Shown: one piece after another, positions 1 to 64,000 of the stretch | How positions within the stretch are numbered: position 1 is the stretch's first letter | Layout: every line of letters starts with the position of its first letter | Assembly (NCBI RefSeq): GCF_016863635.1 | Contig: NZ_BOPG01000102.1 | Location: 1 to 64,000, forward strand | Source: Virgisporangium aurantiacum | Lineage (GTDB): Bacteria; Actinomycetota; Actinomycetes; Mycobacteriales; Micromonosporaceae | Length of the DNA: 64,000 nucleotides | Direction: 5' to 3' | Notes under the pieces: generated by a model | Told to the model about the DNA's origin: nothing | The model's database searches: none | Seen by the model: the letters and a program-made list of their open reading frames with translations, nothing else | Program-made: the position numbers and the translations under genes

Positions 1-2667
1 CGGGTCGCCGAACGTGGCGTTCGCGCACAGGACATTGCCGGTGGCGGTGATGTAGGCGAACGCGCCGTTGGCTCCGTACGCGACGGGTTGGCCGTTGACC
101 GCCGAGCAGGTGCCGCTCTCCGCCGCGCACTGGGTCCAGCCGCCGGTGGGGCCACCGGCCGGCGGCAGGTAGCAGGCCTTCGCGACGCCGTTCAGCGGGT
201 CACCGAACACGTCGTTCGTGCATGCGGTGCCACCCGCGATGAGCCGGTGGTTGAAGGCGCCGTTCGCCCCGTAGGCGACCCTGCTGGTGCCGGTGAAGCC
301 GCAGGTGCCGTTCTCCGCGGCGCACTGCGTGTAACCGCCGGGGCCGCCGAGCGGTGCCAGGTAGCACGACTTCACCAGGTTGGCGGCCGGGTCGCCGTTG
401 AACGCGGCGTTGGTGCACGGCGTGGTCCCGGTGGCCGTCCTGTAGGTGTAGGTGCCGGCGCCGTAGGCCACCACGCGGGTGCCGGTGAACGAGCACTGCC
501 CGTTCTCGGCGGCGCAGCGGGTGTAGCCGGCCGGGAGGTCGGCGCCGGCCGGTGCGGGCGGTGTCGGGTTGCCCAGGCCGGTGGCGGTGAACTGGTAGCT
601 GCCGGGGGCGACGCCGGTCAGGTACACGTATGCGTCGTCCTGGGTTCCGCCGCCGATTCCCGGCCGCGGGGTGAAGGTTCCGTTGCTCCAGACGGTCGCC
701 CCGTTGACGGAGACGGTGATGGTGCCGGTCAGTTTCGGAATGCCCACGCGACCGGTGGTACCGGCCGGGCTGGTGAGCTGGGACGTGAACGTACCGGCCG
801 ACGGACTGCGCGACCAGGAGGCGTTGACCGCACCCTGCGGCATCGTGATGCGTCCTTCGACGCTGGTGAGGTCGCCGGGATGGGGCACGAACCGGTACTG
901 CCCGATGGTCGGCTCCGGTGCCGTGCCGAGGACGTGGAACGTCAGCGCCGATGTCGGCCCGGTCGACCAGCCGTGGGCCAGGCTCATGAACGGCGGGTTG
1001 TAGGCGAGCCCGCCGTCGGCGCTGATGCCCTCCCACATCGTGCTCTTCGTGCCGATCGGACTGTCGAGCATGTGGCCCCACGTGCGGCGGATCTGGGCCA
1101 GGGCGGTGTTGTCGTCGTTGGCGGTGAAGTGCGCGTGCAGCTCCATCGAGCCGGGGAACGGGTGGACGCCGCCGCCCCACTCCGGCGTCGTCCCGCCGTA
1201 GGCGTTCCACCGCTGCGCGAGCCGTTGCACGACGCTGGTCGCCTTGGCCGGGGTGTCGGTGAGGCCGTACCAGACCGCCAGGGAGTTGCCGTCCTGCGGG
1301 TACAAGCCGCTGGTCGGGTTGTCCCGGTACATGCCGGCCGCGGCGTCCCACAGCCGGGTGTTCGCGGCCGTCTTGAGCGCGGCGGCCCGGCTGGCGTAGG
1401 TGGACGCCAGGGCGTTGTCACCGACCACCGTCGCGAGCCCGCTCGCACCGGTCAATGTCGAGTACAGCAGCGCGTTGGCCTGGAGGTTGAGCCCGCCCTG
1501 GCCGCTGCGTGCCCAGTCCGCGGTGTTCGTGACGTTCAGCAGGTTGGAGCCGTCGATCTTGTTGGTGATGTAGGTCATCCCGCGGGTGAACCTCGACCAC
1601 ACGCTGTCGAGCCAGGCCCGGTCGGCGGTGTAGTTGTAGTACACCGCCGACACGTTCAGGGTCCACAGGTGATAGGTGTCCGAGCCCCACAGGCTGAACG
1701 GCGGGCCCGAGTACGACAGCTCACCGGATGCCCGTTGCATGTTGTACAAGGTGGTCAGGGCGTTGCGGCTGGACTCGAGCTCGTTGGTGGACGCGTACGC
1801 GGTCGGCGTCGCGATGCCGAGGTCACCCGGCCACACGTTCCGGTCCCGCTTGGCGGCATCCGACACGACGGCGGTGCCGACACCGATCACGGCGGCGTTG
1901 TTCCACAACGTCGACGGCGCGGGCCACGCCCTGCCCTGGTTGGTCGCGATGGTGCTCAGCTGCACCGTGTAGGCGCCGGCGTACCAGATCCGGTTGAGCA
2001 GGTTGTCGTTGGAGTAGAAGTAGTTCGCATAGTCGGCCGGGTTGGCCTTGCCGGGCGCGGCTGTGAAGTTCAACGAGACCCCGGTCAGGTCGACCCAGCC
2101 GCCCGTTCGCAGGAACACCGTCAGGTACCGGAAGCCACCACGCAGGTACTGGACCGGCATGGTGTACGAGCCGTTCGCGGGCGCGGCGGCCGTCAGCGCA
2201 CCATCGCCGCGGCCCTCGTGTGTGGCGCTGATGTCGCTGTCGTTGCCGACGTACAGCGAGGATTCGGTGAACGCCAGCCCGACCTGCTGGCCGCCGTCAC
2301 TGGCGGCGCCGAAGTTCAGCGTCACCAGGCCGCCGACCTCCTTGCCGAAGTCGAGGGTGATGGACGAGTTCGTGCCGGAGACCCGCGTCGCGAGGTTCGA
2401 CAGCACATTCTGCGGGTTCGTGACCGAGCCGGTGGTGCGGTACACCGCCGTCGGTCGGACCGTGCGAGAGGTCGGCGACAGGTTCAGCGCCTCGATCGCG
2501 CCGGGAGGCGGCGCGGCGACCACCGGGGCCAGCTGGCGGGGGAGCGGGCCGGTCGGGGCGGCGGCCGCCGGGTTCGGGTGGACCGGGAGGGCACCGGTGG
2601 GGAGCAATACGGCCAGCACGGACACAGCCGTGAGAATGCGGGTCCGGCGCGAAGACAATCTGCGCAT
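1..2667 (-). CDS. Secreted alpha-L-rhamnosidase-like glycoside hydrolase (GH78), 3' end cut by window edge
   Basis: The visible 889 codons are open to the edge, so the C-terminus is missing. The ATG at 2667 is followed by a basic stretch and hydrophobic core (ILTAVSVLAVLL) ending near AAAA, a Sec signal peptide. A beta-sandwich region (about residues 60-200, LDFGKEVGGLVTLNF) precedes an (alpha/alpha)6 catalytic domain. That domain has the GH78 hallmark RDRNVWPGDLG near residue 275 and later WGGGVHPFPGSMELHAHF and SMWEGIS. After about residue 700 come three tandem modules of roughly 60 residues with the pattern CAAExGxC..VAYGAxGxF..C.N..FGDP..C, an actinobacterial wall- or sugar-binding-type tail. 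The predicted role is release of terminal rhamnose or a related deoxysugar from polymers outside the cell. Family assignment is firm; exact substrate is unknown. Confidence 0.85.
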   Translation of the reverse strand, partial: MRRLSSRRTRILTAVSVLAVLLPTGALPVHPNPAAAAPTGPLPRQLAPVVAAPPPGAIEALNLSPTSRTVRPTAVYRTTGSVTNPQNVLSNLATRVSGTNSSITLDFGKEVGGLVTLNFGAASDGGQQVGLAFTESSLYVGNDSDISATHEGRGDGALTAAAPANGSYTMPVQYLRGGFRYLTVFLRTGGWVDLTGVSLNFTAAPGKANPADYANYFYSNDNLLNRIWYAGAYTVQLSTIATNQGRAWPAPSTLWNNAAVIGVGTAVVSDAAKRDRNVWPGDLGIATPTAYASTNELESSRNALTTLYNMQRASGELSYSGPPFSLWGSDTYHLWTLNVSAVYYNYTADRAWLDSVWSRFTRGMTYITNKIDGSNLLNVTNTADWARSGQGGLNLQANALLYSTLTGASGLATVVGDNALASTYASRAAALKTAANTRLWDAAAGMYRDNPTSGLYPQDGNSLAVWYGLTDTPAKATSVVQRLAQRWNAYGGTTPEWGGGVHPFPGSMELHAHFTANDDNTALAQIRRTWGHMLDSPIGTKSTMWEGISADGGLAYNPPFMSLAHGWSTGPTSALTFHVLGTAPEPTIGQYRFVPHPGDLTSVEGRITMPQGAVNASWSRSPSAGTFTSQLTSPAGTTGRVGIPKLTGTITVSVNGATVWSNGTFTPRPGIGGGTQDDAYVYLTGVAPGSYQFTATGLGNPTPPAPAGADLPAGYTRCAAENGQCSFTGTRVVAYGAGTYTYRTATGTTPCTNAAFNGDPAANLVKSCYLAPLGGPGGYTQCAAENGTCGFTGTSRVAYGANGAFNHRLIAGGTACTNDVFGDPLNGVAKACYLPPAGGPTGGWTQCAAESGTCSAVNGQPVAYGANGAFAYITATGNVLCANATFGDP

Positions 2668-2836
2668 ACGTACTCCGTGATGTGCGGGTCGGCGCACGCT
2701 GGCGAGACCGCACCGCACGGAGGGAGCAAGGCGCGCTGCGGTCGAGGGGAGCCGAACGAGGGCCGAAGGGGGCGGGGAGGGCGGAGCTGTTGCGTGCCAG
2801 GGGCGGCGGCACGGTCAACGGGGCATCGGGAGGGCG

Positions 2837-2852
2837 ATTAGAACGTTTCAGA
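2837..2852. promoter_or_regulatory. Possible LacI-type operator half-match upstream of the rhamnosidase gene
   Basis: TAGAACGTTTCAG contains a central AACGTT palindrome like the core of LacI-family sites (GAAACGTTTC). It lies about 170 bases upstream of the glycosidase start. The outer bases are imperfect and no LacI gene is in the window, so this is weak. The rest of 2668-2910 is GC-rich, and I see no gene in it. Confidence 0.25.
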
Positions 2853-2910
2853 TGATGCCGGCGACGTTGGCCGGTGTCAATGGACGTAATTTCTTCATCC
2901 GTAGCCGTGG

Positions 2911-3582
2911 CTACCCGGGAGCCTCGCCGCCGTGGCCCGGGGCGGGTTCGGCGATGATGGCGCCGGCGACGGTGTCGACGTACCAGCGTTGGTACTGCTC
3001 CACCGACCAGCCGCGTTGGCGGACGAGCCAGTCGTAGCTGCGAACGTCCATGGCGAGCCAAAGGATGTCGGCGACCTGTTCAGCGTCCAGGTCGGGGCGT
3101 AGGGCGCCGGTGCCGGCCAGGTCCGCGGCGAACATGGTCATGCCGCGGCGGCGCTCGTCGGCGTTCTTGCGCCAGATCGCGGCGGCGTCGGGGTGGGCCG
3201 TGGCGGCCGCGGCCAGCGCGAGCATCACCTGTGCCTGCCGGGCGTTGACCTCGGCGAGATGGTGGGCGTAGCGGGTGAGCATCGCGCGGGGGTCGGACAG
3301 CGCGCGGATCTCCGCGACGAAGGGTCGGGCCGGCAACGCCACCGGCTCGTCGTCGCCGGCCAGCGTGACGTCGACGAGGTCGGAGAGCAGCTGCCGCTTG
3401 CTGCCGAACACCGCGTACAACGTCTGGACGGCCACGCCGGCTTCGGTGGCCACCGCGGCCAGCGTGGTGGCCGCGTAGCCGGGGTCGACGAACAGTTTGC
3501 CGGCCGCGTCCAGGATCGCCCGCCGGGTCTGCCGGGACTGCTCCTGTCGCCTGGCCGATTCGTATCGCCTCTTGACAACCAC
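2911..3582 (-). CDS. TetR/AcrR-family transcriptional regulator
   Basis: About 223 residues. The N-terminal TetR HTH reads RRAILDAAGKLFVDPGYAATT..AVATEAGVAVQTLYAVFGSKRQLL (about residues 15-65) and is followed by an all-helical ligand domain. Longer in-frame starts reach 3705 but would run across the operator DNA and into the divergent gene. The GTG at 3582, just after a GGAGG-like stretch, puts the protein start where the HTH begins. It is divergent from the monooxygenase-fold/methyltransferase operon, and tandem repeats at 3593-3630 sit between the two starts. It is therefore most likely an autoregulating repressor of that operon. Ligand unknown; the exact start is uncertain. Confidence 0.85.
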   Translation of the reverse strand: MVVKRRYESARRQEQSRQTRRAILDAAGKLFVDPGYAATTLAAVATEAGVAVQTLYAVFGSKRQLLSDLVDVTLAGDDEPVALPARPFVAEIRALSDPRAMLTRYAHHLAEVNARQAQVMLALAAAATAHPDAAAIWRKNADERRRGMTMFAADLAGTGALRPDLDAEQVADILWLAMDVRSYDWLVRQRGWSVEQYQRWYVDTVAGAIIAEPAPGHGGEAPG

Positions 3583-3592
3583 CTCCGCAGGG

Positions 3593-3630
3593 TACTCTAT
3601 TGGATAGAGTTTTACTCTACTGGAAAAGAG
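3593..3630. promoter_or_regulatory. Tandem operator between the TetR gene and its divergent operon
   Basis: CTCTAT-TGG-ATAGAG at 3595-3609 is a perfect 6-bp inverted repeat. A second, degenerate copy, CTCTAC-TGG-AAAAGAG, begins exactly 20 bases later at 3615. The 20-bp direct spacing (about two helical turns) suggests two dimers on one DNA face, as in some TetR systems. The sequence is much more AT-rich than its surroundings. Confidence 0.7.
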
Positions 3631-3636
3631 ATGACG

Positions 3637-3930
3637 ATGCCGTTCGGAGTGCTGCAGGAGATGCCCGGCGTCAGCGAGGCGGAGTATCGGCAGGTGGAGA
3701 AGCACCTCGGCCCGGATCGGCCGCCGGGGCTACTGGCCCACGTGGCCGGCCCGACCGAGGACGGCTGGCGGATCATCAACATCTGGCAGGACGAGGCGGC
3801 GTTCCGCCGGTTCCAGTCCGAACGCCTGGTCCGCGCCGCCGGACTGGCCGCACAGGAGGCCGGCTTCGATCCCGCCAAGGCCGCCAGGTTCCGGTCGATG
3901 AGCGTCGATGGCACCGAGATGCCGTTCTGA
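3637..3930 (+). CDS. Small antibiotic-biosynthesis-monooxygenase-fold (ABM-like) protein
   Basis: 97 residues. It begins MPFGVLQEMPGVSEAEYRQVE and contains GWRIINIWQDEAAFRRFQSER, the pattern of dimeric alpha/beta ferredoxin-like proteins of the ABM/EthD/YdhR type (query strand, then W..eaa...F). The AAGAG six bases upstream favours the ATG at 3637; an in-frame ATG at 3631 is the alternative. It is first in an operon with a methyltransferase and a lipoprotein, under the TetR-type operator. These folds often serve as small heme- or quinone-acting monooxygenases or as binding proteins. No catalytic residues can be assigned, so the activity is unknown. Confidence 0.7.
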   Translation: MPFGVLQEMPGVSEAEYRQVEKHLGPDRPPGLLAHVAGPTEDGWRIINIWQDEAAFRRFQSERLVRAAGLAAQEAGFDPAKAARFRSMSVDGTEMPF

Positions 3931-4808
3931 TGGACGGCACCGCCACGCTGCGCCATCGCAACGCCACCTTCTGGGCGAATGCCGCGCCCGGCTGGATCCG
4001 ACACGCCGACCGCCAGGACGACATCGGGCGGCCCCTCGGCGCCGTGGGCATGCACCGGCTGGCGCCGCAGCCGGCCGAACGGGTCCTCGACGTCGGCTGT
4101 GGCTGCGGCGGCACCACGGCCGACATCGCCGCGGCGGTCGGCGCGGACGGTGCGGTGGTCGGCATCGACCTGGCGGACGGGATGGTGGTGACGGCTCGCG
4201 AGCGGTTCCCCGCCGACCGGTACCCGGGCATCCGGTTCCAGGCGGCCGACATCGAAACCCTCGATGTCGTACCGGGAGCACCCTTCGATGCCGCGTTCTC
4301 GCGGATGACCCTGATGCTGCTGGCCGACCCGGTCGCCGGTTGCGCCACGATCCGGCGCGCCCTGCGACCGGGCGGACGCCTCGTCGCGACCGTCTTCCGG
4401 GACGGCGGTGCCAACCCGTGGCTGCCCGCGGCACTGCTCGGCGCGGCACCACACGTCGGCGCGCTGCCGCCGCTGCCGGTCGGCGACGAACCCGGCCCGT
4501 TCTCCTTCGCCGACCCGACCCGGCTCGACCGCGTCCTCACCGCTGCCGGGTTCGTCAACGTCACGATCGAGCCGCACGACGTCACCATGAACGCCCCGGA
4601 CGAGGCGGACGTCGTCGCCGAATGGCTCATCGAGATCGGTCCCGCCGGCGCCGCCTACCGGGCGGCGCCCCCCGCGAACCAGGCGAACGCGCGGGCGGGG
4701 GCGGCCCGGCTGCTCGAACGGTTCCGCGCGCCGGGCACCGGCTACCGGCTACCTGCCGGCATCTGGCTCGTCACCGCCGCAACTCCCGCCCAGGACGTGC
4801 GGGCATGA
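3930..4808 (+). CDS. Class I SAM-dependent methyltransferase
   Basis: 292 residues. Its ATG overlaps the preceding stop (TGATG), implying translational coupling. Motif I is VLDVGCGCGGTTADIA (about residues 53-68). An acidic motif II follows (VVGIDLADGMV), then AADIETLD, and motif IV/post-IV is FDAAFSRMTLMLLADP with LRPGGRLVATVFRD, so the Rossmann methyltransferase core is complete. The C-terminal part carries an insertion rich in Asn/Asp (PHDVTMNAPDEADVV) typical of substrate-cap regions. Substrate cannot be read from sequence. Operon context with a small monooxygenase-fold protein suggests modification of a small, possibly toxic, aromatic or quinone-like molecule; that is inference. Confidence 0.88.
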   Translation: MDGTATLRHRNATFWANAAPGWIRHADRQDDIGRPLGAVGMHRLAPQPAERVLDVGCGCGGTTADIAAAVGADGAVVGIDLADGMVVTARERFPADRYPGIRFQAADIETLDVVPGAPFDAAFSRMTLMLLADPVAGCATIRRALRPGGRLVATVFRDGGANPWLPAALLGAAPHVGALPPLPVGDEPGPFSFADPTRLDRVLTAAGFVNVTIEPHDVTMNAPDEADVVAEWLIEIGPAGAAYRAAPPANQANARAGAARLLERFRAPGTGYRLPAGIWLVTAATPAQDVRA

Positions 4809-5197
4809 GAAGCGCCCGATTACTTCTGGCCGTCGCCGCCAGCGTCGGCATTCTGGTGACGGGTTGCGCCGACGGCGCCGCACCGACGTCCGCGGGCCGC
4901 ACGGACGCCGGAACCCCGGTCGCCGGCACCACAGCCGCCGCCACCGCCGGCGGCTCGACCTCGGTGTCCGCGGAAGACCTGTGCGGCTACCTGCGCGGCC
5001 AGTTGCCGACGCTGAGGGCCATCGGGTCCACGGTGGGCGCGATGGCCAATCTCACGGTCAACCTCTATTCCTGGTACGAGAAGCGCGGGGCCGTCCCGAC
5101 CGGCAGCGAGATAGACCGGCAGACCCAACAGGAATGCCCGGACACGCGGGCCGAGGTCCTCACGTTGGCCGGCATGGACAGCTTCGCGACCCTGTGA
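4805..5197 (+). CDS. Small lipoprotein of unknown function
   Basis: 130 residues, with an ATGA overlap to the methyltransferase stop. The signal peptide MRSARLLLAVAASVGILVTGC ends in a lipobox (VTGC), so the protein should be lipidated and face outside. An Ala/Thr/Gly-rich linker follows. The compact C-terminal domain has two cysteines (LCGYLRGQLPTLRAIG and QQECPDTRAEVL) and a WYEKR segment, similar in style to DUF3558-like actinobacterial lipoproteins, but I cannot name the family. It is the third gene of the TetR-controlled operon. Its stop lies two bases from the convergent flavoprotein gene, leaving no room for a terminator. Confidence 0.78.
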   Translation: MRSARLLLAVAASVGILVTGCADGAAPTSAGRTDAGTPVAGTTAAATAGGSTSVSAEDLCGYLRGQLPTLRAIGSTVGAMANLTVNLYSWYEKRGAVPTGSEIDRQTQQECPDTRAEVLTLAGMDSFATL

Positions 5198-5199
5198 GC

Positions 5200-6570
5200 T
5201 CAGTCGGGCAGCAGCACTCCCGGGTTGAGGAGTCCATCCGGATCGAGGGCGGCCTTGATGCGGCGCATGGCCGCGATCTCCTCCGGCGTGCGCGACAGCG
5301 ACAGCCAGGGCGACTTGGCCCGTCCGACGCCGTGCTCGGAGCTGATCGTGCCGCGGTGCGCCGCGACCAGGCGCAGCACGGCGTCGGTGACGTCCTCGGC
5401 CCTGTTGTCGGAGTCGTCGCCGGCGTCGAGCACGTTGAGGTGGAGGTTGCCCTCGTTGAGGTGGCCGAAGGTGATGACCGTCGCCTTCGGCGCGACCCGG
5501 GCCACCGTCTCGGGCAGTTCGGCGACGAGCGCGGTCAGCTCGCCCAGCGGCACGCACACGTCGAGTTTCGTGGGTACGCCGGCGGCGCTGATCGCCTCGG
5601 TGTGCGCCTCGCGGTAGGACCACAGCCGCTCCAGACCCGCACGGTCCGAGGCCACCGTGGCGTCCATGACAGCCGGGCAGGTGGAGAGCATGGTCAGGAT
5701 GTCGTCGGTCGGGTCGGTGCCGGCCGCGCATTCCAGCACGACGTACGCCCCGGCCGGCTCGCCGAACGGCGCGGGCAGCCGCCCGTACGCCCGGACCAGG
5801 TCCAGGCCCTCCGGGTAGAAGATCTCGGCGGCCGACAGCGTGGCGAGTTGGACGCGGGCGGCGGTGAGCAGGTCGAGCGCCGCTTCCGTGCCGGCCACCG
5901 CGACCAGGGCCACCGCCCGCGCCGGCAGCAGGGGTACCAACCGGAGCCGGGCCCGGGTCACGATCGCGAGCGTGCCCTCGCTGCCCGCCACGAGCTGGTT
6001 GAGGTCGTACCCGGTGTTGTCCTTGGCCAGCCCGCCGAGCCGGGTGAGCACGGTGCCGTCGGCCAGCACCGCCTCCAACCCGGCGACCTGTGCGCGCATG
6101 CTGCCGTGGCGCAGCACCCGGATGCCGCCGGCGTTGGTGGCGATCATGCCGCCGACCGTGGCGGACGAGCGGGCGGCCAGGTCGACACCGAAGTCGAGCC
6201 CGGCCGCGCGGGCGTGCGTCTGCAGCTTCTCCAAGGTGACCCCGGCACCGACGGTCACCTGCGCCTCGACCACGTCGACCGGCTCGACCCCGGCGAGCCG
6301 GGCGAGGCTGACCAGCACCTCGCCACCCGCCGGGACGCCCGCGCCGACGAGCCCGGTGTTGCCACCCTGCACCACGATCGCCGCCCCGGCGGCCGCGCAC
6401 GCCCGCACCACCGCGACCACTTCGGCCGTCGACGCGGGACGCACGACGCACCGCGCGGTGCCGGTGAAGCGGCGCGTCCAGTCCGTCTCGTACGGCGCGC
6501 GCAGATCAGGGTCGACGAGCACGTGCGCCGCTCCCACCGCCGAACGGAGCTCGCCTTCCAGATCGGTCAC
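5200..6570 (-). CDS. FAD-binding oxidoreductase, probable D-2-hydroxyglutarate dehydrogenase (GlcD/D2HGDH family)
   Basis: 456 residues from a GTG start that overlaps the serA stop by four bases (GTGA). The PCMH-type FAD domain shows IVVQGGNTGLVGAG (about residues 70-83), ATVGGMIATNAGG and AGSEGTLAIVT. The C-terminal half has KLDVCVP, ITFGHLNEGNLHLNV and TISSEHGVG, the metal- and substrate-site motifs of the D-lactate/D-2-hydroxyglutarate dehydrogenase group. SerA enzymes of this type can reduce 2-oxoglutarate to D-2-hydroxyglutarate, and a D2HGDH reoxidises it. Overlap with serA makes that the most likely role; D-lactate or glycolate oxidation is the alternative. Confidence 0.85.
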   Translation of the reverse strand: MTDLEGELRSAVGAAHVLVDPDLRAPYETDWTRRFTGTARCVVRPASTAEVVAVVRACAAAGAAIVVQGGNTGLVGAGVPAGGEVLVSLARLAGVEPVDVVEAQVTVGAGVTLEKLQTHARAAGLDFGVDLAARSSATVGGMIATNAGGIRVLRHGSMRAQVAGLEAVLADGTVLTRLGGLAKDNTGYDLNQLVAGSEGTLAIVTRARLRLVPLLPARAVALVAVAGTEAALDLLTAARVQLATLSAAEIFYPEGLDLVRAYGRLPAPFGEPAGAYVVLECAAGTDPTDDILTMLSTCPAVMDATVASDRAGLERLWSYREAHTEAISAAGVPTKLDVCVPLGELTALVAELPETVARVAPKATVITFGHLNEGNLHLNVLDAGDDSDNRAEDVTDAVLRLVAAHRGTISSEHGVGRAKSPWLSLSRTPEEIAAMRRIKAALDPDGLLNPGVLLPD

Positions 6571-7790
6571 GAGAGGACGCGCAGGCGGATGGTCTGCTCC
6601 ATCTCGCGCAGCCGGGTGAGCACGTCGTCGGAGTAGGTGGCGCCCACGTCGGTGATCAGGTAGCCGTACTCGCCGCGGGTCGACAGCAGCTGACCCTCGA
6701 TGTTGACCTCGTGCGCGGCCAGGATGCTGTTGACCTGGGCCAGCACGCCCGGCGTGTTGCGATGCACGTGCGCGATCCGGTGCGTGCCGGGCTGCTGGGG
6801 GAGCGCGACCGACGGCAGGTTGACGCTCAGCGTGGTGTTGCCCTCGCTCACGTACTGGGCGAGCTTGTTGGCCACGAACCCGCCGATGTCGGCCTGCGCC
6901 TCCTCGGTCGACCCGCCGATGTGCGGGGTGAGGATGACGTTGGGCAGGCCGCGCAGCTCCGACCGGAACTCGTCGCCCCGCCCCTTCGGCTCCTGGGGGA
7001 ACACGTCGATCGCGGCGCCGGCGATGTGCCCGCTGACCAGGTGCCGCCGCAGCGCCGGGTAGTCGATGACGAAGCCGCGCGACAGGTTGAGGAACAGGCT
7101 GCGCGGTCGCATCCGGGCGAACTGCTCCTCGCCGAAGAACCCGCTGTTGCCCGGACGCCCGTCGACGTGCAGCGTGACCGTCTCGGCCACCTCGAGCAGC
7201 TCGTCGAGCGTGTCGCAGCGCTTGGCGTTGCCCAGGGCGAGCTTGTCGGCGGTGTCGTAGAAGTACACCCGCATGCCCAGCGCCTCCGCGAGCACGGACA
7301 GCTGGGTGCCGATGTTGCCGTACCCGACGATGCCCAGCGTCCGCCCGCGGACCTCGTGGCTGCCGGTGGCGGCCTTGTCCCACTCGCCGTCGTGCATCTT
7401 GGCGTTCTTCTCGACCACCCGACGGGCGAGCATGATGATCTCGGCGAGCGCGAGCTCCACGACACTGCGCGTGTTGGAGAACGGCGCGTTGAAGACCGCC
7501 ACCCCGCCCGCGGCCGCCGCCGCCAGGTCGATCTGGTCGGTGCCGATGCAGAACGCCCCGACGCCCAGCAGCTGGGAACCCGCCTCCAGCACCCTTTCGG
7601 TGACCTGGGTCTTCGACCGGATACCGAGCAGGTGCACGTCTCGCACCCGCTCGATCAGCTCGTCCTCGTCGAGCGCACCGGGCACGCTCTCGACGACGCA
7701 GCCCGCGGCGTGCAGCCGGGACACAGCGTCGGGGTGGATGCTCTCCAGGAGCAGGGCGCGAATCTTCTCGTGGCCGACCATGAAATCCAT
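6567..7790 (-). CDS. serA: D-3-phosphoglycerate dehydrogenase, E. coli type with ACT domain
   Basis: 407 residues, close to the 410 of E. coli SerA. Features in order are RSKTQVTE and GAFCIGTDQIDL, the NAD-binding LGIVGYGNIGTQLSVLAEALG (about residues 150-170), NLSRGFVIDYPAL, AAIDVFPQEPKG, the catalytic-His region LTPHIGGSTEEAQ, and a C-terminal ACT domain (HRNTPGVLAQVNSILAAHEVNIEGQ) expected to bind serine. The enzyme oxidises 3-phosphoglycerate in the first step of serine synthesis. Most actinobacteria carry the longer type with an intervening ASB domain, so this short form may be an additional copy. It is translated ahead of, and overlapping, the flavoprotein gene. Confidence 0.93.
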   Translation of the reverse strand: MDFMVGHEKIRALLLESIHPDAVSRLHAAGCVVESVPGALDEDELIERVRDVHLLGIRSKTQVTERVLEAGSQLLGVGAFCIGTDQIDLAAAAAGGVAVFNAPFSNTRSVVELALAEIIMLARRVVEKNAKMHDGEWDKAATGSHEVRGRTLGIVGYGNIGTQLSVLAEALGMRVYFYDTADKLALGNAKRCDTLDELLEVAETVTLHVDGRPGNSGFFGEEQFARMRPRSLFLNLSRGFVIDYPALRRHLVSGHIAGAAIDVFPQEPKGRGDEFRSELRGLPNVILTPHIGGSTEEAQADIGGFVANKLAQYVSEGNTTLSVNLPSVALPQQPGTHRIAHVHRNTPGVLAQVNSILAAHEVNIEGQLLSTRGEYGYLITDVGATYSDDVLTRLREMEQTIRLRVLS

Positions 7791-7820
7791 TTCAGTCCCG
7801 GACCTTCGGCTGAAAGCCCA

Positions 7821-7839
7821 GGCCGGATCGTATCCGGCC
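7821..7839. terminator. Palindrome between the HAF-repeat gene and serA
   Basis: GGCCGGAT-CGT-ATCCGGCC is a perfect 8-bp inverted repeat. It lies 30-50 bases upstream of the serA start and about 60 bases upstream of the 3' end of the HAF gene's stop side. No U-tract follows on either strand. Because it sits in the serA leader it could equally be an operator; calling it a terminator is tentative. Confidence 0.35.
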
Positions 7840-7901
7840 CGGAACTCTCCGACACGCTATCTTCCGGGGGACCCGGCCGGCGGCGCCCGGCGCGCGACCG
7901 G

Positions 7902-8903
7902 TCAGGTCAGCGGCTGCCAGACCAACCCGACGCGGGGAAACTCCGCGGCGTTGCCCGCGACCGTGCCGGTGGCCGTGATTCCGACCACGAGCCCCTGTCC
8001 GAGGTCGGTGTACCGCCCCGCGTTCCACACGAACGCGTGCCGGATCCCGTCGGCGCCGTAACTGTCGCCGGCCACGAGGCCGTCGTCGGTGAGGTCGTCG
8101 GCCCGGGTGTAGGAGTCGCCGTTCGGACCCTTGTAACCCATCGAGCCGAGGTCGGTGACCTGCCCGTGCCGCCACAGCCGGGCGTGCAGGTCGGCACCGA
8201 CGTAGGTGTTGCCGACGATGTCACCACGGTCGTTGATCGCGGCCGCGTCCTGGATCACGGTGGCACCGAGGAAGGTGACGGCACCGCCGCGCCACCGCAC
8301 GCCGCCGGTGGCGCCGGCCTGGTCCAGCGCCCAGCCGACGATCTCGCCGCGCGCATTGATGTCGCGGGCCGCGCTGTTGCCGCCGTACGGGTTGGCCAAC
8401 GCGGTCATCGTGCCGTTCTGCCAGAGGAACGCGCCGATCCGCCCGTCGGGCAGGTCGCTGTAGCCGACCACCTGGTCCCGGTCGTTCATGGCCATCACGT
8501 GGCTGTTGGGCCCGCCCAGGGTGCCGAGGTCGGTGAACGCGCCGTCGACCCACAGCACGGCACGCGTCGGCTTACCGTCGGTGCCGACCACGTCGCCGGC
8601 GATGTGACCGGTGTCGGCCACCGCCCGCGGGATCCACCCGGATCCGATGTCGGTCCGCACGCCGGCCTGCCAGGTGAACGCATGCGGCACGAAGTCGAAC
8701 CCGGACGCCATCCCCACGACCAGACCGGCGTCGTTGATGGCGTCTGCCTCGCTGTCCGCGTCGGCTATCTCCACCGCCGGACCGTACTTGCGGTCCGGCG
8801 CCGCCTGGGCCGGGCCGGCGGCGGTGACCACCGCGGTGACCACCGCCGTGACGCCCAGGCCGAGCAGCGTGATTCCGGCCAGCAGCTTACGAACTCGCAG
8901 CAT
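7902..8903 (-). CDS. Secreted HAF-repeat beta-propeller-like protein
   Basis: 333 residues with a clear SD (GGGGAGAG) before the ATG. The signal peptide is MLRVRKLLAGITLLGLGVTA.. ending AAGPAQAA. The rest is built from HAF repeats: HAFTWQAG..D.G, AVLWVDGAFTDLGTLGG, NDRDQVVGYS, GAFLWQNG, INARGEIVGWA, HARLWRHGQVTDLGS and HAFVWNAGRYTDLG. Each repeat is about 45-50 residues and probably forms a blade. Such proteins are common in secreted form in actinobacteria but lack a known biochemical role; binding or scaffolding is likely. Confidence 0.85.
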   Translation of the reverse strand: MLRVRKLLAGITLLGLGVTAVVTAVVTAAGPAQAAPDRKYGPAVEIADADSEADAINDAGLVVGMASGFDFVPHAFTWQAGVRTDIGSGWIPRAVADTGHIAGDVVGTDGKPTRAVLWVDGAFTDLGTLGGPNSHVMAMNDRDQVVGYSDLPDGRIGAFLWQNGTMTALANPYGGNSAARDINARGEIVGWALDQAGATGGVRWRGGAVTFLGATVIQDAAAINDRGDIVGNTYVGADLHARLWRHGQVTDLGSMGYKGPNGDSYTRADDLTDDGLVAGDSYGADGIRHAFVWNAGRYTDLGQGLVVGITATGTVAGNAAEFPRVGLVWQPLT

Positions 8904-9008
8904 GCGCTCTCCCCGTATCGCGCGAACGAATTCATCACAATCTACCCGACGGCGCCTTTCCGGACCGTCCCCGCCGACCTCCCGGCGATCGCTGGTACCG
9001 TCCGCCGC

Positions 9009-9890
9009 ATGTTCTCGCGCTGGACCGATCCGCGGCGGTCGGCCGACCGGGCAGCGGTCGCGCGGGGCTACGCGGCCTTCGAAGCGAAGGACTGGCCACG
9101 CGCCGGCGATCTGCTCGCCGACGCCGCCGCCCGGCTCAGCGGCAAGGCCGCCAGAGCGACCTGGTTCGACGCCGCGCTCGCGTACAAGTTCGCCCGCAAC
9201 TGGGTCCGCGCGTACGAAACCGGCAAGACAGCCGTGACGTACGTCAAACGGGGCGCCGAGGAGCCCGCGTTCTGGAACCTCGGCACCGCGGCGACCGTCC
9301 TGCGCGACTGGGACACCGCCCGCGACGCGTGGGCCGGGTACGGCCTGGAACCGTTCCCCGGCACCGGCCAGATCGACGCGGAACTCGGCCCCACCTGCGT
9401 GCGGCTCTCCGACGTCAGCGAGGTCGTGTGGGCCGTCCGGCTGTGCCCGACCCGGGCGCGCGTGATCAGCGTCCCCTTCGATGCCTCGCGCCGGTTCGGC
9501 GAGGTCGTCGTCCACGACGGGGCACCCAGCGGGGAGCGGACCTACGGCGACATGACGGTGCCGGTCTTCGACGAGGTCGCCCTGTTCGAGCCGTCCGACA
9601 CCGCGACCCTCTCGGTCCTGGTCACCTGCGGCCCCGGCGAACTCGAGGCGCTCGAGGACTCCTTCGCCAGCCGCCGGCTCGGATTCGAGGTCCTCGCCAG
9701 CCGCGTCGAGCTGTGCGACTGCTGCAGCCGCTCGACGATCCGCCAGCAGCGCGGGGAGTACGACGGCGAGCAGCAGGTCTACATCGCCGCCGCCGAAGAC
9801 GACGCCCGGGCGCTGCTCGACGCCTGGGCCGCCGAGCGGACCGACGGCCGCTCGTGGGCGAACCTGCACCCGGCCCCGATCGGCCGGTAA
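9009..9890 (+). CDS. Hypothetical TPR-like protein with C-terminal acidic domain
   Basis: 293 residues from ATG 9009. The first 120 residues look like helix-turn-helix TPR units (YAAFEAKDWPRAGDLLADAAA, FARNWVRAYETGKTAV, AFWNLGTAATVLRDWDTARDAWAGYG). The rest is a beta-rich domain beginning VRLSDVSEVVWAVRLCPTRARV, with the conserved-looking VELCDCCSRSTIRQQRGEYDGEQQV containing a CxCC cluster. I recognise the overall type (an actinobacterial hypothetical) but cannot assign a function. It is divergent from the HAF gene with a 105-base gap, so the two may share a promoter region. Confidence 0.75.
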   Translation: MFSRWTDPRRSADRAAVARGYAAFEAKDWPRAGDLLADAAARLSGKAARATWFDAALAYKFARNWVRAYETGKTAVTYVKRGAEEPAFWNLGTAATVLRDWDTARDAWAGYGLEPFPGTGQIDAELGPTCVRLSDVSEVVWAVRLCPTRARVISVPFDASRRFGEVVVHDGAPSGERTYGDMTVPVFDEVALFEPSDTATLSVLVTCGPGELEALEDSFASRRLGFEVLASRVELCDCCSRSTIRQQRGEYDGEQQVYIAAAEDDARALLDAWAAERTDGRSWANLHPAPIGR

Positions 9891-9944
9891 ACGGCGGCCA
9901 AGATCCCGATTGCGGCGCCGGTCGCCCGGCGGACAGGATCGGGC

Positions 9945-10244
9945 ATGGGTCTGGACAAGGTGGCCGCTCGCCGGCTGGCCGACGAGCACTACTCCCGCTG
10001 GTGCGCCAGCACGTCGTACGCCGAACTGGCCCACCGCGACGAACACTCGTCCTCCGACGACAGCGAGGTCACCGACCGTGGCGTGGCGTACCGGATCAGC
10101 CGCACGGTGTGGCGGGAGAGCGGCGACCGCGCGTACACGATGACGGTCAAGGTCAGCGAGGCCCGGCGGCGCGGGCTGTTCCGGTCGTCGGTGATCCGTA
10201 GCGGACGCATGTACCCGGACGGCTCCGTCACCGACGAGGTCTAG
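9945..10244 (+). CDS. Small hypothetical protein
   Basis: 99 residues, not recognised. The N-terminus is helical (MGLDKVAARRLADEHYSRW) and the remainder is beta-rich and charged (SEVTDRGVAYRISRTVWRE, AYTMTVKVSEARRRGLFRSSVI). There is no signal or membrane segment. It follows the TPR-like gene after 54 bases and may be cotranscribed. Its last 17 bases overlap the convergent regulator gene. Confidence 0.6.
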   Translation: MGLDKVAARRLADEHYSRWCASTSYAELAHRDEHSSSDDSEVTDRGVAYRISRTVWRESGDRAYTMTVKVSEARRRGLFRSSVIRSGRMYPDGSVTDEV

Positions 10245-10551
10245 CGTCCGCGCGGTCGGCGAGGTCGACGATCTGGCGCAGTGCCGCGATGTGCCTGTGC
10301 AGTGCCGCTCGGCCTGCCGGGGTCAGGGACAGCCAGGTACGTGGTCGTCGTCCGAGGTGGCCTTTGCGGATGGTCACGTATCCGGCTGCTTGCAGTGCGG
10401 TTGCCTGTTTGGATACGACGGAGTCGCTCAGTCCGCTGGTGTCACGGACGTCGGCGAACTCCACTTCCTGTGCCCCGGCGAGCACGGCCATCAGTGATAG
10501 CCGGGTCGTGGTGTTGATGATCGGGTCGGGGAGGGGCGGATGGTGGGTCAC
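10228..10551 (-). CDS. Winged-helix transcriptional regulator (MarR/HTH_34-like)
   Basis: 107 residues from a GTG overlapping the upstream stop (GTGA). The single winged helix reads RLSLMAVLAGAQEVEFADVRDTSGLSDSVVSKQATALQAAGYV, then the wing GHLGRRPRTWLSLTPAGRAAL. These short stand-alone domains in actinobacteria are usually encoded with a small membrane protein, as here, and are thought to regulate the same operon. The C-terminal helix (LRQIVDLADRADA) probably mediates dimerisation. Confidence 0.85.
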   Translation of the reverse strand: MTHHPPLPDPIINTTTRLSLMAVLAGAQEVEFADVRDTSGLSDSVVSKQATALQAAGYVTIRKGHLGRRPRTWLSLTPAGRAALHRHIAALRQIVDLADRADARPRR

Positions 10552-11012
10552 CACTTGCCCCGAGTTACCTGCTGGACGTAGCCGATTCCCCAGTACCGGC
10601 TGCGCCACGTCACCAGGGAGGCGGCGACGCCCAGGCACAGGCCGCTCAGCGTGAACGGAAGCGGTACGCCCAGGGTCTGTAGGGCCAGGCCCATCCCCAA
10701 CGAAATCGCGACGGAGGTGGTCGCGATCGCGGAGGTCAGTAGCCATGTCCGCCACCCGAGCGGGATCGGCAAGGGGCGGGCCCTTCGCCGCGACAGCGGC
10801 CCGGTGACGATCAGGAGCGCCGCGACGGACGCCAGCGGCGGAATCCAACGCCAGGCCTGCGGCGTGTCCCAGGTCGCGCCCCACACGGTGTACAGCACAA
10901 CGATTCCCGGATACCGCCAGCGGGAACGCGGCAGCGCCAACTCCGCGCCGCGGCGCAGGCTCTGCTCGGCTACGGCGAGGTCACGGGCGGCCTCTCGGGG
11001 AACTCCTGTCAT
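10548..11012 (-). CDS. Small four-helix membrane protein, partner of the winged-helix regulator
   Basis: 154 residues from ATG 11012; longer in-frame starts to 11138 are possible but add low-complexity sequence. An amphipathic N-terminus (REAARDLAVAEQSLRRGAELAL) is followed by four membrane segments (YPGIVVLYTVWGATW, IPPLASVAALLIVTGPL, WLLTSAIATTSVAISLGMGL, LSGLCLGVAASLVTW). This architecture regularly precedes a short winged-helix regulator in actinobacteria. No transport or enzyme motif is visible, so its role, perhaps in sensing or in controlling the regulator, is inference. Confidence 0.75.
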   Translation of the reverse strand: MTGVPREAARDLAVAEQSLRRGAELALPRSRWRYPGIVVLYTVWGATWDTPQAWRWIPPLASVAALLIVTGPLSRRRARPLPIPLGWRTWLLTSAIATTSVAISLGMGLALQTLGVPLPFTLSGLCLGVAASLVTWRSRYWGIGYVQQVTRGKW

Positions 11013-11127
11013 CGGTGTGGTCGTTCCGTGGCGTGGCCCAGCAGACTCCGGTTCGCCATCGCGCCCGGGTGTTGCAGCGGTTGAAACTAGGCTGCCGCCA
11101 GTGCTGTGAAAGGGAACAGGGAGTGCG

Positions 11128-11156
11128 AGAGCGGCCATCGATGCGATGGCCGCTCT
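11128..11156 (-). terminator. Strong hairpin downstream of the beta-lactamase-fold gene
   Basis: A perfect 13-bp inverted repeat has its arms at 11128-11140 and 11144-11156 and a three-base loop. It lies 31 bases past the stop of the gene at 11187-12422 and before the start of the membrane-protein operon. It is probably an intrinsic terminator of the high-GC type without a long U-tract. Confidence 0.75.
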
Positions 11157-11186
11157 GTCGTGGTCCTGGCGTTGTCGGGTTCGGTG

Positions 11187-12422
11187 TCAGTTGTCGATGG
11201 TCTGGTAGAGAGTGGTCCAGAAATCGTGCATGACCCGCGCCGAGTCCGGGGTGGACATGCCGACCTGGGTGCAGAGGATGCCGACGAGATCGTTGGCGGG
11301 GTCGGCGTAGGCGGTGATGCCGGCGCCGCCGTCCCAGCCGAACTGGCCGAGGGGGGCGTAGTCGGTGCGGTGGACGCGCACGGTCATGCCGAAGCCCCAG
11401 CCGCCGTGCTGCCCGGTGCCGTAGGAGAGGTGGGCGATGCTGTTCGCCCAGGCGTCGCGGGCGGCCTGCTGCCCCGGAGTGAGGCGGTTGGTGGTCATCA
11501 GCTCGACAGCGGGTTTGGAGAGGATGCGCTCGCCGCTGTGCTTCCCGCCGTCCAGCAGCATCCGGAAGTAGGCGTGGTAATCGTCGACGGTGGAGTCGAG
11601 TCCGCCGCCGCCTGAAGCGAATGCGGGGGGCTTGCTGTGGTGTCCGCCTTCGGCTGGGTCCTCGACGAGGAATTCGCCGGTCTCGGGGTGCGGGGCGTAC
11701 AGGGGCGGGAGGCGGTCGATCTTGTCGCCTGGCACATGGAAGCCGGTGTCGTGCATGCCGAGCGGCTCGAGGACCCGCTCGCGCAGGAAGTCCTCGAACG
11801 GCCGGCCGGTGACGCGGGCGACCAGGACGCCGAGGAGGTCGTCGCCGAGGTTGTACAGCCACCGCTCGCCGGGCTGGTACATCAGCGGCAGGGTGGCGAG
11901 GCGGCGCAGCCACTCGTCCGGGTCGGGTTCGGGCAGGAGCCATCCGTCTGCCTGGCCGTAGACGCCGCGCTCGAAGAACGCGGCCATCATCGGGGCGGTC
12001 CGGGCGGTCATGTCCAGGCCGAGACCGAGAGTGGAGGTGAGCACGTCGCGGACGTTGATCGGCCGGAACGCCGGCACGGTCTCGTCCAGCGGGCCGTCGG
12101 GTGCCTTGAGGACTTGGCGGTCGGCCAGTTCGGGGAGCCACTGGTCGATCGGGTCGTCCAGGCGGAGCCGGCACTCGTCGAGCAGGACCATCGCCGCGGA
12201 GGCCGCGACCGGTTTGGTGGTGGAGGCCATGCGGAATATCGTGTTGCGGCGCATGGGGGCGCCGCCGTCGTGGCGCATCGTCCCGATCGCCTCGACGTGG
12301 GTCTGGCCGCCGCGGCTGACCAGGGCGACGAGGCCGGGGATCTTCCCGGAGTCGACATGCCGGGCCAGGACGTCGTGCAGTTTGGTCAGTCCCGATGCGG
12401 TGAAGCCGTTGTTGCCGTTCAT
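11187..12422 (-). CDS. Beta-lactamase-family serine hydrolase (class C/EstB-like)
   Basis: 411 residues with GGAG eight bases before the ATG. The SxxK nucleophile motif is MASTTKP (Ser near residue 67) and the second motif is YNLGDD. Conserved segments LIRV/INVRDVLTSTLGLG, LEPLGMHDTGF and a GWDGG near the C-terminus are typical of serine beta-lactamase-related esterases and D-aminopeptidases. There is no signal peptide, so the protein is cytosolic. That argues for an esterase or amidase rather than a resistance enzyme. It is divergent from the HTH_38-MarR regulator at 12646, with matching inverted-repeat sites between them. Confidence 0.88.
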   Translation of the reverse strand: MNGNNGFTASGLTKLHDVLARHVDSGKIPGLVALVSRGGQTHVEAIGTMRHDGGAPMRRNTIFRMASTTKPVAASAAMVLLDECRLRLDDPIDQWLPELADRQVLKAPDGPLDETVPAFRPINVRDVLTSTLGLGLDMTARTAPMMAAFFERGVYGQADGWLLPEPDPDEWLRRLATLPLMYQPGERWLYNLGDDLLGVLVARVTGRPFEDFLRERVLEPLGMHDTGFHVPGDKIDRLPPLYAPHPETGEFLVEDPAEGGHHSKPPAFASGGGGLDSTVDDYHAYFRMLLDGGKHSGERILSKPAVELMTTNRLTPGQQAARDAWANSIAHLSYGTGQHGGWGFGMTVRVHRTDYAPLGQFGWDGGAGITAYADPANDLVGILCTQVGMSTPDSARVMHDFWTTLYQTIDN

Positions 12423-12459
12423 GGTGGATCTCCTTGCTGGCGTTGTTTCCGATACGAGA

Positions 12460-12475
12460 AACGCTACGTTGCGTT
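12460..12475. promoter_or_regulatory. Operator half-site set near the hydrolase promoter
   Basis: AACGC-N6-GCGTT forms a small inverted repeat, and 12467-12475 reads CGTTGCGTT, identical to the right arm of the larger palindrome at 12560-12590. It lies 40-55 bases upstream of the hydrolase start, where a repressor would block its promoter. Confidence 0.6.
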
Positions 12476-12559
12476 CCCTCTCCCGGCAACAAACGGTTCG
12501 CGATATACCCGTAAAACGGCAGGCCAGAGGCGTGACTTCATTGCGACGGATGTAGAACT

Positions 12560-12590
12560 AACGCAACGGATGCAGGTCACTCGTTGCGTT
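12560..12590. promoter_or_regulatory. Palindromic operator upstream of the HTH_38-MarR regulator
   Basis: AACGCAACG (12560-12568) and CGTTGCGTT (12582-12590) are perfect 9-bp inverted arms separated by 13 bases. It lies 55-86 bases upstream of the GTG start at 12646. The shared 9-mer with 12467-12475 suggests one protein, most simply the adjacent regulator, controls both divergent genes. Confidence 0.7.
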
Positions 12591-12645
12591 GGATGGAAAA
12601 CGAACGCTACGATGGCGGCACCAGTGAAGCGCGGAGGGAGACACG

Positions 12646-13389
12646 GTGTCGGGGAGCAGACTGACCCAGCAGGAGCGGCAGCAGATCGCGCGCTCGCTGG
12701 CCGACGACGTCCCGTACGCGGAGATCGCACGGCGCCTCGATCGTCCCACCTCGACGGTCACTCGCGAGGTGATGCGCAACGGCGGACCCGGCGGCTACCG
12801 CGCAGATCTGGCCCACCTCGCCACCGAGCGCCGTGCTCGCCAACCCAAGCGCACCACGCCCCGACGGCAGGCGGCCCCGGCTCCGGACTTTGGCAGGGAT
12901 GATGCAGCCGTGCGCGAGTACGAGGAGACGTTCACCGGTCTCCTTATGCGCCAAGGCATGCCCAAGATGACGGCTCGGGTACTGACGTGCCTCTTCATCG
13001 CGGACTCGGGCAGCGTCACCGCCGCTGAACTCGTCCAACGCCTCGGCATCAGCCCCGCGACCGTCTCCAAGTCGGTCGCGTCCCTCGAGAGCCAGGGCCT
13101 GATCGCCCGAGTGCGCGACGAGCGCCGCCGCGAACGCTACTTCGTCGACGGCGACGTCTGGTACGAGTCCACACTCGCCAGCGCCCGCGGCATGGTCCAG
13201 GTCGCCGAGGTCGCGCGGCAGGGCGTCGCCATCCTCGGTCGCGACAGCCCGGCCGGCAACCGCATGGAGAACATGGCCCGCTTCGGCGACCACATCAGCG
13301 AGAGCATCCTGCGCGCCGCAGAACAGGTCCGCGAGCTCCTCCACACCAAACCCGCAACGACGCCTGAGGACACCACCTCCGACGACTGA
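12646..13389 (+). CDS. Regulator fusing an IS30-type HTH_38 domain to a MarR/GbsR-like winged helix
   Basis: 247 residues from a GTG with a GGAGGGAG SD. Residues 5-50 (RLTQQERQQIARSLADDVPYAEIARRLDRPTSTVTREVMRNGG) match the HTH_38 domain found at the N-terminus of IS30-family transposases. After a basic Pro/Ala linker, residues 105-180 form a MarR-like domain (TARVLTCLFIADSGSVTAAELVQRLGISPATVSKSVASLESQGLI with wing RDERRRERYFVDGD). A C-terminal helical region follows (ISESILRAAEQVRELL). Two DNA-binding domains in one chain could explain the widely spaced palindrome upstream. There are no transposase catalytic residues. It is likely an autoregulator and repressor of the divergent hydrolase. Confidence 0.85.
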   Translation: MSGSRLTQQERQQIARSLADDVPYAEIARRLDRPTSTVTREVMRNGGPGGYRADLAHLATERRARQPKRTTPRRQAAPAPDFGRDDAAVREYEETFTGLLMRQGMPKMTARVLTCLFIADSGSVTAAELVQRLGISPATVSKSVASLESQGLIARVRDERRRERYFVDGDVWYESTLASARGMVQVAEVARQGVAILGRDSPAGNRMENMARFGDHISESILRAAEQVRELLHTKPATTPEDTTSDD

Positions 13390-13681
13390 TCAGGCGGCGA
13401 CATGTCAGCACCCACCAACCGGAATCGAGCACCTACCGGACCCATCGGGAAACTTGATCCGGCGGTGATGAGGGTTGCAGCACAGCCGTTCCGGCTGTTC
13501 TGGCAGGATCCCGCCGACCAGCGACGTTCCCATGCGCCGGACTGCCGCCCGGCCGGTACTGCACGAGAAGCTGCGACACGAATCCACGCCGGCAACTGGT
13601 TGGACCGCCAACATCGGCATGTGTCAACGCATTGAAACAACGACCGGCAGGGCCACCGTCGGCCACTCATCGGGCATAGGA

Positions 13682-14025
13682 GTGTTCGATGATGGACTCG
13701 TGGACAACACGGACTCCGAGCGGGAGATCGGGCCCGTCGTGCGGGCGATCGATTGGGCCCGTTACGGCGTCGCCGACCCGGCTGAGCTCGGTGAGGCATT
13801 CACGCATCTGGTGAACGCCCAGGTTGCCGAGCAGCACCCGGGTCCGCCCCGTGGGGTGGCACTGCGGATCCTCGCTGATCTCCTGTCCTGGAGCCGAGAC
13901 GAGGACGACATCCACACTCGGCTCCGATCCGTGGCGGTCGGGCTGCTCCCGCTACTTCGTCGGCTCAAGCCCGGCCGGAAGAACACGACGGTCCCGGACG
14001 CGGCCCACGATCTGCTCCTGCCCAG
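13682..14025 (+). pseudogene. Possible truncated gene beside the sugar cluster
   Basis: From a GTG at 13682 the frame encodes a protein-like stretch (IGPVVRAIDWARYGVADPAELG, VALRILADLLSWSRDEDD, LLPLLRRLKPG). It then runs on into the antisense of the SMP-30 gene, where composition becomes Arg/Ser-rich and meaningless. The good part stops close to the 3' end of the catabolic cluster, so this may be the 5' remnant of a gene cut when the cluster was joined here. It is not recognised and is low confidence. In 13390-13681, between the regulator and this frame, I see no gene. Confidence 0.35.
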
Positions 14026-14892
14026 TCAGCCGGCGAACCTGGTCGGTTCCGTTCCCTTGGTCGACGGGTCGACCAGAAGTACCTGCCCGGAGCGGGGCGC
14101 GGCCACCAGCGCGGCGTCGGTCATCCCGATCCGAGCGGTGGTGACCGCGAGCAGGTTGAGGTCCGGTCCGACGAACGCGCACCGCGTCGGCCGCGACACC
14201 GGTAGCTCGACGACGCGGTCGACCGCGCCGTCGGGGGAGTACCGCACGATCCGACCGCCGTCCCATTTGCAGTTCCAGATGAACCCCTCCGCGTCGACGG
14301 TGACGCCGTCGGGGAACCACAACTCGTCCTCGTCGGATACGAACAGGCGGCCCGCGCCGACGGTGCCGGTGTCGACGTCGAATTCGTACGCGGTGATCCG
14401 TCGTCGGGTCGAGTCGACGTGGTACATCGTGCTGCCGTCGAGGCTCCAGGCCGGTCCGTTGGAGCAGATGATGCCGTCGAACGCCCGGCTCACCGTGCTG
14501 TCGGCGGAAAGGCAGTAGAACGAGCCCGTCGGCTCGGCCTCCGCGAGGTCCATGGAGCCGAACCAGAATCGCCCGCCCGGATCGACCGCGCCGTCGTTGA
14601 ATCGGTTGCCGGGCCGGCCTGCCTCGACGTCCCGGACCACCTCGATCCTTCCGCTGTCGACGTCGCAGAACACGAGTTCGTGCCGCAGCGCCGCGACCAG
14701 ACCGCCGCCGGTCCGCAACGCCACGCAGCCGACCGGTTCGGGAACGTCCAGTGTGGACGTTCGACGGGTGTCCCAGTCGAGGGCATGTATCCGGCAACCG
14801 GTGATGTCGACCCAGTAGAACCGGGACCTTTCCGCGTCCCACAGTGCGCTCTCGCCGAGATCGCACACGATGTCGCTGAGTACGTCAATCAT
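14026..14892 (-). CDS. SMP-30/gluconolactonase-family sugar lactonase
   Basis: 288 residues from ATG 14892, which overlaps the upstream permease stop by eight bases; an upstream in-frame ATG at 14910 is possible. The six-bladed propeller signatures are present: LGESALWDAERSRFYWVDI with the metal-ligand Glu, GNRFNDGAVDPGGRFWFGSM with the ligand Asn, SNGPAWSLDGSTMYHVDS, and FPDGVTVDAEGFIWNCKWDGG with the ligand Asp. Such enzymes open sugar 1,5- or 1,4-lactones. As the last gene of an ABC sugar-import operon near an L-fuconate dehydratase, it probably hydrolyses L-fuconolactone or a related deoxysugar lactone. Confidence 0.9.
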   Translation of the reverse strand: MIDVLSDIVCDLGESALWDAERSRFYWVDITGCRIHALDWDTRRTSTLDVPEPVGCVALRTGGGLVAALRHELVFCDVDSGRIEVVRDVEAGRPGNRFNDGAVDPGGRFWFGSMDLAEAEPTGSFYCLSADSTVSRAFDGIICSNGPAWSLDGSTMYHVDSTRRRITAYEFDVDTGTVGAGRLFVSDEDELWFPDGVTVDAEGFIWNCKWDGGRIVRYSPDGAVDRVVELPVSRPTRCAFVGPDLNLLAVTTARIGMTDAALVAAPRSGQVLLVDPSTKGTEPTRFAG

Positions 14893-15874
14893 TGGCGCGC
14901 TCCCGGCCATAGGTGAGGAGGATCGTCAGGATGACCAGGCCGTAGATGATGTTCCGGCCGTATTCGGGAACCTGCTTTGCCTGTAGCAGCGTGACGATGG
15001 CGACGAGGGTCACCGAGCCGGCCATGACGCCGATGTAGTTGCCGCGCCCACCGAGGATCGACACACCGCCGACGACGACGGCCGCGATGGACTCGAACAG
15101 GTACGGATCCCCGAGCCCGAGTGAGGCCTGCCCGCCGTAGGCGACCAGCGCGATGCCGGCCAGCGCGGCGAACATCCCGCTGAGGGTGTACAGGGTGACG
15201 GTGACGGCGCGAACCGGCACGCCGGCGAGGAACGCGGCCCGCGGATTGTTGCCGATCGCGTAGACGCGCCGGCCGAACGTCGTGAGGGTCAGCAGGACAC
15301 TGACGAACAACGCCACACCAGCCCAGACGAGCAGTTCCGCCGGAATCCCGGCCAGTTGGCCGACCACCAGGCGGCGCAACGGCTCCGGCACGTACGACGC
15401 GCACGACCCGCAGGTCAGTCCCTTGGACAGGCCGAGGGAAAGACCCTGCAGGACACCGTTCATGCCGAGCGTCATCACCACCGCCGGCACATTGAGCCAG
15501 GCCACGCCCATCCCGTTGGCAAAGCCGACGGCCGCGCCGACGCCGAGTGCCAGGCCGATTGCGGCCGGCAGCCGTCCGACCTGGCCGAGGCTGCTCGTCG
15601 TGAGCACGATGGCCGCGGCGTTGAGCACCCACGGCATCGACAGGTCGATGCCGCCGACGAGCACCACGAGCATCTGCCCGGCCCCGACGAAACCGATGAA
15701 GCTCGCCAGGATCACCATGGCGCGCACGCTGCTCGCCGACGCGAAGCCGGGGTGCACGACGGTACCGACGGCGAGGATCGCGACGGCGACCGCACATGCG
15801 TACACCACCAGGCGCGTGCTCGCGGTCACGTCGTCGAACCAGCGGCGGCGCAGCATCCGACCGGTGTCGGTCAT
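14885..15874 (-). CDS. Sugar ABC transporter permease (ribose/xylose type), second permease
   Basis: 329 residues with about nine membrane segments. It carries the family hallmarks GQMLVVLVGGIDLSMPWVLN (compare VxxTGGIDLS), NAR-type GNNPRAAFLAGVPV and AVVVGGVSILGGRGNYIGV. It overlaps the upstream permease by four bases and the lactonase by eight. It differs clearly from its neighbour, so the pair may form a heterodimeric channel. The cytoplasmic EAA-like contact with the ATPase lies in the GNN loop region. Confidence 0.9.
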   Translation of the reverse strand: MTDTGRMLRRRWFDDVTASTRLVVYACAVAVAILAVGTVVHPGFASASSVRAMVILASFIGFVGAGQMLVVLVGGIDLSMPWVLNAAAIVLTTSSLGQVGRLPAAIGLALGVGAAVGFANGMGVAWLNVPAVVMTLGMNGVLQGLSLGLSKGLTCGSCASYVPEPLRRLVVGQLAGIPAELLVWAGVALFVSVLLTLTTFGRRVYAIGNNPRAAFLAGVPVRAVTVTLYTLSGMFAALAGIALVAYGGQASLGLGDPYLFESIAAVVVGGVSILGGRGNYIGVMAGSVTLVAIVTLLQAKQVPEYGRNIIYGLVILTILLTYGRERAND

Positions 15875-16878
15875 GACACTCCCTTCCGGAGCCGGCGGAT
15901 GACGGCGACGCCTCCGCCGAGCAGCACCGCGACGACGAGGAACAGCCCCTGGAACAGGGACTGGTACAGCGGATCGATCCCGGCGAAGAACAGCACGTCG
16001 ATGACGAGCGAGAGGGCGAGGGCGCCGGCGATCGCGCCCAGTGCGCTGCCCCGGCCGCCGGTGAACGCGATGCCACCGACCACGACCGCGGCGATCGACG
16101 CGAGGATGTACGGGTCGCCGGCGTTCGGGTCACCGGAGGTGGTGGTCGATACGTAGAAGACCGCTGCGAGGCCGCAGCACAGGCCGGCCAGTGCGTAGAC
16201 GCCGACCTTCACCCAGACCGCCGGGATACCGACGGCCCGCGCGCTGGCCTCGTCGCTGCCGACGGCGAACACCCGCATCCCGAACCGGGTCCGGCGCAGG
16301 ACGAGCCAACCGACCACGGCGAGCCCGAGCCAGATGGCGCCGGTGGGCAGGTCCGGGTTCGTCAGCACGGCCCGTACCTGGGGATCGACGGACCCGCCGG
16401 GCACCGGCAGCACCTTCAACGCCAGGCCGCCGTAGACGGACAACGTGGCGAGCGTGGCGAGGATCGGTGCGATGCGACCCTTGGCGATGATGATGCCGTT
16501 CACCGCGCCGCAGGCCGCGCAGATGATGAGGACGGTGACCATCCACCCGAGGGTGGCCGCCACCCCGGCGCCGGACGTCGCCGCGACGATCGCCACGCCG
16601 AGACTGACGATTCCGCCGACGGACAGGTCGATCCCGCCGGTGAGGACGACCAGGCTCTGCCCGATCGCCACGAAGATCAGCGGCAGGGACGTGTTGAGCA
16701 GCGAGAGGTAGTCGAACGGCGTCGGCAGGTGCTGCAGGCGGCCGGTGTAGACGACGAGATACGCCACGAACGTGGCGGCGAGCACAGCGTAGCCGAGCGA
16801 CAGGTGCGGCAGCGTGTGGCGGCGCAGCACGCGCCACCAACGGAGCCGGACCGGCGCGGATGTCTCAGTCCCGGTCAC
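15871..16878 (-). CDS. Sugar ABC transporter permease (ribose/xylose type), first permease
   Basis: 335 residues from the GTG at 16878, which overlaps the ATPase stop by 14 bases. Longer in-frame starts lie inside the ATPase gene. Conserved segments are IGQSLVVLTGGIDLSVGGIVSL, GSDEASARAVGI and AAVVVGGIAFTGGRGSALGA. Eight to ten transmembrane helices are predicted from the hydrophobic runs. It forms an operon with the ATPase at 16865-18478 and the binding protein at 18480-19580. Confidence 0.9.
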   Translation of the reverse strand: MTGTETSAPVRLRWWRVLRRHTLPHLSLGYAVLAATFVAYLVVYTGRLQHLPTPFDYLSLLNTSLPLIFVAIGQSLVVLTGGIDLSVGGIVSLGVAIVAATSGAGVAATLGWMVTVLIICAACGAVNGIIIAKGRIAPILATLATLSVYGGLALKVLPVPGGSVDPQVRAVLTNPDLPTGAIWLGLAVVGWLVLRRTRFGMRVFAVGSDEASARAVGIPAVWVKVGVYALAGLCCGLAAVFYVSTTTSGDPNAGDPYILASIAAVVVGGIAFTGGRGSALGAIAGALALSLVIDVLFFAGIDPLYQSLFQGLFLVVAVLLGGGVAVIRRLRKGVS

Positions 16879-18478
16879 CGGGTACCTCCCGCAGGGACGC
16901 GGCCACGATGCGTTCGGCGTCGCCGACCGGGCCGGCGAGTTCGGCCGCGATCCGACCCTCCCGCAGGACGAGGACCCGGTGGCACAGGCGCGCGATTTCC
17001 TCGGTCTCGCTGGAGTACAGCAGTACGGCTTTGCCGCGGCCGGCAAGCTCGGCGACGAGGCGGTAGAAGTCGTGCTTCGTCGCCGCGTCGACGCCCCGGG
17101 TGACGTCGAACAGCAGCAGCACATCGGCGTCGGTCAGCAGCCATCGGCCCATCAGCACCTTCTGCTGGTTGCCGCCCGACAGCGTGCCGACCGGTTGGGT
17201 CTGCGGGCGTCGGGTGCCGATGCCGAGCTGGCTCACGATGGACCGCACGGCGCCGCGTTCCGCGCCGCGCCGGATGAACCCGAGACGCGAGCGGTGGTCC
17301 AGCGTCGCCAGGCTGAGGTTGTCCCGGATGGACATCGGCATGAGCAGGCCCTCGGCCTTGCGGTCCTCCGGCACGTACGCGATGCCGACGCCGGCGGCGA
17401 TCGCGTCGCGCGGCCGTCGGATCGTGACGGGCCGCCCGGCGACGGCGATCCGGCCCGCTGCGGACCGCCGCGCTCCGAACAGCATCAGGAACAGGTCCCG
17501 CTGGCCCTGCCCGGCCAGGCCACCGATGCCCAGGACCTCGCCGGCACGCAGGTCGAACGACACCCCCCGCAGCGTGCCTCCCCGCAGGTCGGTCACCCGA
17601 AGCGCGCTGTCACCGACCGGGATCGCGGTGACGTCCGGATAGCCGCCCGCGAGACTGCGGCCGCTCATCAGGCGCACCGCCTCCGACTCCGTGATCCGCG
17701 ACCGGGTGGTGACATGGGTGCCGTTGCGGAACACGGTGACGCGGTCGGCGAAGGTCTCGATCTCGCGCCAGCGATGCGAGGTGAAGATGACGCAGCAGCC
17801 CTGATCCCGCAGCCGCCGCATGTGTTCGGCCAGCCAGGCAACCTCACGGTCGGGCAGCGCGGCGGTCGGTTCGTCGAGAATGAGAATCCTCGGCTCGGTT
17901 GCCAATGCCCGCACCAGTTCCACGATCTGGCGGTGCGCCACGGACAGGCCGGCGGTGACCGCAGCGCTGTCGATGTGGTCCACGCCGAAGCGCCGCAGGA
18001 GCGCATCGGCCTCCGGAACCAGCCGCCGGCGGCTGACCAGGCCGAGCCGTCCGCGTGGCGGGTTCTGCAGGAGCATGTTCTCGGCGACGGTCAGGTCGGG
18101 CATCAGCGACAGTTCCTGGAACGCGGTGGCCATGCCCAACCGCTGGCGTGCGGCCGGGCCGACCACCCGCCCGACCGGCTCACCCAGGATCTCCACGGTG
18201 CCGCGGTCGGCACGGACCAGGCCGCACAGCACTTTGATCATCGTGCTCTTCCCGGCCCCGTTCTCACCCGCCAGGGCGTGGATCTCTCCGGCACGCGCCG
18301 CGAACGACGCGTCCCGGAGCGCGTGGACCCCGCCGAAAGAGCGGTCGACCCCGCTAGCCCGGACGGCCGACGTCAGATCCGGATCGGTGGCCATCGGCTC
18401 GGCCGGCGTCGGGTCGGTCGACGTCGGCTCGGTCGACGTCGGCTCGGTCGACGTAGCCGCCGGCGGGCTCCGATCCAC
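16865..18478 (-). CDS. Sugar ABC transporter ATP-binding protein, two fused ATPase domains
   Basis: 537 residues from a GTG one base after the binding-protein stop. Domain 1 has Walker A GENGAGKSTMIK, and Walker B ILILDEPTAALPD with a degenerate signature (AGLSVAHRQ). Domain 2 has a GLAGQGQRDLF degenerate P-loop, an LSGGNQQKVLMGRW signature and LLLFDVTRGVD, where the usual DEPTRG has Val in place of Glu-Pro. This RbsA/XylG asymmetry is normal except for the FDVTRG change. An unusual N-terminal extension of tandem TSTEP units is encoded by repeated 15-base units (about 18413-18456). It may be a linker only. Confidence 0.92.
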   Translation of the reverse strand: MDRSPPAATSTEPTSTEPTSTDPTPAEPMATDPDLTSAVRASGVDRSFGGVHALRDASFAARAGEIHALAGENGAGKSTMIKVLCGLVRADRGTVEILGEPVGRVVGPAARQRLGMATAFQELSLMPDLTVAENMLLQNPPRGRLGLVSRRRLVPEADALLRRFGVDHIDSAAVTAGLSVAHRQIVELVRALATEPRILILDEPTAALPDREVAWLAEHMRRLRDQGCCVIFTSHRWREIETFADRVTVFRNGTHVTTRSRITESEAVRLMSGRSLAGGYPDVTAIPVGDSALRVTDLRGGTLRGVSFDLRAGEVLGIGGLAGQGQRDLFLMLFGARRSAAGRIAVAGRPVTIRRPRDAIAAGVGIAYVPEDRKAEGLLMPMSIRDNLSLATLDHRSRLGFIRRGAERGAVRSIVSQLGIGTRRPQTQPVGTLSGGNQQKVLMGRWLLTDADVLLLFDVTRGVDAATKHDFYRLVAELAGRGKAVLLYSSETEEIARLCHRVLVLREGRIAAELAGPVGDAERIVAASLREVPGDRD

Positions 18479-18479
18479 G

Positions 18480-19580
18480 TCAGGAACCCAGGTTCACGGT
18501 GAGCGTGCCCGGACACGGCGTACCGGCGGTCGCCGCCGCCTGGCACAACACCACGGTCGCGTTCGGCCCGGAGTCGGTGAAGTCAGCGAAGAAGCTGTCC
18601 GGCAGGTCCGGGAACACCGTCTCGCCGACCTTCACGGTGTCCGACGTGACCATCGGGAACGGGATCGTGATGCTGGACTTCGGATGCGTGCCCTTGAGCA
18701 CCGCCCGGGCCAGTTCGAGGGAGATCACCGACAGGAACGGCGGCTGTCCGATGGACATGCCGTTCACCTTCGGCGTCGACACGCCCGCCATGTACTTGCG
18801 GAACCCGTTCTCGGCCTCGCCGCCGGCGACCGGCATCGGCCGACCCGCCTCCACGAAGGCCTTGATGACGCCGTCGGTACCGCCGGAGACCCAGATCCCG
18901 TCGACCTTCGGCAGGCTGGGCAACTGGGCGGCGGTCTGCCGTTGCGCCGTGGCCGAGTCCCACATGCCGCTGTACGTCGCGACCACCTTGATCCCCGGGT
19001 TCGCGTCGAAGACCTTCTTCGCGCCGGCGTTGCGGTCGTTGTCGGCGCCGGTGCCGGCGACGCCGGTGACCATCACGACGTTGCCCTGGCCCTTGAGCTG
19101 ATCGACCACGAACTGGGCGAGTTGCTCGCCGAACTTCACCTGGTCGGTGTTGACCGTCAGCCCGCACTTCGCGTCGACCGTGTTGTCGAACGACACGACC
19201 ACGATCTTGCGGTCGCACGCCTGCTGTACCACGCCGTTGAGGCCGCTGGTCGACGCCGCGTTGATGACGATGGCGTCGACACCCTGTGCGATGAGATTCG
19301 AAATCTGCTTGGTCTGGGTGGCGACGTCATTGCCGGCATTGAAAACCGTGCATTCAACTTCGTCTTTGTATGGCGGCATCGCACATGCCGCTTTGAAGAC
19401 GTTCTCCATCTCGACGCGCCATTGGTTCCCGATGAAGGAATTCGACAGCGCAATCTTCAGTTTTCCCTTTTTTTCGCCGGACGAGTCGGCATTCGACGTG
19501 CCGGAACTGCATGCCGATGTGGCCAGCAGCACCATTGTGCCCGCCGCGGCCAGCAGCCGCGCATACCGATGTAGAATCAT
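18480..19580 (-). CDS. Sugar ABC transporter substrate-binding lipoprotein
   Basis: 366 residues. The signal peptide MILHRYARLLAAAGTMVLL ends in lipobox ATSAC. The type 1 periplasmic-binding fold of the ribose family follows: LKIALSNSFIGNQWRVEME, NLIAQGVDAIVINAAS, VVVSFDNTVDAKCG, VVMVTGVAGTGADNDRN and GIWVSGGTDGVIKAF. It carries more cysteines than usual (AACAMPPY, VECTVF, QACDRK, KCGL, LCQAA, TPCPG), suggesting disulfides outside the membrane. It is first in the leftward importer operon. The sugar is not readable; the cluster suggests a 6-deoxysugar or its acid. Confidence 0.92.
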   Translation of the reverse strand: MILHRYARLLAAAGTMVLLATSACSSGTSNADSSGEKKGKLKIALSNSFIGNQWRVEMENVFKAACAMPPYKDEVECTVFNAGNDVATQTKQISNLIAQGVDAIVINAASTSGLNGVVQQACDRKIVVVSFDNTVDAKCGLTVNTDQVKFGEQLAQFVVDQLKGQGNVVMVTGVAGTGADNDRNAGAKKVFDANPGIKVVATYSGMWDSATAQRQTAAQLPSLPKVDGIWVSGGTDGVIKAFVEAGRPMPVAGGEAENGFRKYMAGVSTPKVNGMSIGQPPFLSVISLELARAVLKGTHPKSSITIPFPMVTSDTVKVGETVFPDLPDSFFADFTDSGPNATVVLCQAAATAGTPCPGTLTVNLGS

Positions 19581-19603
19581 CGCGCTCCACCTTCGGGTGT
19601 AGC

Positions 19604-19623
19604 GGTCACGACGAGTCGTGACC
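19604..19623. promoter_or_regulatory. Perfect palindrome upstream of the leftward importer operon
   Basis: GGTCACGAC-GA-GTCGTGACC has 9-bp perfect arms and sits 24 bases upstream of the binding-protein start. This is where an operator or 5' leader hairpin would lie. A lone ATTGGCT half-site resembling the 21028-21046 palindrome follows at 19629-19635. Confidence 0.55.
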
Positions 19624-19686
19624 TCGTGATTGGCTGCGGCCGGAATCCGCAGTCAATTGTTGTGCCCGCATTGCGTGCGGCAGGGC

Positions 19687-19710
19687 GGCCAGGGTCTTCG
19701 GACTCTGGCC
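19687..19710 (-). terminator. UUCG-loop hairpin downstream of the ROK gene
   Basis: GGCCAGGGTC (19687-19696), TTCG and GACTCTGGCC (19701-19710) form a 10-bp stem with one mismatch. The tetraloop is TTCG on the + strand and CGAA on the minus transcript. It lies 60 bases past the ROK stop on the minus strand, ahead of the next operon. It is probably a terminator separating the two transcripts. Confidence 0.6.
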
Positions 19711-19770
19711 GTTCTTTACGTCGGGACGGGGCAGCCCGACGCGCCTGGGTCGGTGTGATGGGTTCGGGGT

Positions 19771-20967
19771 CTAGCCGGTCTGTTTCAGGGGCAGGGGAAA
19801 CCGTGCGGAGTCGCGTACGACGGCCGCGGCGGCGCCGACCACGACGACGATGTTCTCGTCGAGCGTGCCGGCGACGACCGGTGGCACGGCCTCCCCGGCA
19901 TGGATCGCCCGGCGCACCATCGAATCCCGCAGCGGGTCGATGAGAATGGCGCCGGCGGCGGCGAGGTTCCCCCCGAGCACGATCAGTTCGGGGTCGAGCA
20001 GGTTGTACATGTTGGCCATGGCGACGCCGATGTGTCGTCCGGCGTCGGCCAGAACCCGCCGGCAGCCGGCATCGCCGTCGTGGGCGAGCCGGATCACTTC
20101 GTCGATAGCGGGACGGCGACGGTGGCTCTGCCAGAGATGCCGGGTGATGGCGTCGGGGTTGGCGAGGGTGTTGAGGCAGCCGCGTCCGCCGCATTCGCAG
20201 ACGAGGCCGTCTTCGTCGATGGTGGTGTGTCCGATCTCGCCGGCGGTGCCGTTGGCGCCAACGTAGACACCGCCGTCGATGACGAAACCCGCACCGATGC
20301 CCGTCGCGGTGTAGATGTAGGCGTAGTCGCGCAGCCCGCGCGCCGCGCCCCAGGTCAGCTCCGCGAGGGCGGCCAGGTTGGCGTCGTTGTCGGCCAGCAC
20401 CGGCAGCTGAAGCACGCCGGCGGCGACCGTGCGCGGGTTGATGCCGACCCAGCGTTTCAGGGTGCACGCCCGACCGGTCAGGCCGGTGCGGCGCTGGATC
20501 GGGCCGGGCATGGCGATCCCGACCCCGATCACCTGGCTGCGGTGGAACCCCTGCCGGGCCAGCAGCCGGTCGATCAGGCTGCTTACGATCTGCAGCGTCA
20601 CCTCCGGGGCAGCTTCGTCATCGGTTGGCGCGGACTCGTGCAGTAGTAACTCCTGAGCGACGCTGCACAGGGCGACCCGCACGATCCCGTTGGCGATCTC
20701 GACACCGACCGCGACGCCGAGTCGGCCGTTGAGTGCGACGAGACCGGGTGGCCGGCCGGTGCCCCGACCGATCCGTGGCGTGTCGACGATCTCCACGACG
20801 GTGCCCGCTTCGAGCAGTTCGCCGACGACGCTGGCGACGGTCGAGCGGGACAGGCCCACCGTGGACAGCTCACTGCGACTCATCGCACCGTTCTGCCGCA
20901 GCGCGTGGATCACACGGCTGCGGTTCGTCGTGCGTTGAGCAGATCGCACGTCCAGGGCGGACATCAC
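19771..20967 (-). CDS. ROK-family transcriptional repressor
   Basis: 398 residues. The N-terminal winged helix is NRSRVIHALRQNGAMSRSELSTVGLSRSTVASVVGELLEAGTV (about residues 15-57). It is followed by a ROK sugar-kinase-like domain with NDANLAALAELTWG, ATGIGAGFVIDGGVYVG, GEIGHTTIDEDG and the zinc motif CECGGRGCLNT. The family (NagC/XylR-like) represses sugar operons and releases DNA on binding a sugar. It lies between the two importer operons, is divergent from the right-hand one, and has its own recognisable promoter and a nearby palindrome. It is the likely regulator of the whole cluster. Confidence 0.93.
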   Translation of the reverse strand: MMSALDVRSAQRTTNRSRVIHALRQNGAMSRSELSTVGLSRSTVASVVGELLEAGTVVEIVDTPRIGRGTGRPPGLVALNGRLGVAVGVEIANGIVRVALCSVAQELLLHESAPTDDEAAPEVTLQIVSSLIDRLLARQGFHRSQVIGVGIAMPGPIQRRTGLTGRACTLKRWVGINPRTVAAGVLQLPVLADNDANLAALAELTWGAARGLRDYAYIYTATGIGAGFVIDGGVYVGANGTAGEIGHTTIDEDGLVCECGGRGCLNTLANPDAITRHLWQSHRRRPAIDEVIRLAHDGDAGCRRVLADAGRHIGVAMANMYNLLDPELIVLGGNLAAAGAILIDPLRDSMVRRAIHAGEAVPPVVAGTLDENIVVVVGAAAAVVRDSARFPLPLKQTG

Positions 20968-20995
20968 ACCACTCCAGTCCGAATTGCTTGCGGTG

Positions 20996-21024
20996 AGTAT
21001 CGGTATTTACTACAGTCCAGTCAA
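20996..21024 (-). promoter_or_regulatory. Sigma70-type promoter of the ROK gene
   Basis: On the minus strand, TTGACT (21024-21019) and GATACT (21001-20996) are separated by exactly 17 bases. They end about 30 bases upstream of the ROK start at 20967. This is among the best housekeeping-type promoters in the window, in an AT-rich patch. Confidence 0.7.
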
Positions 21025-21027
21025 TAG

Positions 21028-21046
21028 ATTGGCTCAAAGAGCCAAT
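21028..21046. promoter_or_regulatory. 19-bp perfect palindrome, probable ROK operator
   Basis: ATTGGCTC-AAA-GAGCCAAT has perfect 8-bp arms. It abuts the -35 element of the ROK promoter and lies 66 bases upstream of the rightward operon start. The AT-rich flanks and position fit a shared operator for the ROK gene and the divergent sugar-acid operon. Confidence 0.75.
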
Positions 21047-21111
21047 GCAGAGCTCTATTCTGCCTAGTTCAATCAAAACTCGTCCTCAGAGATTGCTTGA
21101 AGGGCGTCCCC

Positions 21112-21501
21112 ATGGCGATCAGGTCGGACCACGAACACCTGCGGACTGCCGAAGACGCGATGAGCCGCTGGATCGTCGGGGCCGCCACCGGTGACTGGTC
21201 CGGCCTGCTCGCCGTCCTCGATCCCGCGGTGACCTTCCATGTCCCCGTGGCGGGCTTCGAGGGGATGCAGCACGGAGTCGACGCTGCGGCGCGGTTCTTC
21301 GCGCGCCTCGCCGACACCATCCGGGCCGACCTGCGGGTCCTGTCGACGTTGACGGACCGGGCCCGGAACGGGTTCGAGGTCGCCGTCACCGGAACGCTGC
21401 ACGGTGAGCCCTTCACCCAGCGCCTGTTCCTCGTGTTCGAGACGCGGGACGGGGTCGTACGGGAATTCGGCGAGTATCTCGCCTGGCCCATGTCGAGGTG
21501 A
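21112..21501 (+). CDS. SnoaL/NTF2-like protein
   Basis: 129 residues from ATG 21112 (a TTG at 21097 is in frame). It has the pattern of small NTF2-fold proteins: a long N-terminal helix (HEHLRTAEDAMSRWIVGAATGDWSGLLAVLDPAVTFHVP), GFEGMQHGVDAAARFFARL, then beta strands (RNGFEVAVTGTLHGEPFTQRLFLVFETRDGVV). Such folds act as isomerases, cyclases or binding proteins. As first gene of the rightward sugar operon it might act on a sugar lactone or keto-deoxy acid, but no catalytic Asp-His pair is evident. Confidence 0.75.
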   Translation: MAIRSDHEHLRTAEDAMSRWIVGAATGDWSGLLAVLDPAVTFHVPVAGFEGMQHGVDAAARFFARLADTIRADLRVLSTLTDRARNGFEVAVTGTLHGEPFTQRLFLVFETRDGVVREFGEYLAWPMSR

Positions 21502-21694
21502 CCGAGTCGCCCGCGCTCGACTAAACATCCAACCAATATCCGGTCTGGTGATGACTTGGCCAGCCCAGACTGCTATCTTCGCCGCGATAGGTAGGATCAA
21601 TCGTGCGAGGTGGCGGCATGCTCGACGGCACACGCAAACGTCGATTCCCGATGCCACGCACCGGCCCGGTCCACTCGTTCGACGGAGCCCGCGG

Positions 21695-23023
21695 ATGACG
21701 GCGATCACCGCGATCCGGGCCCACGACGTCCGGTTCCCCACATCCCTTGACCGCGACGGCTCGGACGCGATGAACAAGGACGCGGACTACTCGGCGGCGT
21801 ACGTCGTGCTGGAGACCGACGCCCCCGGCCTCGGCGGCTACGGGCTCACCTTCACGATCGGCCGGGGCAATGATCTCGTGACCGAGTCGGCGCGCCAGTG
21901 GGCGTTGCCGCTCGTCGGCCGCGACGTGGACGACCTGTGTCGGGATCCCGGTTCGGTGTACCGCGAGTTGGCCGCGGATTCGCAGCTGCGGTGGCTCGGG
22001 CCGGAGAAGGGGGTCGTCCACCTCGCCTTCGCCGCGGTCATGAACGCGGTCTGGGATCTTGTCGCACGCCGGGCCGGCAAGCCACTGTGGCGGTTGCTCA
22101 CCGAGATGACCCCGGAGGAACTGGTCGCGGCGACGGACTTTCGCTACCTCACGGACGTCCTGACCCCGGCCGAGGCGCTCGCGATGCTGCGTGAGATGGA
22201 GCCGACCCGTCAGCTGCGGATCGAGCGGCTGCACCGCCGCGGCGGCTACCCGTGTTACACGACCAGCGCAGGGTGGCTCGGCTACGACGACGACAAGCTG
22301 CGCCGCCGGCTGAAGGAGGCGATGGACGCCGGCTACCGTCACGTCAAAATGAAGGTCGGCCAGGACATCGATGACGACATCCGTCGCCTCTCGATCGCCC
22401 GCGAGGTGATCGGCCCGGACGTCAACCTGATGATCGACGCCAACCAGGTCTGGGACGTTCCCCAGGCCATCGAATGGGTCCACCGGCTCTCGGAGTTCCG
22501 GCCGCTGTGGATCGAGGAACCGACCAGCCCCGACGACGTGCTCGGTCACGCGGCGATCCGGGCGGCTGTGGCGCCGATCGGCGTTGCCACCGGTGAGCAC
22601 GGGATGAACCGGGTGCTGTTCAAGCAGATGTTCCAGGCCTCGGCGTTGGACTACTGCCAACTGGACTCTGCCCGGCTGGCCAGCGTCAACGAGATCCTCG
22701 CCGTGTACCTGATGGCCAAGAAGTTCGACGTCCCGGTATGTCCGCATGCGGGCGGCGTCGGCCTGTGCGAGATGGTTCAGCACCTGTCCGTCTTCGACTA
22801 CGTGGCCGTGTCGGGATCGCTCGACAGTCGCGTGACGGAATACGTCGACCACCTGCATGAGCACTTTGCCGATCCGTGCATCGTCGTCGACGGCCACTAC
22901 GTCCCGCCCGAACGGCCCGGCTACAGCACACAGATGATCGAACGGTCGGTCGCCGAGTTCACGTACCCGGGCGGCTCCTACTGGCGCTCCCGCCTGCCAG
23001 CACAGAGCTCCGGGACGAGCTGA
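21695..23023 (+). CDS. Enolase-superfamily dehydratase, probable L-fuconate dehydratase
   Basis: 442 residues, matching the usual length of about 440 for FucD/ENOSF1. GGAG lies about nine bases before the ATG. Features are the capping-domain motif FPTSLDRDGSDAMNKDADYSAAYV, the catalytic Lys pair HVKMKVGQ, metal ligands in MIDANQVWD, WIEEPTSPDD and ATGEHGMN, and the general-acid His region CPHAGGVGLCEMVQHLS. The whole pattern is that of L-fuconate dehydratases, which turn L-fuconate into 2-keto-3-deoxy-L-fuconate. With the SMP-30 lactonase this gives two steps of a non-phosphorylative fucose route. No dehydrogenase or KDF-cleaving enzyme is encoded nearby. The 193-base gap upstream shows no clear gene. 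Confidence 0.88.
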   Translation: MTAITAIRAHDVRFPTSLDRDGSDAMNKDADYSAAYVVLETDAPGLGGYGLTFTIGRGNDLVTESARQWALPLVGRDVDDLCRDPGSVYRELAADSQLRWLGPEKGVVHLAFAAVMNAVWDLVARRAGKPLWRLLTEMTPEELVAATDFRYLTDVLTPAEALAMLREMEPTRQLRIERLHRRGGYPCYTTSAGWLGYDDDKLRRRLKEAMDAGYRHVKMKVGQDIDDDIRRLSIAREVIGPDVNLMIDANQVWDVPQAIEWVHRLSEFRPLWIEEPTSPDDVLGHAAIRAAVAPIGVATGEHGMNRVLFKQMFQASALDYCQLDSARLASVNEILAVYLMAKKFDVPVCPHAGGVGLCEMVQHLSVFDYVAVSGSLDSRVTEYVDHLHEHFADPCIVVDGHYVPPERPGYSTQMIERSVAEFTYPGGSYWRSRLPAQSSGTS

Positions 23024-23034
23024 AGGAGTCTGAT

Positions 23035-24585
23035 GTGGCCAGCGACGGGCTTCCCGATACCGGCTCGACCGGCTCGGCCGGCACCCCGCTGCTGCGAGTC
23101 AGCGGCGCGAGCAGGAGCTTTCCCGGGGTGCGGGCGCTCGACGACGTCCATCTGGACCTGCGTCATGGTGAGGTGCACGCCGTCGTGGGGGAGAACGGCG
23201 CAGGCAAGTCGACGCTGATGAAGTTGCTGTCGGGGATAGACCGGCCCGACTCGGGGGAGTTCGTCCTGGACGGGACGCCGTACACACCGTCCAATCCCCG
23301 CCACGCCCAGGAACTCGGCATCTCGATCATCCACCAAGAGCTGAACCTGATGCCGGACCTGACGGTCGCGCAGAACATCTACATCGGTCGCGAGCCGAAG
23401 GTCGCGGGCGTGTTCCTGTCGGACCGGGCACTGAACCGGCAGACCGCCGAGTTGCTCGGACGGCTCGGCCTTCCGCTCGAGCCGACCGATCTCGTCGGGG
23501 ACCTCACCGTGGCCCGGCAGCAGATGGTCGAGATCGCCAAGGCGCTGAGCTTCAACGCGCGGGTGCTGATCATGGACGAGCCGACAGCTGCGCTGAACGA
23601 GGTGGAGGTCCAAACCCTCTTCGGGCTGATCCGCCGCTTCGTCAGCCCTGCCACCGGCGTCATCTACATCTCCCACCGGATGCACGAACTGACGCAGATC
23701 ACCGATCGCGTCACGATCCTGCGTGACGGCCGGTACATCGACACTCTCGAGACGGCCTCCAGCACCGTCGCCCACATCATCTCCCTGATGGTCGGTCGCG
23801 ACATCAAGGGTGAGCAACGGCCGAGGTCCACTGTGGACGCCGCGGTGCCCGTTCTCTCGGTGACCGGCCTGCGTACCAAGGCCCACGTGCGCGACGTCAG
23901 CTTCGAGGCCCGTCGCGGGGAGATCCTGGGATTCGCGGGTCTCATGGGTGCGGGGCGCACCGAGGTGGCGCGGGCGCTGGTCGGCGCGGACAAGAGGGAC
24001 GGCGGCACGATCCGGGTCCACGGTCGCGAGGTCTCGATCGCCAACCCTGCCGAGGCGGCCAAGGTCGGTATCGGCTACCTCTCGGAGGACCGCAAACGGT
24101 ACGGACTTCTCCTCGGCCGCACAGTCCGGGACAACATCGCCCTGGCGTCCATGCCGGCCTTCACCAACGGTGCCGGTTTCGTGCTCGACAAGATGATCGG
24201 CAAGGCCGCGACCGACTACGTGGCGCGGCTGCGAATCCGGACCCCGACGGTCACGCAGCAGATGCAGAACCTGTCCGGCGGCAACCAGCAGAAGGCCGTC
24301 GTCGCGAAGTGGCTCGTCCGCAACTGCGACATCCTGATCTTCGACGAGCCGACGCGCGGGATCGACGTGGGAGCGAAGGACGAGATCTACGCACTGCTGG
24401 ACGATCTGGCGGCCGAGGGCAAGGCGATCATCATGATCTCCTCCGAGCTGCCCGAGATCCTGCGGATGTCGCACCGGATCGCCGTGATGTGCCAGGGCCG
24501 GATCACGGCGATTCTCGACAACGCCGACGCGACGCAGGAAAAGATCATGCACCATGCCACGCATTCAGCGCCGAAGGAACCGTGA
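23035..24585 (+). CDS. Sugar ABC transporter ATP-binding protein of the rightward importer
   Basis: 516 residues from a GTG with AAGGAG eight bases upstream and 11 bases after the dehydratase stop. Domain 1 has Walker A GENGAGKSTLMK and Walker B VLIMDEPTAALNE. Domain 2 has the degenerate GLMGAGRTEVARAL, signature NLSGGNQQKAVVAKW and Walker B ILIFDEPTRGIDVGAKDEI. Unlike the leftward ATPase, its second domain keeps DEPTRG. RbsA/MglA type, cytoplasmic face of the importer. Confidence 0.93.
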   Translation: MASDGLPDTGSTGSAGTPLLRVSGASRSFPGVRALDDVHLDLRHGEVHAVVGENGAGKSTLMKLLSGIDRPDSGEFVLDGTPYTPSNPRHAQELGISIIHQELNLMPDLTVAQNIYIGREPKVAGVFLSDRALNRQTAELLGRLGLPLEPTDLVGDLTVARQQMVEIAKALSFNARVLIMDEPTAALNEVEVQTLFGLIRRFVSPATGVIYISHRMHELTQITDRVTILRDGRYIDTLETASSTVAHIISLMVGRDIKGEQRPRSTVDAAVPVLSVTGLRTKAHVRDVSFEARRGEILGFAGLMGAGRTEVARALVGADKRDGGTIRVHGREVSIANPAEAAKVGIGYLSEDRKRYGLLLGRTVRDNIALASMPAFTNGAGFVLDKMIGKAATDYVARLRIRTPTVTQQMQNLSGGNQQKAVVAKWLVRNCDILIFDEPTRGIDVGAKDEIYALLDDLAAEGKAIIMISSELPEILRMSHRIAVMCQGRITAILDNADATQEKIMHHATHSAPKEP

Positions 24586-24589
24586 CGTC

Positions 24590-25600
24590 GTGACCATGAC
24601 CACCACACCAACCTCGACCGGTGCCGCACCCCCGGCCAGGTCGGCCATCCGGGCCCGGCTCGGCGGATCGGTGCAGCAACTGCTGGCCTTCGTCAGTCTG
24701 ATCGTGATCCTGGCGTTCTTCACCATCGCGAGCCCGTACTTCCTGACCTACAGCAACCTCGTCGGCATCCTCATGGCCGCGACCGTGACCGGGATCCTGG
24801 CCCTGGGCACGACATTCGTCATCGTCACCGGCGGCATCGACCTGTCGATCGGCACCGGCATGATCCTGTGCGGCGTGATGACGGGTGTGTTCCTGACCTA
24901 CTGGGGTTGGCCGCTCTGGCTCGGTGTGCCGGCCGCGGTGCTGTTCGGCGGTCTGATCGGCTTTGTCAACGGTGTCAACGTGGCCATCCTCCGGCTGCCC
25001 CCCTTCATCGCGACGCTCGGGATGATGCTGATCTCGGCCGGCCTTTCCCTGGTCATCTCCGGGACGAAGCCGATCTACTTCAAGGAAACCCCCGACTTCC
25101 AACTCCTGATGAACCAGTCGGTGATTCCGGGGCAGCGATTCCCGTTGGGTGTCGTCATCTTCATCGTCCTGGCCGCTGTCGCCGCCATCGTCCTCGCGAA
25201 AACCATCATCGGGCGGTACGCGTTCTCGATCGGCAGCAACGAAGCGGCGACGGCGTTGTCGGGCGTCAACGTCGTCAAATGGAAGATCGCCATCTACTCG
25301 ATGGCCGGCCTGTTCGTCGGGGTCGCCGGCGTCCTCGCGGCCTCGCGACTGAGCTCCGCGCAGCCGGTCGGCGGAATGGGCCTGGAACTGGAGGCCATCG
25401 CGGCTGTGGTGATCGGAGGCACCTCCCTGCAGGGCGGGAAGGGTTCGATCCTCGGAACGGTGATCGGCTCACTCATCGTCGCGGTCCTCACCAACGGGCT
25501 GCGGGTCACCGCTGTACCCCAGGAATGGCAGTCCGTCGTCGTCGGCTGCGTGATCCTGGTGGCCGTCTATGTCGACATCTTGCGAAGGAAAGGGGCGTAG
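24590..25600 (+). CDS. Sugar ABC transporter permease of the rightward importer
   Basis: 336 residues from GTG 24590, five bases after the ATPase stop; ATG 24596 is the alternative. Hallmarks are GTTFVIVTGGIDLSIGTGMIL, GFVNGVNVAILRLPPFIATLG, IGSNEAATALSGV and IAAVVIGGTSLQGGKGSILGT. About nine to ten membrane helices. There is a single permease gene here, so the channel should be a homodimer, in contrast to the two-permease leftward system. Confidence 0.93.
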   Translation: MTMTTTPTSTGAAPPARSAIRARLGGSVQQLLAFVSLIVILAFFTIASPYFLTYSNLVGILMAATVTGILALGTTFVIVTGGIDLSIGTGMILCGVMTGVFLTYWGWPLWLGVPAAVLFGGLIGFVNGVNVAILRLPPFIATLGMMLISAGLSLVISGTKPIYFKETPDFQLLMNQSVIPGQRFPLGVVIFIVLAAVAAIVLAKTIIGRYAFSIGSNEAATALSGVNVVKWKIAIYSMAGLFVGVAGVLAASRLSSAQPVGGMGLELEAIAAVVIGGTSLQGGKGSILGTVIGSLIVAVLTNGLRVTAVPQEWQSVVVGCVILVAVYVDILRRKGA

Positions 25601-25655
25601 CGGCAGACATCCCCAACCCACCCACCCCATCCCACCCATGGGGCAGCACCACCAG

Positions 25656-25679
25656 CATCGCGCACCTCGTGCCGCGATG
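25656..25679 (+). other. Intercistronic hairpin between permease and binding-protein genes
   Basis: CATCGCG (25656-25662) pairs with CGCGATG (25673-25679), and an inner CAC/GTG pair continues the stem with a one-base bulge. Placed in the 127-base gap before the binding-protein gene, it fits an RNA processing or stability element that raises binding-protein expression. Partial termination is an alternative. Confidence 0.5.
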
Positions 25680-25727
25680 ACGGGGAGTCGTTTGTTCCCA
25701 TCACCCAGGTATTGAGGAGTTACGTCG

Positions 25728-26699
25728 ATGAACAGAAGGACGATCACGGCGATTGTCGGCGTGATGGCGGTCGCGGTTGCCGTGTCGGGTTGCGGCGACC
25801 CGGATGCGGACGGCGGTAGTGGCGGCGACAAGCAGCCCTATGTCGCACTCATCTCGAAAGGCTTCCGCCACCAGTTCTGGCAGGCGGTGAAGGCCGGCGC
25901 CGAGCAGGCCGGCAAGGAGTTCAACGTCAAGGTGACCTTCGAGGGCGCGCAGGAGGAGGGCAACGTCGAGCAACAGATCCAGCTGTTGCAGACCGTCCTG
26001 GACAAGCGCCCCGACGCCGTCGGTTTCGCCGCCATCGACAGTCAGGCGGCGGGCCCGCTCATGCAGCAGGCCAAAGACAGCAAGATCCCCGTCATCGCGT
26101 TCGACTCCGGCGTCGACAGCGACGTGCCGGTGACCACGGCGTCGACCGACAACCTCGCCGCCGCGGCCGAGGCGGCCAAGCGCATGGCCGAACTGATCGG
26201 CCACGAGGGCAAGATCGCCATGGTGGTGCACGACCAGACGAGTGTGACCGGCGTGCAGCGCCGCGACGGCTTCCGTGACTACATGAAGAAGAACGAGCCG
26301 AAGATCAACATTGTCGACATCCAGTACAGCGGTGACCCGCTGAAGGCGACCGACCTCGCGAAGGCGATCATCGCCGCAAACCCGGACCTCAAGGGAATGT
26401 ACGGCTCCAACGAGGGCGCGGCCATCGGCGTGGTTCACGCCGTCCAGGAACTCGGCATCCAGGGCAAGCTGAAGATCGTTGGCTTCGACTCGGGCAAGGA
26501 TCAGGTCGACGCGATCAAGAGCGGCCTCATGGCCGGCGCCATCACCCAGAACCCGGTGGGAATCGGCTACGAGACGGTGAAGGCCGCGGTGGCGGTCATC
26601 AAGGGTGAGAGCGTGGCCAAGACGATCGACACCGGCTTCTACTGGTACGACAAGACGAACATCGACGACGCCAAGATCACCCCGCTGCTGTACCAGTAA
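25728..26699 (+). CDS. Sugar ABC transporter substrate-binding lipoprotein of the rightward importer
   Basis: 323 residues with TGAGGAG nine bases before the ATG. Signal MNRRTITAIVGVMAVAVAVSGC has lipobox VSGC. The ribose-type binding fold reads VALISKGFRHQFWQAVKAGAEQAG, DAVGFAAIDSQAAGPLMQQA, PVIAFDSGVDSD, MVVHDQTSVTGVQRRDGF, LKGMYGSNEGAAIGV and KIVGFDSGKDQVDAI. Aromatic and Arg/Asp/Gln residues at usual pocket positions fit a monosaccharide. It is last in the operon, the reverse of the leftward system where the binding protein is first. It shares little with that paralogue beyond the fold, so the two importers probably take different sugars. Confidence 0.94.
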   Translation: MNRRTITAIVGVMAVAVAVSGCGDPDADGGSGGDKQPYVALISKGFRHQFWQAVKAGAEQAGKEFNVKVTFEGAQEEGNVEQQIQLLQTVLDKRPDAVGFAAIDSQAAGPLMQQAKDSKIPVIAFDSGVDSDVPVTTASTDNLAAAAEAAKRMAELIGHEGKIAMVVHDQTSVTGVQRRDGFRDYMKKNEPKINIVDIQYSGDPLKATDLAKAIIAANPDLKGMYGSNEGAAIGVVHAVQELGIQGKLKIVGFDSGKDQVDAIKSGLMAGAITQNPVGIGYETVKAAVAVIKGESVAKTIDTGFYWYDKTNIDDAKITPLLYQ

Positions 26700-26716
26700 C
26701 AACGAGCTCACGCGGA

Positions 26717-26754
26717 CAGGTGGTTGCACAGCCCTCATGCCGCGCAACCACCTG
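26717..26754 (+). terminator. Terminator of the rightward sugar operon
   Basis: CAGGTGGTTGC (26717-26727) and GCAACCACCTG (26744-26754) form a perfect 11-bp stem with a 16-base loop, starting 17 bases after the binding-protein stop. No U-tract follows. The rest of the gap to 26899 shows no gene. Confidence 0.7.
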
Positions 26755-26899
26755 ACGCCGTAACACATGACCACGCCTTCGAGACGTTCCTGATGCGGAG
26801 GCCCGGACCGACGTCATCCTCAGGTGCCCCACCCGTGAGCCGATGGGTGCCGTGTCGAGCGGTAGGACATCGGCGGGGGATTGTCATGAGGAAGCGAAG

Positions 26900-28468
26900 A
26901 TGACGACGGCTGCACCGGTTGAGCGGCCGGACGGCATCGGCTGGGCGTTGCCGGTCGGCGTCGTCGTCGCCGCCACCGCTGTGGGGGCGACGATGGTCGG
27001 TGGCCGGGTGCAGACGCTGTTCCAGCCACTCGCCGAGCTGGTGCTGATCGTTCTACTGGCGTTGACCATGCGAGGGATCGCGACCCTGCCGGACCTGCCC
27101 AGGGCGACCGCGTCGTTCTGGCGCATCATGAGCCGCGCGATGTACGTCTACACCGCCGGCATGCTCGCCGAGCTGGTTTCAGACTGGGCACAGCTGTTCT
27201 TCGGCGTGCTCGGCCAGTCGATCGGCCGGCAGTACTTCTTCCCCGTCGCGGGTGCGGTCACGATCGTCGCGATGTTCCGGTACCCGACCACGGCCGTCAC
27301 GTGGGCCCAGCGGGTGACTGTCGCGCTGGATGTGGCCAACGTGCTGCTCGGCAGCACGTGTTTCCTGTGGTTCTTCCTGATCGGCCCGTCGTGGGAGCCG
27401 TCCGACGGGCTCACCGACCTTGCCCCGGCGATTGTGGCGCCGTTGGTCACCCTCATGTCCGGTTTCGCGCTGGCGAAGGTCGCCATCGCCGGCGCCGGCA
27501 TCATGGCCGGCCGCACCCTGGCGTGGTTCGCCGCGTGTGTGGGGTTGGCCGCGATCGGTAGCGCGTTTCAGGCGGACCAGGGCTCGTCGGCGGACCGGGT
27601 CAACGGCGTGCTGCTGGCCGGCGCCTTGTTGTGCGGGTTGGTCGGCGTCACCCACCAGTACCGGCGGGACAGGACGGTCCGGGCTCGCCTCGACGTCGGT
27701 CGGCGGCGTCGGCCGTTCAGTGTGCTGCCCTTCGGAGTGTCGATCGCGGCGCTGGCGCTGGTGATGGCCGTGATCGCGCCGGGCCTGGAGTGGCGGCGCG
27801 CCGGAGTTCTCGCGGTGTTCGCGCTGCTGGTGTGCACGGTGACGATCCGGCAGGTGGTCGCGCTGCGGGACAACGCGACGCTGTTGTCGCGCAACCACGA
27901 GCTGACGATCCAACTGCAGCGTCAGGCCTGGTATGACGGGCTGACCGGGCTGGCCAACCGCGTCCTGTTCGGGGAACGGGTGGCGCAGGCCGTGGACCGC
28001 TTCCGGGTCGACGGACGTCCGGTGGCTGTGGCGCTGATCGACCTCGACGACTTCAAGCAGGTCAACGACACTCTCGGCCACGCCGCCGGTGACGAACTGC
28101 TGCGCGAGGTGGCCGCCCGGCTCACCCGGGCGACGCGGAACGACGACCTGGTCTGCCGACTCGGCGGTGACGAGTTCGTCCTCATCGCGCACGATCTCAC
28201 CCGGGCGGCCGCCGCCGACCTTGCGTCGCGCCTGGTCGACACGCTCGCCGAACCGGTACTCCTGGCCGCGGGGGCGGTCAACATCGGCGGGAGTGTCGGG
28301 ATCGCGTTCACCACCGCCGACACCGCCGACACCGACGAGTTGCTGCACCACGCCGACCTGGCCATGTACGCGGCCAAGTCAGCCGGCAAGGCCCAGTGGT
28401 CGATCTTCGACCCGGACGAGACCCCGAACAGCCGGTCCACCCCGACGCGCCTGCGCGCCGGACAGTAG
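26900..28468 (+). CDS. Membrane-anchored GGDEF diguanylate cyclase
   Basis: 522 residues from ATG 26900. The first 320 residues contain eight or more hydrophobic segments forming an integral-membrane sensor of no named family. A short linker (RNHELTIQLQRQAWYDGLTGLANRVLFGERV) leads into a GGDEF domain with the A-site RLGGDEFVL intact at about residues 422-426. An RNDD I-site sits five residues upstream, so c-di-GMP synthesis with product inhibition is expected. There is no EAL or PAS domain. The gene stands alone after the sugar operon terminator. Confidence 0.9.
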   Translation: MTTAAPVERPDGIGWALPVGVVVAATAVGATMVGGRVQTLFQPLAELVLIVLLALTMRGIATLPDLPRATASFWRIMSRAMYVYTAGMLAELVSDWAQLFFGVLGQSIGRQYFFPVAGAVTIVAMFRYPTTAVTWAQRVTVALDVANVLLGSTCFLWFFLIGPSWEPSDGLTDLAPAIVAPLVTLMSGFALAKVAIAGAGIMAGRTLAWFAACVGLAAIGSAFQADQGSSADRVNGVLLAGALLCGLVGVTHQYRRDRTVRARLDVGRRRRPFSVLPFGVSIAALALVMAVIAPGLEWRRAGVLAVFALLVCTVTIRQVVALRDNATLLSRNHELTIQLQRQAWYDGLTGLANRVLFGERVAQAVDRFRVDGRPVAVALIDLDDFKQVNDTLGHAAGDELLREVAARLTRATRNDDLVCRLGGDEFVLIAHDLTRAAAADLASRLVDTLAEPVLLAAGAVNIGGSVGIAFTTADTADTDELLHHADLAMYAAKSAGKAQWSIFDPDETPNSRSTPTRLRAGQ

Positions 28469-28476
28469 AAATCACA

Positions 28477-28498
28477 GTGCCGGTCCGCTACGCGGCAC
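28477..28498. terminator. Short hairpin between convergent genes
   Basis: GTGCCG (28477-28482) and CGGCAC (28493-28498) could form a 6-bp stem between the diguanylate cyclase stop and the opposing small membrane gene, overlapping the latter's last codons. It is weak but is the only candidate terminator in the 19-base gap. Confidence 0.35.
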
Positions 28499-28892
28499 GG
28501 ATGAGTCCGACGGCAAGGGCGACCAGCGCTGCCGCAATGAGTAGTGCCCCGCTACGGGTCAGCGTCGTGCCGGCCGAGCGGCTGCCGTCCCTGCCGACCG
28601 CCATGTGGACGAAGAAGCCACCCGACTGGGCCAGCACGCCGACGAGCAACATCACGCCGACCAGCCACTGCAGCCCATCGGAGAAGCCGGTGCGCGGCAG
28701 ATAGAGCAGGTACACCAGGGTCAGCACCAGGAGTACGCCGGCGTGCGCGTGACCGGCCCGGAAGAAGCGTTCCCGGGACGCGCCGAGCCGGTCCCGGTCG
28801 GTGGTGATGAAGCGCAGCAGCGCGTGTCCGCCGAATTCGACCGTGACCAACGACAGGATCGCGACGATCGGCAGGATGTCGGTGGGTTCCAT
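28488..28892 (-). CDS. Small four-helix membrane protein
   Basis: 134 residues with a GGGAAG SD. Four membrane segments are evident (ILPIVAILSLVTVEFGGHALL, AGVLLVLTLVYLLYL, LVGVMLLVGVLAQSGGFFVHM, GALLIAAALVALAVGLI). A cytoplasmic loop has FRAGHAHAGVL, with histidines next to a membrane segment that could bind metal. This pattern recurs in actinobacterial hypotheticals; no function is known to me. It is followed by a separate gene set on the same strand. Confidence 0.7.
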   Translation of the reverse strand: MEPTDILPIVAILSLVTVEFGGHALLRFITTDRDRLGASRERFFRAGHAHAGVLLVLTLVYLLYLPRTGFSDGLQWLVGVMLLVGVLAQSGGFFVHMAVGRDGSRSAGTTLTRSGALLIAAALVALAVGLIRAA

Positions 28893-28925
28893 GGACTTCC
28901 CATCGCTTGACCGTGACTGGGCTTG

Positions 28926-29564
28926 TCATACGACGCCGCGGGCGAACTCCCGGCGCTGATAGCCGACGTGGCCGACGAGGGCCGCGAGGGCGAGCAGGAC
29001 GCCGAGGCCGGCGGCCCATGGCAGCGCGAGCGCGTCGGCGCCGCGGACGGCGAGGCAGCAGGCGATGCCGAGAATCAGTGAGTTGAGTGCGCCGACCATG
29101 CTGGCCGCGGTGTACAGCAGCTGCCAGAACGACGGCCGCATACCCATGCTGCGCACCGCGGCCGCGGCCTCGTCCACATCGTCGGCATCGTCGGCATCGT
29201 CGGCGAGATCGGCGAACCAGACCGAACCGGGCGGACACTGGCGCGCGTACCAGTGCCGGATCCGTTGGATGCGGGCGAGGTATCGCATGCTCTCCACACC
29301 GGTCTGGACCAGGCGCACGAAGGTGAACCAGCCCAGGATCAGCACGGCGGGCAGTACCGCCGCGGCGAACAGGATGAAGCGGTCGCTGTCGTCAGCCACG
29401 AAGCCGAGCGCGATCAGTCCACTGGAGACCGCGCCCAGGTAGATCGACGCGCGGCCGTTGGCCTCGCCGATGGTGCCGCCGCGTGCGGTCTGCAGAACGA
29501 AGTGCTCGGTGGTGAGGATGGTGAGCAGGCTGGCGTCCGGCCCGGGTCGCGGTGTGTCGGTCAT
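28926..29564 (-). CDS. Hypothetical integral membrane protein
   Basis: 212 residues from an ATG overlapping the NmrA stop (ATGA). Four membrane helices lie in two pairs (IYLGAVSSGLIALGFVA, ILFAAAVLPAVLILGWFTFV, then ALNSLILGIACCLAV, WAAGLGVLLALAALVGHVGY). Between them is a cytoplasmic part with a strongly acidic DADDADDADDVDEAA run encoded by 9-base repeats near 29178-29205. The N-terminus LTILTTEHFVLQTARGGTIGEANGRASIYLG is typical of a recurring actinobacterial hypothetical family. Coupling to the reductase gene suggests coexpression; no function can be named. Confidence 0.75.
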   Translation of the reverse strand: MTDTPRPGPDASLLTILTTEHFVLQTARGGTIGEANGRASIYLGAVSSGLIALGFVADDSDRFILFAAAVLPAVLILGWFTFVRLVQTGVESMRYLARIQRIRHWYARQCPPGSVWFADLADDADDADDVDEAAAAVRSMGMRPSFWQLLYTAASMVGALNSLILGIACCLAVRGADALALPWAAGLGVLLALAALVGHVGYQRREFARGVV

Positions 29565-30400
29565 TTCCGGGCGGCGAAGGCCCCGACGTGTGCGGTGGCC
29601 CATTGCCGGAAGGTGCGGGGCGGGCGACCGGTGATCTCCTCGACGGTGGGGCGAACGGTCGACTCGTCGAGTGTGCCGTCGACGTAGAAGCGGAAGAACG
29701 CGTCGACGTACTCGGCCGGCATGGCGGCGGTCAGTTCGGCTCGCGCTTCGTCGGGCGACAACGCCCGCAGGGTCAGGTTCCGGCCGAGCACCGCGCCGAG
29801 CATGGCGAGCCGATCGGCGGGCAGCAGGGATTCGGGTCCGGACAGGTGGTAGATCCTGCCTTCGTGTGCGGGGGTCAGCAGGGCCCGGACGGCGACGGCC
29901 GCGATGTCGTAGGGGTCGATGTTGGCGACCCGTACGGTGGCGAACGGTTCGCGGACCACGTCACCGTCGCGGAGTTCGGGTACCCAACGCAGGGTGTTGG
30001 ACATGAACGCGACGGGCCGCAGGAACGTCCACGGCAGACCGGATTCCCTGACCGCGGTCTCGGAGCGGGCCATGTAGCGGGAGATCGCGTTGTCCGGGTC
30101 GTTGTCACCGGCCGAGCCGCCGGAGAGCAGCACCACGCGCGCCGCGCCGGCCGCACGGATCCGGGCGAGTACACCCGGCATGTCCCGGAAGCCGGGCAGC
30201 AGGAACACCGCATCCACGCCGGCGAGGGCGGCGGCCAACGTCTCGGGCCGGTCCAGGTCGCCGGGAACGACCTCGACGCCGGGTCGTATCGACGACGTTG
30301 CTGCGGTGCGGCTGAGCGCGCGTACCGGCTCGTCGGCGTCGACGAGAGCGGCGGCGACTTCGGAGCCGACGTTTCCGTTGGCACCAGTGACAAGGATCAT
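29561..30400 (-). CDS. NmrA-like NAD(P)H-binding reductase
   Basis: 279 residues with a GGGAGAG SD. The N-terminal dinucleotide motif is MILVTGANGNVGSEVAAAL (GxxGxxG), then VEVVPGDLDRPETLAAALAGVDAVFLLP. The active-site Tyr region is replaced by ISRYMARSETAVRESGLPWTFLRP, as usual for atypical SDRs of the NmrA/QOR2 type. These act as redox sensors or reduce quinones. It heads a two-gene operon with the membrane protein. Confidence 0.88.
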   Translation of the reverse strand: MILVTGANGNVGSEVAAALVDADEPVRALSRTAATSSIRPGVEVVPGDLDRPETLAAALAGVDAVFLLPGFRDMPGVLARIRAAGAARVVLLSGGSAGDNDPDNAISRYMARSETAVRESGLPWTFLRPVAFMSNTLRWVPELRDGDVVREPFATVRVANIDPYDIAAVAVRALLTPAHEGRIYHLSGPESLLPADRLAMLGAVLGRNLTLRALSPDEARAELTAAMPAEYVDAFFRFYVDGTLDESTVRPTVEEITGRPPRTFRQWATAHVGAFAARK

Positions 30401-30508
30401 GAACTCTCCCTACGCTGCTGATGGCAGAACGATCCTCGCCCGCCGCCGCGCCCGTCCCCAGTGCCCCTGTACGCGTTTCGACCATGCATTTTTCATAGTC
30501 ATGAGATC

Positions 30509-31123
30509 ATGCTGGGCGTGATCCGGATCCTCCTCGCCGAGGACATGTCGCTGCTCCGCGAGGCATTGATAGAGCTGCTCGGCCAGGAGGACGACCTCGA
30601 GGTCGTAGCACGGGTCGGGTCCGGCGCCGACATCGTGCGGCAGGCACTACTACACCGGCCCGACGTAGCCGTCATCGACATCGATCTGCCCGATCAGGAC
30701 GGCATCACCGCGACCGCCGCGCTCCGCGACCGGTTGCCCGGCTGCCGGGTCCTGATCCTTACCGCGCTGAGCGGTCCCGGCCAACTCCGCCGGGCACTGG
30801 CGGCCGGTGCGGCGGGTTTCCTCCCCAAAGACCTGCGGCCCGGAGACCTGGCCGACGCGATCCGCGCGGTCGCGGCGGGTGGCCAGGCCGTCGACCCCGC
30901 CCTCGCGCTGACCGCGCTCCGGACCCCGCCCAGCCCGCTCACCCAACGCGAGACCGAAGCACTGCGGCTCTCGGCCACCGGTGCCCAGCCCGCAGAGATC
31001 GCCGAGCGCCTCTTCATCGGCTACGGGACCGTCCGGAACTACCTCACCTCAGCGGTGACCAAGCTCGGTGCCCGCAACCGCATCGACGCCATCCGCATCG
31101 CCACCGAAGCCGGCTGGATCTGA
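30509..31123 (+). CDS. NarL/DesR-type response regulator
   Basis: 204 residues from ATG 30509; the GTG nine bases on is an alternative start. The receiver is RILLAEDMSLLREALIELL with acidic pocket Glu-Asp, and the phosphorylation Asp is in VAVIDIDLPDQDG (residue 57). Conserved Thr is in LILTALSG and Lys in GFLPKDL. The LuxR-type HTH is PLTQRETEALRLSATGAQPAEIAERLFIGYGTVRNYLTSAVTKLGARNRIDAI. Its gene converges on, and overlaps by 75 bases, the histidine kinase gene, an unusual arrangement for a pair that normally share an operon. Confidence 0.9.
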   Translation: MLGVIRILLAEDMSLLREALIELLGQEDDLEVVARVGSGADIVRQALLHRPDVAVIDIDLPDQDGITATAALRDRLPGCRVLILTALSGPGQLRRALAAGAAGFLPKDLRPGDLADAIRAVAAGGQAVDPALALTALRTPPSPLTQRETEALRLSATGAQPAEIAERLFIGYGTVRNYLTSAVTKLGARNRIDAIRIATEAGWI

Positions 31124-32878
31124 CCCGAACTCCGCGACCAACTCGAACCGACCGCCCGGTAGCGTTCCCGCCCGCAGACGTCCTCCCGCCCGTACCGCCA
31201 TGCTCGCCAGCCCCAGGCCCTCCTGCGGCTGCGGAACATCCGCGACCGCGACCCCGTCATTGGTGACCGTCAGCCGCACCAGGCCGCCTTCCTCGACGAT
31301 GTCGATCACACAGGTCCGTACCCTGCTGTGCCGCAGGACGTTGGTGACACTCTCCCGCAGCACGGCAGCCAGCGCGGTGTCGGCCTGCCGGGCGAGCGGG
31401 CCCGTCGACACCGTGATCTCGGCCGCTGCCCCGGCCGCTGCCAGCACCTCGCGAGCGGTGTCGATCTCCTGGGCCAGCTGTAGCCTGATCCGGCCGTCGG
31501 TGATCATGGCGAGCTCGCGGGCCGACCGCCCGACCAGTTCCCGCAGGGAAGCCAGCTCGGCGGCGGCCCGCCCGGGATCCCGGTCCAGCAACCGCAACGC
31601 CAGTTCCCCACGCAGCGCCACCGCCGAGAGGCTGAACCCGAGCACATCGTGCAGATCCCGGGCCATCCGGACCCGCTCCCGCGCGACCGCCTCGTCCGCC
31701 AGTTCGTACCGCGCCCGGTCCAGCACCACCACCAGTTCACCCAGTCGGGTCAGGCTGTAGACCAGGCCGCCGAGGATGAGGTCGGAAGCCAGGCTCATCG
31801 CGATCAGCGCGGGCGGAAGGACCGGCGGCAGCGTCCGGCCCAGCACGACGTGCAGGCCGAGCACCGACACGACGACCACCCACGAGGCGGGCGGCCGCAG
31901 TCGCAGCAGGCTCAGCCCGATGAAGAACCCCCACATCCCGTCCCATCCCCAGGCGGGCACCAGAAAGGAGCCCGGCCACACCAAGGGGAACGTCAGGACC
32001 GCGATTGCCACGAGCCGGTAGCGGAAATGCGGAACCAGATACAGCGTGACGATCGAGACCAGCACCGGCACGGCGACGAACAGCTGCACCACACTGACGG
32101 TCGCCACGTAGGCCGCTGCGGCCGTCGCCTGCATGAGCAGCACCCCGAGTAGCACGAACCGCGCGATCCGCGGCGACCCGAGTCCCGCCCCGTGCGCCGC
32201 CATGCCCGCCGTCCGATAGTTTGCCGCCGCCTCCCGGATCCGGGCCAGCGCCCGCCGGGCGAGGTCGACCGCCTCCCGGACCCCGCCGAGCCCCCCGGAC
32301 AGCCGCTCGGCGATGACCCGCAGATCCCCGCCCACGACATCGCGGAGTTCCCCGTCCAACCGCAGCCGCTCGCGCAGCGTCGCCAGCCGGGCCAGCTCGC
32401 CCCGCGCCGTGGTGAGATCGCGGACCATCCCCGCCAGCGTGTGGAGGCTCAAGATGATCAACCCGTCGTTGACGGTCGCGGTCATCCGCCACAGCACGTC
32501 CGCCGCGGAATCTCCCGCCAGCAACCCACCGGCCAGGACAGCCCCGAGGAGAACAGCGAACAATGCGGCCGCCGTCCGACCCCGGAAGGCCACCAGGACC
32601 GCGACGGCCACCGTCCACGGCAGCCAGTCCCAGCCCGTACCGACCACCGCGAACGGCAGAGCCGCCAACCCCACGATGAGCGCCACCAGCCCGTACCGCA
32701 CCCGTCCCGGCCACGACCGCCAGAGCAGGGCGACGAGCGGCGGGTAGGAGACCATGGCAAGCAGCAGCGCGCCCGCCCCCCACCCATGCGCGATCCCGCT
32801 CAGCAGCCGGACGACGACGATCAGCCCCAGCGCGATCCACATCATCGCCCGCGCCACCCGCGGTTGCATCCCTTCCAC
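31049..32878 (-). CDS. Sensor histidine kinase with two HisKA_3-like motifs, the first degenerate
   Basis: 609 residues from a GTG with no SD. Membrane segments 1-4 (to about residue 150) lead to a coiled region and a HisKA_3-like motif, LRLDGELRDVVGGDL, where the phosphorylatable His is Arg (residue 179). No ATPase domain follows; instead a second membrane block runs from about 238 to 375. Then comes a normal HisKA_3 motif, RMARDLHDVLGFSLS (His410), and a HATPase with N-box LRESVTNVLRHS and VTNDGVA. The gene looks like an internal duplication of a DesK-like kinase whose first copy lost catalysis. It probably phosphorylates the convergent regulator. Confidence 0.88.
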   Translation of the reverse strand: MEGMQPRVARAMMWIALGLIVVVRLLSGIAHGWGAGALLLAMVSYPPLVALLWRSWPGRVRYGLVALIVGLAALPFAVVGTGWDWLPWTVAVAVLVAFRGRTAAALFAVLLGAVLAGGLLAGDSAADVLWRMTATVNDGLIILSLHTLAGMVRDLTTARGELARLATLRERLRLDGELRDVVGGDLRVIAERLSGGLGGVREAVDLARRALARIREAAANYRTAGMAAHGAGLGSPRIARFVLLGVLLMQATAAAAYVATVSVVQLFVAVPVLVSIVTLYLVPHFRYRLVAIAVLTFPLVWPGSFLVPAWGWDGMWGFFIGLSLLRLRPPASWVVVVSVLGLHVVLGRTLPPVLPPALIAMSLASDLILGGLVYSLTRLGELVVVLDRARYELADEAVARERVRMARDLHDVLGFSLSAVALRGELALRLLDRDPGRAAAELASLRELVGRSARELAMITDGRIRLQLAQEIDTAREVLAAAGAAAEITVSTGPLARQADTALAAVLRESVTNVLRHSRVRTCVIDIVEEGGLVRLTVTNDGVAVADVPQPQEGLGLASMAVRAGGRLRAGTLPGGRFELVAEFGSDPAGFGGDADGVDAVAGTELGHR

Positions 32879-33055
32879 GGTGGGTGATCAGCCCTGATCA
32901 ACTGGTCGGAGTTGGGCAAACGGCCGGATCTGCACGAGCAAGATCGTACGGGCGGACCGCGCTGACGCCACTCGCCGGCGCTCGACGCGACCGGACACCG
33001 CCCGGCGTTATCGGGCCCGGGTCAGGCGGCGTACGCCTTGCGTAGTCTCGTGCCC

Positions 33056-33215
33056 GTGTCTGACAAGTCGGAGCGACGAGCAGCGCGCTCGGTAATCGCG
33101 GAGTACCACGAAGTCGAGTTGGGAAACCTGCTCGCCCGCGTCGCAGAGGCCGTCGATCGCTACCGCGAAGGTGCGCTCGACGCCTTCGACGTCGATCTCG
33201 TGGCGAGGAGATATG
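33056..33215 (+). pseudogene. 5' remnant of a broken hypothetical gene
   Basis: A GTG at 33056 opens a convincing protein start (SVIAEYHEVELGNLLARVAEAVDRYREGALDAFDVD) resembling a recurring actinobacterial hypothetical of about 100 residues. The usual continuation, a helix ending in a Trp/Lys/Phe-rich stretch, is missing. After about 33205 the frame runs into antisense MFS sequence. It is probably a fragment left at a rearrangement junction. 32879-33055 shows no gene. Confidence 0.45.
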
Positions 33216-34296
33216 TCGACGTCGCCGCCAGGGCGAGCACCACCAGGCAGGGTGCCAGGACGTCGGCGCCGAACCGGCCGATGAGGACCCCGATCACCGC
33301 CGGGATCGTGGCGGCACCCGCCGATCCGGCCGCCACCTGGAATCCGATCACCCGGTCGGCGTGGTGCGCGCCGACGCGGTCCTTCGTGGTGAGGGTCAGC
33401 AACGGGAACACCGGTGCCGCCGCCAGCGCCAGCATGAGGATCCCGGCCGCCGCGGCCCGCCCCGGTAGGAACAGGAGGGCGGCGCCGGCGGTGAGGCCAC
33501 CGAAGCAGGCCAGCAGCATCGGACGCGCACCGGTGCGGTCGGCGATCGGGCCGAGCGCTACGCGTCCCATGACGAGCGTCAGCCAGTAGGCGGACACCAG
33601 CAGCGCGGCGGACGCGGGCCGTAGCCCCCGGGCGCCGGTCAGGTAGGTGTACGCCCAGAGCGAGGCGCTCGCCTCCAACCCGGTGTACACCGCGAACAGC
33701 GTCACCCCGGGCCAGGCCCCGCGCACCGGGAACCATCCGTCACTCGCGCGCCGCGCCGCCGGGATCGGTGCGACCCATGACCGCGCTGTCACCATGAACG
33801 CCAGGGCGAGCACGCCCTGGATCGCGGCGACGGCGCCGAACGCCCACCGCCACGACAGGCCCAGACCGGCTGTACCGCTGACGATGAGCGGCCCGCACGC
33901 GGCACCCACCCCGTAGCACGCGTGCAACCAGGTGATCCGCCGCGCGCTGAACCGGCGGGCGACGTGCGCGTTGAGTCCCGCGTCGATGGCGCCCGATCCG
34001 ACGGCGAACAGGCACGACGCGGCCACGACCACCCAGAACGCGGCGGCCAGGCTCTGGATGAACAGGGCGGTTGCGGCCAGCGCCGTGCTGACCGTGAGCA
34101 GCCAACCGATACCGATGCGGCCGAGCACGAACCCGGTCGCCGAACTCGACAGCATCGAGCAGACGACCGCGAACGGCAGCATCACCCCGAGCGCGCCGAT
34201 CGGCACACCGAAGTCGAGCCGCATCGACGGCCAGGCAACGCCGAGCACGCCGTCGGGAAGAGCGATTGCAAAGAAGGCGAGAAACGCGACAAGCAT
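33160..34296 (-). CDS. MFS transporter
   Basis: 378 residues from ATG 34296, chosen for GAAGG five bases upstream; in-frame starts at 34317 and 34335 exist. Twelve hydrophobic helices are visible, with LPDGVLGVAWPSMRLDFGVP in helix 1-2, ACYGVGAACGPL in helix 5 and GRVALGPIADRTGARP as the loop 8-9 motif, typical of FucP/YbjJ-like members. The last residues (about 18, TRSTSKASSAPSR) are read from the antisense of the broken gene at 33056-33215, so the natural C-terminus has been replaced. The substrate could be a sugar or a small drug. Confidence 0.85.
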   Translation of the reverse strand: MLVAFLAFFAIALPDGVLGVAWPSMRLDFGVPIGALGVMLPFAVVCSMLSSSATGFVLGRIGIGWLLTVSTALAATALFIQSLAAAFWVVVAASCLFAVGSGAIDAGLNAHVARRFSARRITWLHACYGVGAACGPLIVSGTAGLGLSWRWAFGAVAAIQGVLALAFMVTARSWVAPIPAARRASDGWFPVRGAWPGVTLFAVYTGLEASASLWAYTYLTGARGLRPASAALLVSAYWLTLVMGRVALGPIADRTGARPMLLACFGGLTAGAALLFLPGRAAAAGILMLALAAAPVFPLLTLTTKDRVGAHHADRVIGFQVAAGSAGAATIPAVIGVLIGRFGADVLAPCLVVLALAATSTYLLATRSTSKASSAPSR

Positions 34297-34505
34297 GGAG
34301 ACCTTCGAGGGCAGCATCGCGCGGCGACACCACACCGTGGACCCCGCCCGGTAGGCGAAGCTCCAAGTTCAGAGGCGCGGCACGCGCGACTGATCGGAAA
34401 GGGGACCGGTCAGCGCGTGCCCGGCTGCCCGGGTCGCACCTCACATCCCCTGCTGCTCCTCGACACGGACCCATCCTAGCGGCGCTGGCGGGTACGCTCC
34501 CGGCT

Positions 34506-35045
34506 GTGTCAATCGCCGACGACGGTGGCTGGTCGTTCGACGCTGCGCGGGAGCCGGCACAGTTCGCTGCGGCAGTGGATCCAGGGTCTCCCGGCGTGGA
34601 GCATGCGCTGGACGACGAGCAGACGTTGTGCAGCATCCCGGCCGGCACAGTCACTGTCTATCGCCACCTGTTCCGGTCGAACCACCCGGCAGCCTGCCCC
34701 GCTTGCCGCCTTCATGCGGCGGCCGCGCCGACCCGGCCGAGCGCGCAGGAACGGCTTCACGATCGGGTCCTGGCGGCTGGTCCGGGTTCCATGAAGGACG
34801 AGCTGCTCGCCGCACTGCGCCGCGGCGGCCCGATCAAGATCTGGGTCAACGGGCCCGGCGTGAGGCTGGGACAGCACTACGGCCGTGCGGGTCAGATCGT
34901 TGAGGGCGGTCCAGCGGCCGCGGCGGCGTGGAGCACCAACGAGCGCGTAGGCATCGCCAGGGTCATCACGGAGGATTGTCAGTTCGTCGTCGTGTTGCCT
35001 GACGAAGGCCCACCGTCGATCGCCCGTGCCGGGCTTGATCGTTAG
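34506..35045 (+). CDS. Hypothetical protein
   Basis: 179 residues from GTG 34506, with a TACGCT -10-like hexamer directly upstream that would give a leaderless transcript. It is not recognised. A CPACRLHA cluster with nearby His (LFRSNHPAACPACRLHAAA) could bind zinc. The C-terminal half (IKIWVNGPGVRLGQHYGRAGQIVEG.. ITEDCQFVVVLPDEG) is beta-rich. No signal or membrane segment. The 209 bases between this start and the MFS start hold no gene that I can support. Confidence 0.55.
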   Translation: MSIADDGGWSFDAAREPAQFAAAVDPGSPGVEHALDDEQTLCSIPAGTVTVYRHLFRSNHPAACPACRLHAAAAPTRPSAQERLHDRVLAAGPGSMKDELLAALRRGGPIKIWVNGPGVRLGQHYGRAGQIVEGGPAAAAAWSTNERVGIARVITEDCQFVVVLPDEGPPSIARAGLDR

Positions 35046-35082
35046 CGACAGCCCGCCATCGGCCCATGCCGCTCCGTGTCAC

Positions 35083-36078
35083 CTATTCCATGACGCTCAG
35101 GCCGTACATCCGTGGGTAATGTCTCGGCGGTTCCCACAGAAACTCCACCGACGAGTCGTTGGCATCGGTGACGCCGGCTGCCAGCACGCTGTTGACGATG
35201 AGGTCGGCGAGCACGGTCCCGTCGGCGTCGTGCGGAGCAATCCACTCCGGGTATCGGCCGAGTTGGAACGGTCGCCACCCGAAGACGTCGTCAGGCGGTT
35301 CGCTCGTGGGTTGCCAGCCGAGCGAGGCGGGGTCGGCGACAAGGTCGAGTGTGCCGTACACGCACAGCCGGTCGCGGGAAAGGATGTCCACCCATGCGGT
35401 CTTGCCGACGGAGACGGTGGGGAAGAACCGGAAACTGACGGTGGTGCCCAGTGCGGCGGTTGTCGTCGGCATCGCGGTCAGCAGCCGGGCGAACTGCTCG
35501 CGCAAGATCTCCCAGTCGTCGACCAGCCAGCCGCCGGGCATGTTCAGCCCATCGAGGTACCCGTCGCGATGGAGCAGGTGGAAGCCGTGCACGGTGTGCG
35601 GCGTGGTGGACCGGACCGCTTCGACCCGGTGCCGCTCGACGATCTCCCGGGGTTGCAGGGCGATCGTGACGCTGCGGTCCTCGAACCTCAGGTCGAGCAG
35701 CCGGTCCGGGCCGCGCCATTGGCGGAACGGCCCGCCCCAGGGCGAATGCGGCTCGTACCGGCCGTCGAACAGAATGTAGTGGCCAGCGGCCGTCGACTCG
35801 CCGAACTCGTCGCGTAGTTCCTTGCCGGCGCGCCGAAACTCCGCGCTCGCGGTAGCCGCGTCCGGGTGCGGTCCGCTCAGCGGCACCGACAGCGCGATGT
35901 ACGTGTCGTTGCCGGGTGCGGTGTGCAGCACGCCGTCGCCGGTCGGCAGTCCGGTGCTGACCTGCTCACCCTCGATGCGCCAGCCCCGGGCGGTGCACAT
36001 CGCTTCGAGGTCGTCGGGGGTCCACGATCCAGGATCGGCTTCCTGCCACAACCAGCGCGCAACGTCGATCATCGGCAT
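35083..36078 (-). CDS. Hypothetical protein (possibly DUF6301/TY-Chap-like)
   Basis: 331 residues. The first 125 residues (MIDVARWLWQEADPGSWTPDDLEAMCTARGWR..TGLPTGDGVLHTAPGNDTYIALSVPLSG) resemble the DUF6301-like fold. The second half repeats a related architecture (VDDWEILREQFARLLTAMPTTTAALGTTVSFRFFP.. VWVDILSRDRLCVYG). It is soluble with no motifs for catalysis. Such proteins often occur as immunity- or chaperone-like partners in actinobacteria, but nothing here confirms it. Confidence 0.6.
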   Translation of the reverse strand: MPMIDVARWLWQEADPGSWTPDDLEAMCTARGWRIEGEQVSTGLPTGDGVLHTAPGNDTYIALSVPLSGPHPDAATASAEFRRAGKELRDEFGESTAAGHYILFDGRYEPHSPWGGPFRQWRGPDRLLDLRFEDRSVTIALQPREIVERHRVEAVRSTTPHTVHGFHLLHRDGYLDGLNMPGGWLVDDWEILREQFARLLTAMPTTTAALGTTVSFRFFPTVSVGKTAWVDILSRDRLCVYGTLDLVADPASLGWQPTSEPPDDVFGWRPFQLGRYPEWIAPHDADGTVLADLIVNSVLAAGVTDANDSSVEFLWEPPRHYPRMYGLSVME

Positions 36079-36166
36079 GAATGCTACCGGGCACGATCAA
36101 CACGGGTGCGATTCAGAGACGAGACCGTAGGCGAAGGTGGGCCCCAACGGCTCGTACGCTTGGCCG

Positions 36167-37030
36167 GTGCAGCCGGACGCGGGGGACCTGATCAGGTCGG
36201 TTGCCGCACGCTGGCCGCAGGCCGATGTCGGCGGTGCGGTCGTACGTCGTGGGATGTCGCATGACGTCGTTGTGGTGCCGGGCTTTGCCGCGGTGCGGTT
36301 TGCCCGCACCGTTCAGGCCGAGGTTGAGTTGCGGCGAAGTGCCACGCTGTTGACCGTCCTGGCCGACGCACGGTTGCCACTCGCCGTTCCGCGGCCGGTG
36401 GGAGCGATCGAGGCGCTCGACGGAAGGACCGCCTTGGCGACGACCTTCGTTGCGGGCAAGCCACGCCCGGTGCCCGAGCCCGGACTGACCGATCCGGCGG
36501 TGCTACGCGACGCCCTCGACGCCATCGCCGCTGTTCCGTTGGACGGCATCTCGCATGCCATCGGACCGCCACGTGCACCCGCCGGCGGAACCGAATGGGC
36601 CGACGAGGCTCGCCGGCATCTGCTCCCGCGCCTGAACCCGCCGGCCGCCCGGCTGGTCACCCGCAGCATCGACGAGGCGAGCGCGCTGGCTGCACCGGCC
36701 ACGCCGGTCCTCGTCCACGGTGACCTCGCCGGCACCAACCTTCTCTGGCAGGCCGACCGGCTCGTGGGCGTACTGGATTGGGATCTCGCCTTCGCCGGTG
36801 ACCGGGCCTACGACATCGCCTGCCTCGCCGACGGGTTCGGCTGGACCGTGCTGGAGACCCTGTTCGACAGTGCCACCATCGACCGGGCCCGCATATACCG
36901 GGACGTGTTCCTCGTCGAGTCCTACCTCGCACACCATCGCCGCGAGGCAACCGGCGCCGCCGACCAGATCCTCGAGATGCTCCACCGCCAGACCCGCCAC
37001 GGAACCACAGCACCACCGACCCCGGGCTAG
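36167..37030 (+). CDS. Aminoglycoside-phosphotransferase-family kinase
   Basis: About 287 residues from GTG 36167; another GTG at 36137 is in frame. The kinase core is present: PVLVHGDLAGTNLLW (Brenner's motif with catalytic Asp) and VLDWDLAFAGDRAYDIACLA (DxD metal motif). The N-lobe has VPGFAAVRFARTVQAEVELRRSATLL with Arg in place of the common Lys. Substrates of chromosomal members range from antibiotics to small alcohols; not determinable here. Confidence 0.82.
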   Translation: MQPDAGDLIRSVAARWPQADVGGAVVRRGMSHDVVVVPGFAAVRFARTVQAEVELRRSATLLTVLADARLPLAVPRPVGAIEALDGRTALATTFVAGKPRPVPEPGLTDPAVLRDALDAIAAVPLDGISHAIGPPRAPAGGTEWADEARRHLLPRLNPPAARLVTRSIDEASALAAPATPVLVHGDLAGTNLLWQADRLVGVLDWDLAFAGDRAYDIACLADGFGWTVLETLFDSATIDRARIYRDVFLVESYLAHHRREATGAADQILEMLHRQTRHGTTAPPTPG

Positions 37031-37053
37031 CGCCTCGGCGGGTGTCAGCGGTG

Positions 37054-37398
37054 TCATGGCGTCTCCCGGCCGTGGAAGAGCGTCTCGATCATCGTTCGCA
37101 TCGGATGGGTCAGCGGCGCCCCGCCGGAGTCCAGACCAGGCGCCGGAATCTCCTTCCAACCGGCGATCTGCTCGTGCCTGCCGTCAGCGGTGGTGGCCCA
37201 CACCTCGGTGTCTGCCGGCCGCCAGATGATCAATGCGTCCGGGTGATGGGTCAGTTCGACCGTCATGGCATCCGAGCCTCGGAACGTCAGCACGACCTTG
37301 GTCGTCGCGGGCAGTGCGTAGGACATCCCCTCCGGCTCGATCGCGACCTCGAACGGGTGGCTGTCCGCCGGGGCGGAGATGGCGATCTGGAACTCCAT
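37054..37398 (-). CDS. Small hypothetical protein
   Basis: 114 residues from ATG 37398 (upstream in-frame ATG at 37428). Beta-rich: MEFQIAISAPADSHPFEVAIEPEG, ATTKVVLTFRGSDAMTVELTHHPDALIIWRPADTEVW. Looks like a small jelly-roll or cupin-like domain, but no metal motif is visible. It ends 24 bases from the convergent kinase gene. Confidence 0.55.
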   Translation of the reverse strand: MEFQIAISAPADSHPFEVAIEPEGMSYALPATTKVVLTFRGSDAMTVELTHHPDALIIWRPADTEVWATTADGRHEQIAGWKEIPAPGLDSGGAPLTHPMRTMIETLFHGRETP

Positions 37399-37529
37399 CC
37401 GCGCATCCTGACAGCTGTGGCGCGTCACCGTGCCGCTGGCCGCCGCGGCGCACTGTCAACCGGGTCCCTGTGGCCGGTGTCACAGGAACTCGATCGTCGG
37501 TGCGGACAGTTCCAGGTGTGGAGAGAAGC

Positions 37530-38180
37530 ATGCGTCTTCCTGAGCGACAACGTGTGTGCGCCGGGGATCCGGAGGTCTTCCGGGAGCTGTTCGTCGAGCA
37601 CGCCCGTTCGGTGTACAACCACGCGTTCCGGCTGACGGGCACCTGGTCGACCGCTGAGGACGTCGTGTCCCTGACCTTCCTGGAGGCGTGGCGGCTGCGG
37701 GAACGGGTCGACGCCGGTCCCGACGGCGGCGGGTCGTTACGGCCGTGGCTGCTGGGCATAGCCACCAACGTCGCGCGTAACGTCCGACGGGCCGCCCGGC
37801 GGCACGACGGTGTGCTGGCCCGGCTACCACGGGCCGAGCCGGTACCCGACCCCGCCGACGAGGTCGCCACGCGTATCGACGACCGTGACCGGCTGGCCCG
37901 GGTGGGTGTGGCGTTGGCGGCGTTGCGTGGGCCCGAGCGTGAGGTGCTGGCGCTGTGCGTGTGGGCCGGCCTCGACTACACCGAGGCGGCGCGGGCACTC
38001 GGCGTCCCGGTCGGCACGGTGCGGTCGCGGCTGTCCCGGGCCCGCGCCCGGCTGGCCAGGCTCGTCGCCGCCGGAAAGCTGCGCCCACCCGACGAAGACG
38101 GGGAACCGCCTGCCGGCTCCGGACAGGTACATGGTGGCCGCGACATCGTGGCCCTGCTCGCTCAGGAGAGAGTCCGATGA
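37530..38180 (+). CDS. ECF-type RNA polymerase sigma factor
   Basis: 216 residues with GGAGAGAAG before the ATG. Region 2 is FRELFVEHARSVYNHAFRLTGTWSTAEDVVSLTFLEAWRLRE and region 4 is PEREVLALCVWAGLDYTEAARALGVPVGTVRSRLSRARARLARL. A short C-terminal tail replaces the long extensions of ECF41/42. It overlaps the next gene by an ATGA, so a CU044_5270-type membrane protein is its cotranscribed partner and probable controller. Confidence 0.93.
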   Translation: MRLPERQRVCAGDPEVFRELFVEHARSVYNHAFRLTGTWSTAEDVVSLTFLEAWRLRERVDAGPDGGGSLRPWLLGIATNVARNVRRAARRHDGVLARLPRAEPVPDPADEVATRIDDRDRLARVGVALAALRGPEREVLALCVWAGLDYTEAARALGVPVGTVRSRLSRARARLARLVAAGKLRPPDEDGEPPAGSGQVHGGRDIVALLAQERVR

Positions 38181-39121
38181 ACAGATCCCCGAACCGGTCC
38201 GACGCGGATGTGCGCGAGGAACTGGCCCGGCTGGTGCCGGGAACGGTGGAACGGGACCTTCCGAGCGACCGTCACCACCAACTGCAGGAGTTCGTGATGA
38301 GCGAGATCCACCGTGATCGACGCACCACCCGGGCCCGTCCACCGGTGCGGCGGCCCGTCCTCGTCACCGCGGCATTGACCGCCGCGGCGGCGATCGCGGC
38401 GGTCGTCGGTGTCACGGCGACGGGAGGTTCCGGCGACAGTCCGCCGCCACCCCGCCAGACAACCGCGACGCTGTCCGGGCCGGACCTCCTGCTCGCGGCC
38501 GCGACCACCGCACAGCAGCAGCCGGACGGCACCGGAACCTACTGGTACATCAAAACGGTGACGACGGACGGGACCCGGTGGGAGTACTGGTTCGACCGCG
38601 ACGGAAAGGCCTGGTACCGCACCCCCAAGTTCGGCGACCGGCCCGTCGCGTCGCCCAACAACGCTGGATTCACCGTCGGCGCTCACAATGTGAGCCTTCA
38701 GCAGATCCAGAACCTGCCGACCAGCCCTGACGCGCTGAAGGCGTGGGTCACCACCGCGGTCGAGAACAGCGGCATCAGGAACAGCGGCGGCCCGCTGGAC
38801 GCCGACGGTCGGGCCGAGCACGTCTTCTACGGCCTCATCTCACTGGTGTCCCAGCTGCCGGCGCCGCCGAAGGTCCGCGCTGCCGCGTTCCAGGCCATCG
38901 CCGCCTATCCGAACGTCACCAACCTCGGCCCGGTCGACGGCGGGACCGGACTGCGGATCACCCTCTTCGACGACCTGCAGGTGCAACTGGTCATCGACCC
39001 GGCGACCACGCGGGTCCATCGGAGCACCTTCGTCGTCCTGCCCGAGGGAGGGCTGTACATGGCCGGAGAGGGCGGATCCATCGCCCTGACCACCGAGTGG
39101 ACCGACACTCTGCCGCAGTAG
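38177..39121 (+). CDS. CU044_5270-family membrane protein, sigma-factor partner
   Basis: 314 residues, ATGA overlap with the sigma gene. The first 60 residues are cytoplasmic (RSDADVREELARLVPGTVERDLPSDRHHQLQEFVMSEIHRD). One membrane helix (VLVTAALTAAAAIAAVVGVTATG) leads to an extracellular domain (TYWYIKTVTTDGTRWEYWFDRDGKAWYRT, TLFDDLQVQLVIDPAT). The GTYWYI..EYWF pattern is the mark of this family, common next to SigE-like sigma factors. A role as sensor or anti-sigma factor is likely from context. Confidence 0.85.
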   Translation: MNRSPNRSDADVREELARLVPGTVERDLPSDRHHQLQEFVMSEIHRDRRTTRARPPVRRPVLVTAALTAAAAIAAVVGVTATGGSGDSPPPPRQTTATLSGPDLLLAAATTAQQQPDGTGTYWYIKTVTTDGTRWEYWFDRDGKAWYRTPKFGDRPVASPNNAGFTVGAHNVSLQQIQNLPTSPDALKAWVTTAVENSGIRNSGGPLDADGRAEHVFYGLISLVSQLPAPPKVRAAAFQAIAAYPNVTNLGPVDGGTGLRITLFDDLQVQLVIDPATTRVHRSTFVVLPEGGLYMAGEGGSIALTTEWTDTLPQ

Positions 39122-39142
39122 GCACGCGAGCCGAGCGACGGG

Positions 39143-39406
39143 TCAGGCGTCGCGTCGTCCCGGGACGATCAGGCCGGTCTCGTACGCGGTCACGACGGCC
39201 TGGGCGCGGCTGGACAGGTCGAGCTTGGACATCAGCCGGGTCAGGTGGGTCTTCACGGTGGCCTCGCTGACGAACAGCGTGCGCGCGATGGCGGCGTTGG
39301 ATCGGCCGGTGCCGACCAGGCGCAGGATCTCCGTCTCCCGGGCGGTCAGCGGCGCCAGCTCCGGTGCGGCGGAACCTCGCCGTCGGGGCCCGCTCAGAAC
39401 GCGCAC
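39143..39406 (-). pseudogene. Orphan LuxR-type HTH, remnant of a response regulator
   Basis: Only about 87 codons remain, with a complete C-terminal HTH (LTARETEILRLVGTGRSNAAIARTLFVSEATVKTHLTRLMSKLDLSSRAQAVVTAYE) and no receiver domain upstream. Where the receiver should be, the VOC gene begins 18 bases away. The last part of the natural linker (RVLSGPRRRGSAAPELAP) is kept. A functional stand-alone HTH is possible, but truncation at a rearrangement is more likely. Confidence 0.65.
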
Positions 39407-39423
39407 CGGTGGCGGTTGGCCTG

Positions 39424-39792
39424 TCAGGCGCGGTCGTGGAGAGTGATCCGGTAGCCGTCGGGGTCGGCGAAGGTGAAGGTCCGGCCGAAGGGGCCGTCGA
39501 TCGGTGCGGAGACGATGGTGTGACCGTCGGCGGCGAGGGCGTCGTGAATGGCCTGGACGTCTGTGGCGTGGAGCCAGATCGCGGCACCGATGCCGGGCTG
39601 GGCAACGGATGCGAGGTCGGTGCCGGGAACGACGTCGCGGAGTGCGAACGCGATCGGCTTGGTGTCGAAGACGACGGCGTGCGGAGGTCCGGCCGGCGAG
39701 CGGACGAGGCCGAGGTACCGCTCGTAGAACGCCTGCGAAGCGTCGAGGTCGCGCGCTTGGAGCGAGATGAAGTCGGGGCCGGTGGCGGGCAT
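39424..39792 (-). CDS. VOC-superfamily (glyoxalase/bleomycin-resistance fold) protein
   Basis: 122 residues. It shows the paired beta-alpha-beta-beta-beta halves: FISLQARDLDASQAFYERYLGLV, then AAIWLHATDVQAIHDALAADGHT and GPFGRTFTFADPDGYRITLHD. Divergent from the MarR gene with two perfect palindromes in the 59 bases between them, so it is very probably the target of that repressor. It may degrade or sequester the MarR ligand. Confidence 0.88.
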   Translation of the reverse strand: MPATGPDFISLQARDLDASQAFYERYLGLVRSPAGPPHAVVFDTKPIAFALRDVVPGTDLASVAQPGIGAAIWLHATDVQAIHDALAADGHTIVSAPIDGPFGRTFTFADPDGYRITLHDRA

Positions 39793-39807
39793 GATGCTCC
39801 TTCGTTC

Positions 39808-39853
39808 GTGTCAGTTGTCTGACACGAGACACCGTATGTCAGAATGCTGACAT
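39808..39853. promoter_or_regulatory. Two MarR-type operators between the divergent VOC and MarR genes
   Basis: GTGTCAGTTGTCTGACAC (39808-39825) and ATGTCAGAATGCTGACAT (39836-39853) are both 18-bp palindromes with 7-bp arms and 4-base spacers, 28 bases apart. They share TGTCAG-N4-CTGACA. The second overlaps the MarR start codon at 39852, allowing tight autorepression. Confidence 0.85.
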
Positions 39854-40310
39854 GAGTCAAGACGGTGTCGGCGTCGACCTGGAGACGTCACTGGGCTACC
39901 TGCTGAAAGAGGCGTCGAGCGCCCTCCGCGTGGCCATGGAGGAGGTGCTGCGGCCGCTCGGGATGAACGTGACGCGGTACGCCTGCCTCGAACTGCTGGC
40001 TCAACGGCCGGGCCTGTCGAACTCCGAGCTCGCGCGGGGCGCGTTCGTGACCCGGCAGTCGATGAACGTGCTGCTACAGGCCCTGGAACGGGAGGGCTAC
40101 GTGACCAGGCCCGCGGAGGCACCCGTCGGAAAGGTTCTTCCCACGCGGCTCACCCCCCGCGGGCGGCGGAGCCTGGAGAAGGCGACCGTGGCGGTCCGCT
40201 CCGTCGAGGTCAGAATGCTGGCCGGCCTGAGCGAGACCGACCAGTCAAAGGCGTTCCGGATCCTGCGGAGCATGATCCATTCCCTGCGCGACGGCGACGA
40301 CGGTGCATAG
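39852..40310 (+). CDS. MarR-family transcriptional regulator
   Basis: 152 residues. Long N-terminal dimer helix (LGYLLKEASSALRVAMEEVLRPLGMNVTRYACLELL), recognition helix in LSNSELARGAFVTRQSMNVLLQALEREGYV and wing PAEAPVGKVLPTRLTPRGRRSLE. Two matching operators lie directly upstream, one across its start codon, so it autoregulates and represses the VOC gene. Ligand unknown. Confidence 0.93.
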   Translation: MSQDGVGVDLETSLGYLLKEASSALRVAMEEVLRPLGMNVTRYACLELLAQRPGLSNSELARGAFVTRQSMNVLLQALEREGYVTRPAEAPVGKVLPTRLTPRGRRSLEKATVAVRSVEVRMLAGLSETDQSKAFRILRSMIHSLRDGDDGA

Positions 40311-40319
40311 CTCGTTCGC

Positions 40320-42053
40320 CTACTTTCCGGTCTGCAGTGCGGTCCAGGTCTGCTGGCCGACGACACCGTCGACGGACAGGCTGCGGGAGGTCTGGTAGTT
40401 GCGAGCCGCTTCCTCGGTCAGGGGTCCGAACTGGCCGTCGATGGTGACGGTGCGGGAGAGCGCGGCGGTCAACGCGCGCTGCAACCGGTTGACCGCGGGT
40501 CCGGTTGATCCGTTCTGCAGCAGCGGTGTGTCACCGAAAGCGAGCAGCGCGGTCCAGGTGTGCGAGTCGACGGTGCCGGTGACGGGCAGTCCGCGGGCCT
40601 GTTGGAACGACTGGGTCGCCGCGACCGTGCCGGCGTCGAACGTGCCCGTCGGTCCGTCCGCGCCCGGTTGGTGGCCGGAGTTCTCCAGCAGGCACTGGGC
40701 GGCGCGTACCGGGCCGCCGGTGGCGCCGGCGGCGAGTGCCGGGTAGGCGGTGAAGTCGAGGGTGACGGTGAGGCACGCCGCCGGCGGTTCGGGGGTGGCT
40801 GCCGCGACGTCCAGGAAGTTGCGGTCGATGTTCAGCGTCGCACCGCCCCACGTCTCGGAGACGTTGCCGGCGTACTGGTGGATCCGCTGGTGGTCGGCCC
40901 ACCGCGTCGACGGCACGTACGACCCGGTGTTCGTGTCCGCGGCGTTGTTCCACCAGGCGAACCAGATGTGGTCGACGCGGGTGTAGCTCGCGTCGTCGTA
41001 GGCGTTGGAGGCGTCCCGGATACCCGAGGAGGCGCTGGAGTAGACGCCCGACAGGTATCCCAGCCCGTGCAGCGCCTCGGTCCAACCGGACAGGTACGAC
41101 AGCACCGCGGCCCGGCAGGAGGCGGTCGACGTGTAGCCCTCGATGTCGCTGTAGATGGCGCTGCCGGTCGGGATGCCGAGAGCCTGTGCCGCTCGCGCGG
41201 ACGTCGCGGCCGCGTCGCTGCCCTGCGAACGCGCGGTCGCCGGGGTGCTCGAGATCCGGCTGCTGAAGCTCGTGCACGGCGCCTGCCGGCCGACGTCGAT
41301 CGGGATCAGGCGCCAGCCCTTGGTCACCTGGGTCGACACCCAGGAAGCGGTGAGGTTCGGCTGGGCGCAGGCCCGCGATCCGCCGCTGATGTAGACGCCG
41401 ATCGCCCGGTACGGCGAGGCGGACAGCCACTTGTCCATAGTGGACTGTGGTGGTGCCGTGCACGCGTCGAACCCCTTGCCGCGGAACGTACCTGGCTGCG
41501 GCGTCGTCACCGCCGCGGTCCCGGCGGGGGACCGCGGGGGAATCGTCGCGGCGCGCCCACCCGTGGTCAGGCGCGCGCTCATCAGGATGCTCCGTACGGT
41601 CGGCTCGGCGTCGGGCGTGTGCAGGGCCGTCACGAGGACTCCGGCGGTTTCGACCGCCACCTGGATGGACCCGTCCCGGGTCACGGCCGACGGCGGCACC
41701 GCGCCGGCGGCCACCACGGCGACGTCGTCGGTGATCCGCTCGGCGACGGTGCCGTCCAACGGTTCGACGATCAGGCCCGCCGTGCGACCGGGCAGCCTGG
41801 CCGGGCAGGTCGACTGGTCACCGGGATGGCCGAGGTAGACCGCCGGCGTGTCGAACCGTGCACAGGCATCGGGGGACTTGGCCAGGTCGACCACCCGCCA
41901 GGTGGCCGGGATCTCCACGCGGTAGCCGTGGTAGGACACGACGGTGGTGTCGACCGTCGGGGTGGGAACCGACGCGGACACCGGCGCGGGTATCGACATC
42001 GGCGCGGCGAGACCGGCGAGGAGTACGCCCGCTACAACTGCTTTCCAGCCCAT
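40320..42053 (-). CDS. Secreted DUF1906 (glycoside-hydrolase-like) protein with two peptidoglycan-binding tails
   Basis: 577 residues from ATG 42053 with GGAAGGA seven bases upstream. A signal peptide (VVAGVLLAGLAAPMSIPAPVSA) precedes an N-terminal domain of about 170 residues. A DUF1906 TIM-barrel-like domain follows (KGFDACTAPPQSTMDKWL.. AIGVYISG.. IPIDVGRQ.. SAIYSDIEGYTS.. HQYAGNVSETWGGATLNIDRNFLD). The tail has two peptidoglycan-binding-like modules: AAQCLLENSGHQPGADGPTGTFD..FQQARGLPVTG and VNRLQRALTAAL..IDGQFGPLTEEAARNYQ. Lysozyme-like activity on cell walls is plausible. The tail closely matches that of the next gene. Confidence 0.88.
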   Translation of the reverse strand: MGWKAVVAGVLLAGLAAPMSIPAPVSASVPTPTVDTTVVSYHGYRVEIPATWRVVDLAKSPDACARFDTPAVYLGHPGDQSTCPARLPGRTAGLIVEPLDGTVAERITDDVAVVAAGAVPPSAVTRDGSIQVAVETAGVLVTALHTPDAEPTVRSILMSARLTTGGRAATIPPRSPAGTAAVTTPQPGTFRGKGFDACTAPPQSTMDKWLSASPYRAIGVYISGGSRACAQPNLTASWVSTQVTKGWRLIPIDVGRQAPCTSFSSRISSTPATARSQGSDAAATSARAAQALGIPTGSAIYSDIEGYTSTASCRAAVLSYLSGWTEALHGLGYLSGVYSSASSGIRDASNAYDDASYTRVDHIWFAWWNNAADTNTGSYVPSTRWADHQRIHQYAGNVSETWGGATLNIDRNFLDVAAATPEPPAACLTVTLDFTAYPALAAGATGGPVRAAQCLLENSGHQPGADGPTGTFDAGTVAATQSFQQARGLPVTGTVDSHTWTALLAFGDTPLLQNGSTGPAVNRLQRALTAALSRTVTIDGQFGPLTEEAARNYQTSRSLSVDGVVGQQTWTALQTGK

Positions 42054-42073
42054 CACGCAGTCCTTCCGTGGAC

Positions 42074-43722
42074 CTATCTACCGGCTTGCAGCGCCGTCCA
42101 TGTCAGGGGGCCGACGATGCCGTCGGCGCCGAGGCTTCGTGCGGTCTGGTAGTCCCGGACCGCCTGCTCTGTCAGCGGCCCGAACTGCCCGTCGGCGCTC
42201 ACCGTGCGGGACAACGCGGCGGTGAGTGCCCGTTGCAGGCGGGTGACCGCGTACCCGGTGGAGCCGACGCGCAGCGTCGGAGTGTCGCCTGTGGACAGAA
42301 GCGCGGTCCACGTGTGGGAGTCGACGATCCCGGTCGCCGCGAGTCCCCGATCCTGCTGGAACCGCGTGGTGGCCGACGTCGTACCGACGTCGAACGTGCC
42401 GGAGGGGTTGGCCGCACCCGTATCGAATCCGGCGTTCTTCAGGAGGCACTGCGCGGCGGTCACGGTGTTTCCGGTCGCGCCGGAGGAGAGCCGGGATAGC
42501 TGGTGAAGGTCAGGTTGGCGGTGACGCACGCGGCGGGCTGTGCGGTGGAGACGAAGCCGATTCCGTTGGGCACCGGGCGCTGCGCACCGTCGGAGGGGGT
42601 GTTGCGGACGGAGACGCCCGTCGCACCCGGCATCCGGGCGACCAGTGTCGTCGACCCGCCGCCGTCGAGGTTGAGCGCGTCGTCCGCACCGAGGGACTTC
42701 ATGTAGTTCGCCAGTTCCACGTAGGTCATTCCGACGCTGGCGGTGGACCGGCCGTCGACGACGACCAGCCACATCGTGAGGCCGTCGGCGGAGAATCCGA
42801 TGGCGGTGCGCGGGTTACGCGGGTGCGATGTCGTGGTGACGACGCCGTCGCGCACCAGCACGAGGTTGCCACCGATCGCCACCTGCGCGCCGTCTCCGCC
42901 ACGCGGCCGGTAGTTCACCGAGACCGGGTCGCCGACCGTCAGCGCGGCGAGGGCGTCGGCGCCGGCGTCGACACCGAGAACGACGACGGTGCCGGTGGCG
43001 ACCTTGCCGCCGGGGCTCGTGCCGACCCTGGTGACCGTGCCGCCGGTGACCTCGATCTCGCGGGACCGGGTCGCCCCGTCGAGCACCTGGCTGCGCGGCT
43101 GGTCGCCCCACAGCGGGTTGTAGATGCCGATCCCGTTGGCGGCGAGGTTCGGCGAGTTGAGGTTGGTGGCGGTGCGTGTGACGCCGCCGGGCAGGGTGAT
43201 CGTGGCATCGAGGAAGATGTCGGCGAGCCCGCCACGGCTGCCCGCGCCGTTGGCGTACAGCGCCGCCGCCTGGTTCCAGCCGGAGGCGGGGCCGTTGAGC
43301 AACGTGCCGTTGTCGATGCCCACACCGCGCGGCGCCCCGGTGGCACCGATGTCGAAGAAGTCCCCGTTGACCGCGGCCACGGCGCCGACCCGGTTGGCCT
43401 GCGTGGTCAGGGCCGTGGTCGCACCGACCGTGCCGGGGTTGAGGTACTTCGGCTTCAGGGTGGGCTCGGACAGGTCCGCGGTCAGAACGTTGACCACGTT
43501 GGGTCCGCTGGCGGTGGTGTCGCGGAGGGTGAGGCCGGGTGCGAGCGTGGTCGTGACGAGCGTGGTCGGAGCGGCGACGACGGCGGGCGACGGCGGGATC
43601 GGATCGGCGCGCGCCGCGACCGGCGCCGCGCCTCCGACCAGCAACGCCGTGACGGCGACGGCCGCGAACGGCAGCCGGCCACTCGGCCACAAGGCAGCGC
43701 CAACTCGCCTGGATCTCCGCAC
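42074..43722 (-). pseudogene. Phosphodiester-glycosidase (NAGPA) protein with peptidoglycan-binding tail, broken by a frameshift
   Basis: The first 410 codons encode a signal peptide (PFAAVAVTALLVGGAAPVAARA) and a NAGPA domain: VGAVAAVNGDFFDIGATGAPRGVGI, ALYANGAG, GGNLVLVRDG, HPRNPRTAIGFSADGLTMWLVVVDGR and ADDALNLDGGGSTTLV. After TANLTFTSYP near 42494 this frame ends, but the next frame continues directly with LSSGATGNTVTAAQCLLKNAGFDTG and the two peptidoglycan-binding modules to the stop at 42074. The sister protein has LDFTAYPALAAGATGGPVRAAQCLL at the same place, so one base appears to be lost. It is a pseudogene, a programmed shift or a sequencing error. Confidence 0.85.
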
Positions 43723-43851
43723 CTGGTACCCCCGTCACCACGATGATGAAATCATGATGATCGATGGATGGCGCGAAGAACAGCCCCAACGCGCACTGAT
43801 GTTGGTCAATGTCGCCCGGGTCGCCGGGGCATTGCCGCTATGGTCGTCGCC

Positions 43852-45186
43852 GTGACACGGTTCGATTGGCGGGCGCTGGAGAACGACCTCGCCGACGCCC
43901 TCGTGCGCGCCGTCTCCGCGCTTGTCGCCGACCGCCACGACGAGCGGTTCTACGCCGCCGCGCTGTGGCTGCTGTACCGCGAGACCGACGGGCCGATCCG
44001 GCTGCCGATGCTGGCCGTCAACACCGAACAGGCACTCGGCCGGCTCCCGGCCGACGAGCGGGACGACCTGCGGTGGAGCCCTGCCGACTGGGAGTACGAC
44101 GACGTCGACTGGCTTTCGGGCGACGTCGCTCGGCGGTGGGAGCACGACCTCGCCGCCCACGCCCGCCGGGGCACCGTCGCGCAGTGGGACGCGACGTTCG
44201 ATCGTTTCGTCACCGCGCTGGTCACCGTGTGCCGGCGGGCTCGCCGCGGCCTCGGCGGCCTGCCGGTGGTGGTGCTCGACGCGGAGCTGCACGCGACGGT
44301 CGTCCCGCGGATCCTGACGAAGGCGGAGACCCGCCGGATGTTCCCGGAACTCGACGAGCAGACCCGGGCCCGGTCCGAGCTCGCCGCGCTGCCGCCGGAC
44401 CGGCAGGCCGCGCACCTGGTCGGGCTGCTCGGCACGTTCGACGGCCCGATCGGGAGCGAGGACGCCGAGACGGCTCTTCGTGACCTCGGACCGGCCGCCG
44501 TGCCGGCGCTGCTGCCGCGGCTCACCGTCGACGGGGAGGGCTGGCAGGCGGCGAAGATACTCGCCGACATCGGCCTGGCCGACGACACCGTCGTGCAGGC
44601 CCTGGCCGCAGCGCTTCACCGCACCAACGGAGCGGACCGGTCCTGGGTGGCGTCGGCGCTGTCCCGGCTCGGCCGGCTCGACATCGTCCTCGCCGCGCCG
44701 GGGCCACCCGGCGACGTCGCGACCGCGGTCACCGCCCCGTACCGGAGCTTCCGGGACCACGCGTCGGCGCCGCGGCCGCTGGACTACGCGCCGCTGGAAC
44801 GGGCGATCGAGGACCGTCCGGACCTGCTGGCGATGCTGGAGTCCGAGTTGTCACCGGGCACGCCGATGTGCCAGATCGGTGCCGCCGAGGTCGACGAGGC
44901 GCTGCGCGGAACCGGGTCGCCGCATCCGCTGGTGCGCCGCCATGCCGTCACCGTTCTCGGCGAGCGGCGCCTCGGTGCGGCCGCCGGCCGTCGGGTGCTG
45001 CCGGTGCTGGCGCGCCGCGCCGCCGACGACCCGGACCCGGTGGTGCGGCGGTTGTCGGTTCTCGGGCTGCGGTGGTGGGGCCGCCAGGGCCAGGCGTACC
45101 TGGACGTCGGCCGTACCGCGTGCGGCGACCCGGACGGGTCCGTCCGGGTGGCCGCACAGGGCTGGCTCGACGAGGCCGGCGGCTGA
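43852..45186 (+). CDS. DUF4303-like protein with C-terminal HEAT repeats
   Basis: 444 residues from GTG 43852; a TATGGT hexamer eight bases upstream would make a leaderless transcript. The N-terminal 170 residues (FDWRALENDLADALVRAVSALVADRHDERFYAAALWLLYRETDGPIRLPMLAVNTEQAL.. SPADWEYDDVDWLSG) match the DUF4303 pattern seen in immunity-like proteins. The rest consists of HEAT-like helical pairs (ALRDLGPAAVPALLPRLTVDG, AAKILADIGLADDTVVQALAAAL, PLVRRHAVTVLGERRLG, PDPVVRRLSVLGLRWWG). Probably a protein-binding scaffold or immunity protein. 43723-43851 shows an ATGAT/ATCAT inverted repeat but no gene. Confidence 0.78.
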   Translation: MTRFDWRALENDLADALVRAVSALVADRHDERFYAAALWLLYRETDGPIRLPMLAVNTEQALGRLPADERDDLRWSPADWEYDDVDWLSGDVARRWEHDLAAHARRGTVAQWDATFDRFVTALVTVCRRARRGLGGLPVVVLDAELHATVVPRILTKAETRRMFPELDEQTRARSELAALPPDRQAAHLVGLLGTFDGPIGSEDAETALRDLGPAAVPALLPRLTVDGEGWQAAKILADIGLADDTVVQALAAALHRTNGADRSWVASALSRLGRLDIVLAAPGPPGDVATAVTAPYRSFRDHASAPRPLDYAPLERAIEDRPDLLAMLESELSPGTPMCQIGAAEVDEALRGTGSPHPLVRRHAVTVLGERRLGAAAGRRVLPVLARRAADDPDPVVRRLSVLGLRWWGRQGQAYLDVGRTACGDPDGSVRVAAQGWLDEAGG

Positions 45187-45207
45187 GCGCCGAGAGACCT
45201 GAGGCGA

Positions 45208-45228
45208 CCGGCCGGATCAGCCGGCCGG
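45208..45228. terminator. Bidirectional hairpin between convergent genes
   Basis: CCGGCCGG (45208-45215), ATCAG, CCGGCCGG (45221-45228) gives an 8-bp stem. It lies 20 bases after the HEAT-repeat gene stop and across the stop of the opposing oxidoreductase gene, a position suited to both transcripts. Confidence 0.5.
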
Positions 45229-45639
45229 CGGTACCTGCAGCCGGACGACCGGGAACTGGCGGTCGGTCTTCTTCTCGTACTCGGCGGCGTCCGGCCAGTA
45301 GGCGCGCCAGGTCCCGTAGAGGTCTTCCCAACGCGGATCGCCCGGGCGGACCACGTCGTAGTCCACGCTGAGCGTGGCCGGGCCGAGCTCGATCGTGGCC
45401 GGGCCGGTGGCGGTCTCCAGGTTGGCCACCCACTGCGGGTCCTCCGGCGCACCACCCATGCTGGCGCAGACCACGTACGCGTCACCGGCGGGGGCGGCGA
45501 CCAGGGGAGTGACGAACTCCTTGCCGGAGCGCCGTCCAACGTGGTGCAGCAGGACCAGGGTCTTGCCCTCCCAATGCATGCCGACGACGCCGTCGTTGGC
45601 CCGGAAGATGTCGATGATGTTGTCGTTGAAGGACGGCAT
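45217..45639 (-). CDS. Deazaflavin (F420)-dependent nitroreductase-family oxidoreductase
   Basis: 140 residues from ATG 45639. The Ddn/FDOR-A split-barrel pattern is clear: WEGKTLVLLHHVGRRSGKEFVTPLVAAPAGDAYVVCASMGG, PQWVANLETATGPATIELG and DPRWEDLYGTWRAYWPDAAEYEKKTDRQFPVVRL. Such enzymes use reduced F420 to reduce quinones or nitro compounds. This supports an F420-making actinobacterial host. Confidence 0.9.
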   Translation of the reverse strand: MPSFNDNIIDIFRANDGVVGMHWEGKTLVLLHHVGRRSGKEFVTPLVAAPAGDAYVVCASMGGAPEDPQWVANLETATGPATIELGPATLSVDYDVVRPGDPRWEDLYGTWRAYWPDAAEYEKKTDRQFPVVRLQVPPAG

Positions 45640-45705
45640 GAGCACAGGCTAACCGAGTGATCATCTGAACGAATCTCGATCATCGACCGTCGGTATCGTC
45701 TGGAC

Positions 45706-46209
45706 GTGAACACGATCGAGTTTCGTGCGGTCCTGCTCCCGGTTGCCTGGGAGCCGAGCAGATGGCCGGTGGTGGACATCGCCGTCGACGGTGTCTCGCT
45801 GATTCAGCGCGTCCGGGAGTTGGAACTTCCGTACGCAGAAGCCGAGGAGATCGAACGCGCTAGTGAATTTGCGGATCTCCCGCCTGGGACACTCGCACAG
45901 GAACTCGCGGGAAACTACATGCCCCTTTCGACGAACTTCGCCTGGCCCAGCCGCCACTTTCTCGGTGAGCGTCTCGAACTGCCTCATGGCGGGGATGAGG
46001 GCGAAACCATGGTGTTGGGGTGCACCTGCGGCATCAATGACTGCTGGGCGCTTCTGACCAGAGTCGTCCTGACGGAGCAAACGGTGACCTGGTCGGGATT
46101 TCGGAACAACAGCCGCAATTGGGATCTCAGCGGGCTTGGGCCACTCGTATTCAACCGCTCGCAGTATGAAGATTCACTTCGTTCATCCGGGAATGACATG
46201 GCCGCGTAG
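45706..46209 (+). CDS. Hypothetical protein with CTCG motif
   Basis: 167 residues from GTG 45706, with a TATCGT -10-like element just upstream (probably leaderless). It starts EFRAVLLPVAWEPSRWPVVDIAVDGVSLIQRVRELE, then LSTNFAWPSRHFLGE and MVLGCTCGINDCWALLTRVVLTEQTVTWSGFRN. The CTCGxxxCW cluster recurs in a family of actinobacterial hypotheticals and may bind a metal. Function unknown. Composition is less GC-rich than its neighbours. Confidence 0.65.
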   Translation: MNTIEFRAVLLPVAWEPSRWPVVDIAVDGVSLIQRVRELELPYAEAEEIERASEFADLPPGTLAQELAGNYMPLSTNFAWPSRHFLGERLELPHGGDEGETMVLGCTCGINDCWALLTRVVLTEQTVTWSGFRNNSRNWDLSGLGPLVFNRSQYEDSLRSSGNDMAA

Positions 46210-46237
46210 CTCGTGAGGCGACCGGCGCCCGGAGAAA

Positions 46238-46651
46238 TCATTCCCGTTGGAATGTGCCTACTTCGGCGACCTTGATCCACCGACCGTCACGCTTCTCGAA
46301 GGTGTCGATGCCCGCGTAGCGGAACCGGAGTTCCTCGCCGTTCTTGGTGCGCCGGACCCGGACGGACACGATCATCCAGGCGAGGCTGGCATCGCGGGAG
46401 ACGCTTACGATCGGCGGCTCGACGTCGTCCCATTCGTGGTACGTCGCGCCGTCGAAGTACTCCGTGAACGTGCGCACACTCTCCTCGCGTCGACGGCGTT
46501 CGACCCGCGCGTCCCGAACGTTGATCCGCTCGTCGGCGTCGTGGGCGAGCAGCTGCTCGACGTCCGTCTCGAAGTGCGCCCGGCGGACTCGTGCGTGCAA
46601 TTCGAGCAGTGCGGAGCATTCACGGTCCAGGTCTTGTTCATCAAGGGCCAC
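46238..46651 (-). CDS. SnoaL-like/DUF4440-like protein
   Basis: 137 residues from a GTG. NTF2-like pattern: ECSALLELHARVRRAHFETDVEQLLAHDADERINVRDARVERR, then DDVEPPIVSVSRDASLAWMIVSVRVRRTKNGEELRFRYAGIDTFEKRDGRWIKVAEVGT. Ends in the classical W.iv..G strand. Possibly a ketosteroid-isomerase-fold enzyme or binding protein. It converges on the CTCG protein gene with a 28-base gap. Confidence 0.75.
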   Translation of the reverse strand: MALDEQDLDRECSALLELHARVRRAHFETDVEQLLAHDADERINVRDARVERRRREESVRTFTEYFDGATYHEWDDVEPPIVSVSRDASLAWMIVSVRVRRTKNGEELRFRYAGIDTFEKRDGRWIKVAEVGTFQRE

Positions 46652-46877
46652 AGGGCTGAAGCCTACTTCGTACCCGGTGGTCGGCCCTCGAGCCGGTCGT
46701 CGTCAATGCTCAGGCCCTCTCGCGAGTGTCATCTGGCCATTCGTGCGATCGACCGCAGGGGTGTAGCTGGGTTGAATGGTTGCTGTCGCGCTCCGGATCG
46801 CGCGCTCTTTTCGCGAATCGTTTGGCGGCGATTCACTCGTGCCGCACAGCGACGGTCAATCGACCTGGGATGGTGAC

Positions 46878-47270
46878 ATGTCCAACCCGTTGCATGATGC
46901 TGCGGGCAACGTCGTGGGCTGGACCGCTGAGACCGCGACGGATGCAGCGACGCAATTCGTCCCTGTGCCCGGAGAAGGCTGCAGCCCGGGTTGTCTAGTT
47001 GCGCTGCTGGCGTCGCCCGTGGTGATCCTTTTTTGTGGCGCCGGGGCAATCGCATGCGCCTATGATTCGTTCGTCGGCTGGATCACCAACCTGCGCACGA
47101 ACAACCGGGAAGGATTGACGTACGAGGAGGCCCAGGCCGAGAACAAAGTATCTGAGCACCTGCTCCAGGTGTGGGGTGCGGTGACCTTCGCGGTTCTGGT
47201 GGTTCTGGTGATCCTGGCTGTGGTCGGCGTGGTCGTATATCAGTCCCGACGGGGTAAGCGCCGGCCATAG
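46878..47270 (+). CDS. Small two-helix membrane protein
   Basis: About 130 residues from ATG 46878; in-frame starts reach 46776 but add poorly conserved-looking sequence. Two membrane segments (CLVALLASPVVILFCGAGAIACA and VWGAVTFAVLVVLVILAVVGVVVY) flank a cytoplasmic loop (NREGLTYEEAQAENKVSEHLL). The N-terminus is MSNPLHDAAGNVVGWTAETATDAATQFVP. Not recognised. 46652-46877 and 47271-47495 hold no supported gene. Confidence 0.55.
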   Translation: MSNPLHDAAGNVVGWTAETATDAATQFVPVPGEGCSPGCLVALLASPVVILFCGAGAIACAYDSFVGWITNLRTNNREGLTYEEAQAENKVSEHLLQVWGAVTFAVLVVLVILAVVGVVVYQSRRGKRRP

Positions 47271-47495
47271 CACCGTGGTTCGAGGCCGACCCAGCCGGTT
47301 CTCGTCAGTTCCGCTCCAGCCACCGTGTCGGCCATCCACCTTACGAACCCCCGAGGCTGGGCCCCTGTCGGCTGGATGACAGTTGGTGCCCGGGTGGAAC
47401 CTTTGTGGGTCCGTCCGGATGTAGTAGGCATGCGGCTGGAGCTGACGTGCCGGGATCTCGCCGGGACCGGTACCGGCGCAGAAGGGGATCGCTGC

Positions 47496-48017
47496 GTGCC
47501 GACCGGTCCCGACATCGATTTCAACGCCTTCGTCAGGGCGCGCACGGGGGCGCTCCTGCGGACCGCGTACCTGCTCACCGGTGACCGGCACCTGGCCGAG
47601 GATCTGGTGCAGGACGCGTTGGCGAAGGCTCATCGGGCGCGCCGTCGGTTGACCTCCGAGAGCCACCTGGAGGCGTACACCCGCACGGCGATCTACCACC
47701 TGCACATCCGGTGGTGGCAGCGCCGGAAGGCCCGTTCGGAAGTGTTGGCCGGGGAGTGGGCCGATCCGCGGGATCCCACGGATCATCCGGACCGCGTCGC
47801 CCTGCGGCTGAGCCTGCAACACGCCCTGGCCCAGTTGAACCGCCGCCAGCGGCTCGCGGTGGTGCTGCGGTACTTCGAGGACAAGACCGAGCGTGAGACC
47901 GCGGAACTGCTGTCGTGCTCGGTCGGCACGGTCAAGAGCCTGACCAGTCGCGCCCTGGCCCGGCTGCGTCAGATCGCACCGGAACTCGACGAGCGTTCGA
48001 CCGGTAAGGGGGTGTGA
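47496..48017 (+). CDS. SigE-family ECF sigma factor
   Basis: 173 residues from GTG 47496 with GAAGGGGA upstream. Region 2 is FVRARTGALLRTAYLLTGDRHLAEDLVQDALAKAHRARRRL and region 4 is LNRRQRLAVVLRYFEDKTERETAELLSCSVGTVKSLTSRALARLRQ, the SigE-family pattern common in Micromonosporales and Streptomyces. It overlaps the next gene by GTGA. A GGAACC element near 47396 could be an ECF -35, but no convincing -10 follows. Confidence 0.92.
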   Translation: MPTGPDIDFNAFVRARTGALLRTAYLLTGDRHLAEDLVQDALAKAHRARRRLTSESHLEAYTRTAIYHLHIRWWQRRKARSEVLAGEWADPRDPTDHPDRVALRLSLQHALAQLNRRQRLAVVLRYFEDKTERETAELLSCSVGTVKSLTSRALARLRQIAPELDERSTGKGV

Positions 48018-48616
48018 ACATGGGTCTGGAGGATCGGCTGCGCGCCGGCCTGTCCGACCTGGCCGAGGGGGCCGGGTGGACGGACATGGAGGACCGGGTC
48101 GCGCGGGCGTCGCGGCGGATGGCGATCCGGCGGCGCGTCGCGATGTCGGTGGCCGCCGCCGCACTGGTCGTCGCCGCCGTGCCGGTCGTGCTCATGTCCC
48201 GGTCGTCGCCCAACCCGCCCGATCATCTGGGGGACCCCGCCTCCCCGACCGAGACGGCGACACCGGCACCCAGCACGTCGAGCGGCCGTCCATCGTCGAC
48301 GCCGTCGTCGGCATCGGCATCGGCATCGAACGACAGGGAGACGACGGGCTGTCCCGTGTCGGCGGCAACGTTGCTGGCGACGCTGCCGAATGCCCACCTG
48401 GGCACGGACTTCGGTCATCCAACCCGGCTGAGCGAAGTGACCTGTTACAAGCGGTACGCGACCGCGTTGCCGGTACCTCCGGTCGGCTCGGTGCGGATTC
48501 TCTTCGGCTACACCTTGCCCGAACGCACCTGGATCGCGCTCAACGCCGGGCCGGCGGGCATGTGCGACCGCTACGTCCTCGACGAGGCGATCAGCTCCCG
48601 TCTCCCCGGCTGCTGA
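48014..48616 (+). CDS. Membrane-anchored protein with a four-cysteine C-terminal domain, sigma-factor partner
   Basis: 200 residues, start overlapping the sigma stop. A cytoplasmic basic N-terminus (GLEDRLRAGLSDLAEGAGWTDMEDRVARASRRMAIRRR) could contact the sigma factor, though no zinc anti-sigma motif is present. One membrane helix (VAMSVAAAALVVAAVPVVL) and a Pro/Ser/Thr linker lead to an outside domain starting CPVSAATLL. That domain contains CYKRYA, ILFGYTLPERTWIALN, MCDRYVLDEA and a terminal GC. The same domain recurs in the next gene. It may act as an anti-sigma factor with an extracellular sensor; inference from context. Confidence 0.8.
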   Translation: MNMGLEDRLRAGLSDLAEGAGWTDMEDRVARASRRMAIRRRVAMSVAAAALVVAAVPVVLMSRSSPNPPDHLGDPASPTETATPAPSTSSGRPSSTPSSASASASNDRETTGCPVSAATLLATLPNAHLGTDFGHPTRLSEVTCYKRYATALPVPPVGSVRILFGYTLPERTWIALNAGPAGMCDRYVLDEAISSRLPGC

Positions 48617-48652
48617 CCGCTGCCGGCCGCACCATCCACATTGGAGAGTTCC

Positions 48653-49153
48653 ATGTTCAGTGTCCGCACCATCGTCCTGATCATCGCCGCCGGTGCGGCT
48701 CTGGCCGCCTGCGACCCGGCCCCGACCACCACGAGCGGTCCCACCGCGCCGCCCACCACCACCCCGCCCACGACCGCGACGACGGCCGCGTCGCCGGCCA
48801 ACACCGCGACCGACACCCCGCCACCGACCTCAACCCGGACGCCCACCCCGGGCAACGCCGACGCGCCCGACGCCTGCCCGGTCAGCGCGCAGACCCTGCT
48901 CGGGGTTCTCAAGGGAACCGACATCGCACATCGGGGAGGCGACCCGACCGCGCTCGAAGGCGTCAGTTGCTACAAGAACTACGCCTACGCCCGCGACGCG
49001 GACAAGACGCAAACCCACGAACGCGCCTATTTTCTCTTCGGCTACGTACGGCCCGGGAACCGGTGGATCCCGCTCAACCTCGGCACCGGCGGCGTCTGCG
49101 AGGGATATGTGCTCGACAAGGCGGTCCGCGACCGGCTCGGCGAAGGCTGCTAG
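48653..49153 (+). CDS. Lipoprotein sharing the four-cysteine domain
   Basis: 166 residues with TTGGAGAG before the ATG. Signal MFSVRTIVLIIAAGAALAAC has lipobox LAAC, followed by a long Thr/Pro-rich wall-spanning linker. The C-terminal 90 residues align with the preceding protein: CPVSAQTLLGVL, CYKNYAYA, YFLFGYVRPGNRWIPLN, VCEGYVLDKA, RLGEGC, so four cysteines are conserved at matching places and probably form two disulfides. The pair looks like a duplication with different anchors, one transmembrane and one lipid. Function unknown. Confidence 0.82.
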   Translation: MFSVRTIVLIIAAGAALAACDPAPTTTSGPTAPPTTTPPTTATTAASPANTATDTPPPTSTRTPTPGNADAPDACPVSAQTLLGVLKGTDIAHRGGDPTALEGVSCYKNYAYARDADKTQTHERAYFLFGYVRPGNRWIPLNLGTGGVCEGYVLDKAVRDRLGEGC

Positions 49154-49201
49154 CAACGGCGAACGACGCTGAGGTCGGCGAGGCCGTCCTGCAGCCAGGG
49201 T

Positions 49202-50797
49202 TCACGGGCGCAATCGGGGCTTGCTCGGTGTGGTGCCGAGGACGTCGGATCGTCCGGTGGCCACGGCGATGATGAATTCGGTGAGTGTGCCGTCGAACGG
49301 CTCCAGTTTGCCGGCCCGCTCAACGACGACCGTCCAGGTGTCGGGGTCGGAGTTCGTGGCGTTCCAGCCGATGAGGTCGCGGCCTTCGGTGCCACCGCAC
49401 ATGACCACCGGGTATGGCGGTTCTTCATCCTCGTCAAGCAGATCGGTGAACCACTGCGTGTGCTCACCCGGGTCGCCGAGGGACAGCCCGTCGAGCACGG
49501 CTTCGCCGTAGCCGGCGACCAGCAGCTTGAAGTCGGTGGGCAGCCGCAGCCCGAGCCCCCGCTCGGTGTCGGTCCAGTCGATCTCACCGGGGTCGGGTGG
49601 CCCCAGCAGGGTGGTGAGCAGGGTGAGCGGGTCGCGGTGCCGGTTCGACGGCGGCGGCGCGGGCGGTACCCCGTCGGCGGCCGGCGTCCACAGTGCCACC
49701 GGCGGTGCCGTCCCCGGTGCGGTCCCTGTTGCGGTGCGGGGGGACGCCGCCGGATCGAGCACCGGCAGGTCCATCCGCCCGTCGAGCCACTCGGCCAGGA
49801 ACGAGGTCGTGGGCAGGTCGATCCGCTGCCAACCGCTGCCGATCACCACGACCGGCCAGTGATCGGCGGTGTGCCAGGCCGGCAGCCACCACAACGTCTC
49901 GCCGGTGGCCATCCGGCCCCACAGCCTCATTCCTGGCGGGTCCGGGTGCAGGCCGGCCGGCGGGTCGGTCAGCGTCGCGGCGGCGGTGGCGTGCTCGGCG
50001 GCGAGGTCGAACCCGCCCGGCCCGCCCGGTGCCAGCAGGCGCAGTACGCCGCCGAGTGTCCCGGGCCCGGTCGCGTCGAGCAGCTCCCGATAGTCGGCCG
50101 GAGCCTCCACATCAGCCCAGCTGCCGGCCCGGCCACGGGCCGCTGTCTCCGCCGGCAACGCTGTCCCTGCCGGCAACGCTGTCTCCGCCGGCAACGCTGT
50201 CTCCGCCGGCAGTGCGGCGCGCAGCCGGTCCAGCCCGACACGTGACGGGGTGACCGGCGCGACCGGCGTCGGGCGTGGCCGGTCGAGGCTGCGGTCGGGT
50301 CCGTACCGGGCGGGCAGCGGGCCGGTGCGGTGGCCGGGGCTCCAGTCGATGCCGTCGGTCACCATGGCAGCGACCAGATCGGTCATCGTCAGGTCGAACC
50401 GGTGCCAACGGTGGTAGCCGAAGCGGGCGAGGACCGGCCAGGTGTCCGGGTCGTCGGAGCCCGACGGGTCCCAGAAGAAGTGGTCGCCGGCCCGGCTCAT
50501 CGCCCACCACAGCAGCCCCCGCGGTTCGGGCCAGAACCGGTACGGCGCCGAGTCGGGGTCCGCGTCCCGGCTGGCGCGAAGCCAGGACACGTTGCGGATG
50601 TGGTACGGCACCTCGCTACCCGCCGGCGACCATATCCACAGGTACTCGCCGAGGTCGATCGGTCCGTAGGCGGCGGCGAAGGCCCGGAAGTCCGCCGGCA
50701 GCTGCATTCCCAGCCGGGCCTGTACGTCGGCCCAATCGACGGGCGGCACGTCCGTGGGTGGCGCTCCGATGAGAGCGGCGAGCCGATCGAGATCCAC
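49202..50797 (-). CDS. Protein with three SUKH (SMI1/KNR4)-like domains
   Basis: 531 residues. Domain 1 (about 12-155): VDWADVQARLGMQLPADFRAFAAAYGPIDLGEYLWI.. WPEPRGLLWWAMSRAGDHFFW. Domain 2 (about 190-345): SWADVEAPADYRELLDATGPGTLGGVLRLLAPGG.. LWGRMATGETLWWL. Domain 3 (about 390-520): IDWTDTERGLGLRLPTDFKLLVAGYGEAVLDGLSLGDPGEHTQ.. GRDLIGWNATNSDPDTWTVVV. A linker has four ETALPA-like units from 18-base DNA repeats at about 50143-50215. SUKH proteins are usually immunity proteins to secreted toxins; no toxin gene is visible beside it. Confidence 0.88.
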   Translation of the reverse strand: MDLDRLAALIGAPPTDVPPVDWADVQARLGMQLPADFRAFAAAYGPIDLGEYLWIWSPAGSEVPYHIRNVSWLRASRDADPDSAPYRFWPEPRGLLWWAMSRAGDHFFWDPSGSDDPDTWPVLARFGYHRWHRFDLTMTDLVAAMVTDGIDWSPGHRTGPLPARYGPDRSLDRPRPTPVAPVTPSRVGLDRLRAALPAETALPAETALPAGTALPAETAARGRAGSWADVEAPADYRELLDATGPGTLGGVLRLLAPGGPGGFDLAAEHATAAATLTDPPAGLHPDPPGMRLWGRMATGETLWWLPAWHTADHWPVVVIGSGWQRIDLPTTSFLAEWLDGRMDLPVLDPAASPRTATGTAPGTAPPVALWTPAADGVPPAPPPSNRHRDPLTLLTTLLGPPDPGEIDWTDTERGLGLRLPTDFKLLVAGYGEAVLDGLSLGDPGEHTQWFTDLLDEDEEPPYPVVMCGGTEGRDLIGWNATNSDPDTWTVVVERAGKLEPFDGTLTEFIIAVATGRSDVLGTTPSKPRLRP

Positions 50798-50886
50798 GAC
50801 CGGCGATTATGCCCTCAACCCCGTGACGCCGTGTTCGCCAGGCCCGGTCCGGCGGGGAGCCCGTGCCGCTGTGTGAGAGTGTTCGC

Positions 50887-51588
50887 ATGAACGTCGAGCG
50901 GATCCGGCAGGCGGTGGTGGCGTCCCACGACCGGGCGGCCGTTGTCGCCGCGTGGCAACGCGAGTTCGGTCTCGGGGCGCCGTATGACGACCCGGGAGTC
51001 GCCGCGTTCGGTCTCGTCAACGGGGTGGTGCCGGTCGGCGATGCGTTCCTGGAGGTGGTGACGCCCTGCCGCGAGGGCACCGCCGTCGGGCGGCATCTCG
51101 CGCGGCACGGCGGTGACTGCGGCTACATGGTGCTCGTGCAGGTCACCGACATGGCCGCGGCCCGTGCGCATCTTGCGGGTTCCGGCGTCCGGAAGGTCTG
51201 GTCGGTGGACCTCGACGACATCAGCGGCACGCACGCTCATCCGGCTGACACGGGTGCCGCCCTTGTCTCGTTCGACCGGCCGGTGCCGCCGTCGTCGTGG
51301 CGGTGGGGCGGCGCCGACTGGCCCGACCGCAGCCGGACGCGCGTGGTCACCGGCCTTGCCGGCGTCCGGATCGCCGGGCCCGATCCGGACGCACTACGCG
51401 ATCGCTGGGCGGAGGTGCTCAACGTCGTACCGGACGGGCACCGGCTGCCGCTGCCCGACGGCTCCTACGTCGAGGTCGAGGCCCGTGAGCAGCCCGGCAT
51501 GACGGGCATCGACCTGTGGGCCGCCGCCGGGCAGCCCGCGCGCACGGTGACGATCGCCGGCACCGAGTTCCGGGTGGTCAACCGGTAG
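50887..51588 (+). CDS. VOC-like (glyoxalase-like domain, PF13468 type) protein
   Basis: 233 residues from ATG 50887. Starts ERIRQAVVASHDRAAVVAAWQREFGLGAPYDDPGVAAFGLVNGVVPVGDAFLEVVTP, then a second betaalpha unit (MVLVQVTDMAAARAHLAGSGVRKVWS) and a third (TGLAGVRIAGPDPDALRDRWAEVLNVV..VEVEAREQPGMTGIDLWAA). The catalytic Glu of glyoxalase I is retained in FLEVV. It begins 89 bases from the divergent SUKH gene. Substrate unknown. Confidence 0.8.
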   Translation: MNVERIRQAVVASHDRAAVVAAWQREFGLGAPYDDPGVAAFGLVNGVVPVGDAFLEVVTPCREGTAVGRHLARHGGDCGYMVLVQVTDMAAARAHLAGSGVRKVWSVDLDDISGTHAHPADTGAALVSFDRPVPPSSWRWGGADWPDRSRTRVVTGLAGVRIAGPDPDALRDRWAEVLNVVPDGHRLPLPDGSYVEVEAREQPGMTGIDLWAAAGQPARTVTIAGTEFRVVNR

Positions 51589-51641
51589 GCACGTTCCGGC
51601 GAGGCCACGACGCCGCATCGGGCCGTTGGCCGGGCGGATGG

Positions 51642-52052
51642 TCAGCGGAGGGCGGCGACGGCTTCCACCTCGACGAGTTGGTCGCGGTAGCCGAGGACGG
51701 CGACACCGAGCAGCGTGCTGGGCACGTCGTGCGCGCCGAAGTGTCGACTGACCACGTCCCACGCCGTCACGAGATCGTCCCTGTCGTGGCTGGCGACGTA
51801 GACGGTCGTCTTGACCACGTCGGTGAGGTCGGCACCGGCCGCTGCCAGCGCTGTGCGCAGGTTCGACATCACCTGTTCGGCCTGACCGGCCACGTCACCG
51901 ACCGCGACCGTGGCGCCGTCCTCGTCGAGCGGGCAGGCACCGGCGGTGAACACCAACCGGCGTACGTCGGATGCGACCGCGGCATAGGCGTACGGCGCCC
52001 GGTCGGTCAGGTGAGACGCTCGGATCAGCTCGATGGAGTCGGATGCAGTCAT
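51642..52052 (-). CDS. RidA/YjgF-family protein
   Basis: 136 residues from ATG 52052. RidA hallmarks: RLVFTAGACPLDEDGATVAVGDVAGQAEQVMSNLRTALAAAGADLTDVVKTTVYVAS and STLLGVAVLGYRDQLVEVEAVAAL. The usual catalytic Arg near the C-terminus (IEIEAVAxR) appears as VEVEAVAALR, shifted by one. It may deaminate reactive enamines or belong to a Rid subgroup with another role. Confidence 0.88.
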   Translation of the reverse strand: MTASDSIELIRASHLTDRAPYAYAAVASDVRRLVFTAGACPLDEDGATVAVGDVAGQAEQVMSNLRTALAAAGADLTDVVKTTVYVASHDRDDLVTAWDVVSRHFGAHDVPSTLLGVAVLGYRDQLVEVEAVAALR

Positions 52053-52140
52053 GGGCGCATCGTCGCAAACGCTCTCGACAACGACGAGCGCATTTACGCC
52101 ATTGATCAATGGCTCTGCCGTTCGGCGCTATTGTCGCGTC

Positions 52141-52497
52141 GTGACGGCTGTGCGGCTCGGGATCGACCTGGGCACGTCGAACACGGTGGCCTTCACCACG
52201 ACGACCACCGGTACGGCCACGAGCCGGTACACCACCGACGCGTGGACGGTCACGATCACCGTCGTCACCAGTACCAAGGTCGTGGTCCAGCGCCGCAACG
52301 GCACCGTCCTCAGCCGCTACGCCGTCGAGCCGGGAGCCCAGTCGGTGTGGGGCTTCACGTGTGCCGGACCCGAGTTGGAACTGTGCGCCGGCCAGCTTCC
52401 GACCAGAACCACCTTCAGCCGGACCACCGCCGCACCGCCGGGTGCCCCGTCTCCGCGATGTACTTCTTCAGAGATCAGGGAGGCGTCCGTAGGGTGA
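52141..52497 (+). pseudogene. Chimeric remnant beginning with an Hsp70 N-terminus
   Basis: A GTG at 52141 opens MTAVRLGIDLGTSNTVAF, the unmistakable first phosphate-binding motif of Hsp70/DnaK-family ATPases. After 18 codons it changes to Thr-rich sequence and then WTVTITVVTSTKVVVQRRNGTVLSRY and SVWGFTCAGPELELCAG, which look like the C-terminal part of an unrelated secreted or beta-rich protein. No other Hsp70 motif follows before the stop at 52497. It is most likely a deletion product joining two genes. Expression of a short fused protein is possible. Confidence 0.55.
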
Positions 52498-52498
52498 G

Positions 52499-53218
52499 TC
52501 ACCGCAGTGCTGCTGCGAGTTCGGCGGCGTTGTCGAACGCGGGTGCCGCCCTTTCGGATTCGTCCTCCGTGAGCGTGACGGAATGGGCGCGGGTCAGCAT
52601 CTCGGCCGCAGTCTTTGGATCGTGCAGCACCATCGCGAGTTCGGCGCGGTAGACCAGGACCTCTATCTGCTCGACCGGGTCGTCGTCGGCTTGCGGGCGG
52701 GCCAACGCGCTGTCGAGGATCCGAACGGCCTGTCCGGCGTTTCCCCTGGAATCGGCCTGCACGACAGCATTCGCCAGTGCCTTGGCCAGCCGCCCGGCCG
52801 GCGTGGCGGCCGGCGTGGACGCGGTGGCGGCGTCCCGAAAGACGCGGATCCAGTTGCCGCCCGGGTCGATGACGCTGAATCCGCCCAACCCGTCGGCGTT
52901 CTTCCGCGCCCTGGGCCGGGTCATCCGCGGCGTTCCGGACACCAGTACCTTGCCGTACGCGGCGCGCATGCCGTCTGCGAAGGCCCGATGTAGCCCCTCG
53001 ATGTCCTCGGTGATCACGAGACAGGAGCCATAGGACTGCTCCGGGTCGAATCCGGCGATCTCGAAGAACTGCAGATGCAGATCCTCCCGCTGGATCCCCA
53101 CACACGCGTAGGGCTTGCGCTGCTTGTACGTCGTGCGGAATCCGAGAACTCCGTAGAAGGTCTCGATGTCGTCAATGGATGCGCACGGCAGCAGGGGAAC
53201 GGTCCGCTCGTTGGCCAT
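52499..53218 (-). CDS. VOC-domain protein with C-terminal helical (TPR-like) extension
   Basis: 239 residues with an AGGAAG SD. The first 125 residues are a VOC fold of the bleomycin-resistance type (PLLPCASIDDIETFYGVLGFRTTYKQRKPYACVGIQREDLHLQFFEI.. GFSVIDPGGNWIRVF). The last 105 are helical, with GRLAKALANAVVQADSRGNAGQAVRILDSALARPQADDDPVEQIEVLVYRAELAMVLHDPKTAAEML resembling two TPR units. The fusion is uncommon and could link ligand binding to a protein partner. Confidence 0.82.
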   Translation of the reverse strand: MANERTVPLLPCASIDDIETFYGVLGFRTTYKQRKPYACVGIQREDLHLQFFEIAGFDPEQSYGSCLVITEDIEGLHRAFADGMRAAYGKVLVSGTPRMTRPRARKNADGLGGFSVIDPGGNWIRVFRDAATASTPAATPAGRLAKALANAVVQADSRGNAGQAVRILDSALARPQADDDPVEQIEVLVYRAELAMVLHDPKTAAEMLTRAHSVTLTEDESERAAPAFDNAAELAAALR

Positions 53219-53344
53219 GCGTCCTTCCTAAGCGTCGCAGGGTGGCCGTCGCACATAGAAATAGCCGATCGTCGCCTCCGGTTGTCCGATCGGTTGATGA
53301 CCCAGAACCGCGGCGTGCGGCGGTGCCGCGCCGTGCGGACTGCG

Positions 53345-53662
53345 TCAGCACAGCGGTGGTCGGTACAGCACTTCGATGTACAGGATGTCCTCGTGGACTA
53401 CGTCAAGAACGAGTTCGCCGGGCCATGGTGGGACGAGGCTGACGTTGCGATGGCCATCGCCGTACGCTCCGGAAGGCTTCGGCCCGGTGCGGAAACTTTG
53501 GCAGAAGTCATCTTCGCAACCGCAGACCTCGACTACGCGCAACCGGTCGACGTGACACGCCAACCGATCTTCGCCCGCTTCGCCAAGGGCTGCCCTCAGC
53601 TCCGCTGCGAAGGTCGGCCACGTTCCAGCCAGGAGCGGCGCCGCATCTGATCGGTTTTCCAC
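53345..53662 (-). CDS. Hypothetical protein with CGCxDDFC motif
   Basis: About 105 residues from GTG 53662 (longer in-frame starts exist). It contains VVEVCGCEDDFCQSFRTGPKPSGAYGDGHRNVSLVPPWPGELVLDVVHEDILYIEVLYRPPL, a pattern I recognise as a recurring small actinobacterial hypothetical in which the clustered Cys may bind a metal. The N-terminal helix is TWPTFAAELRAALGEAGEDRLACHV. Function unknown. Confidence 0.6.
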   Translation of the reverse strand: MENRSDAAPLLAGTWPTFAAELRAALGEAGEDRLACHVDRLRVVEVCGCEDDFCQSFRTGPKPSGAYGDGHRNVSLVPPWPGELVLDVVHEDILYIEVLYRPPLC

Positions 53663-53820
53663 GAGCGAGCACGCTACCGGCAGTGAATACGGCGAGCGGA
53701 GCCGCCATGCTGACGGCACCCCGAGGGCGGGCCGCCGCGCTGACCGGTCTGTGACACGGTTCGAACACGTTCGAAACGATCAACAGCGAGGGTTCCGGTA
53801 CCCGGACGGAAGGAGCAACC

Positions 53821-54123
53821 GTGCCTGCCACCCCACCCACCGACGCCGAACTCGACACCATGATCCGCGCCCGCCTGGCAGCGCTGGGCATCGACCTCGA
53901 CCAGCTTCCCGCCGGCACCGTGGCCGATCCGGTGACGGGATCGCCGGGACGCGAGACGGTACTGGCGTCCCTGCGCACCTTCGTGCGGAGCACGGTCACG
54001 ACGATCGCCGCCTACCAGATGCCGGTGCCGGCCGGCACCGACCCGGCACACGTCCGGCCGCTGTCGCAGCAGCCGGCGCCGATGCTCTACCCGTCGATCA
54101 GCACGGCTTGGCGGAAGTCATGA
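53821..54123 (+). CDS. Small hypothetical protein upstream of the amidase
   Basis: 100 residues from a GTG with AAGGAG seven bases upstream. Helical N-terminus (TDAELDTMIRARLAALGIDLDQLPAGT) followed by an extended region (RETVLASLRTFVRSTVTTIAAYQMPVPAGTDPAHVRPLSQQPAPMLYPS). The WRKS end overlaps the amidase ATG. It is probably translated with the amidase and may be a chaperone or regulatory subunit. Not recognised. Confidence 0.65.
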   Translation: MPATPPTDAELDTMIRARLAALGIDLDQLPAGTVADPVTGSPGRETVLASLRTFVRSTVTTIAAYQMPVPAGTDPAHVRPLSQQPAPMLYPSISTAWRKS

Positions 54124-55862
54124 CCGCGCTCGGACCGGTGGAAGTCATGACCGCCCTCGATCAGCACGGACCGGCTGACGGCATGACCGCCGTCGATGAG
54201 AGGACACCGACACAGCCGATCGACCGGCTGATCGACCGGCGCTCGTTCGTCGTCCGCAGCGCCGCGCTGGCCGCCGCGTCCACGATCGGAGGCGCGGTCG
54301 CGCTCCCGGCGATCGCGTACGCCGGTCCCGTGTCGGCAACCACGCCGGACCGGATCGACGCCTACACCGAACCCCGCCCCGAGGCCCTGGACGACCTCAC
54401 CGAGCTGACCGTCGCCGAAGCGGCCTGGCTCATCCGCGCCGGCCGGTTGAAGCCCGAACTGCTGCTCGCCGCGTACCTCGACAGGATTGCCGCGTTCGAC
54501 GGCGCCTACCAGGCGTTCAACACGGTGGCCATCGACTCGGCGTTGGCCGCCGCGCGGTCGCTGGCCGACCGTCGCCGCCACCGAGGCGCGTTGCACGGCA
54601 TTCCGCTGGCCATCAAGGACAACTACTACACCGCCGGCCTGGCCACGACCGCGAACTCGTACCTGTTCGCCGACTTCGTCCCACCGTTCGACGCCACCGC
54701 GGTGGCGAAGCTGCGTCAGGCCGGCGCAGTCGTGATCGGCAAGACCCAGATGGGGCCGCTGGCCACCACCCGGGCCACCACACCGAACGGGATCGTCACC
54801 ACGGTGAACGCGTGGACCCCGGCCGACCCCGCCGTCGATCCCGGCGGTTCGTCGACCGGAACGGCCACCGCCGTGGCCGGCCGGCTCGCCGCGTCGGGTA
54901 CCGGCACCCAGACCGGCGGGTCGATCACCAGCCCGTCGAACGCCCAGAACCTGACCGGTCTCAAGCCCACCATGGGACGGGTGTCGTTGTACGGCATCAT
55001 CCCGCTCAGCTACACCCGCGACCATCCCGGTCCGCTGGCCCGCGACGCCATGGACGCCGCCATCATGCTGAAAGCGATGGCCGGCCCGGACCCGAACGAC
55101 CCGCGTACGCAGGGACTGCCGCCGGTACCCGACCTCGTCGCCGCCGCGACCCCGGTGTACCAGCGGCGCAAACTGCGCATGCGGTGGCCGACCCGCATCG
55201 GCGTCATTCCCGGATACCTGTCGGGAACCTCGGCCGTGGCCCGGCAGGCGTTCCTCACCGCGCTCGCCGCGATACCCGACATCCGGATCGTCGACGTCCC
55301 GCTGCCGGCGGAGTGGGACCTGCTCACCGGCGGCGCGTTCAACAACGTCCGATTGCCCGAGCGCAGCGAGCCGTTCCGGCCCTACCTGCGCACCGACCTG
55401 CGCGGCTTCGGGGTGTCGGTCACCGGCTGGCTGCAGGGCGCGCTGTTGGGCGCCGACGAGTTCGTGACCGGCCAGCGGGCCAAACTGCGGCTCCTCGAAG
55501 ACGTTCTCGACACGGTGTTCCGGCGGTGCGACGTGGTCGTCCAGACCGGTCCGGTGCCGTTCGACATCCTCGGCCTGCCCGAGCTGGCGCTGCCGATCGG
55601 GTTCACCCCCGCCGGGGTGCCGGTCGGCACCATCCTCGGCGGCCAGCCTTACGCGGAGGACCGGCTCCTCGCCGTCGCCGCCGCCTACCAGGCCACGACC
55701 GACTGGCACCGCCGCCGGCCGGCGAACCCGCCGGGCGGGGCACCACCACCGACCGGCGCCGACAGTGCACCCGACGCGCGCACGTTCACCGTGCCACCGT
55801 CGCGTCCCGATCCCGCCCGCGGCCGACTGACCGCCGACGACGTGGTGGCAACCATGCAGTAA
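54120..55862 (+). CDS. Tat-exported amidase-signature-family hydrolase
   Basis: 580 residues from ATG 54120, which overlaps the previous stop. In-frame ATGs at 54147 and 54183 are alternatives, and the 54120 and 54147 starts sit in a near-repeat of GGAAGTCATGACCGC. A twin-arginine motif (DRRSFVVRSAALAAAS) and AYA cleavage region point to Tat export. The catalytic triad is visible: Lys in GIPLAIKDNYYTAG, cis-Ser in AVDPGGSSTGTATAVAG and nucleophile Ser in TGTQTGGSITSPSNAQNLTGLKPT. It hydrolyses amide bonds outside the membrane; substrate unknown. Confidence 0.9.
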   Translation: MTALGPVEVMTALDQHGPADGMTAVDERTPTQPIDRLIDRRSFVVRSAALAAASTIGGAVALPAIAYAGPVSATTPDRIDAYTEPRPEALDDLTELTVAEAAWLIRAGRLKPELLLAAYLDRIAAFDGAYQAFNTVAIDSALAAARSLADRRRHRGALHGIPLAIKDNYYTAGLATTANSYLFADFVPPFDATAVAKLRQAGAVVIGKTQMGPLATTRATTPNGIVTTVNAWTPADPAVDPGGSSTGTATAVAGRLAASGTGTQTGGSITSPSNAQNLTGLKPTMGRVSLYGIIPLSYTRDHPGPLARDAMDAAIMLKAMAGPDPNDPRTQGLPPVPDLVAAATPVYQRRKLRMRWPTRIGVIPGYLSGTSAVARQAFLTALAAIPDIRIVDVPLPAEWDLLTGGAFNNVRLPERSEPFRPYLRTDLRGFGVSVTGWLQGALLGADEFVTGQRAKLRLLEDVLDTVFRRCDVVVQTGPVPFDILGLPELALPIGFTPAGVPVGTILGGQPYAEDRLLAVAAAYQATTDWHRRRPANPPGGAPPPTGADSAPDARTFTVPPSRPDPARGRLTADDVVATMQ

Positions 55863-55873
55863 AGAAGAACGCG

Positions 55874-55901
55874 GCACCGCCCGGAGGACCGGGCGGTGCC
55901 A
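55874..55901 (+). terminator. Strong terminator after the amidase gene
   Basis: A perfect 12-bp stem has arms at 55874-55885 and 55890-55901 and loop AGGA. It starts 12 bases after the amidase stop and is followed downstream by a TCTTTT stretch. A textbook high-GC intrinsic terminator. Confidence 0.85.
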
Positions 55902-55981
55902 CGTCGTCGCTCACTCTTTTGCGGACGGGCGTGAGCGCGCGCAACGTCCTCACGGCGATCTGCCACGTGGGTGGGCATGGC

Positions 55982-56329
55982 CTAACTGGCAAGGTGAAGG
56001 GTGAGCGCCGCCGCCGATAGTGCCAGGTAGAGCGCGGGCATGGGGACGTTGGCGGTGTCGCGGGTGCGCAGGTGCGCGCCGATCGCCAGGAGGAAGTAGG
56101 CGACCAGCGCGGCCGCGGCGGCGACGCCCACGGGCTCCCACCACAGGCCCACGACCAGGCCGGCCGCACCGGCCAGCAGCAGCACCGCCAGCTGGTTGAG
56201 CCGTTCTTCCGGCACGCCGACGCGCCGGTACGTGGCCACGACAGCAGGGCGGTGGCTGAGCTTTCGCGCTGCGGTGACTACGAGCAGGGCGGCGAGTAGA
56301 ACCGAGACGACCGTGGCGGCGACATCCAT
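55982..56329 (-). CDS. DoxX-like membrane protein
   Basis: 115 residues, four membrane helices, beginning VVSVLLAALLVVTAARKLSHRPAVVATYRRVGVPEERLNQLAVLLLAGAAGLVVGLWW, the DoxX-like pattern (helix, A.KL, GvP). Divergent from a TetR gene 47 bases away, which probably represses it. DoxX-like proteins may handle small organic or redox molecules. Confidence 0.85.
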   Translation of the reverse strand: MDVAATVVSVLLAALLVVTAARKLSHRPAVVATYRRVGVPEERLNQLAVLLLAGAAGLVVGLWWEPVGVAAAAALVAYFLLAIGAHLRTRDTANVPMPALYLALSAAALTLHLAS

Positions 56330-56352
56330 CGCTGGCCTCCCGTGGCAAGCAA

Positions 56353-56368
56353 TCTATACATCTGTACA
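56353..56368. promoter_or_regulatory. Tandem 8-bp repeat between divergent DoxX and TetR genes
   Basis: TCTATACA-TCTGTACA is a direct repeat matching 7 of 8 bases in an AT-rich 47-base gap, nine bases before the TetR GTG. It is the best candidate for the TetR binding site or a promoter element of the divergent gene. Confidence 0.45.
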
Positions 56369-56376
56369 ATTTAGCG

Positions 56377-56955
56377 GTGAGTCCCCAGCGCAGCAACCGG
56401 TCCGAGCTGATCGAGGGCACACTGCGGTGCATCGAGCGCCTTCCCCCGGAGCGGGTCACCGCCCGCGCGATCGCCGACGAGTCCGGTGCCAACCTCGCCT
56501 CCATCACCTACCACTTCGGATCCAAGGACGAACTCGTCACCGAAGCGGTCATCACCGGCCTCGACCGGTGGCTGGCCGAAATCGTGCGCAGGCTCGACGA
56601 GCTGCAGACCCGGGCGCCCGAGGACCGGTTCCAAGCCGCATTCGCCATCGTGGCCCACACCCGCCGCCGTCACGAGGGCCTCGCCCGTACCTTTCTCGGC
56701 GCCATGGCCAAGGCGTCGCACGACGAGCGAGTCAGGCAACTGCTGACCGAGGGCTTCCGGCGCACCCGAGGCGAGGTCGCCACCGCGCTCGGCCTCGGCA
56801 CCGACGCGGCCGGCCGCGACGCCGCGGGCCTGGCACTCGCCCTCTTCAACGGCCTGCTCTTCCAATCGTTGGTCGACCCCGGGCTCGCCATCGAAGGCCG
56901 CCGCATGACGCGCGCGCAGACCCGCCTGCGAAGCGTCATGCCACCGCACGAGTGA
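56377..56955 (+). CDS. TetR-family regulator
   Basis: 192 residues from a GTG. HTH: SELIEGTLRCIERLPPERVTARAIADESGANLASITYHFGSKDELVTEAVITGLDRWL (about residues 8-65). C-terminal helical ligand domain with RTFLGAMAKASHDERVRQLLTEGFRRTRGEV. It lies divergent to the DoxX-like gene and is likely its repressor. Confidence 0.92.
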   Translation: MSPQRSNRSELIEGTLRCIERLPPERVTARAIADESGANLASITYHFGSKDELVTEAVITGLDRWLAEIVRRLDELQTRAPEDRFQAAFAIVAHTRRRHEGLARTFLGAMAKASHDERVRQLLTEGFRRTRGEVATALGLGTDAAGRDAAGLALALFNGLLFQSLVDPGLAIEGRRMTRAQTRLRSVMPPHE

Positions 56956-57158
56956 GCGTACGTTCAGCCCTGTCGCACACTTCGAACAAATTGGAACTGG
57001 TTCCGACGCATCGATGACTGTGATCTGAAGCCGACCCGTGCTGGGGTGTGCGTGACGGTTGTGCAGAGATGCCTCGTGCGGGGATGTCTCGTGTTGAGAT
57101 CTCGCGATCCGCTGCCGTCATGTGAGTCGAAGTCGATCAGCCGGACGAGGGGATCCTC

Positions 57159-58457
57159 ATGGCACATCGCACTGAGAAGACGCACCGCTCACTCCGCAGA
57201 TCACGGCACGTGGCGATCGTCGGCGCTCTCGCGCTTGCGGGGTCCGTCGCGTTCGTGGCGGCCCCGGCGCGGGCCGCGCCGACCGGCACACCGAACGCGG
57301 TCGTCACCTGGAACGTCCACGCCCAGACGGCCATCTACGAGGTCGCCCGGCAGTCACCGACGGCAACCGCCCGCAGCTTCGCGATGGTGCAGGGGGCCGT
57401 GTACGACGCGGTCAACGCGATCGAGGGCACACCGTACGAGCCGTACCTGGTCGCCCCGCGCAGCCGGCGTGGCGACTCGGCTGCGGCGGCGGTCGCCACC
57501 GCGGCCCATCATGTCCTTCTCTCGATGTTTCCGGCTCAGGCGGAATCCTTGCGTGCGCGGTACGACGAGGCGCTCGCCGCGATCCCCGACGGCCGGTCGA
57601 AACGGGGTGGCATCGCCGTCGGCGAGGCCGCAGCTGCGGCCATGATCGCCGCCCGTTCCGACGATGGCGCGTTCTCCGACGCGACCTGGAAGGTCGGCAC
57701 GGCTCCGGGTGAATGGCGGCCGACCCCGCCCGGCTTCCTCCAGGTCGGGGCGTGGTTCGCGTTCCTCGAGCCGTTCGTCATCCGCGACCCGGCCGATTTC
57801 CGCACCCCGGGCCCACCGGCGCTGACCAGCGCCGCATACGCGCGCGACCAGAACGAGGTCAAGGCGCTCGGCTCGGCGACGAGCACGGTGCGGACGCCGG
57901 ACCAGACCGAGGCGGCGATCTGGTGGGACGATCCGCGCCTGGTGGAGTGGGAGATCAAGCGTCAGCTCGCCACGACGCACCGGCTTACCACGATGCAGAC
58001 GGCCCGAATGTTCGCGATGGTCGATGTGGCCGCGGCTGACTCGCTGATCGCCTGCTACCAGGAGAAGTGGCGCTGGAGCTTGTGGCGGCCGGTGACGGCG
58101 ATCCCACTGGCCGACACCGACGGCAACCCCGCCACCGCTCCCGATCCGGCGTGGACGCCGCTGCGCGTCACCGCGCCGTCGACGGAGTACCCGTCGGGCC
58201 ACGCCTGTTTCACCTCGGCGACCACCACGGCCATGCGGAGGTTCTTCGGCCGTGACCACCTCAGGTTCAGTGCCCACAGTGCCGACTCCGGCACGACCCG
58301 CCAGTACGACAGCCTGTCCGTGGCCATGGCCGAGTTGATGGAGGCGAGAATCTGGGCCGGGGTGCACTACCGCACCGCCGTCGTCGACGGTGAGCGGCTC
58401 GCGGCGACCGTCACCCGCGACGTTCTCGGCCGGGAGTTCGGCCGCCGGAACAACTGA
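57159..58457 (+). CDS. Secreted vanadium-haloperoxidase-like (PAP2 superfamily) protein
   Basis: 432 residues. Signal peptide HVAIVGALALAGSVAFVAAPARAA. The PAP2/vanadium-site motifs are KWRWSLWRPVTAI (Lys and Arg of motif 1), STEYPSGHACFTSA (SGH of motif 2) and EARIWAGVHYRTAVVDGERLA (His and Arg-like of motif 3). All the phosphate/vanadate-binding residues are therefore kept. Enzymes of this type are haloperoxidases or phosphatases. GAGG lies close upstream. The 203 bases before it carry no gene, but hold three loosely repeated 16-base units near 57065-57110. Confidence 0.9.
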   Translation: MAHRTEKTHRSLRRSRHVAIVGALALAGSVAFVAAPARAAPTGTPNAVVTWNVHAQTAIYEVARQSPTATARSFAMVQGAVYDAVNAIEGTPYEPYLVAPRSRRGDSAAAAVATAAHHVLLSMFPAQAESLRARYDEALAAIPDGRSKRGGIAVGEAAAAAMIAARSDDGAFSDATWKVGTAPGEWRPTPPGFLQVGAWFAFLEPFVIRDPADFRTPGPPALTSAAYARDQNEVKALGSATSTVRTPDQTEAAIWWDDPRLVEWEIKRQLATTHRLTTMQTARMFAMVDVAAADSLIACYQEKWRWSLWRPVTAIPLADTDGNPATAPDPAWTPLRVTAPSTEYPSGHACFTSATTTAMRRFFGRDHLRFSAHSADSGTTRQYDSLSVAMAELMEARIWAGVHYRTAVVDGERLAATVTRDVLGREFGRRNN

Positions 58458-58463
58458 CCCACA

Positions 58464-58510
58464 GCGCGGCGTGCCGTCCCGAACGACCCGTTCCGGACGG
58501 CACGCCGCGC
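58464..58510. terminator. Bidirectional terminator between convergent genes
   Basis: Arms at 58464-58479 and 58495-58510 form a perfect 16-bp stem with a 15-base loop. It begins seven bases after the haloperoxidase-like stop and ends two bases before the stop of the opposing VOC gene. The strongest hairpin in the window. Confidence 0.9.
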
Positions 58511-58512
58511 GT

Positions 58513-59031
58513 TCAGTCGATCAGTGGGCGGCTGACGGTGCTGTGGGTGCGGCCGCTCAGCTCCCGGTCCAGGGTCTCCAGTGCGTCGCGCATCGCCTCG
58601 GCGTAGTGCGGCTCGGCGAGCCGGCGGAGGCCTTCCTCGGGTGCGACGTCCTCGACCACGCTGCTGATCCACCAGATGTTGCCGAACGGATCCCGTACCC
58701 GGCCGCCCCGCTGGCCGAATGCGTGGGTGGCAGGGGTGGTGACCACGCGGGCTCCGGCGGTGACCGCACGCTCGGTCGTGGTGTCGGCGTCGGGGACGAA
58801 GACGCGCAGCAGTGAGGGCATGGCCGGCCAGTCCGACCGCTGGTCGAACGCCAGCAGGATGGTGTCGCCGACGCGGATCTCGGCGTGGCCGATCGTGCCG
58901 TCCTCCAGGGGTACCCGGGCCAACTCGACCCCGTCGAACACCGCGGTGATGAAGTCCAGCAGCTGTCCGGTGTCCGGCGTGACGATCCACGGCGCGACGG
59001 TCGTGTATCCGGCGGGTGTGGTGCCGTTCAT
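58513..59031 (-). CDS. VOC-family protein (PhnB/YdfO-like)
   Basis: 172 residues from ATG 59031 with GAGGAG upstream. MNGTTPAGYTTVAPWIVTPDTGQLLDFITAVFDGVELARVPLEDGTIGHAEIRVGDTILLAFDQR is the PhnB-like start, and RVFVPDADTTTERAVTAGARVVTTPATHAFGQRGGRVRDPFGNIWWISS the second half. An extra C-terminal helix follows. It is divergent from a WYL regulator with a matching operator, a pairing typical of YafY regulators and their target genes. Confidence 0.9.
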   Translation of the reverse strand: MNGTTPAGYTTVAPWIVTPDTGQLLDFITAVFDGVELARVPLEDGTIGHAEIRVGDTILLAFDQRSDWPAMPSLLRVFVPDADTTTERAVTAGARVVTTPATHAFGQRGGRVRDPFGNIWWISSVVEDVAPEEGLRRLAEPHYAEAMRDALETLDRELSGRTHSTVSRPLID

Positions 59032-59080
59032 GACGATCTCCTCGTGTCGGTGCGAACTGTGGACACGGTAGAGGCCGTAT

Positions 59081-59097
59081 AGGTCAGGTCCTGTCCT
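59081..59097. promoter_or_regulatory. Operator between VOC and WYL regulator genes
   Basis: AGGTCAG-GTC-CTGTCCT is a 7-bp inverted repeat with one mismatch, 23 bases upstream of the regulator ATG and 50 bases upstream of the VOC gene. The AGGTCAGG/CCTGTCCT form is common upstream of actinobacterial YafY-type regulators. Confidence 0.65.
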
Positions 59098-59119
59098 AGT
59101 CGAGCGGCAGAATTGGGTC

Positions 59120-60154
59120 ATGGCTGACGCGCGTGCCCGACTGCTGTCTCTGCTGTCGCTGTTGCAGACTCCCCGGCTGTGGCCGGGAACCGAGCTCGCG
59201 CACCGGCTCGGGGTGTCCGGCCGGACCGTGCGACGCGACATTGATCGGCTCCGCGAGCTCGGCTACCCGGTGCACGCCGAGCAGGGCGGCTTCGGCGGAT
59301 ACCGGTTGACGGCCGGCACCGCGATGCCGCCGTTACTCCTGGAAGACGACGAAGCGGTCGCCGTGGCCATCGGCCTGCGCACGGCGGCGTCGCAACCGGT
59401 GGCAGGGGCAGCCGAAGCGGCGGTGCGGGCGCTGGGCAAGTTGCTTCAGGTCCTGCCGGCCCGCCTGCGCCGTCGGGTCGACACGCTGGCCTCGTCGACG
59501 GTGGCCCACCCGTTTTCTGTGGCCACGCCGTCGGTGGACCCCGACGCGCTCGTACTCACCGCCGCGGCGATTGCCAACCACGAGCGGCTACGGTTCCAGT
59601 ATCGCGACGAGGGCCGGCACGTCGAGCCGAGCGCCCTGGTGACGTACGGGCAGCGGTGGTACCTGCTCGCGTTCGACCTCGACCGCGACGACTGGCGGAC
59701 CTTCCGCCTGGACCGGATGACGCAACCTGTCCCGACCGGTGCCCGAGCCTCCAAGCGGGAGATTCCCGGCGGCGACATCGGTGCCTTCGTCGCCAGCCGG
59801 ACCATGCAGATGGCTCCGACATACCCGGCCGACGTCGTGATCGACGCAGCGGCCGCCGACGTGGTGGACCGCCTCGGCACGCCACCGCCGGGCACCCTGA
59901 CCGACCAACCGGACGGAACCTGCCGGTGGCTCGCGCCGCCGGACACCCTCGAATGGCACGCGCTGCGACTGGCATCGATCGGGCTGCCATTCCGGCTCGG
60001 CGGCCCACCGGAACTGGCGGCCCACCTCAGGTCGACAGCTGCGCTCTTCCAAGCCGCCACAGCCAAGCCCATCCGAGACAATCCGTTCACGGGCCAGGTT
60101 GATCCGCCAGAACGTCTCCTCGCTCATGTTGAGATAGTTACCGAAGGTCGGTGA
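59120..60154 (+). CDS. YafY-type regulator with HTH_11 and WYL domains
   Basis: 344 residues. HTH_11: RARLLSLLSLLQTPRLWPGTELAHRLGVSGRTVRRDIDRLRELGYPVHAEQGGFGGYRL (residues 5-64). The WYL domain is ANHERLRFQYRDEGRHVEPSALVTYGQRWYLLAFDLDRDDWRTFRLDRM (about 155-205, WYL motif RWYLLAF), followed by a WCX extension. Probably senses nucleotide or other ligands and represses the divergent VOC gene. Its stop overlaps the next gene (GTGA). Confidence 0.93.
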   Translation: MADARARLLSLLSLLQTPRLWPGTELAHRLGVSGRTVRRDIDRLRELGYPVHAEQGGFGGYRLTAGTAMPPLLLEDDEAVAVAIGLRTAASQPVAGAAEAAVRALGKLLQVLPARLRRRVDTLASSTVAHPFSVATPSVDPDALVLTAAAIANHERLRFQYRDEGRHVEPSALVTYGQRWYLLAFDLDRDDWRTFRLDRMTQPVPTGARASKREIPGGDIGAFVASRTMQMAPTYPADVVIDAAAADVVDRLGTPPPGTLTDQPDGTCRWLAPPDTLEWHALRLASIGLPFRLGGPPELAAHLRSTAALFQAATAKPIRDNPFTGQVDPPERLLAHVEIVTEGR

Positions 60155-61107
60155 GACCGCCGTTGGAGGCACGTGTGGATTTATGGCCGCCGCACGCCGG
60201 CGCAAAGGTCCTGGACGACGTGGCCAGCGTGGTCGGGGCAGAAGTCACTCTTCTCGGTCGCCTACCCGGAGGTCTCCATGTCGGCGCCATGCGCGTCCAG
60301 GTGGCCGGAAGGGCGAATGCAGTGCTCAAGACAGTGCCCCGGGCACACCCCAACCACCTGGACGAGACGTTGCGAGCCCAGAGAGTGGTCGAGCACATGC
60401 GTAGGCGCGGCTATCCCACCCCGGCCTGGCTCGGAGTAGGGGCCACAGCCACCCATGTATGGCATCTGATGGACTTCGTCGACGCGGCTCCCGTGCCAGA
60501 GCTGACCCCGTCCGTCGTCGAGCAGCTGATGGAGATCATCGAACTCCAGGCTGGCCAAGCCTCCGAGCCCTACGACCACTGGTCGTACGCCTGGCGGGTC
60601 GCCACCGGTCAGGAACCGGCTGTCGCCGGGCCGGATGTCAACGAGACGCCGGAGCAGTCATTTCTCCGCCAGTCCATCGCCGGGCTCTCGGGGCATTCCT
60701 CCGTGGTGTCGGCCTTGGTCGAGCGCCTGCGGCTCGTGTGTGCCGACGTCCCACCACCACCAGAGGCACCTGACATGGTCCACACCGATCTCAACCCCAG
60801 CAATGTCCTGGTCCGGGACGGAGCGGTGGTGGCGGTCGTGGACATCGGGAACGCAGGTAGCGGCACGCGGGCGACTGATCTCATCAACCTCGTGTGGTTT
60901 ACCTTCCAGGATCCGCTGGACGGTGTCCGAAGGCGGCTGTGGACGAGAATCCTCGACCTGGTCGGCTGGGAGGGGGCGGCGGTGCTCGCAGCGACACAGA
61001 TCCTCCACATGCTCGAGTTCCCCATCCGTCAACGGCGCCACGATGTCGTCCCAGGGCTGGTCATGCGCGGCCAGCGCGCCCTCGACGAGCTGAACGCGCT
61101 TCGCTGA
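60151..61107 (+). CDS. Phosphotransferase (APH/choline-kinase-like family)
   Basis: 318 residues from a GTG overlapping the WYL stop. The catalytic motif reads DMVHTDLNPSNVLVRDG (HTDLNPSN instead of the usual HGDLHPGN) and the metal motif VVDIGNAGSGTRATDLINL (DIGN, where DWE or DFD is normal). Catalytic Asp and Asn are kept, and N-lobe Lys is in NAVLKTVPR. Possibly a macrolide- or small-metabolite kinase; the altered motifs leave activity uncertain. Its last 47 bases overlap the convergent TetR gene. Confidence 0.82.
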   Translation: MRPPLEARVDLWPPHAGAKVLDDVASVVGAEVTLLGRLPGGLHVGAMRVQVAGRANAVLKTVPRAHPNHLDETLRAQRVVEHMRRRGYPTPAWLGVGATATHVWHLMDFVDAAPVPELTPSVVEQLMEIIELQAGQASEPYDHWSYAWRVATGQEPAVAGPDVNETPEQSFLRQSIAGLSGHSSVVSALVERLRLVCADVPPPPEAPDMVHTDLNPSNVLVRDGAVVAVVDIGNAGSGTRATDLINLVWFTFQDPLDGVRRRLWTRILDLVGWEGAAVLAATQILHMLEFPIRQRRHDVVPGLVMRGQRALDELNALR

Positions 61108-61738
61108 CTGTCGCCGACCTGGCCGTGCCCGTCCCGTCCACCACCGCCGCGACGTGGGCCAGGAGTTCGGCGCCGGCCGCGTCGATCGCTGTCGGGCTGC
61201 GGTCGACCCGGGCCAGCAACAGCGCGCCCTCGGCGGTGGCAACCACCAGCGTGGCCAGCGCCGATGCCCGTACGGCCGGGACACCGTCTCGCTTCAACGC
61301 GACGGCGATCAGCTCCCGCCACCGGTCGAACGCCTCGGCCGCGTACCCGGCGAGCGCGCCGTCGGCGGGCATGAGATCCAGCGCCACCCCGGCGATCGGG
61401 CAGCTTTGCCGGAAGCCGCTGGCGACCAGGCTGTCGCGGCTGGCCGCGATGAACGCCCGGACCGCCTCAACGGCCGTTCCGGCCTCGATCGCCGCGGTGA
61501 GCGCGCGCACCGTGGCGGCCGTGTAGCGGCGCAGCGCCTCGGCGGCGAGCTCTTCCTTGCCGCCCGGGAAGTGGTGGTAGATCGAGCCGCGTGGGGCACC
61601 GCTGCGGGCCAGCACGTCGCCGAACGACGTGGCCGCGTAACCGCGCTCGCGGAACAGTTCGATCGCGGCCCGCACCATCCGGTCCCGACTGTCCGGTGCC
61701 ACACGCGACTCCCGACCCTTGACTATGACGAGCTGCAT
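61061..61738 (-). CDS. TetR-family regulator (LmrA/YxaF-like)
   Basis: 225 residues. HTH: RDRMVRAAIELFRERGYAATSFGDVLARSGAPRGSIYHHFPGGKEEL. The C-terminal domain of the LmrA type contains FRQSCPIAGVALDLMPADGAL, typical of this subgroup. It is divergent from the alcohol dehydrogenase with only 17 bases between starts, all inside a palindrome. Probably represses that gene and itself. Confidence 0.92.
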   Translation of the reverse strand: MQLVIVKGRESRVAPDSRDRMVRAAIELFRERGYAATSFGDVLARSGAPRGSIYHHFPGGKEELAAEALRRYTAATVRALTAAIEAGTAVEAVRAFIAASRDSLVASGFRQSCPIAGVALDLMPADGALAGYAAEAFDRWRELIAVALKRDGVPAVRASALATLVVATAEGALLLARVDRSPTAIDAAGAELLAHVAAVVDGTGTARSATVSEARSARRGRAGRA

Positions 61739-61758
61739 AGTGCAACCTCGGCACTATG
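61736..61758. promoter_or_regulatory. Operator spanning both divergent start codons
   Basis: CATAGTGC (61736-61743), seven bases, GCACTATG (61751-61758): perfect 8-bp arms. The outermost CAT/ATG are the start codons of the TetR and dehydrogenase genes themselves, so repressor binding would cover both initiation sites. Confidence 0.8.
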
Positions 61759-62823
61759 ACGGCCAGCATAGAGCAGGCTCAGCTCGTCCTCGAAGCACCG
61801 GGAAAAGCGGCCTGGACGGCCGTCCCGGTGCCCACGCTCGATGGCACCACCGGGCCCTCCGCCGGGGCCAGCGGCCCGGCGGCCGATCCCGCGGGAGCCG
61901 CACTCGTCCGCCCGCTGGCCGTGGCCACCTGCGACCTCGACACCGTGATCAACGCCGGCGCCTTTGCGCTTCCACTGCCCTACCTCCTCGGGCACGAGTT
62001 CGTCGCCGAGGTGGTCGAGGTCGGCCCGGACGTCACGGTGGCCCGGCCGGGCGACCGGGTCGCGGTGCCGTTCCAGATCAGCTGCGGCCGGTGCCGGTAC
62101 TGCGCGCGCGGGCAGACCGGCGACTGCGGCACGGCGCCGCACGTGGCCGGCTACGGGCTCGGTGCGCTCGGCGGCGACTGGGGTGCCGCGATGACCGACC
62201 TGGTCCGGGTGCCGTTCGCCGAGGCGATGCTGGTGCCACTGCCCGATGGCGTCGACCCGCAGGTCGTGGCCAGCCTCGACAACCTGGCCGACGGGTACCG
62301 CACGATCGGCCCGTTCCTGCCGGCGCTCACCGCGTCCGGCGACGCCCGGATGCTGGTGGTGGGCGGGCAGTCGGTCGGGCTGTACGCGGTCGCGATCGCG
62401 CGGGCGCTCGGCGTCGAGGTGACCTACCTGGACCGCGACGAACGCCGCATGTCGATCGCCGCCGGCCTGGGGGCGACCGTCGCCGACATCGAGGACAGGA
62501 GCGGTCGTTACCCGTTGACCGTGCACACGTCGAGCCGGCACCGCACCCTGCTGCACGCGATCAAGGCGACCGACCGTGGCGGCACGTTGGTCGACACCGG
62601 CATCCTGTCCGACGACACGGCCCTGCCGCTGACGCGGATGTACACGGTCGGGATCACGTTCGTCACCGGACGGGCGCACGCGCGGCGCGACATCCCCGCG
62701 GTCCTGGACCTGGTCGCGCGCGGCGTGCTGGACCCGTCGGTGGTGACCGCGACCGTGGCGGGCTGGGACGACGCCGCGCAGGCATGGTCGGAGCACACCG
62801 CGAAGCTGGTCGTGGTCCGCTAG
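61756..62823 (+). CDS. Zinc-dependent alcohol dehydrogenase-family oxidoreductase
   Basis: 355 residues. Catalytic zinc ligands in VATCDLDTVI and LLGHEFVAEVVEVG, and structural zinc cysteines in ISCGRCRYCARGQTGDC. The dinucleotide site is MLVVGGQSVGLYAVAIARALGVEVTYLDRD (GGxxxG). The MDR fold is complete. ATG lies inside the operator palindrome. Substrate unknown; repression by the adjacent TetR suggests an inducible detoxification or catabolic role. Confidence 0.92.
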   Translation: MTASIEQAQLVLEAPGKAAWTAVPVPTLDGTTGPSAGASGPAADPAGAALVRPLAVATCDLDTVINAGAFALPLPYLLGHEFVAEVVEVGPDVTVARPGDRVAVPFQISCGRCRYCARGQTGDCGTAPHVAGYGLGALGGDWGAAMTDLVRVPFAEAMLVPLPDGVDPQVVASLDNLADGYRTIGPFLPALTASGDARMLVVGGQSVGLYAVAIARALGVEVTYLDRDERRMSIAAGLGATVADIEDRSGRYPLTVHTSSRHRTLLHAIKATDRGGTLVDTGILSDDTALPLTRMYTVGITFVTGRAHARRDIPAVLDLVARGVLDPSVVTATVAGWDDAAQAWSEHTAKLVVVR

Positions 62824-64000
62824 AGCTGTCCTGCCGTTCCCGTTGCTAGGGCCCGGTGTGGCCCGGTGTGGCCCGGTGTGGCGACGCGCAGCAGGCGCTG
62901 TGCCTCGGTGACCAGGCGGTTGCGGCCCGGCCGCCCGGCCGTTTCGGCGACGGCCGGGGGCAATGCGGCCGGTGACCCGGACGGGGCGGCGATTCGTGAG
63001 GCCAGTGCCAGGAGGTCGGGGGTGCCGCGCGGTGTTGGCGTGGCGTGGAGCAGTTCCGGTATCGCCGCCATCAGCAGGTGCCAGCCATGTGTGGACGCGC
63101 CGGCGTCGACGACGTCACCGAGCACCGGGAGGACGCGGTTCACCGGATAGCCACCCGCGGCGGTGAGGCAGCCGACCTCCGTGCCGACGGCGCCGGCGTC
63201 GAGCGTGCCCGCGGCGGCGAACGCGAGCATCGTGTCGGCGGCGGTGATCCGGTCGGCGCTGGTGCACGACCCGAGGGCGTAGGCGATCAGCAGCGCGCAG
63301 GCCGGCCCGAACCGGCCACCGGCGAGGGCCGATCGCGGCAGTCCGGCAGCGCCGCCGCCGGCGCCGTCGTCGTCGATCGAGATTCTGACCAGGTTCAGCA
63401 GGTGGGCGGCGATCGCCTCCGGGTAGGCCGGCGCCACTGCCGGCCACAATTGGACGCCGGTCGGGTACCGCTCGGTCTGGCAGTACTCCGGCAGCCGGAC
63501 GCTGAGCACGTCGAACGGGTCGTCGGCACCGGCCGGGCGGTCGACCTCGACGAGTGGGTGCTCCTCCATCACCCGTGGCGAGGTGGACAACCAGCCGGCC
63601 CCAGGTGGTGTGCGGGACAACAACCGGCGGGCGCTGATCGGCGTCACTCCACCGGCGGCCAGTCGGGCGGCCACCCGGTGCGCGGCGGGTGAGCCGAGCG
63701 CGGTGGCCCGTGCCGCCAGGTCCGGCTCGGCCGCCAGTGGCAGCCGGAGCAGCGCCTGCGCGAGATCGGCCGGCCACGGCGTCCACCCCTCACGCGCGGC
63801 GCGTTCCAGCCGTTCGACCAGGACTGTCGGATCGACCAGCCCCGACGCCCCGGTGGGCGTGGCGAGCAGCAGCGGCGGCCCGCCCGCCCGGCTGACGCCG
63901 CCGAGGTTGCCGCCGATCTCGGCCAGCCGGGCGAGGATCAGGCGGGCGGGCGCCCGCTCTCGCGCGCTGGCCGGCAGATCCGCGACAGCGGCGAGCCACC
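62820..64000 (-). CDS. DUF6493/DUF7824-like protein, 5' end beyond the window
   Basis: The frame is open from the right edge to a TAG at 62820. It has a helix-rich solenoid pattern (ARLILARLAEIGGNLGGV, GGPPLLLATPTGASGLVDPTVLVERLERAAREGWTPWPADLAQALLRLP, AARLAAGGVTPISARRLLSR, VVDAGASTHGWHLLMAAIPELLHATPTPRGTPDLLALASRIA). LLLATPT..G.vdP..LVeRL is a mark of the DUF6493-like proteins found with SWIM zinc-finger, MoxR and VWA genes in actinobacteria; those genes would lie to the right. The stop overlaps the dehydrogenase stop. The last codons contain a 10-base triplet repeat. Confidence 0.75.
   Translation of the reverse strand, partial: WLAAVADLPASARERAPARLILARLAEIGGNLGGVSRAGGPPLLLATPTGASGLVDPTVLVERLERAAREGWTPWPADLAQALLRLPLAAEPDLAARATALGSPAAHRVAARLAAGGVTPISARRLLSRTPPGAGWLSTSPRVMEEHPLVEVDRPAGADDPFDVLSVRLPEYCQTERYPTGVQLWPAVAPAYPEAIAAHLLNLVRISIDDDGAGGGAAGLPRSALAGGRFGPACALLIAYALGSCTSADRITAADTMLAFAAAGTLDAGAVGTEVGCLTAAGGYPVNRVLPVLGDVVDAGASTHGWHLLMAAIPELLHATPTPRGTPDLLALASRIAAPSGSPAALPPAVAETAGRPGRNRLVTEAQRLLRVATPGHTGPHRALATGTAGQL
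62851..62880. repeat. Three tandem 10-base repeats in the 3' end of the DUF6493-like gene
   Basis: GCCCGGTGTG occurs three times in a row. As 10 is not a multiple of 3, each copy is read in a different frame, and gain or loss of one copy would change the last residues of the protein and could read into the convergent gene. Confidence 0.85.

Follow-up and report, generated by a model that had tools for sequence, protein, structure and literature searches.

A DesK-like histidine kinase from Virgisporangium aurantiacum fused to a degenerate and conserved copy of its own sensor and DHp unit

Histidine kinases are held to act as homodimers, a way of working that makes the roles of the single protomers difficult to separate. 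Pseudo-histidine kinases and heterodimers are already known. The best solved relatives of the system described here are the thermosensor kinase DesK and its regulator DesR from Bacillus subtilis (E 2.7e-22 and 6.4e-41, respectively). In PMC5231405, DesK acts as a dimer, its Gln193 at position +5 from the phospho-acceptor His contacts the receiver phosphorylation site, and its Leu200 at position +12 is inserted into a pocket of DesR. For the FasB-FasC-FasA system of Streptococcus, PMC12675982 describes the FasC kinase domain as dispensable, and the authors propose a pseudokinase. The paralogous Corynebacterium kinases ChrS and HrrS form a heterodimer; according to PMC9491836, the two-hybrid assay detected this interaction between the intact kinases but no heterodimer with a truncated ChrS pseudokinase.

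Here we describe a kinase encoded in a 64,000-nucleotide stretch of V. aurantiacum DNA (contig NZ_BOPG01000102.1, positions 1 to 64,000; hereafter the window). Like DesK, the window kinase links a multi-TM block to a DHp via a signalling helix and has the docking Leu at +12 in its active half; unlike DesK, which has one unit and is dimeric, it carries two units per chain, one of them dead. Like FasB-FasC, it has two six-TM kinase-like units that would act jointly with one regulator. However, FasB and FasC are two separate proteins and the window kinase is one chain, which sets it apart from a FasBC-type pair, although split relatives of it exist (L003, L005 and L009). Moreover, H246 of FasC is needed (PMC12675982), whereas the ATPase-less copy of the window kinase has lost its His too. 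The ChrS pseudokinase with HrrS, and DivL, are cases of a catalytically dead kinase influencing an active one, according to PMC9491836, and such an influence is predicted for the window kinase. The ChrS pseudokinase arose from a frameshift in laboratory evolution and DivL is a separate protein; neither is fused to an active kinase. Monomeric histidine kinases exist as well, such as EL346. Qin et al. in 2000 reportedly obtained an EnvZ-derived monomeric kinase with two DHp copies and one ATPase per chain; if so, its two DHps with one catalytic domain follow the logic proposed here for the window kinase. The EnvZ-derived kinase is engineered and soluble with DHps from one sequence, whereas the window kinase is natural and has two membrane blocks and a His-less first DHp. 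We found no description in the open-licence literature of a pseudokinase unit with its own sensor fused to its own kinase in several lineages.

Layout and homology of the two copies

The gene of the fused pseudokinase-kinase, of the DesK-like (HisKA_3) type, lies at 31049..32878 on the minus strand, has a GTG start and encodes 609 aa. The original prediction had placed a kinase here without naming the strand, and the open reading frame is real; the Arg at residue 179, His410 and the GELRDVVGGDL motif to which it had drawn attention are all present. The chain begins with a membrane block of about six helices (residues 6-157, 32408..32863, minus strand like all parts of the gene), assigned from the helices of an AF2 model and from its profile match to the second block. 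A degenerate DHp follows (residues 158-224, 32207..32407), with the Arg179 codon (32342..32344) at the position of the phospho-acceptor His. A short linker and the second membrane block (residues 225-388, 31715..32206) lead to the active DHp (residues 389-463, 31490..31714), which contains the codon of the phospho-acceptor His410 (31649..31651), and to the HATPase/CA domain (residues 464-596, 31091..31489).

At default Pfam thresholds, HisKA_3 at residues 401-456 was the sole match above threshold in the kinase (43.3 bits, cut-off 24), and two HisKA_3 stretches appeared once the threshold was made permissive. HATPase_c at residues 501-579 scored 21.4 bits, under its cut-off of 26.4, and the HATPase/CA identity is backed by the CA domain of DesK, which aligned with phmmer and matched by fold (Foldseek E 4e-12). 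With a DHp bearing His410, a HATPase/CA domain and an adjoining receiver-LuxR regulator, the second half is a HisKA_3/DesK-type kinase. Domain searches gave no ATPase match ahead of the second half, as had been foreseen, and the first half, with R179 and no ATPase, is a putative pseudo-histidine kinase. No receiver or HPt domain was found among the Pfam matches of the chain, which was therefore not classed as a hybrid kinase or phosphorelay protein.

As judged from sequence comparison, the duplication covers the entire sensor and DHp unit, membrane block included, beyond a mere motif. An HMM built from 51 active DHps, with the window protein left out, scored 20.4 bits for the first half and 84.7 bits for the second, and composition-matched shuffles of residues 150-240 (2000 made, 1997 reported) reached a maximum of 12.0 bits. 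Residues 1-232 were 31% identical to the second part by blastp (E 1.6e-4). The profiles of the first and second membrane blocks aligned over their full length (167 columns, P 7e-28), whereas the control, two segments of an unrelated neighbouring MFS protein, gave P 0.1 and 0.25. It had been considered that orthologues might expose the first motif as a chance resemblance. They did not, and chance is ruled out by the scores of 20.4 versus 12.0 bits, the P value for the membrane blocks and the recurrence of the architecture in 26 proteins. Sequencing error is ruled out by the same architecture with open frames in other genomes.

The copies were compared in 27 fused proteins that lack an ATPase in the first unit (L001, L002, L006-L008, L010, L011, L013, L014, L016, L017, L100-L108, L120, L122, L128 and L132-L135), leaving out L004, L114, L116 and L124, in which the first ATPase remains. 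The site residue of the first copies is Arg in 15, Asn in seven, Ser and Asp in one each, and His in only three (L105, L128 and L108, with the anchor of L108 placed by hand), whereas the second copies have His in 27/27. First copies keep R-8 (27/27), G+4 (24/27), L-1 and L+7 (22/27 each) and E-9 (21/27). They have D-2 in 3/27, D+1 in 2/27, and L+12 and K+13 in 0/27; the second copies have D-2 and D+1 in 27/27, and L+12 and K+13 in 25/27. With the catalytic residues and L+12, the position of DesK Leu200, gone, the first copy is without catalysis and without the main docking residue, whereas its hairpin positions are retained. In all 27 proteins, the losses fall on the N-terminal copy. First copies with a His and no ATPase occur in L105, L108, L128 and the first gene of the split L009, and these could receive phosphate from the ATPase of the partner half.

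Position +5, Gln193 in DesK, is Phe in the window kinase, so the DesK-type phosphatase Gln, which is not required for membership among these kinases, is missing. This Gln is nearly absent from the family (1/27 second copies, 0/17 single kinases), where the position is mostly L, F or Y, and the dephosphorylation of the regulator may differ from that in DesK.

An AF2 model of residues 1-244, computed from an alignment of 18 single-kinase fragments, had a mean pLDDT of 77 and about six membrane helices. The long helix 125-194, which holds the Arg179 region, forms a hairpin with helix 199-230 (block pLDDT mostly 75-89). The full-length model (pLDDT 66, pTM 0.39), built on an alignment with next to no coverage of the first half, was good in the second half, whose best Foldseek match to crystal structures of DesK had E 4e-12, and poor in the first, with block pLDDT of 35-53 around residues 131-180; its weakness there allows no reading of how the two DHps pack. 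No histidine kinase was among the PDB matches of the first-half model by Foldseek (best E 0.52), and no kinase was among its VIA-align rows against the PDB, mostly helical bundles, repeat and designed proteins; these rows span mainly residues 25-154, so that the absent kinase match does not speak against a DHp fold. The predicted fold of the degenerate DHp is thus backed by the AF2 hairpin and by DHp homology, yet without a fold match to any solved DHp. Of the structure predictions that had been suggested, the model of residues 1-244 supplied the helical hairpin, and the first half of the full-length model was too low in confidence.

Relatives, origin and constraint

The search for the two-motif architecture proposed along with the original prediction was fruitful, yielding 26 additional proteins with this architecture, drawn from four family-level groups of actinobacteria. 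As the queries were themselves fused proteins, the counts that follow are biased frequencies, and those inside the family come from protein queries only. With the window protein as query, 14 of 200 family genomes matched at E ≤ 1e-40, own genome included, comprising ten with fused proteins, one with a split pair and three with single kinases. A second query matched in 7 of 121 family genomes, a set overlapping with the 200, and four of these added new fused proteins. A profile of 12 fused proteins matched 139 of 394 class genomes at E ≤ 1e-50; among the 30 loci listed, one repeats L002, and the remaining 29 include 12 fused proteins without and three with a first ATPase. In a phylum-wide sample, 4 of 246 genomes matched at E ≤ 1e-75, own included, all in one class. 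The two other genomes of the genus were without a match at E ≤ 1e-60, and the closest relative by tree, L103, comes from another family. The paralogues in the own genome are L002, which is fused, L004, fused with an eroded ATPase, and the split L003 and L005. None of 80 named related loci encoded a clearly fused protein carrying two DHps; L037 and L090 gave weak second matches of 7-8 bits.

The fused architecture apparently stems from tandem double kinases and coupled gene pairs. In L114 and L116, which are fused double kinases, each unit has its His and its ATPase. Half-decayed fusions are L124, with N at the site and a 101-bit ATPase, and L004, where the site is Q and the ATPase a remnant of 47 bits. 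Among the coupled gene pairs, the first member is dead in L003 (A) and L005 (R), and in the L009 pair the first member keeps its His and is without an ATPase. These double kinases, coupled pairs and half-decayed fusions are apparent candidate intermediates, and the graded series from double kinase through coupled pairs and half-decayed fusions to the His-less fusion would show how a bacterial pseudokinase emerges.

In a tree of 87 sensor-DHp units, of which 26 of 84 inner branches are open and in which the columns of the site itself were included, the first copies are scattered over several groups, some beside their own second copies. The two copies of L009 are sisters, as are those of L114, and the copies of L105 and L116 lie in one small unresolved group. 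The hypothesis that the 27 first copies share one origin was rejected (p-AU 8.9e-5, 98 log-likelihood units worse) in a test of two trees under one tree model, with a quick tree and long branches present. Parsimony on the 87-unit tree required at least five changes between His and not-His, the E at the site of L117_s1 counting as not-His, and at least six changes for the loss of the ATPase; these minima are rough because of the included site columns and the open inner branches. The architecture seems to have arisen repeatedly via tandem duplication.

The dN/dS values (NG86, 11 pairs) were 0.20-0.61 for the degenerate DHp, 0.12-0.41 for the active DHp, 0.34-0.65 for the ATPase, 0.17-0.76 for the first membrane block and 0.22-0.98 for the second. 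The degenerate DHp evolves somewhat faster than the active DHp in most of the pairs, and these values indicate that it is under constraint rather than drifting freely. We tentatively suggest, with a little less than even confidence, that such proteins are a natural class which has evolved repeatedly, the second protomer of the usual homodimer being replaced by an N-terminal pseudokinase unit of sensor and degenerate DHp, with two different sensors feeding one His and one ATPase. If so, they would be the two-component counterpart of the eukaryotic pseudokinase-kinase pairs.

Proposed pairing of the two copies and its alternatives

The idea of a duplicated and inactivated half, a fused pseudo-kinase, is borne out by the predicted hairpin, by homology and by its conservation across further lineages. 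Of the two roles suggested for it, that of a built-in sensor would be possible and that of a dimer partner is the reading we favour, with the pairing itself a matter of inference. The duplication of the sensor block, the loss of the docking surface, the tail-to-tail DesR-like regulator and the recurrence elsewhere were absent from the original prediction. The first copy, dead yet conserved, probably acts as the working copy's built-in partner. In an ancestor, a DesK-like kinase gene would have undergone tandem duplication and then fusion, and the N-terminal copy would have shed its ATPase domain, phospho-acceptor His and regulator-docking surface while retaining the membrane sensor, signalling helix and DHp hairpin. 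As helix 2 of a DHp returns towards the membrane, the loss of the ATPase would permit re-entry into the membrane via a short linker. The degenerate DHp (158-224) and the active DHp (389-463) of one chain could then form a four-helix bundle, which would make the two membrane blocks a built-in pair of sensors. The signalling helices would rotate in response to a signal from the membrane or from a ligand, the single HATPase would phosphorylate the single His410 inside its own half, since with one His and one ATPase phosphorylation has to stay in that half as long as no second chain takes part, and the DesR-like regulator would dock on the active side only.

This single-chain, asymmetric pseudo-dimer, with one catalytic half serving two sensors, we consider evenly poised between right and wrong. 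The homologous units in matching order, the one-sided losses, the intermediates and the constraint on the first copies speak for it at the level of sequence, and FasB-FasC and ChrS/HrrS may serve as precedents, since in each a kinase is paired with a protein that has a broken kinase domain or one it can do without. In the alignment, the degenerate hairpin lacks about 11 residues relative to the active one, an imperfect fit for a hetero-bundle that counts against the pairing. The somewhat faster evolution of the degenerate DHp in most pairs, the lack of a histidine kinase among the Foldseek matches of the first-half model and the failure of the truncated ChrS pseudokinase to heterodimerise also weigh against it. 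The shortened hairpin would fit itself in a symmetric pair, and the main alternative, which we think rather unlikely, is that two chains form a homodimer in which active DHp meets active DHp and degenerate DHp meets degenerate DHp, the first half being an added sensor or locking module. Both DHp copies keep their structural positions and could each self-pair, and DesK, the closest solved relative, is dimeric. By itself, however, such a homodimer leaves unexplained why catalytic and docking residues are lost from the first copy only across lineages, and it leaves the link to gene pairs unexplained.

Pairing of the first half mainly with other kinases of the cell, as a cross-talk hub or decoy, appears improbable. 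The own genome does hold the paralogues L002, L003, L004 and L005, and a heterodimer of paralogous kinases is reported in PMC9491836, but covalent fusion should favour the own second half through local concentration, and most systems have their own related regulator adjoining. That the first half is a functionless, decaying relic seems very improbable to us: the ATPase and catalytic residues are gone and the degenerate DHp is somewhat less constrained than the active one in most pairs, yet frame and structural positions are retained across family-level groups, its dN/dS stays within the range given above, and the branch lengths of first copies resemble those of second copies in the N-type group of the tree. 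We give just as little credence to an Arg-type first copy that serves as a scaffold or sink, docking the regulator but not phosphorylating it; the Arg could conceivably touch the acidic receiver site, whereas the docking Leu is missing from every first copy and the site residue varies among R, N, S, D and H. Were the single-chain pairing true, a natural one-chain kinase with a dead protomer would allow asymmetric signalling, phosphorylation inside a single half and the sharing of one output by two sensors to be tested directly.

The adjoining regulator and the neighbouring genes

The cognate, DesR-like response regulator (Response_reg and GerE domains; 30509..31123, plus strand) is convergent with the kinase gene, and the two overlap tail to tail in antisense by 75 bp including stops (31049..31123). 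A related regulator, 52-73% identical, was found at 44 of 50 other loci, often convergent and overlapping, and one 73% identical to that of the window adjoins the closest homologue, L103. The longer stretch L136, which surrounds the L103 kinase, has four genes clustered as in the window, but all on one strand: those of the kinase (43% identical), the regulator (73%), an NmrA-like protein (63%) and a small membrane protein (79%). In the window, the NmrA-like NAD(P)-binding protein is encoded at 29561..30400 and the small membrane protein at 28488..28892, both on the minus strand. For the output under control of the system, these two conserved neighbours are the likeliest candidates. The small membrane protein, which has no Pfam or NCBIfam match, is more conserved in the cluster of the other family (79% over 114 aa) than the kinase itself. 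The MFS gene upstream (33160-34335) has no homologue in L136, and a conserved role for it is unsupported. Large frames beside the kinases L008, L010 and L014 hold sequence reminiscent of DJ-1/PfpI-type proteins.

The assembly of the window measures 14.1 Mb with an estimated contamination of 9.05%; together with the closest kinase relative lying in another family, this makes horizontal transfer or a foreign contig possible. The 3' overlap of convergent kinase and regulator genes recurs, with 69 nt without stops in L001, L101 and L133-L135, 93 nt in L002, L014 and L100, and 108 nt in L006, L011, L013, L016 and L017, so that the tail of the kinase gene is the antisense of the DNA-binding end of the regulator.

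Follow-up and report, generated by a model that had tools for sequence, protein, structure and literature searches.

Operons that pair an ECF sigma factor with a membrane anti-sigma factor usually place, directly behind the sigma gene, the gene for a single-pass membrane protein with a cytoplasmic N-terminus and an extracellular, sensing C-terminus. Class I anti-sigma factors carry an N-terminal four-helix domain (ASDI), and the retrieved set averages ∼100 residues, cut at 50; the class II anti-sigma factor CnrY is short and wraps the ECF sigma factor with a segment of two helices (PMC7406223). In Clostridium thermocellum, the GH10 module of RsgI6 is 57% identical to the regulated secreted Xyn10D, and the SigI sigma factors autoregulate (PMC4711584). 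The sigE-cseABC operon of Streptomyces coelicolor is classed ECF39 (PMC8999054). Its lipoprotein CseA, encoded with sigE, lowers sigE promoter activity, and a contact with the sensor kinase has been speculated (PMC6767563). The ECF48, ECF52 and ECF53 groups consist of sigma factors fused to regulatory membrane extensions (PMC8999054).

The window, the whole 64,000-nucleotide stretch of Virgisporangium aurantiacum DNA analysed here, carries on its + strand a sigma gene (47496..48017, 173 aa), the gene of a putative anti-sigma-like single-pass membrane protein (P0001, 48020..48616), and a lipoprotein gene (P0002, 48653..49153), in that order. An earlier sequence-only reading had named the first a SigE-family sigma factor, and its product scores 164.6 bits against the NCBIfam model TIGR02983 (SigE-fam_strep), above the curated cut-off of 141.55, and matches Sigma70_r2 and Sigma70_r4_2 in Pfam. 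The gene probably starts at GTG 47496, because homologues begin there and the putative ECF promoter TGGAACC-N16-GATGTA (47395..47423, + strand), identified as a motif match, sits just before the upstream ATG 47430. The same reading had the membrane protein gene overlap the sigma gene. ATG 48020 is the more likely start than GTG 48014, and as it lies two bases past the sigma stop at 48017, the genes abut without overlap; the fusion of a cytoplasmic and transmembrane (TM) segment to an extracellular domain stood. Only 36 bases separate the membrane protein gene from the lipoprotein gene, so that the two probably form one operon. A small membrane protein without a family match above cut-off is encoded just 5′ of the sigma gene (46776-47270).

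Both proteins end in a four-cysteine domain of ∼90 residues, and the two anchored forms beside the sigma gene are those that the sequence-only reading had described. The membrane-anchored copy (48350..48613, + strand) was delimited by sequence comparison and the lipid-anchored copy (48875..49150, + strand) by sequence comparison and an AlphaFold2 model. The copies are 45% identical (41/92, E = 1e-23). All four cysteines correspond, as do the opening CPVSAxTLL, CYKxYA, the pair of strands LFGYxxPxxxWIxLN, and the GC at the end. In the lipoprotein, the domain follows a LAAC lipobox and a Pro/Thr-rich linker; in the membrane protein, it follows a short cytoplasmic segment, a TM helix, and a low-complexity linker. 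Sequence searches of Pfam, NCBIfam and PDB, with the window proteins and with 7 and 52 aligned members against family models, found no relative, and a PHROGs search returned nothing usable. By these comparisons the domain is previously undescribed, as had been supposed. Structure prediction, proposed at the time as a check, gave a confident model of the lipoprotein domain (pLDDT 86.6, pTM 0.80), a small alpha+beta fold with the order helix-helix-4 strands-helix and without a clear structural match. Foldseek returned no solved structure at E <= 0.001, the best VIA score (Z 5.5) lay among unrelated chains, and the fold search gave weak cystatin-like or NTF2-like rows only, which are not proof of a new fold.

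The sequence-only reading would have been refuted by a lack of linkage to sigma genes elsewhere, and this linkage recurs. When 301 genomes of this family of soil bacteria were searched with the window's sigma factor, the nearest group comprised 33 sigma factors, counting that of the window (E <= 3.1e-57, 58-67% identity), set off by a step in the list from the next ones, which start at E = 3.5e-55 and beyond. The downstream membrane protein carries the domain at every one of these loci (33/33). A separate domain lipoprotein is present at 29/33, lying upstream with one or two domain copies at 28 and downstream in the window; the other 4/33 encode a double-domain membrane protein and have no lipoprotein nearby. 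A sigma-segment query recovered the order lipoprotein-sigma-membrane protein at 22/22 loci of named species, which belong to Micromonospora, Actinoplanes, Paractinoplanes, Plantactinospora, and Nucisporomicrobium. The genes flanking the cassette differ between genera. The sigma tree clusters the nearest group, with the truncated L187 falling inside, in a topology that is not settled as the bootstrap did not converge. A literature search, with the 2021 ECF re-classification outside its reach, found no paper naming this sigma group.

The partners of slightly more distant sigma factors were also compared. At 18 of 20 further loci the partner keeps the N-terminal pattern LR..L..LAE....DL..R.L..SRR and a TM segment; the remaining two, L179 and L180, are among the 33. 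Where the full sequence is readable, the partners of these more distant sigma factors carry other sensors instead of the four-cysteine domain, two of them matching PD40 propeller and DUF11 models. Five genomes encode a wider-family SigE sigma factor fused to a TM partner with a large extracellular sensor (L238, L239, L240, L241, L245), which argues that partner and sigma factor work together. These natural fusions resemble ECF48, ECF52 and ECF53 in architecture, whereas the cassette keeps sigma factor and partner as separate genes.

A common motif precedes these operons. Before the first gene at 32 loci lies GGCAACC-N16 followed by a -10-like CATGTA, CGTGTA, CGTGTG or GCTG(T/G). The copy in the window is the most divergent and weaker than the consensus, with the same spacing and place as in the homologous operons; it is the sole match to GGMACC-N16-SRTGTA in the window, with 0.04 expected in shuffles. 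The strict form of the motif occurs once per genome in 11 cassette genomes, always at the cassette. The looser GGCAACC-N16-CRTGTR is found at the cassette in all genomes scanned (30/30), along with scattered extra sites, and a reversed-pattern control gave 0-4 per genome. Because of the position of the motif and the resemblance of its -35 part to S. coelicolor SigE sites such as GGCAACC (PMC6767563), we infer that the sigma factor uses it. Near-identical motifs also stand before a distant, unlinked domain lipoprotein in G278, a genome with no lipoprotein gene at its sigma locus, before a secreted BNR_4 protein in G211 and G229, and before a LuxR-type response regulator in G276 (loci L250, L251 and L249 for the latter three). 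At unlinked domain lipoproteins the motif did not rise above background, with 3/82 scored within 600 nt versus 1.9% of windows. Control of all domain lipoproteins by the sigma factor was considered and rejected, as the unlinked ones lack the motif.

The domain, the architecture, the recurrence, and the common motif point, with a probability of roughly 45%, to a self-contained, autoregulated ECF sigma switch in which one ligand is read both by an anti-sigma-like sensor and by a lipoprotein that serves as the main output and probably also as negative feedback. The short cytoplasmic segment at the N-terminus of the membrane protein would hold the sigma factor, and the four-cysteine domain outside the cell would be the sensor part of the same protein. 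The sigma factor would drive its own operon from the GGCAACC-N16-CRTGTR-like promoter, and activation would raise the lipoprotein, whose place is taken in some species by a second copy of the domain on the membrane protein. Sensor and lipoprotein would compete for one extracellular ligand, and the lipoprotein, by occupying it, would probably damp the switch. The recurrence at 33/33 and 22/22 loci, the motif before the operons, and the non-conserved flanks speak for such a switch; against it, most domain proteins fall outside the proposed regulon, since unlinked lipoproteins lack the motif, the window's own motif departs from the consensus, and the relationships among the domain copies do not require a common ligand.

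The C. thermocellum SigI/RsgI system provides a precedent for a shared sensor module with autoregulation, in that the anti-sigma factor has an extracellular module similar to the regulated secreted product. It differs in its type of sigma factor, in its known carbohydrate-binding modules, and in product genes that mostly lie elsewhere in the genome, whereas in the window the operon itself encodes the product, and no ligand is known for the domain. The cassette adds to ECF signaling an extracellular domain that appears undescribed and a recurrent two-anchor architecture. It is compact, has a defined candidate promoter, and occurs in well-studied genera (Micromonospora, Actinoplanes), and a single operon makes it testable whether the copy of a sensor domain on a regulated lipoprotein acts as a decoy, a partner, or mere output.

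The decoy role is possible, on the doubtful side. In such a receptor-decoy ECF system, matched ligand-binding copies would sit on the anti-sigma sensor and on the sigma-induced lipoprotein, gene conversion would keep them alike in some lineages, and the lipoprotein would titrate the signal and set the gain. In the window, L151, L160, and L157/L170, the two copies of a locus group with each other. In L151 (Micromonospora chaiyaphumensis) the DNA of one domain is 98% identical to that of the other, and 78/79 third positions are equal, so that recent gene conversion or duplication acts at times; such homogenisation is clear in single cases. General concerted evolution of both copies was rejected: only at 9/29 loci does the membrane copy find its best match in the lipoprotein of the same locus, and most Micromonospora and Actinoplanes loci have their lipoprotein and membrane copies in two distinct, old clades. 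From these clades and best matches it follows that a shared ligand is not demanded by the sequences.

A third ligand would be dispensable if the lipoprotein bound the domain of the membrane protein directly and thereby reported lipoprotein export or envelope state. We regard this homotypic pairing as decidedly doubtful. The same domain on both proteins of one operon would suit it, as would the four membrane proteins and the many lipoproteins that carry two domains on a single chain. S. coelicolor sigE-cseABC is a partial precedent, with an ECF sigma factor of the same broad TIGR02983 naming and an operon lipoprotein that damps the response (PMC6767563), but CseA has no domain of this shared kind, control is by a two-component system, there is no anti-sigma factor, and the promoter is not a SigE target. 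Unlinked single-domain lipoproteins without a partner are, moreover, common.

The lipoprotein could also be merely a sigma-controlled envelope protein with no effect on the switch. It is usually the first gene after the promoter, and the other candidate targets, such as the secreted BNR_4 protein and the response regulator, are of a kind with plain output. This explanation is unlikely, as it leaves unaccounted for the presence of the same domain on the sensor at every locus, and twice on the sensor at four loci.

The sign of the membrane protein's action bears on a further alternative, in which it is a tether or activator of the sigma factor rather than its inhibitor. The AlphaFold2 model of P0001 (mean pLDDT 68) has helices at residues 3-17 and 20-51, the second running into the TM segment, then a low-confidence linker and the four-cysteine domain from residue 111. 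The cytoplasmic segment, ∼38 residues and two helices, is too short for the four-helix ASDI of class I, and the class I and zinc motifs of other ECF anti-sigma factors are absent from it. No anti-sigma family in Pfam or NCBIfam matched the window protein or any of 22 membrane-partner homologues. The natural sigma-partner fusions indicate coupling, not its sign. A tether or activator is quite improbable all the same, since class II CnrY is likewise short (PMC7406223). Size and helix count, the two features compared, agree between the P0001 segment and a CnrY-like one. The operon order, the single TM segment, and the extracellular sensor are also the usual anti-sigma arrangement, as is the probably autoregulated promoter; the locus departs from it in its short segment, its extracellular domain outside Pfam and NCBIfam, and a same-domain lipoprotein in the operon. 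The operon position, the N-terminal motif common to related partners, and the fusions are indirect hints that the membrane protein may be an anti-sigma factor in the functional sense, one that binds and inhibits its cognate sigma factor. A chance neighborhood or annotation artefact is hardly credible, for although the window's pair is old and divergent and could stem from tandem duplication, the same arrangement stands at 33/33 and 22/22 loci with non-conserved flanks.

The domain itself is not confined to sigma loci and is not a sigma-specific module. The tie to sigma genes held as a recurrent link, but most copies sit on lipoproteins encoded at a distance from any sigma gene of this kind. 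A seven-sequence profile found the domain in 83/301 family genomes, mostly on unlinked lipoproteins that sometimes form tandem triplets. The window's own genome has a third copy, on a lipoprotein (contig C48:123407-123691; L036:5408-5691) with no sigma gene nearby and without the promoter motif. Beyond the family, a sigma-linked profile did not find the domain in a phylum sample of 396 genomes; among 395 genomes of a class sample, it was found in three other genomes, all of the same order. Two of these three, from another family of the order (L233, L234), have a related domain that follows an LppP/LprE (PF14041) lipoprotein domain in one fused protein, and no PF14041 match occurs in the window proteins or elsewhere in their genome. 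In one genus (g66), domain lipoproteins are arranged in head-to-tail arrays, with three copies in L081 and L086 and two in L083 and L084. At L105, L106, L107, L110, and L112, the domain is part of open frames 650-720 aa long and mostly sits close to the N-terminal end.
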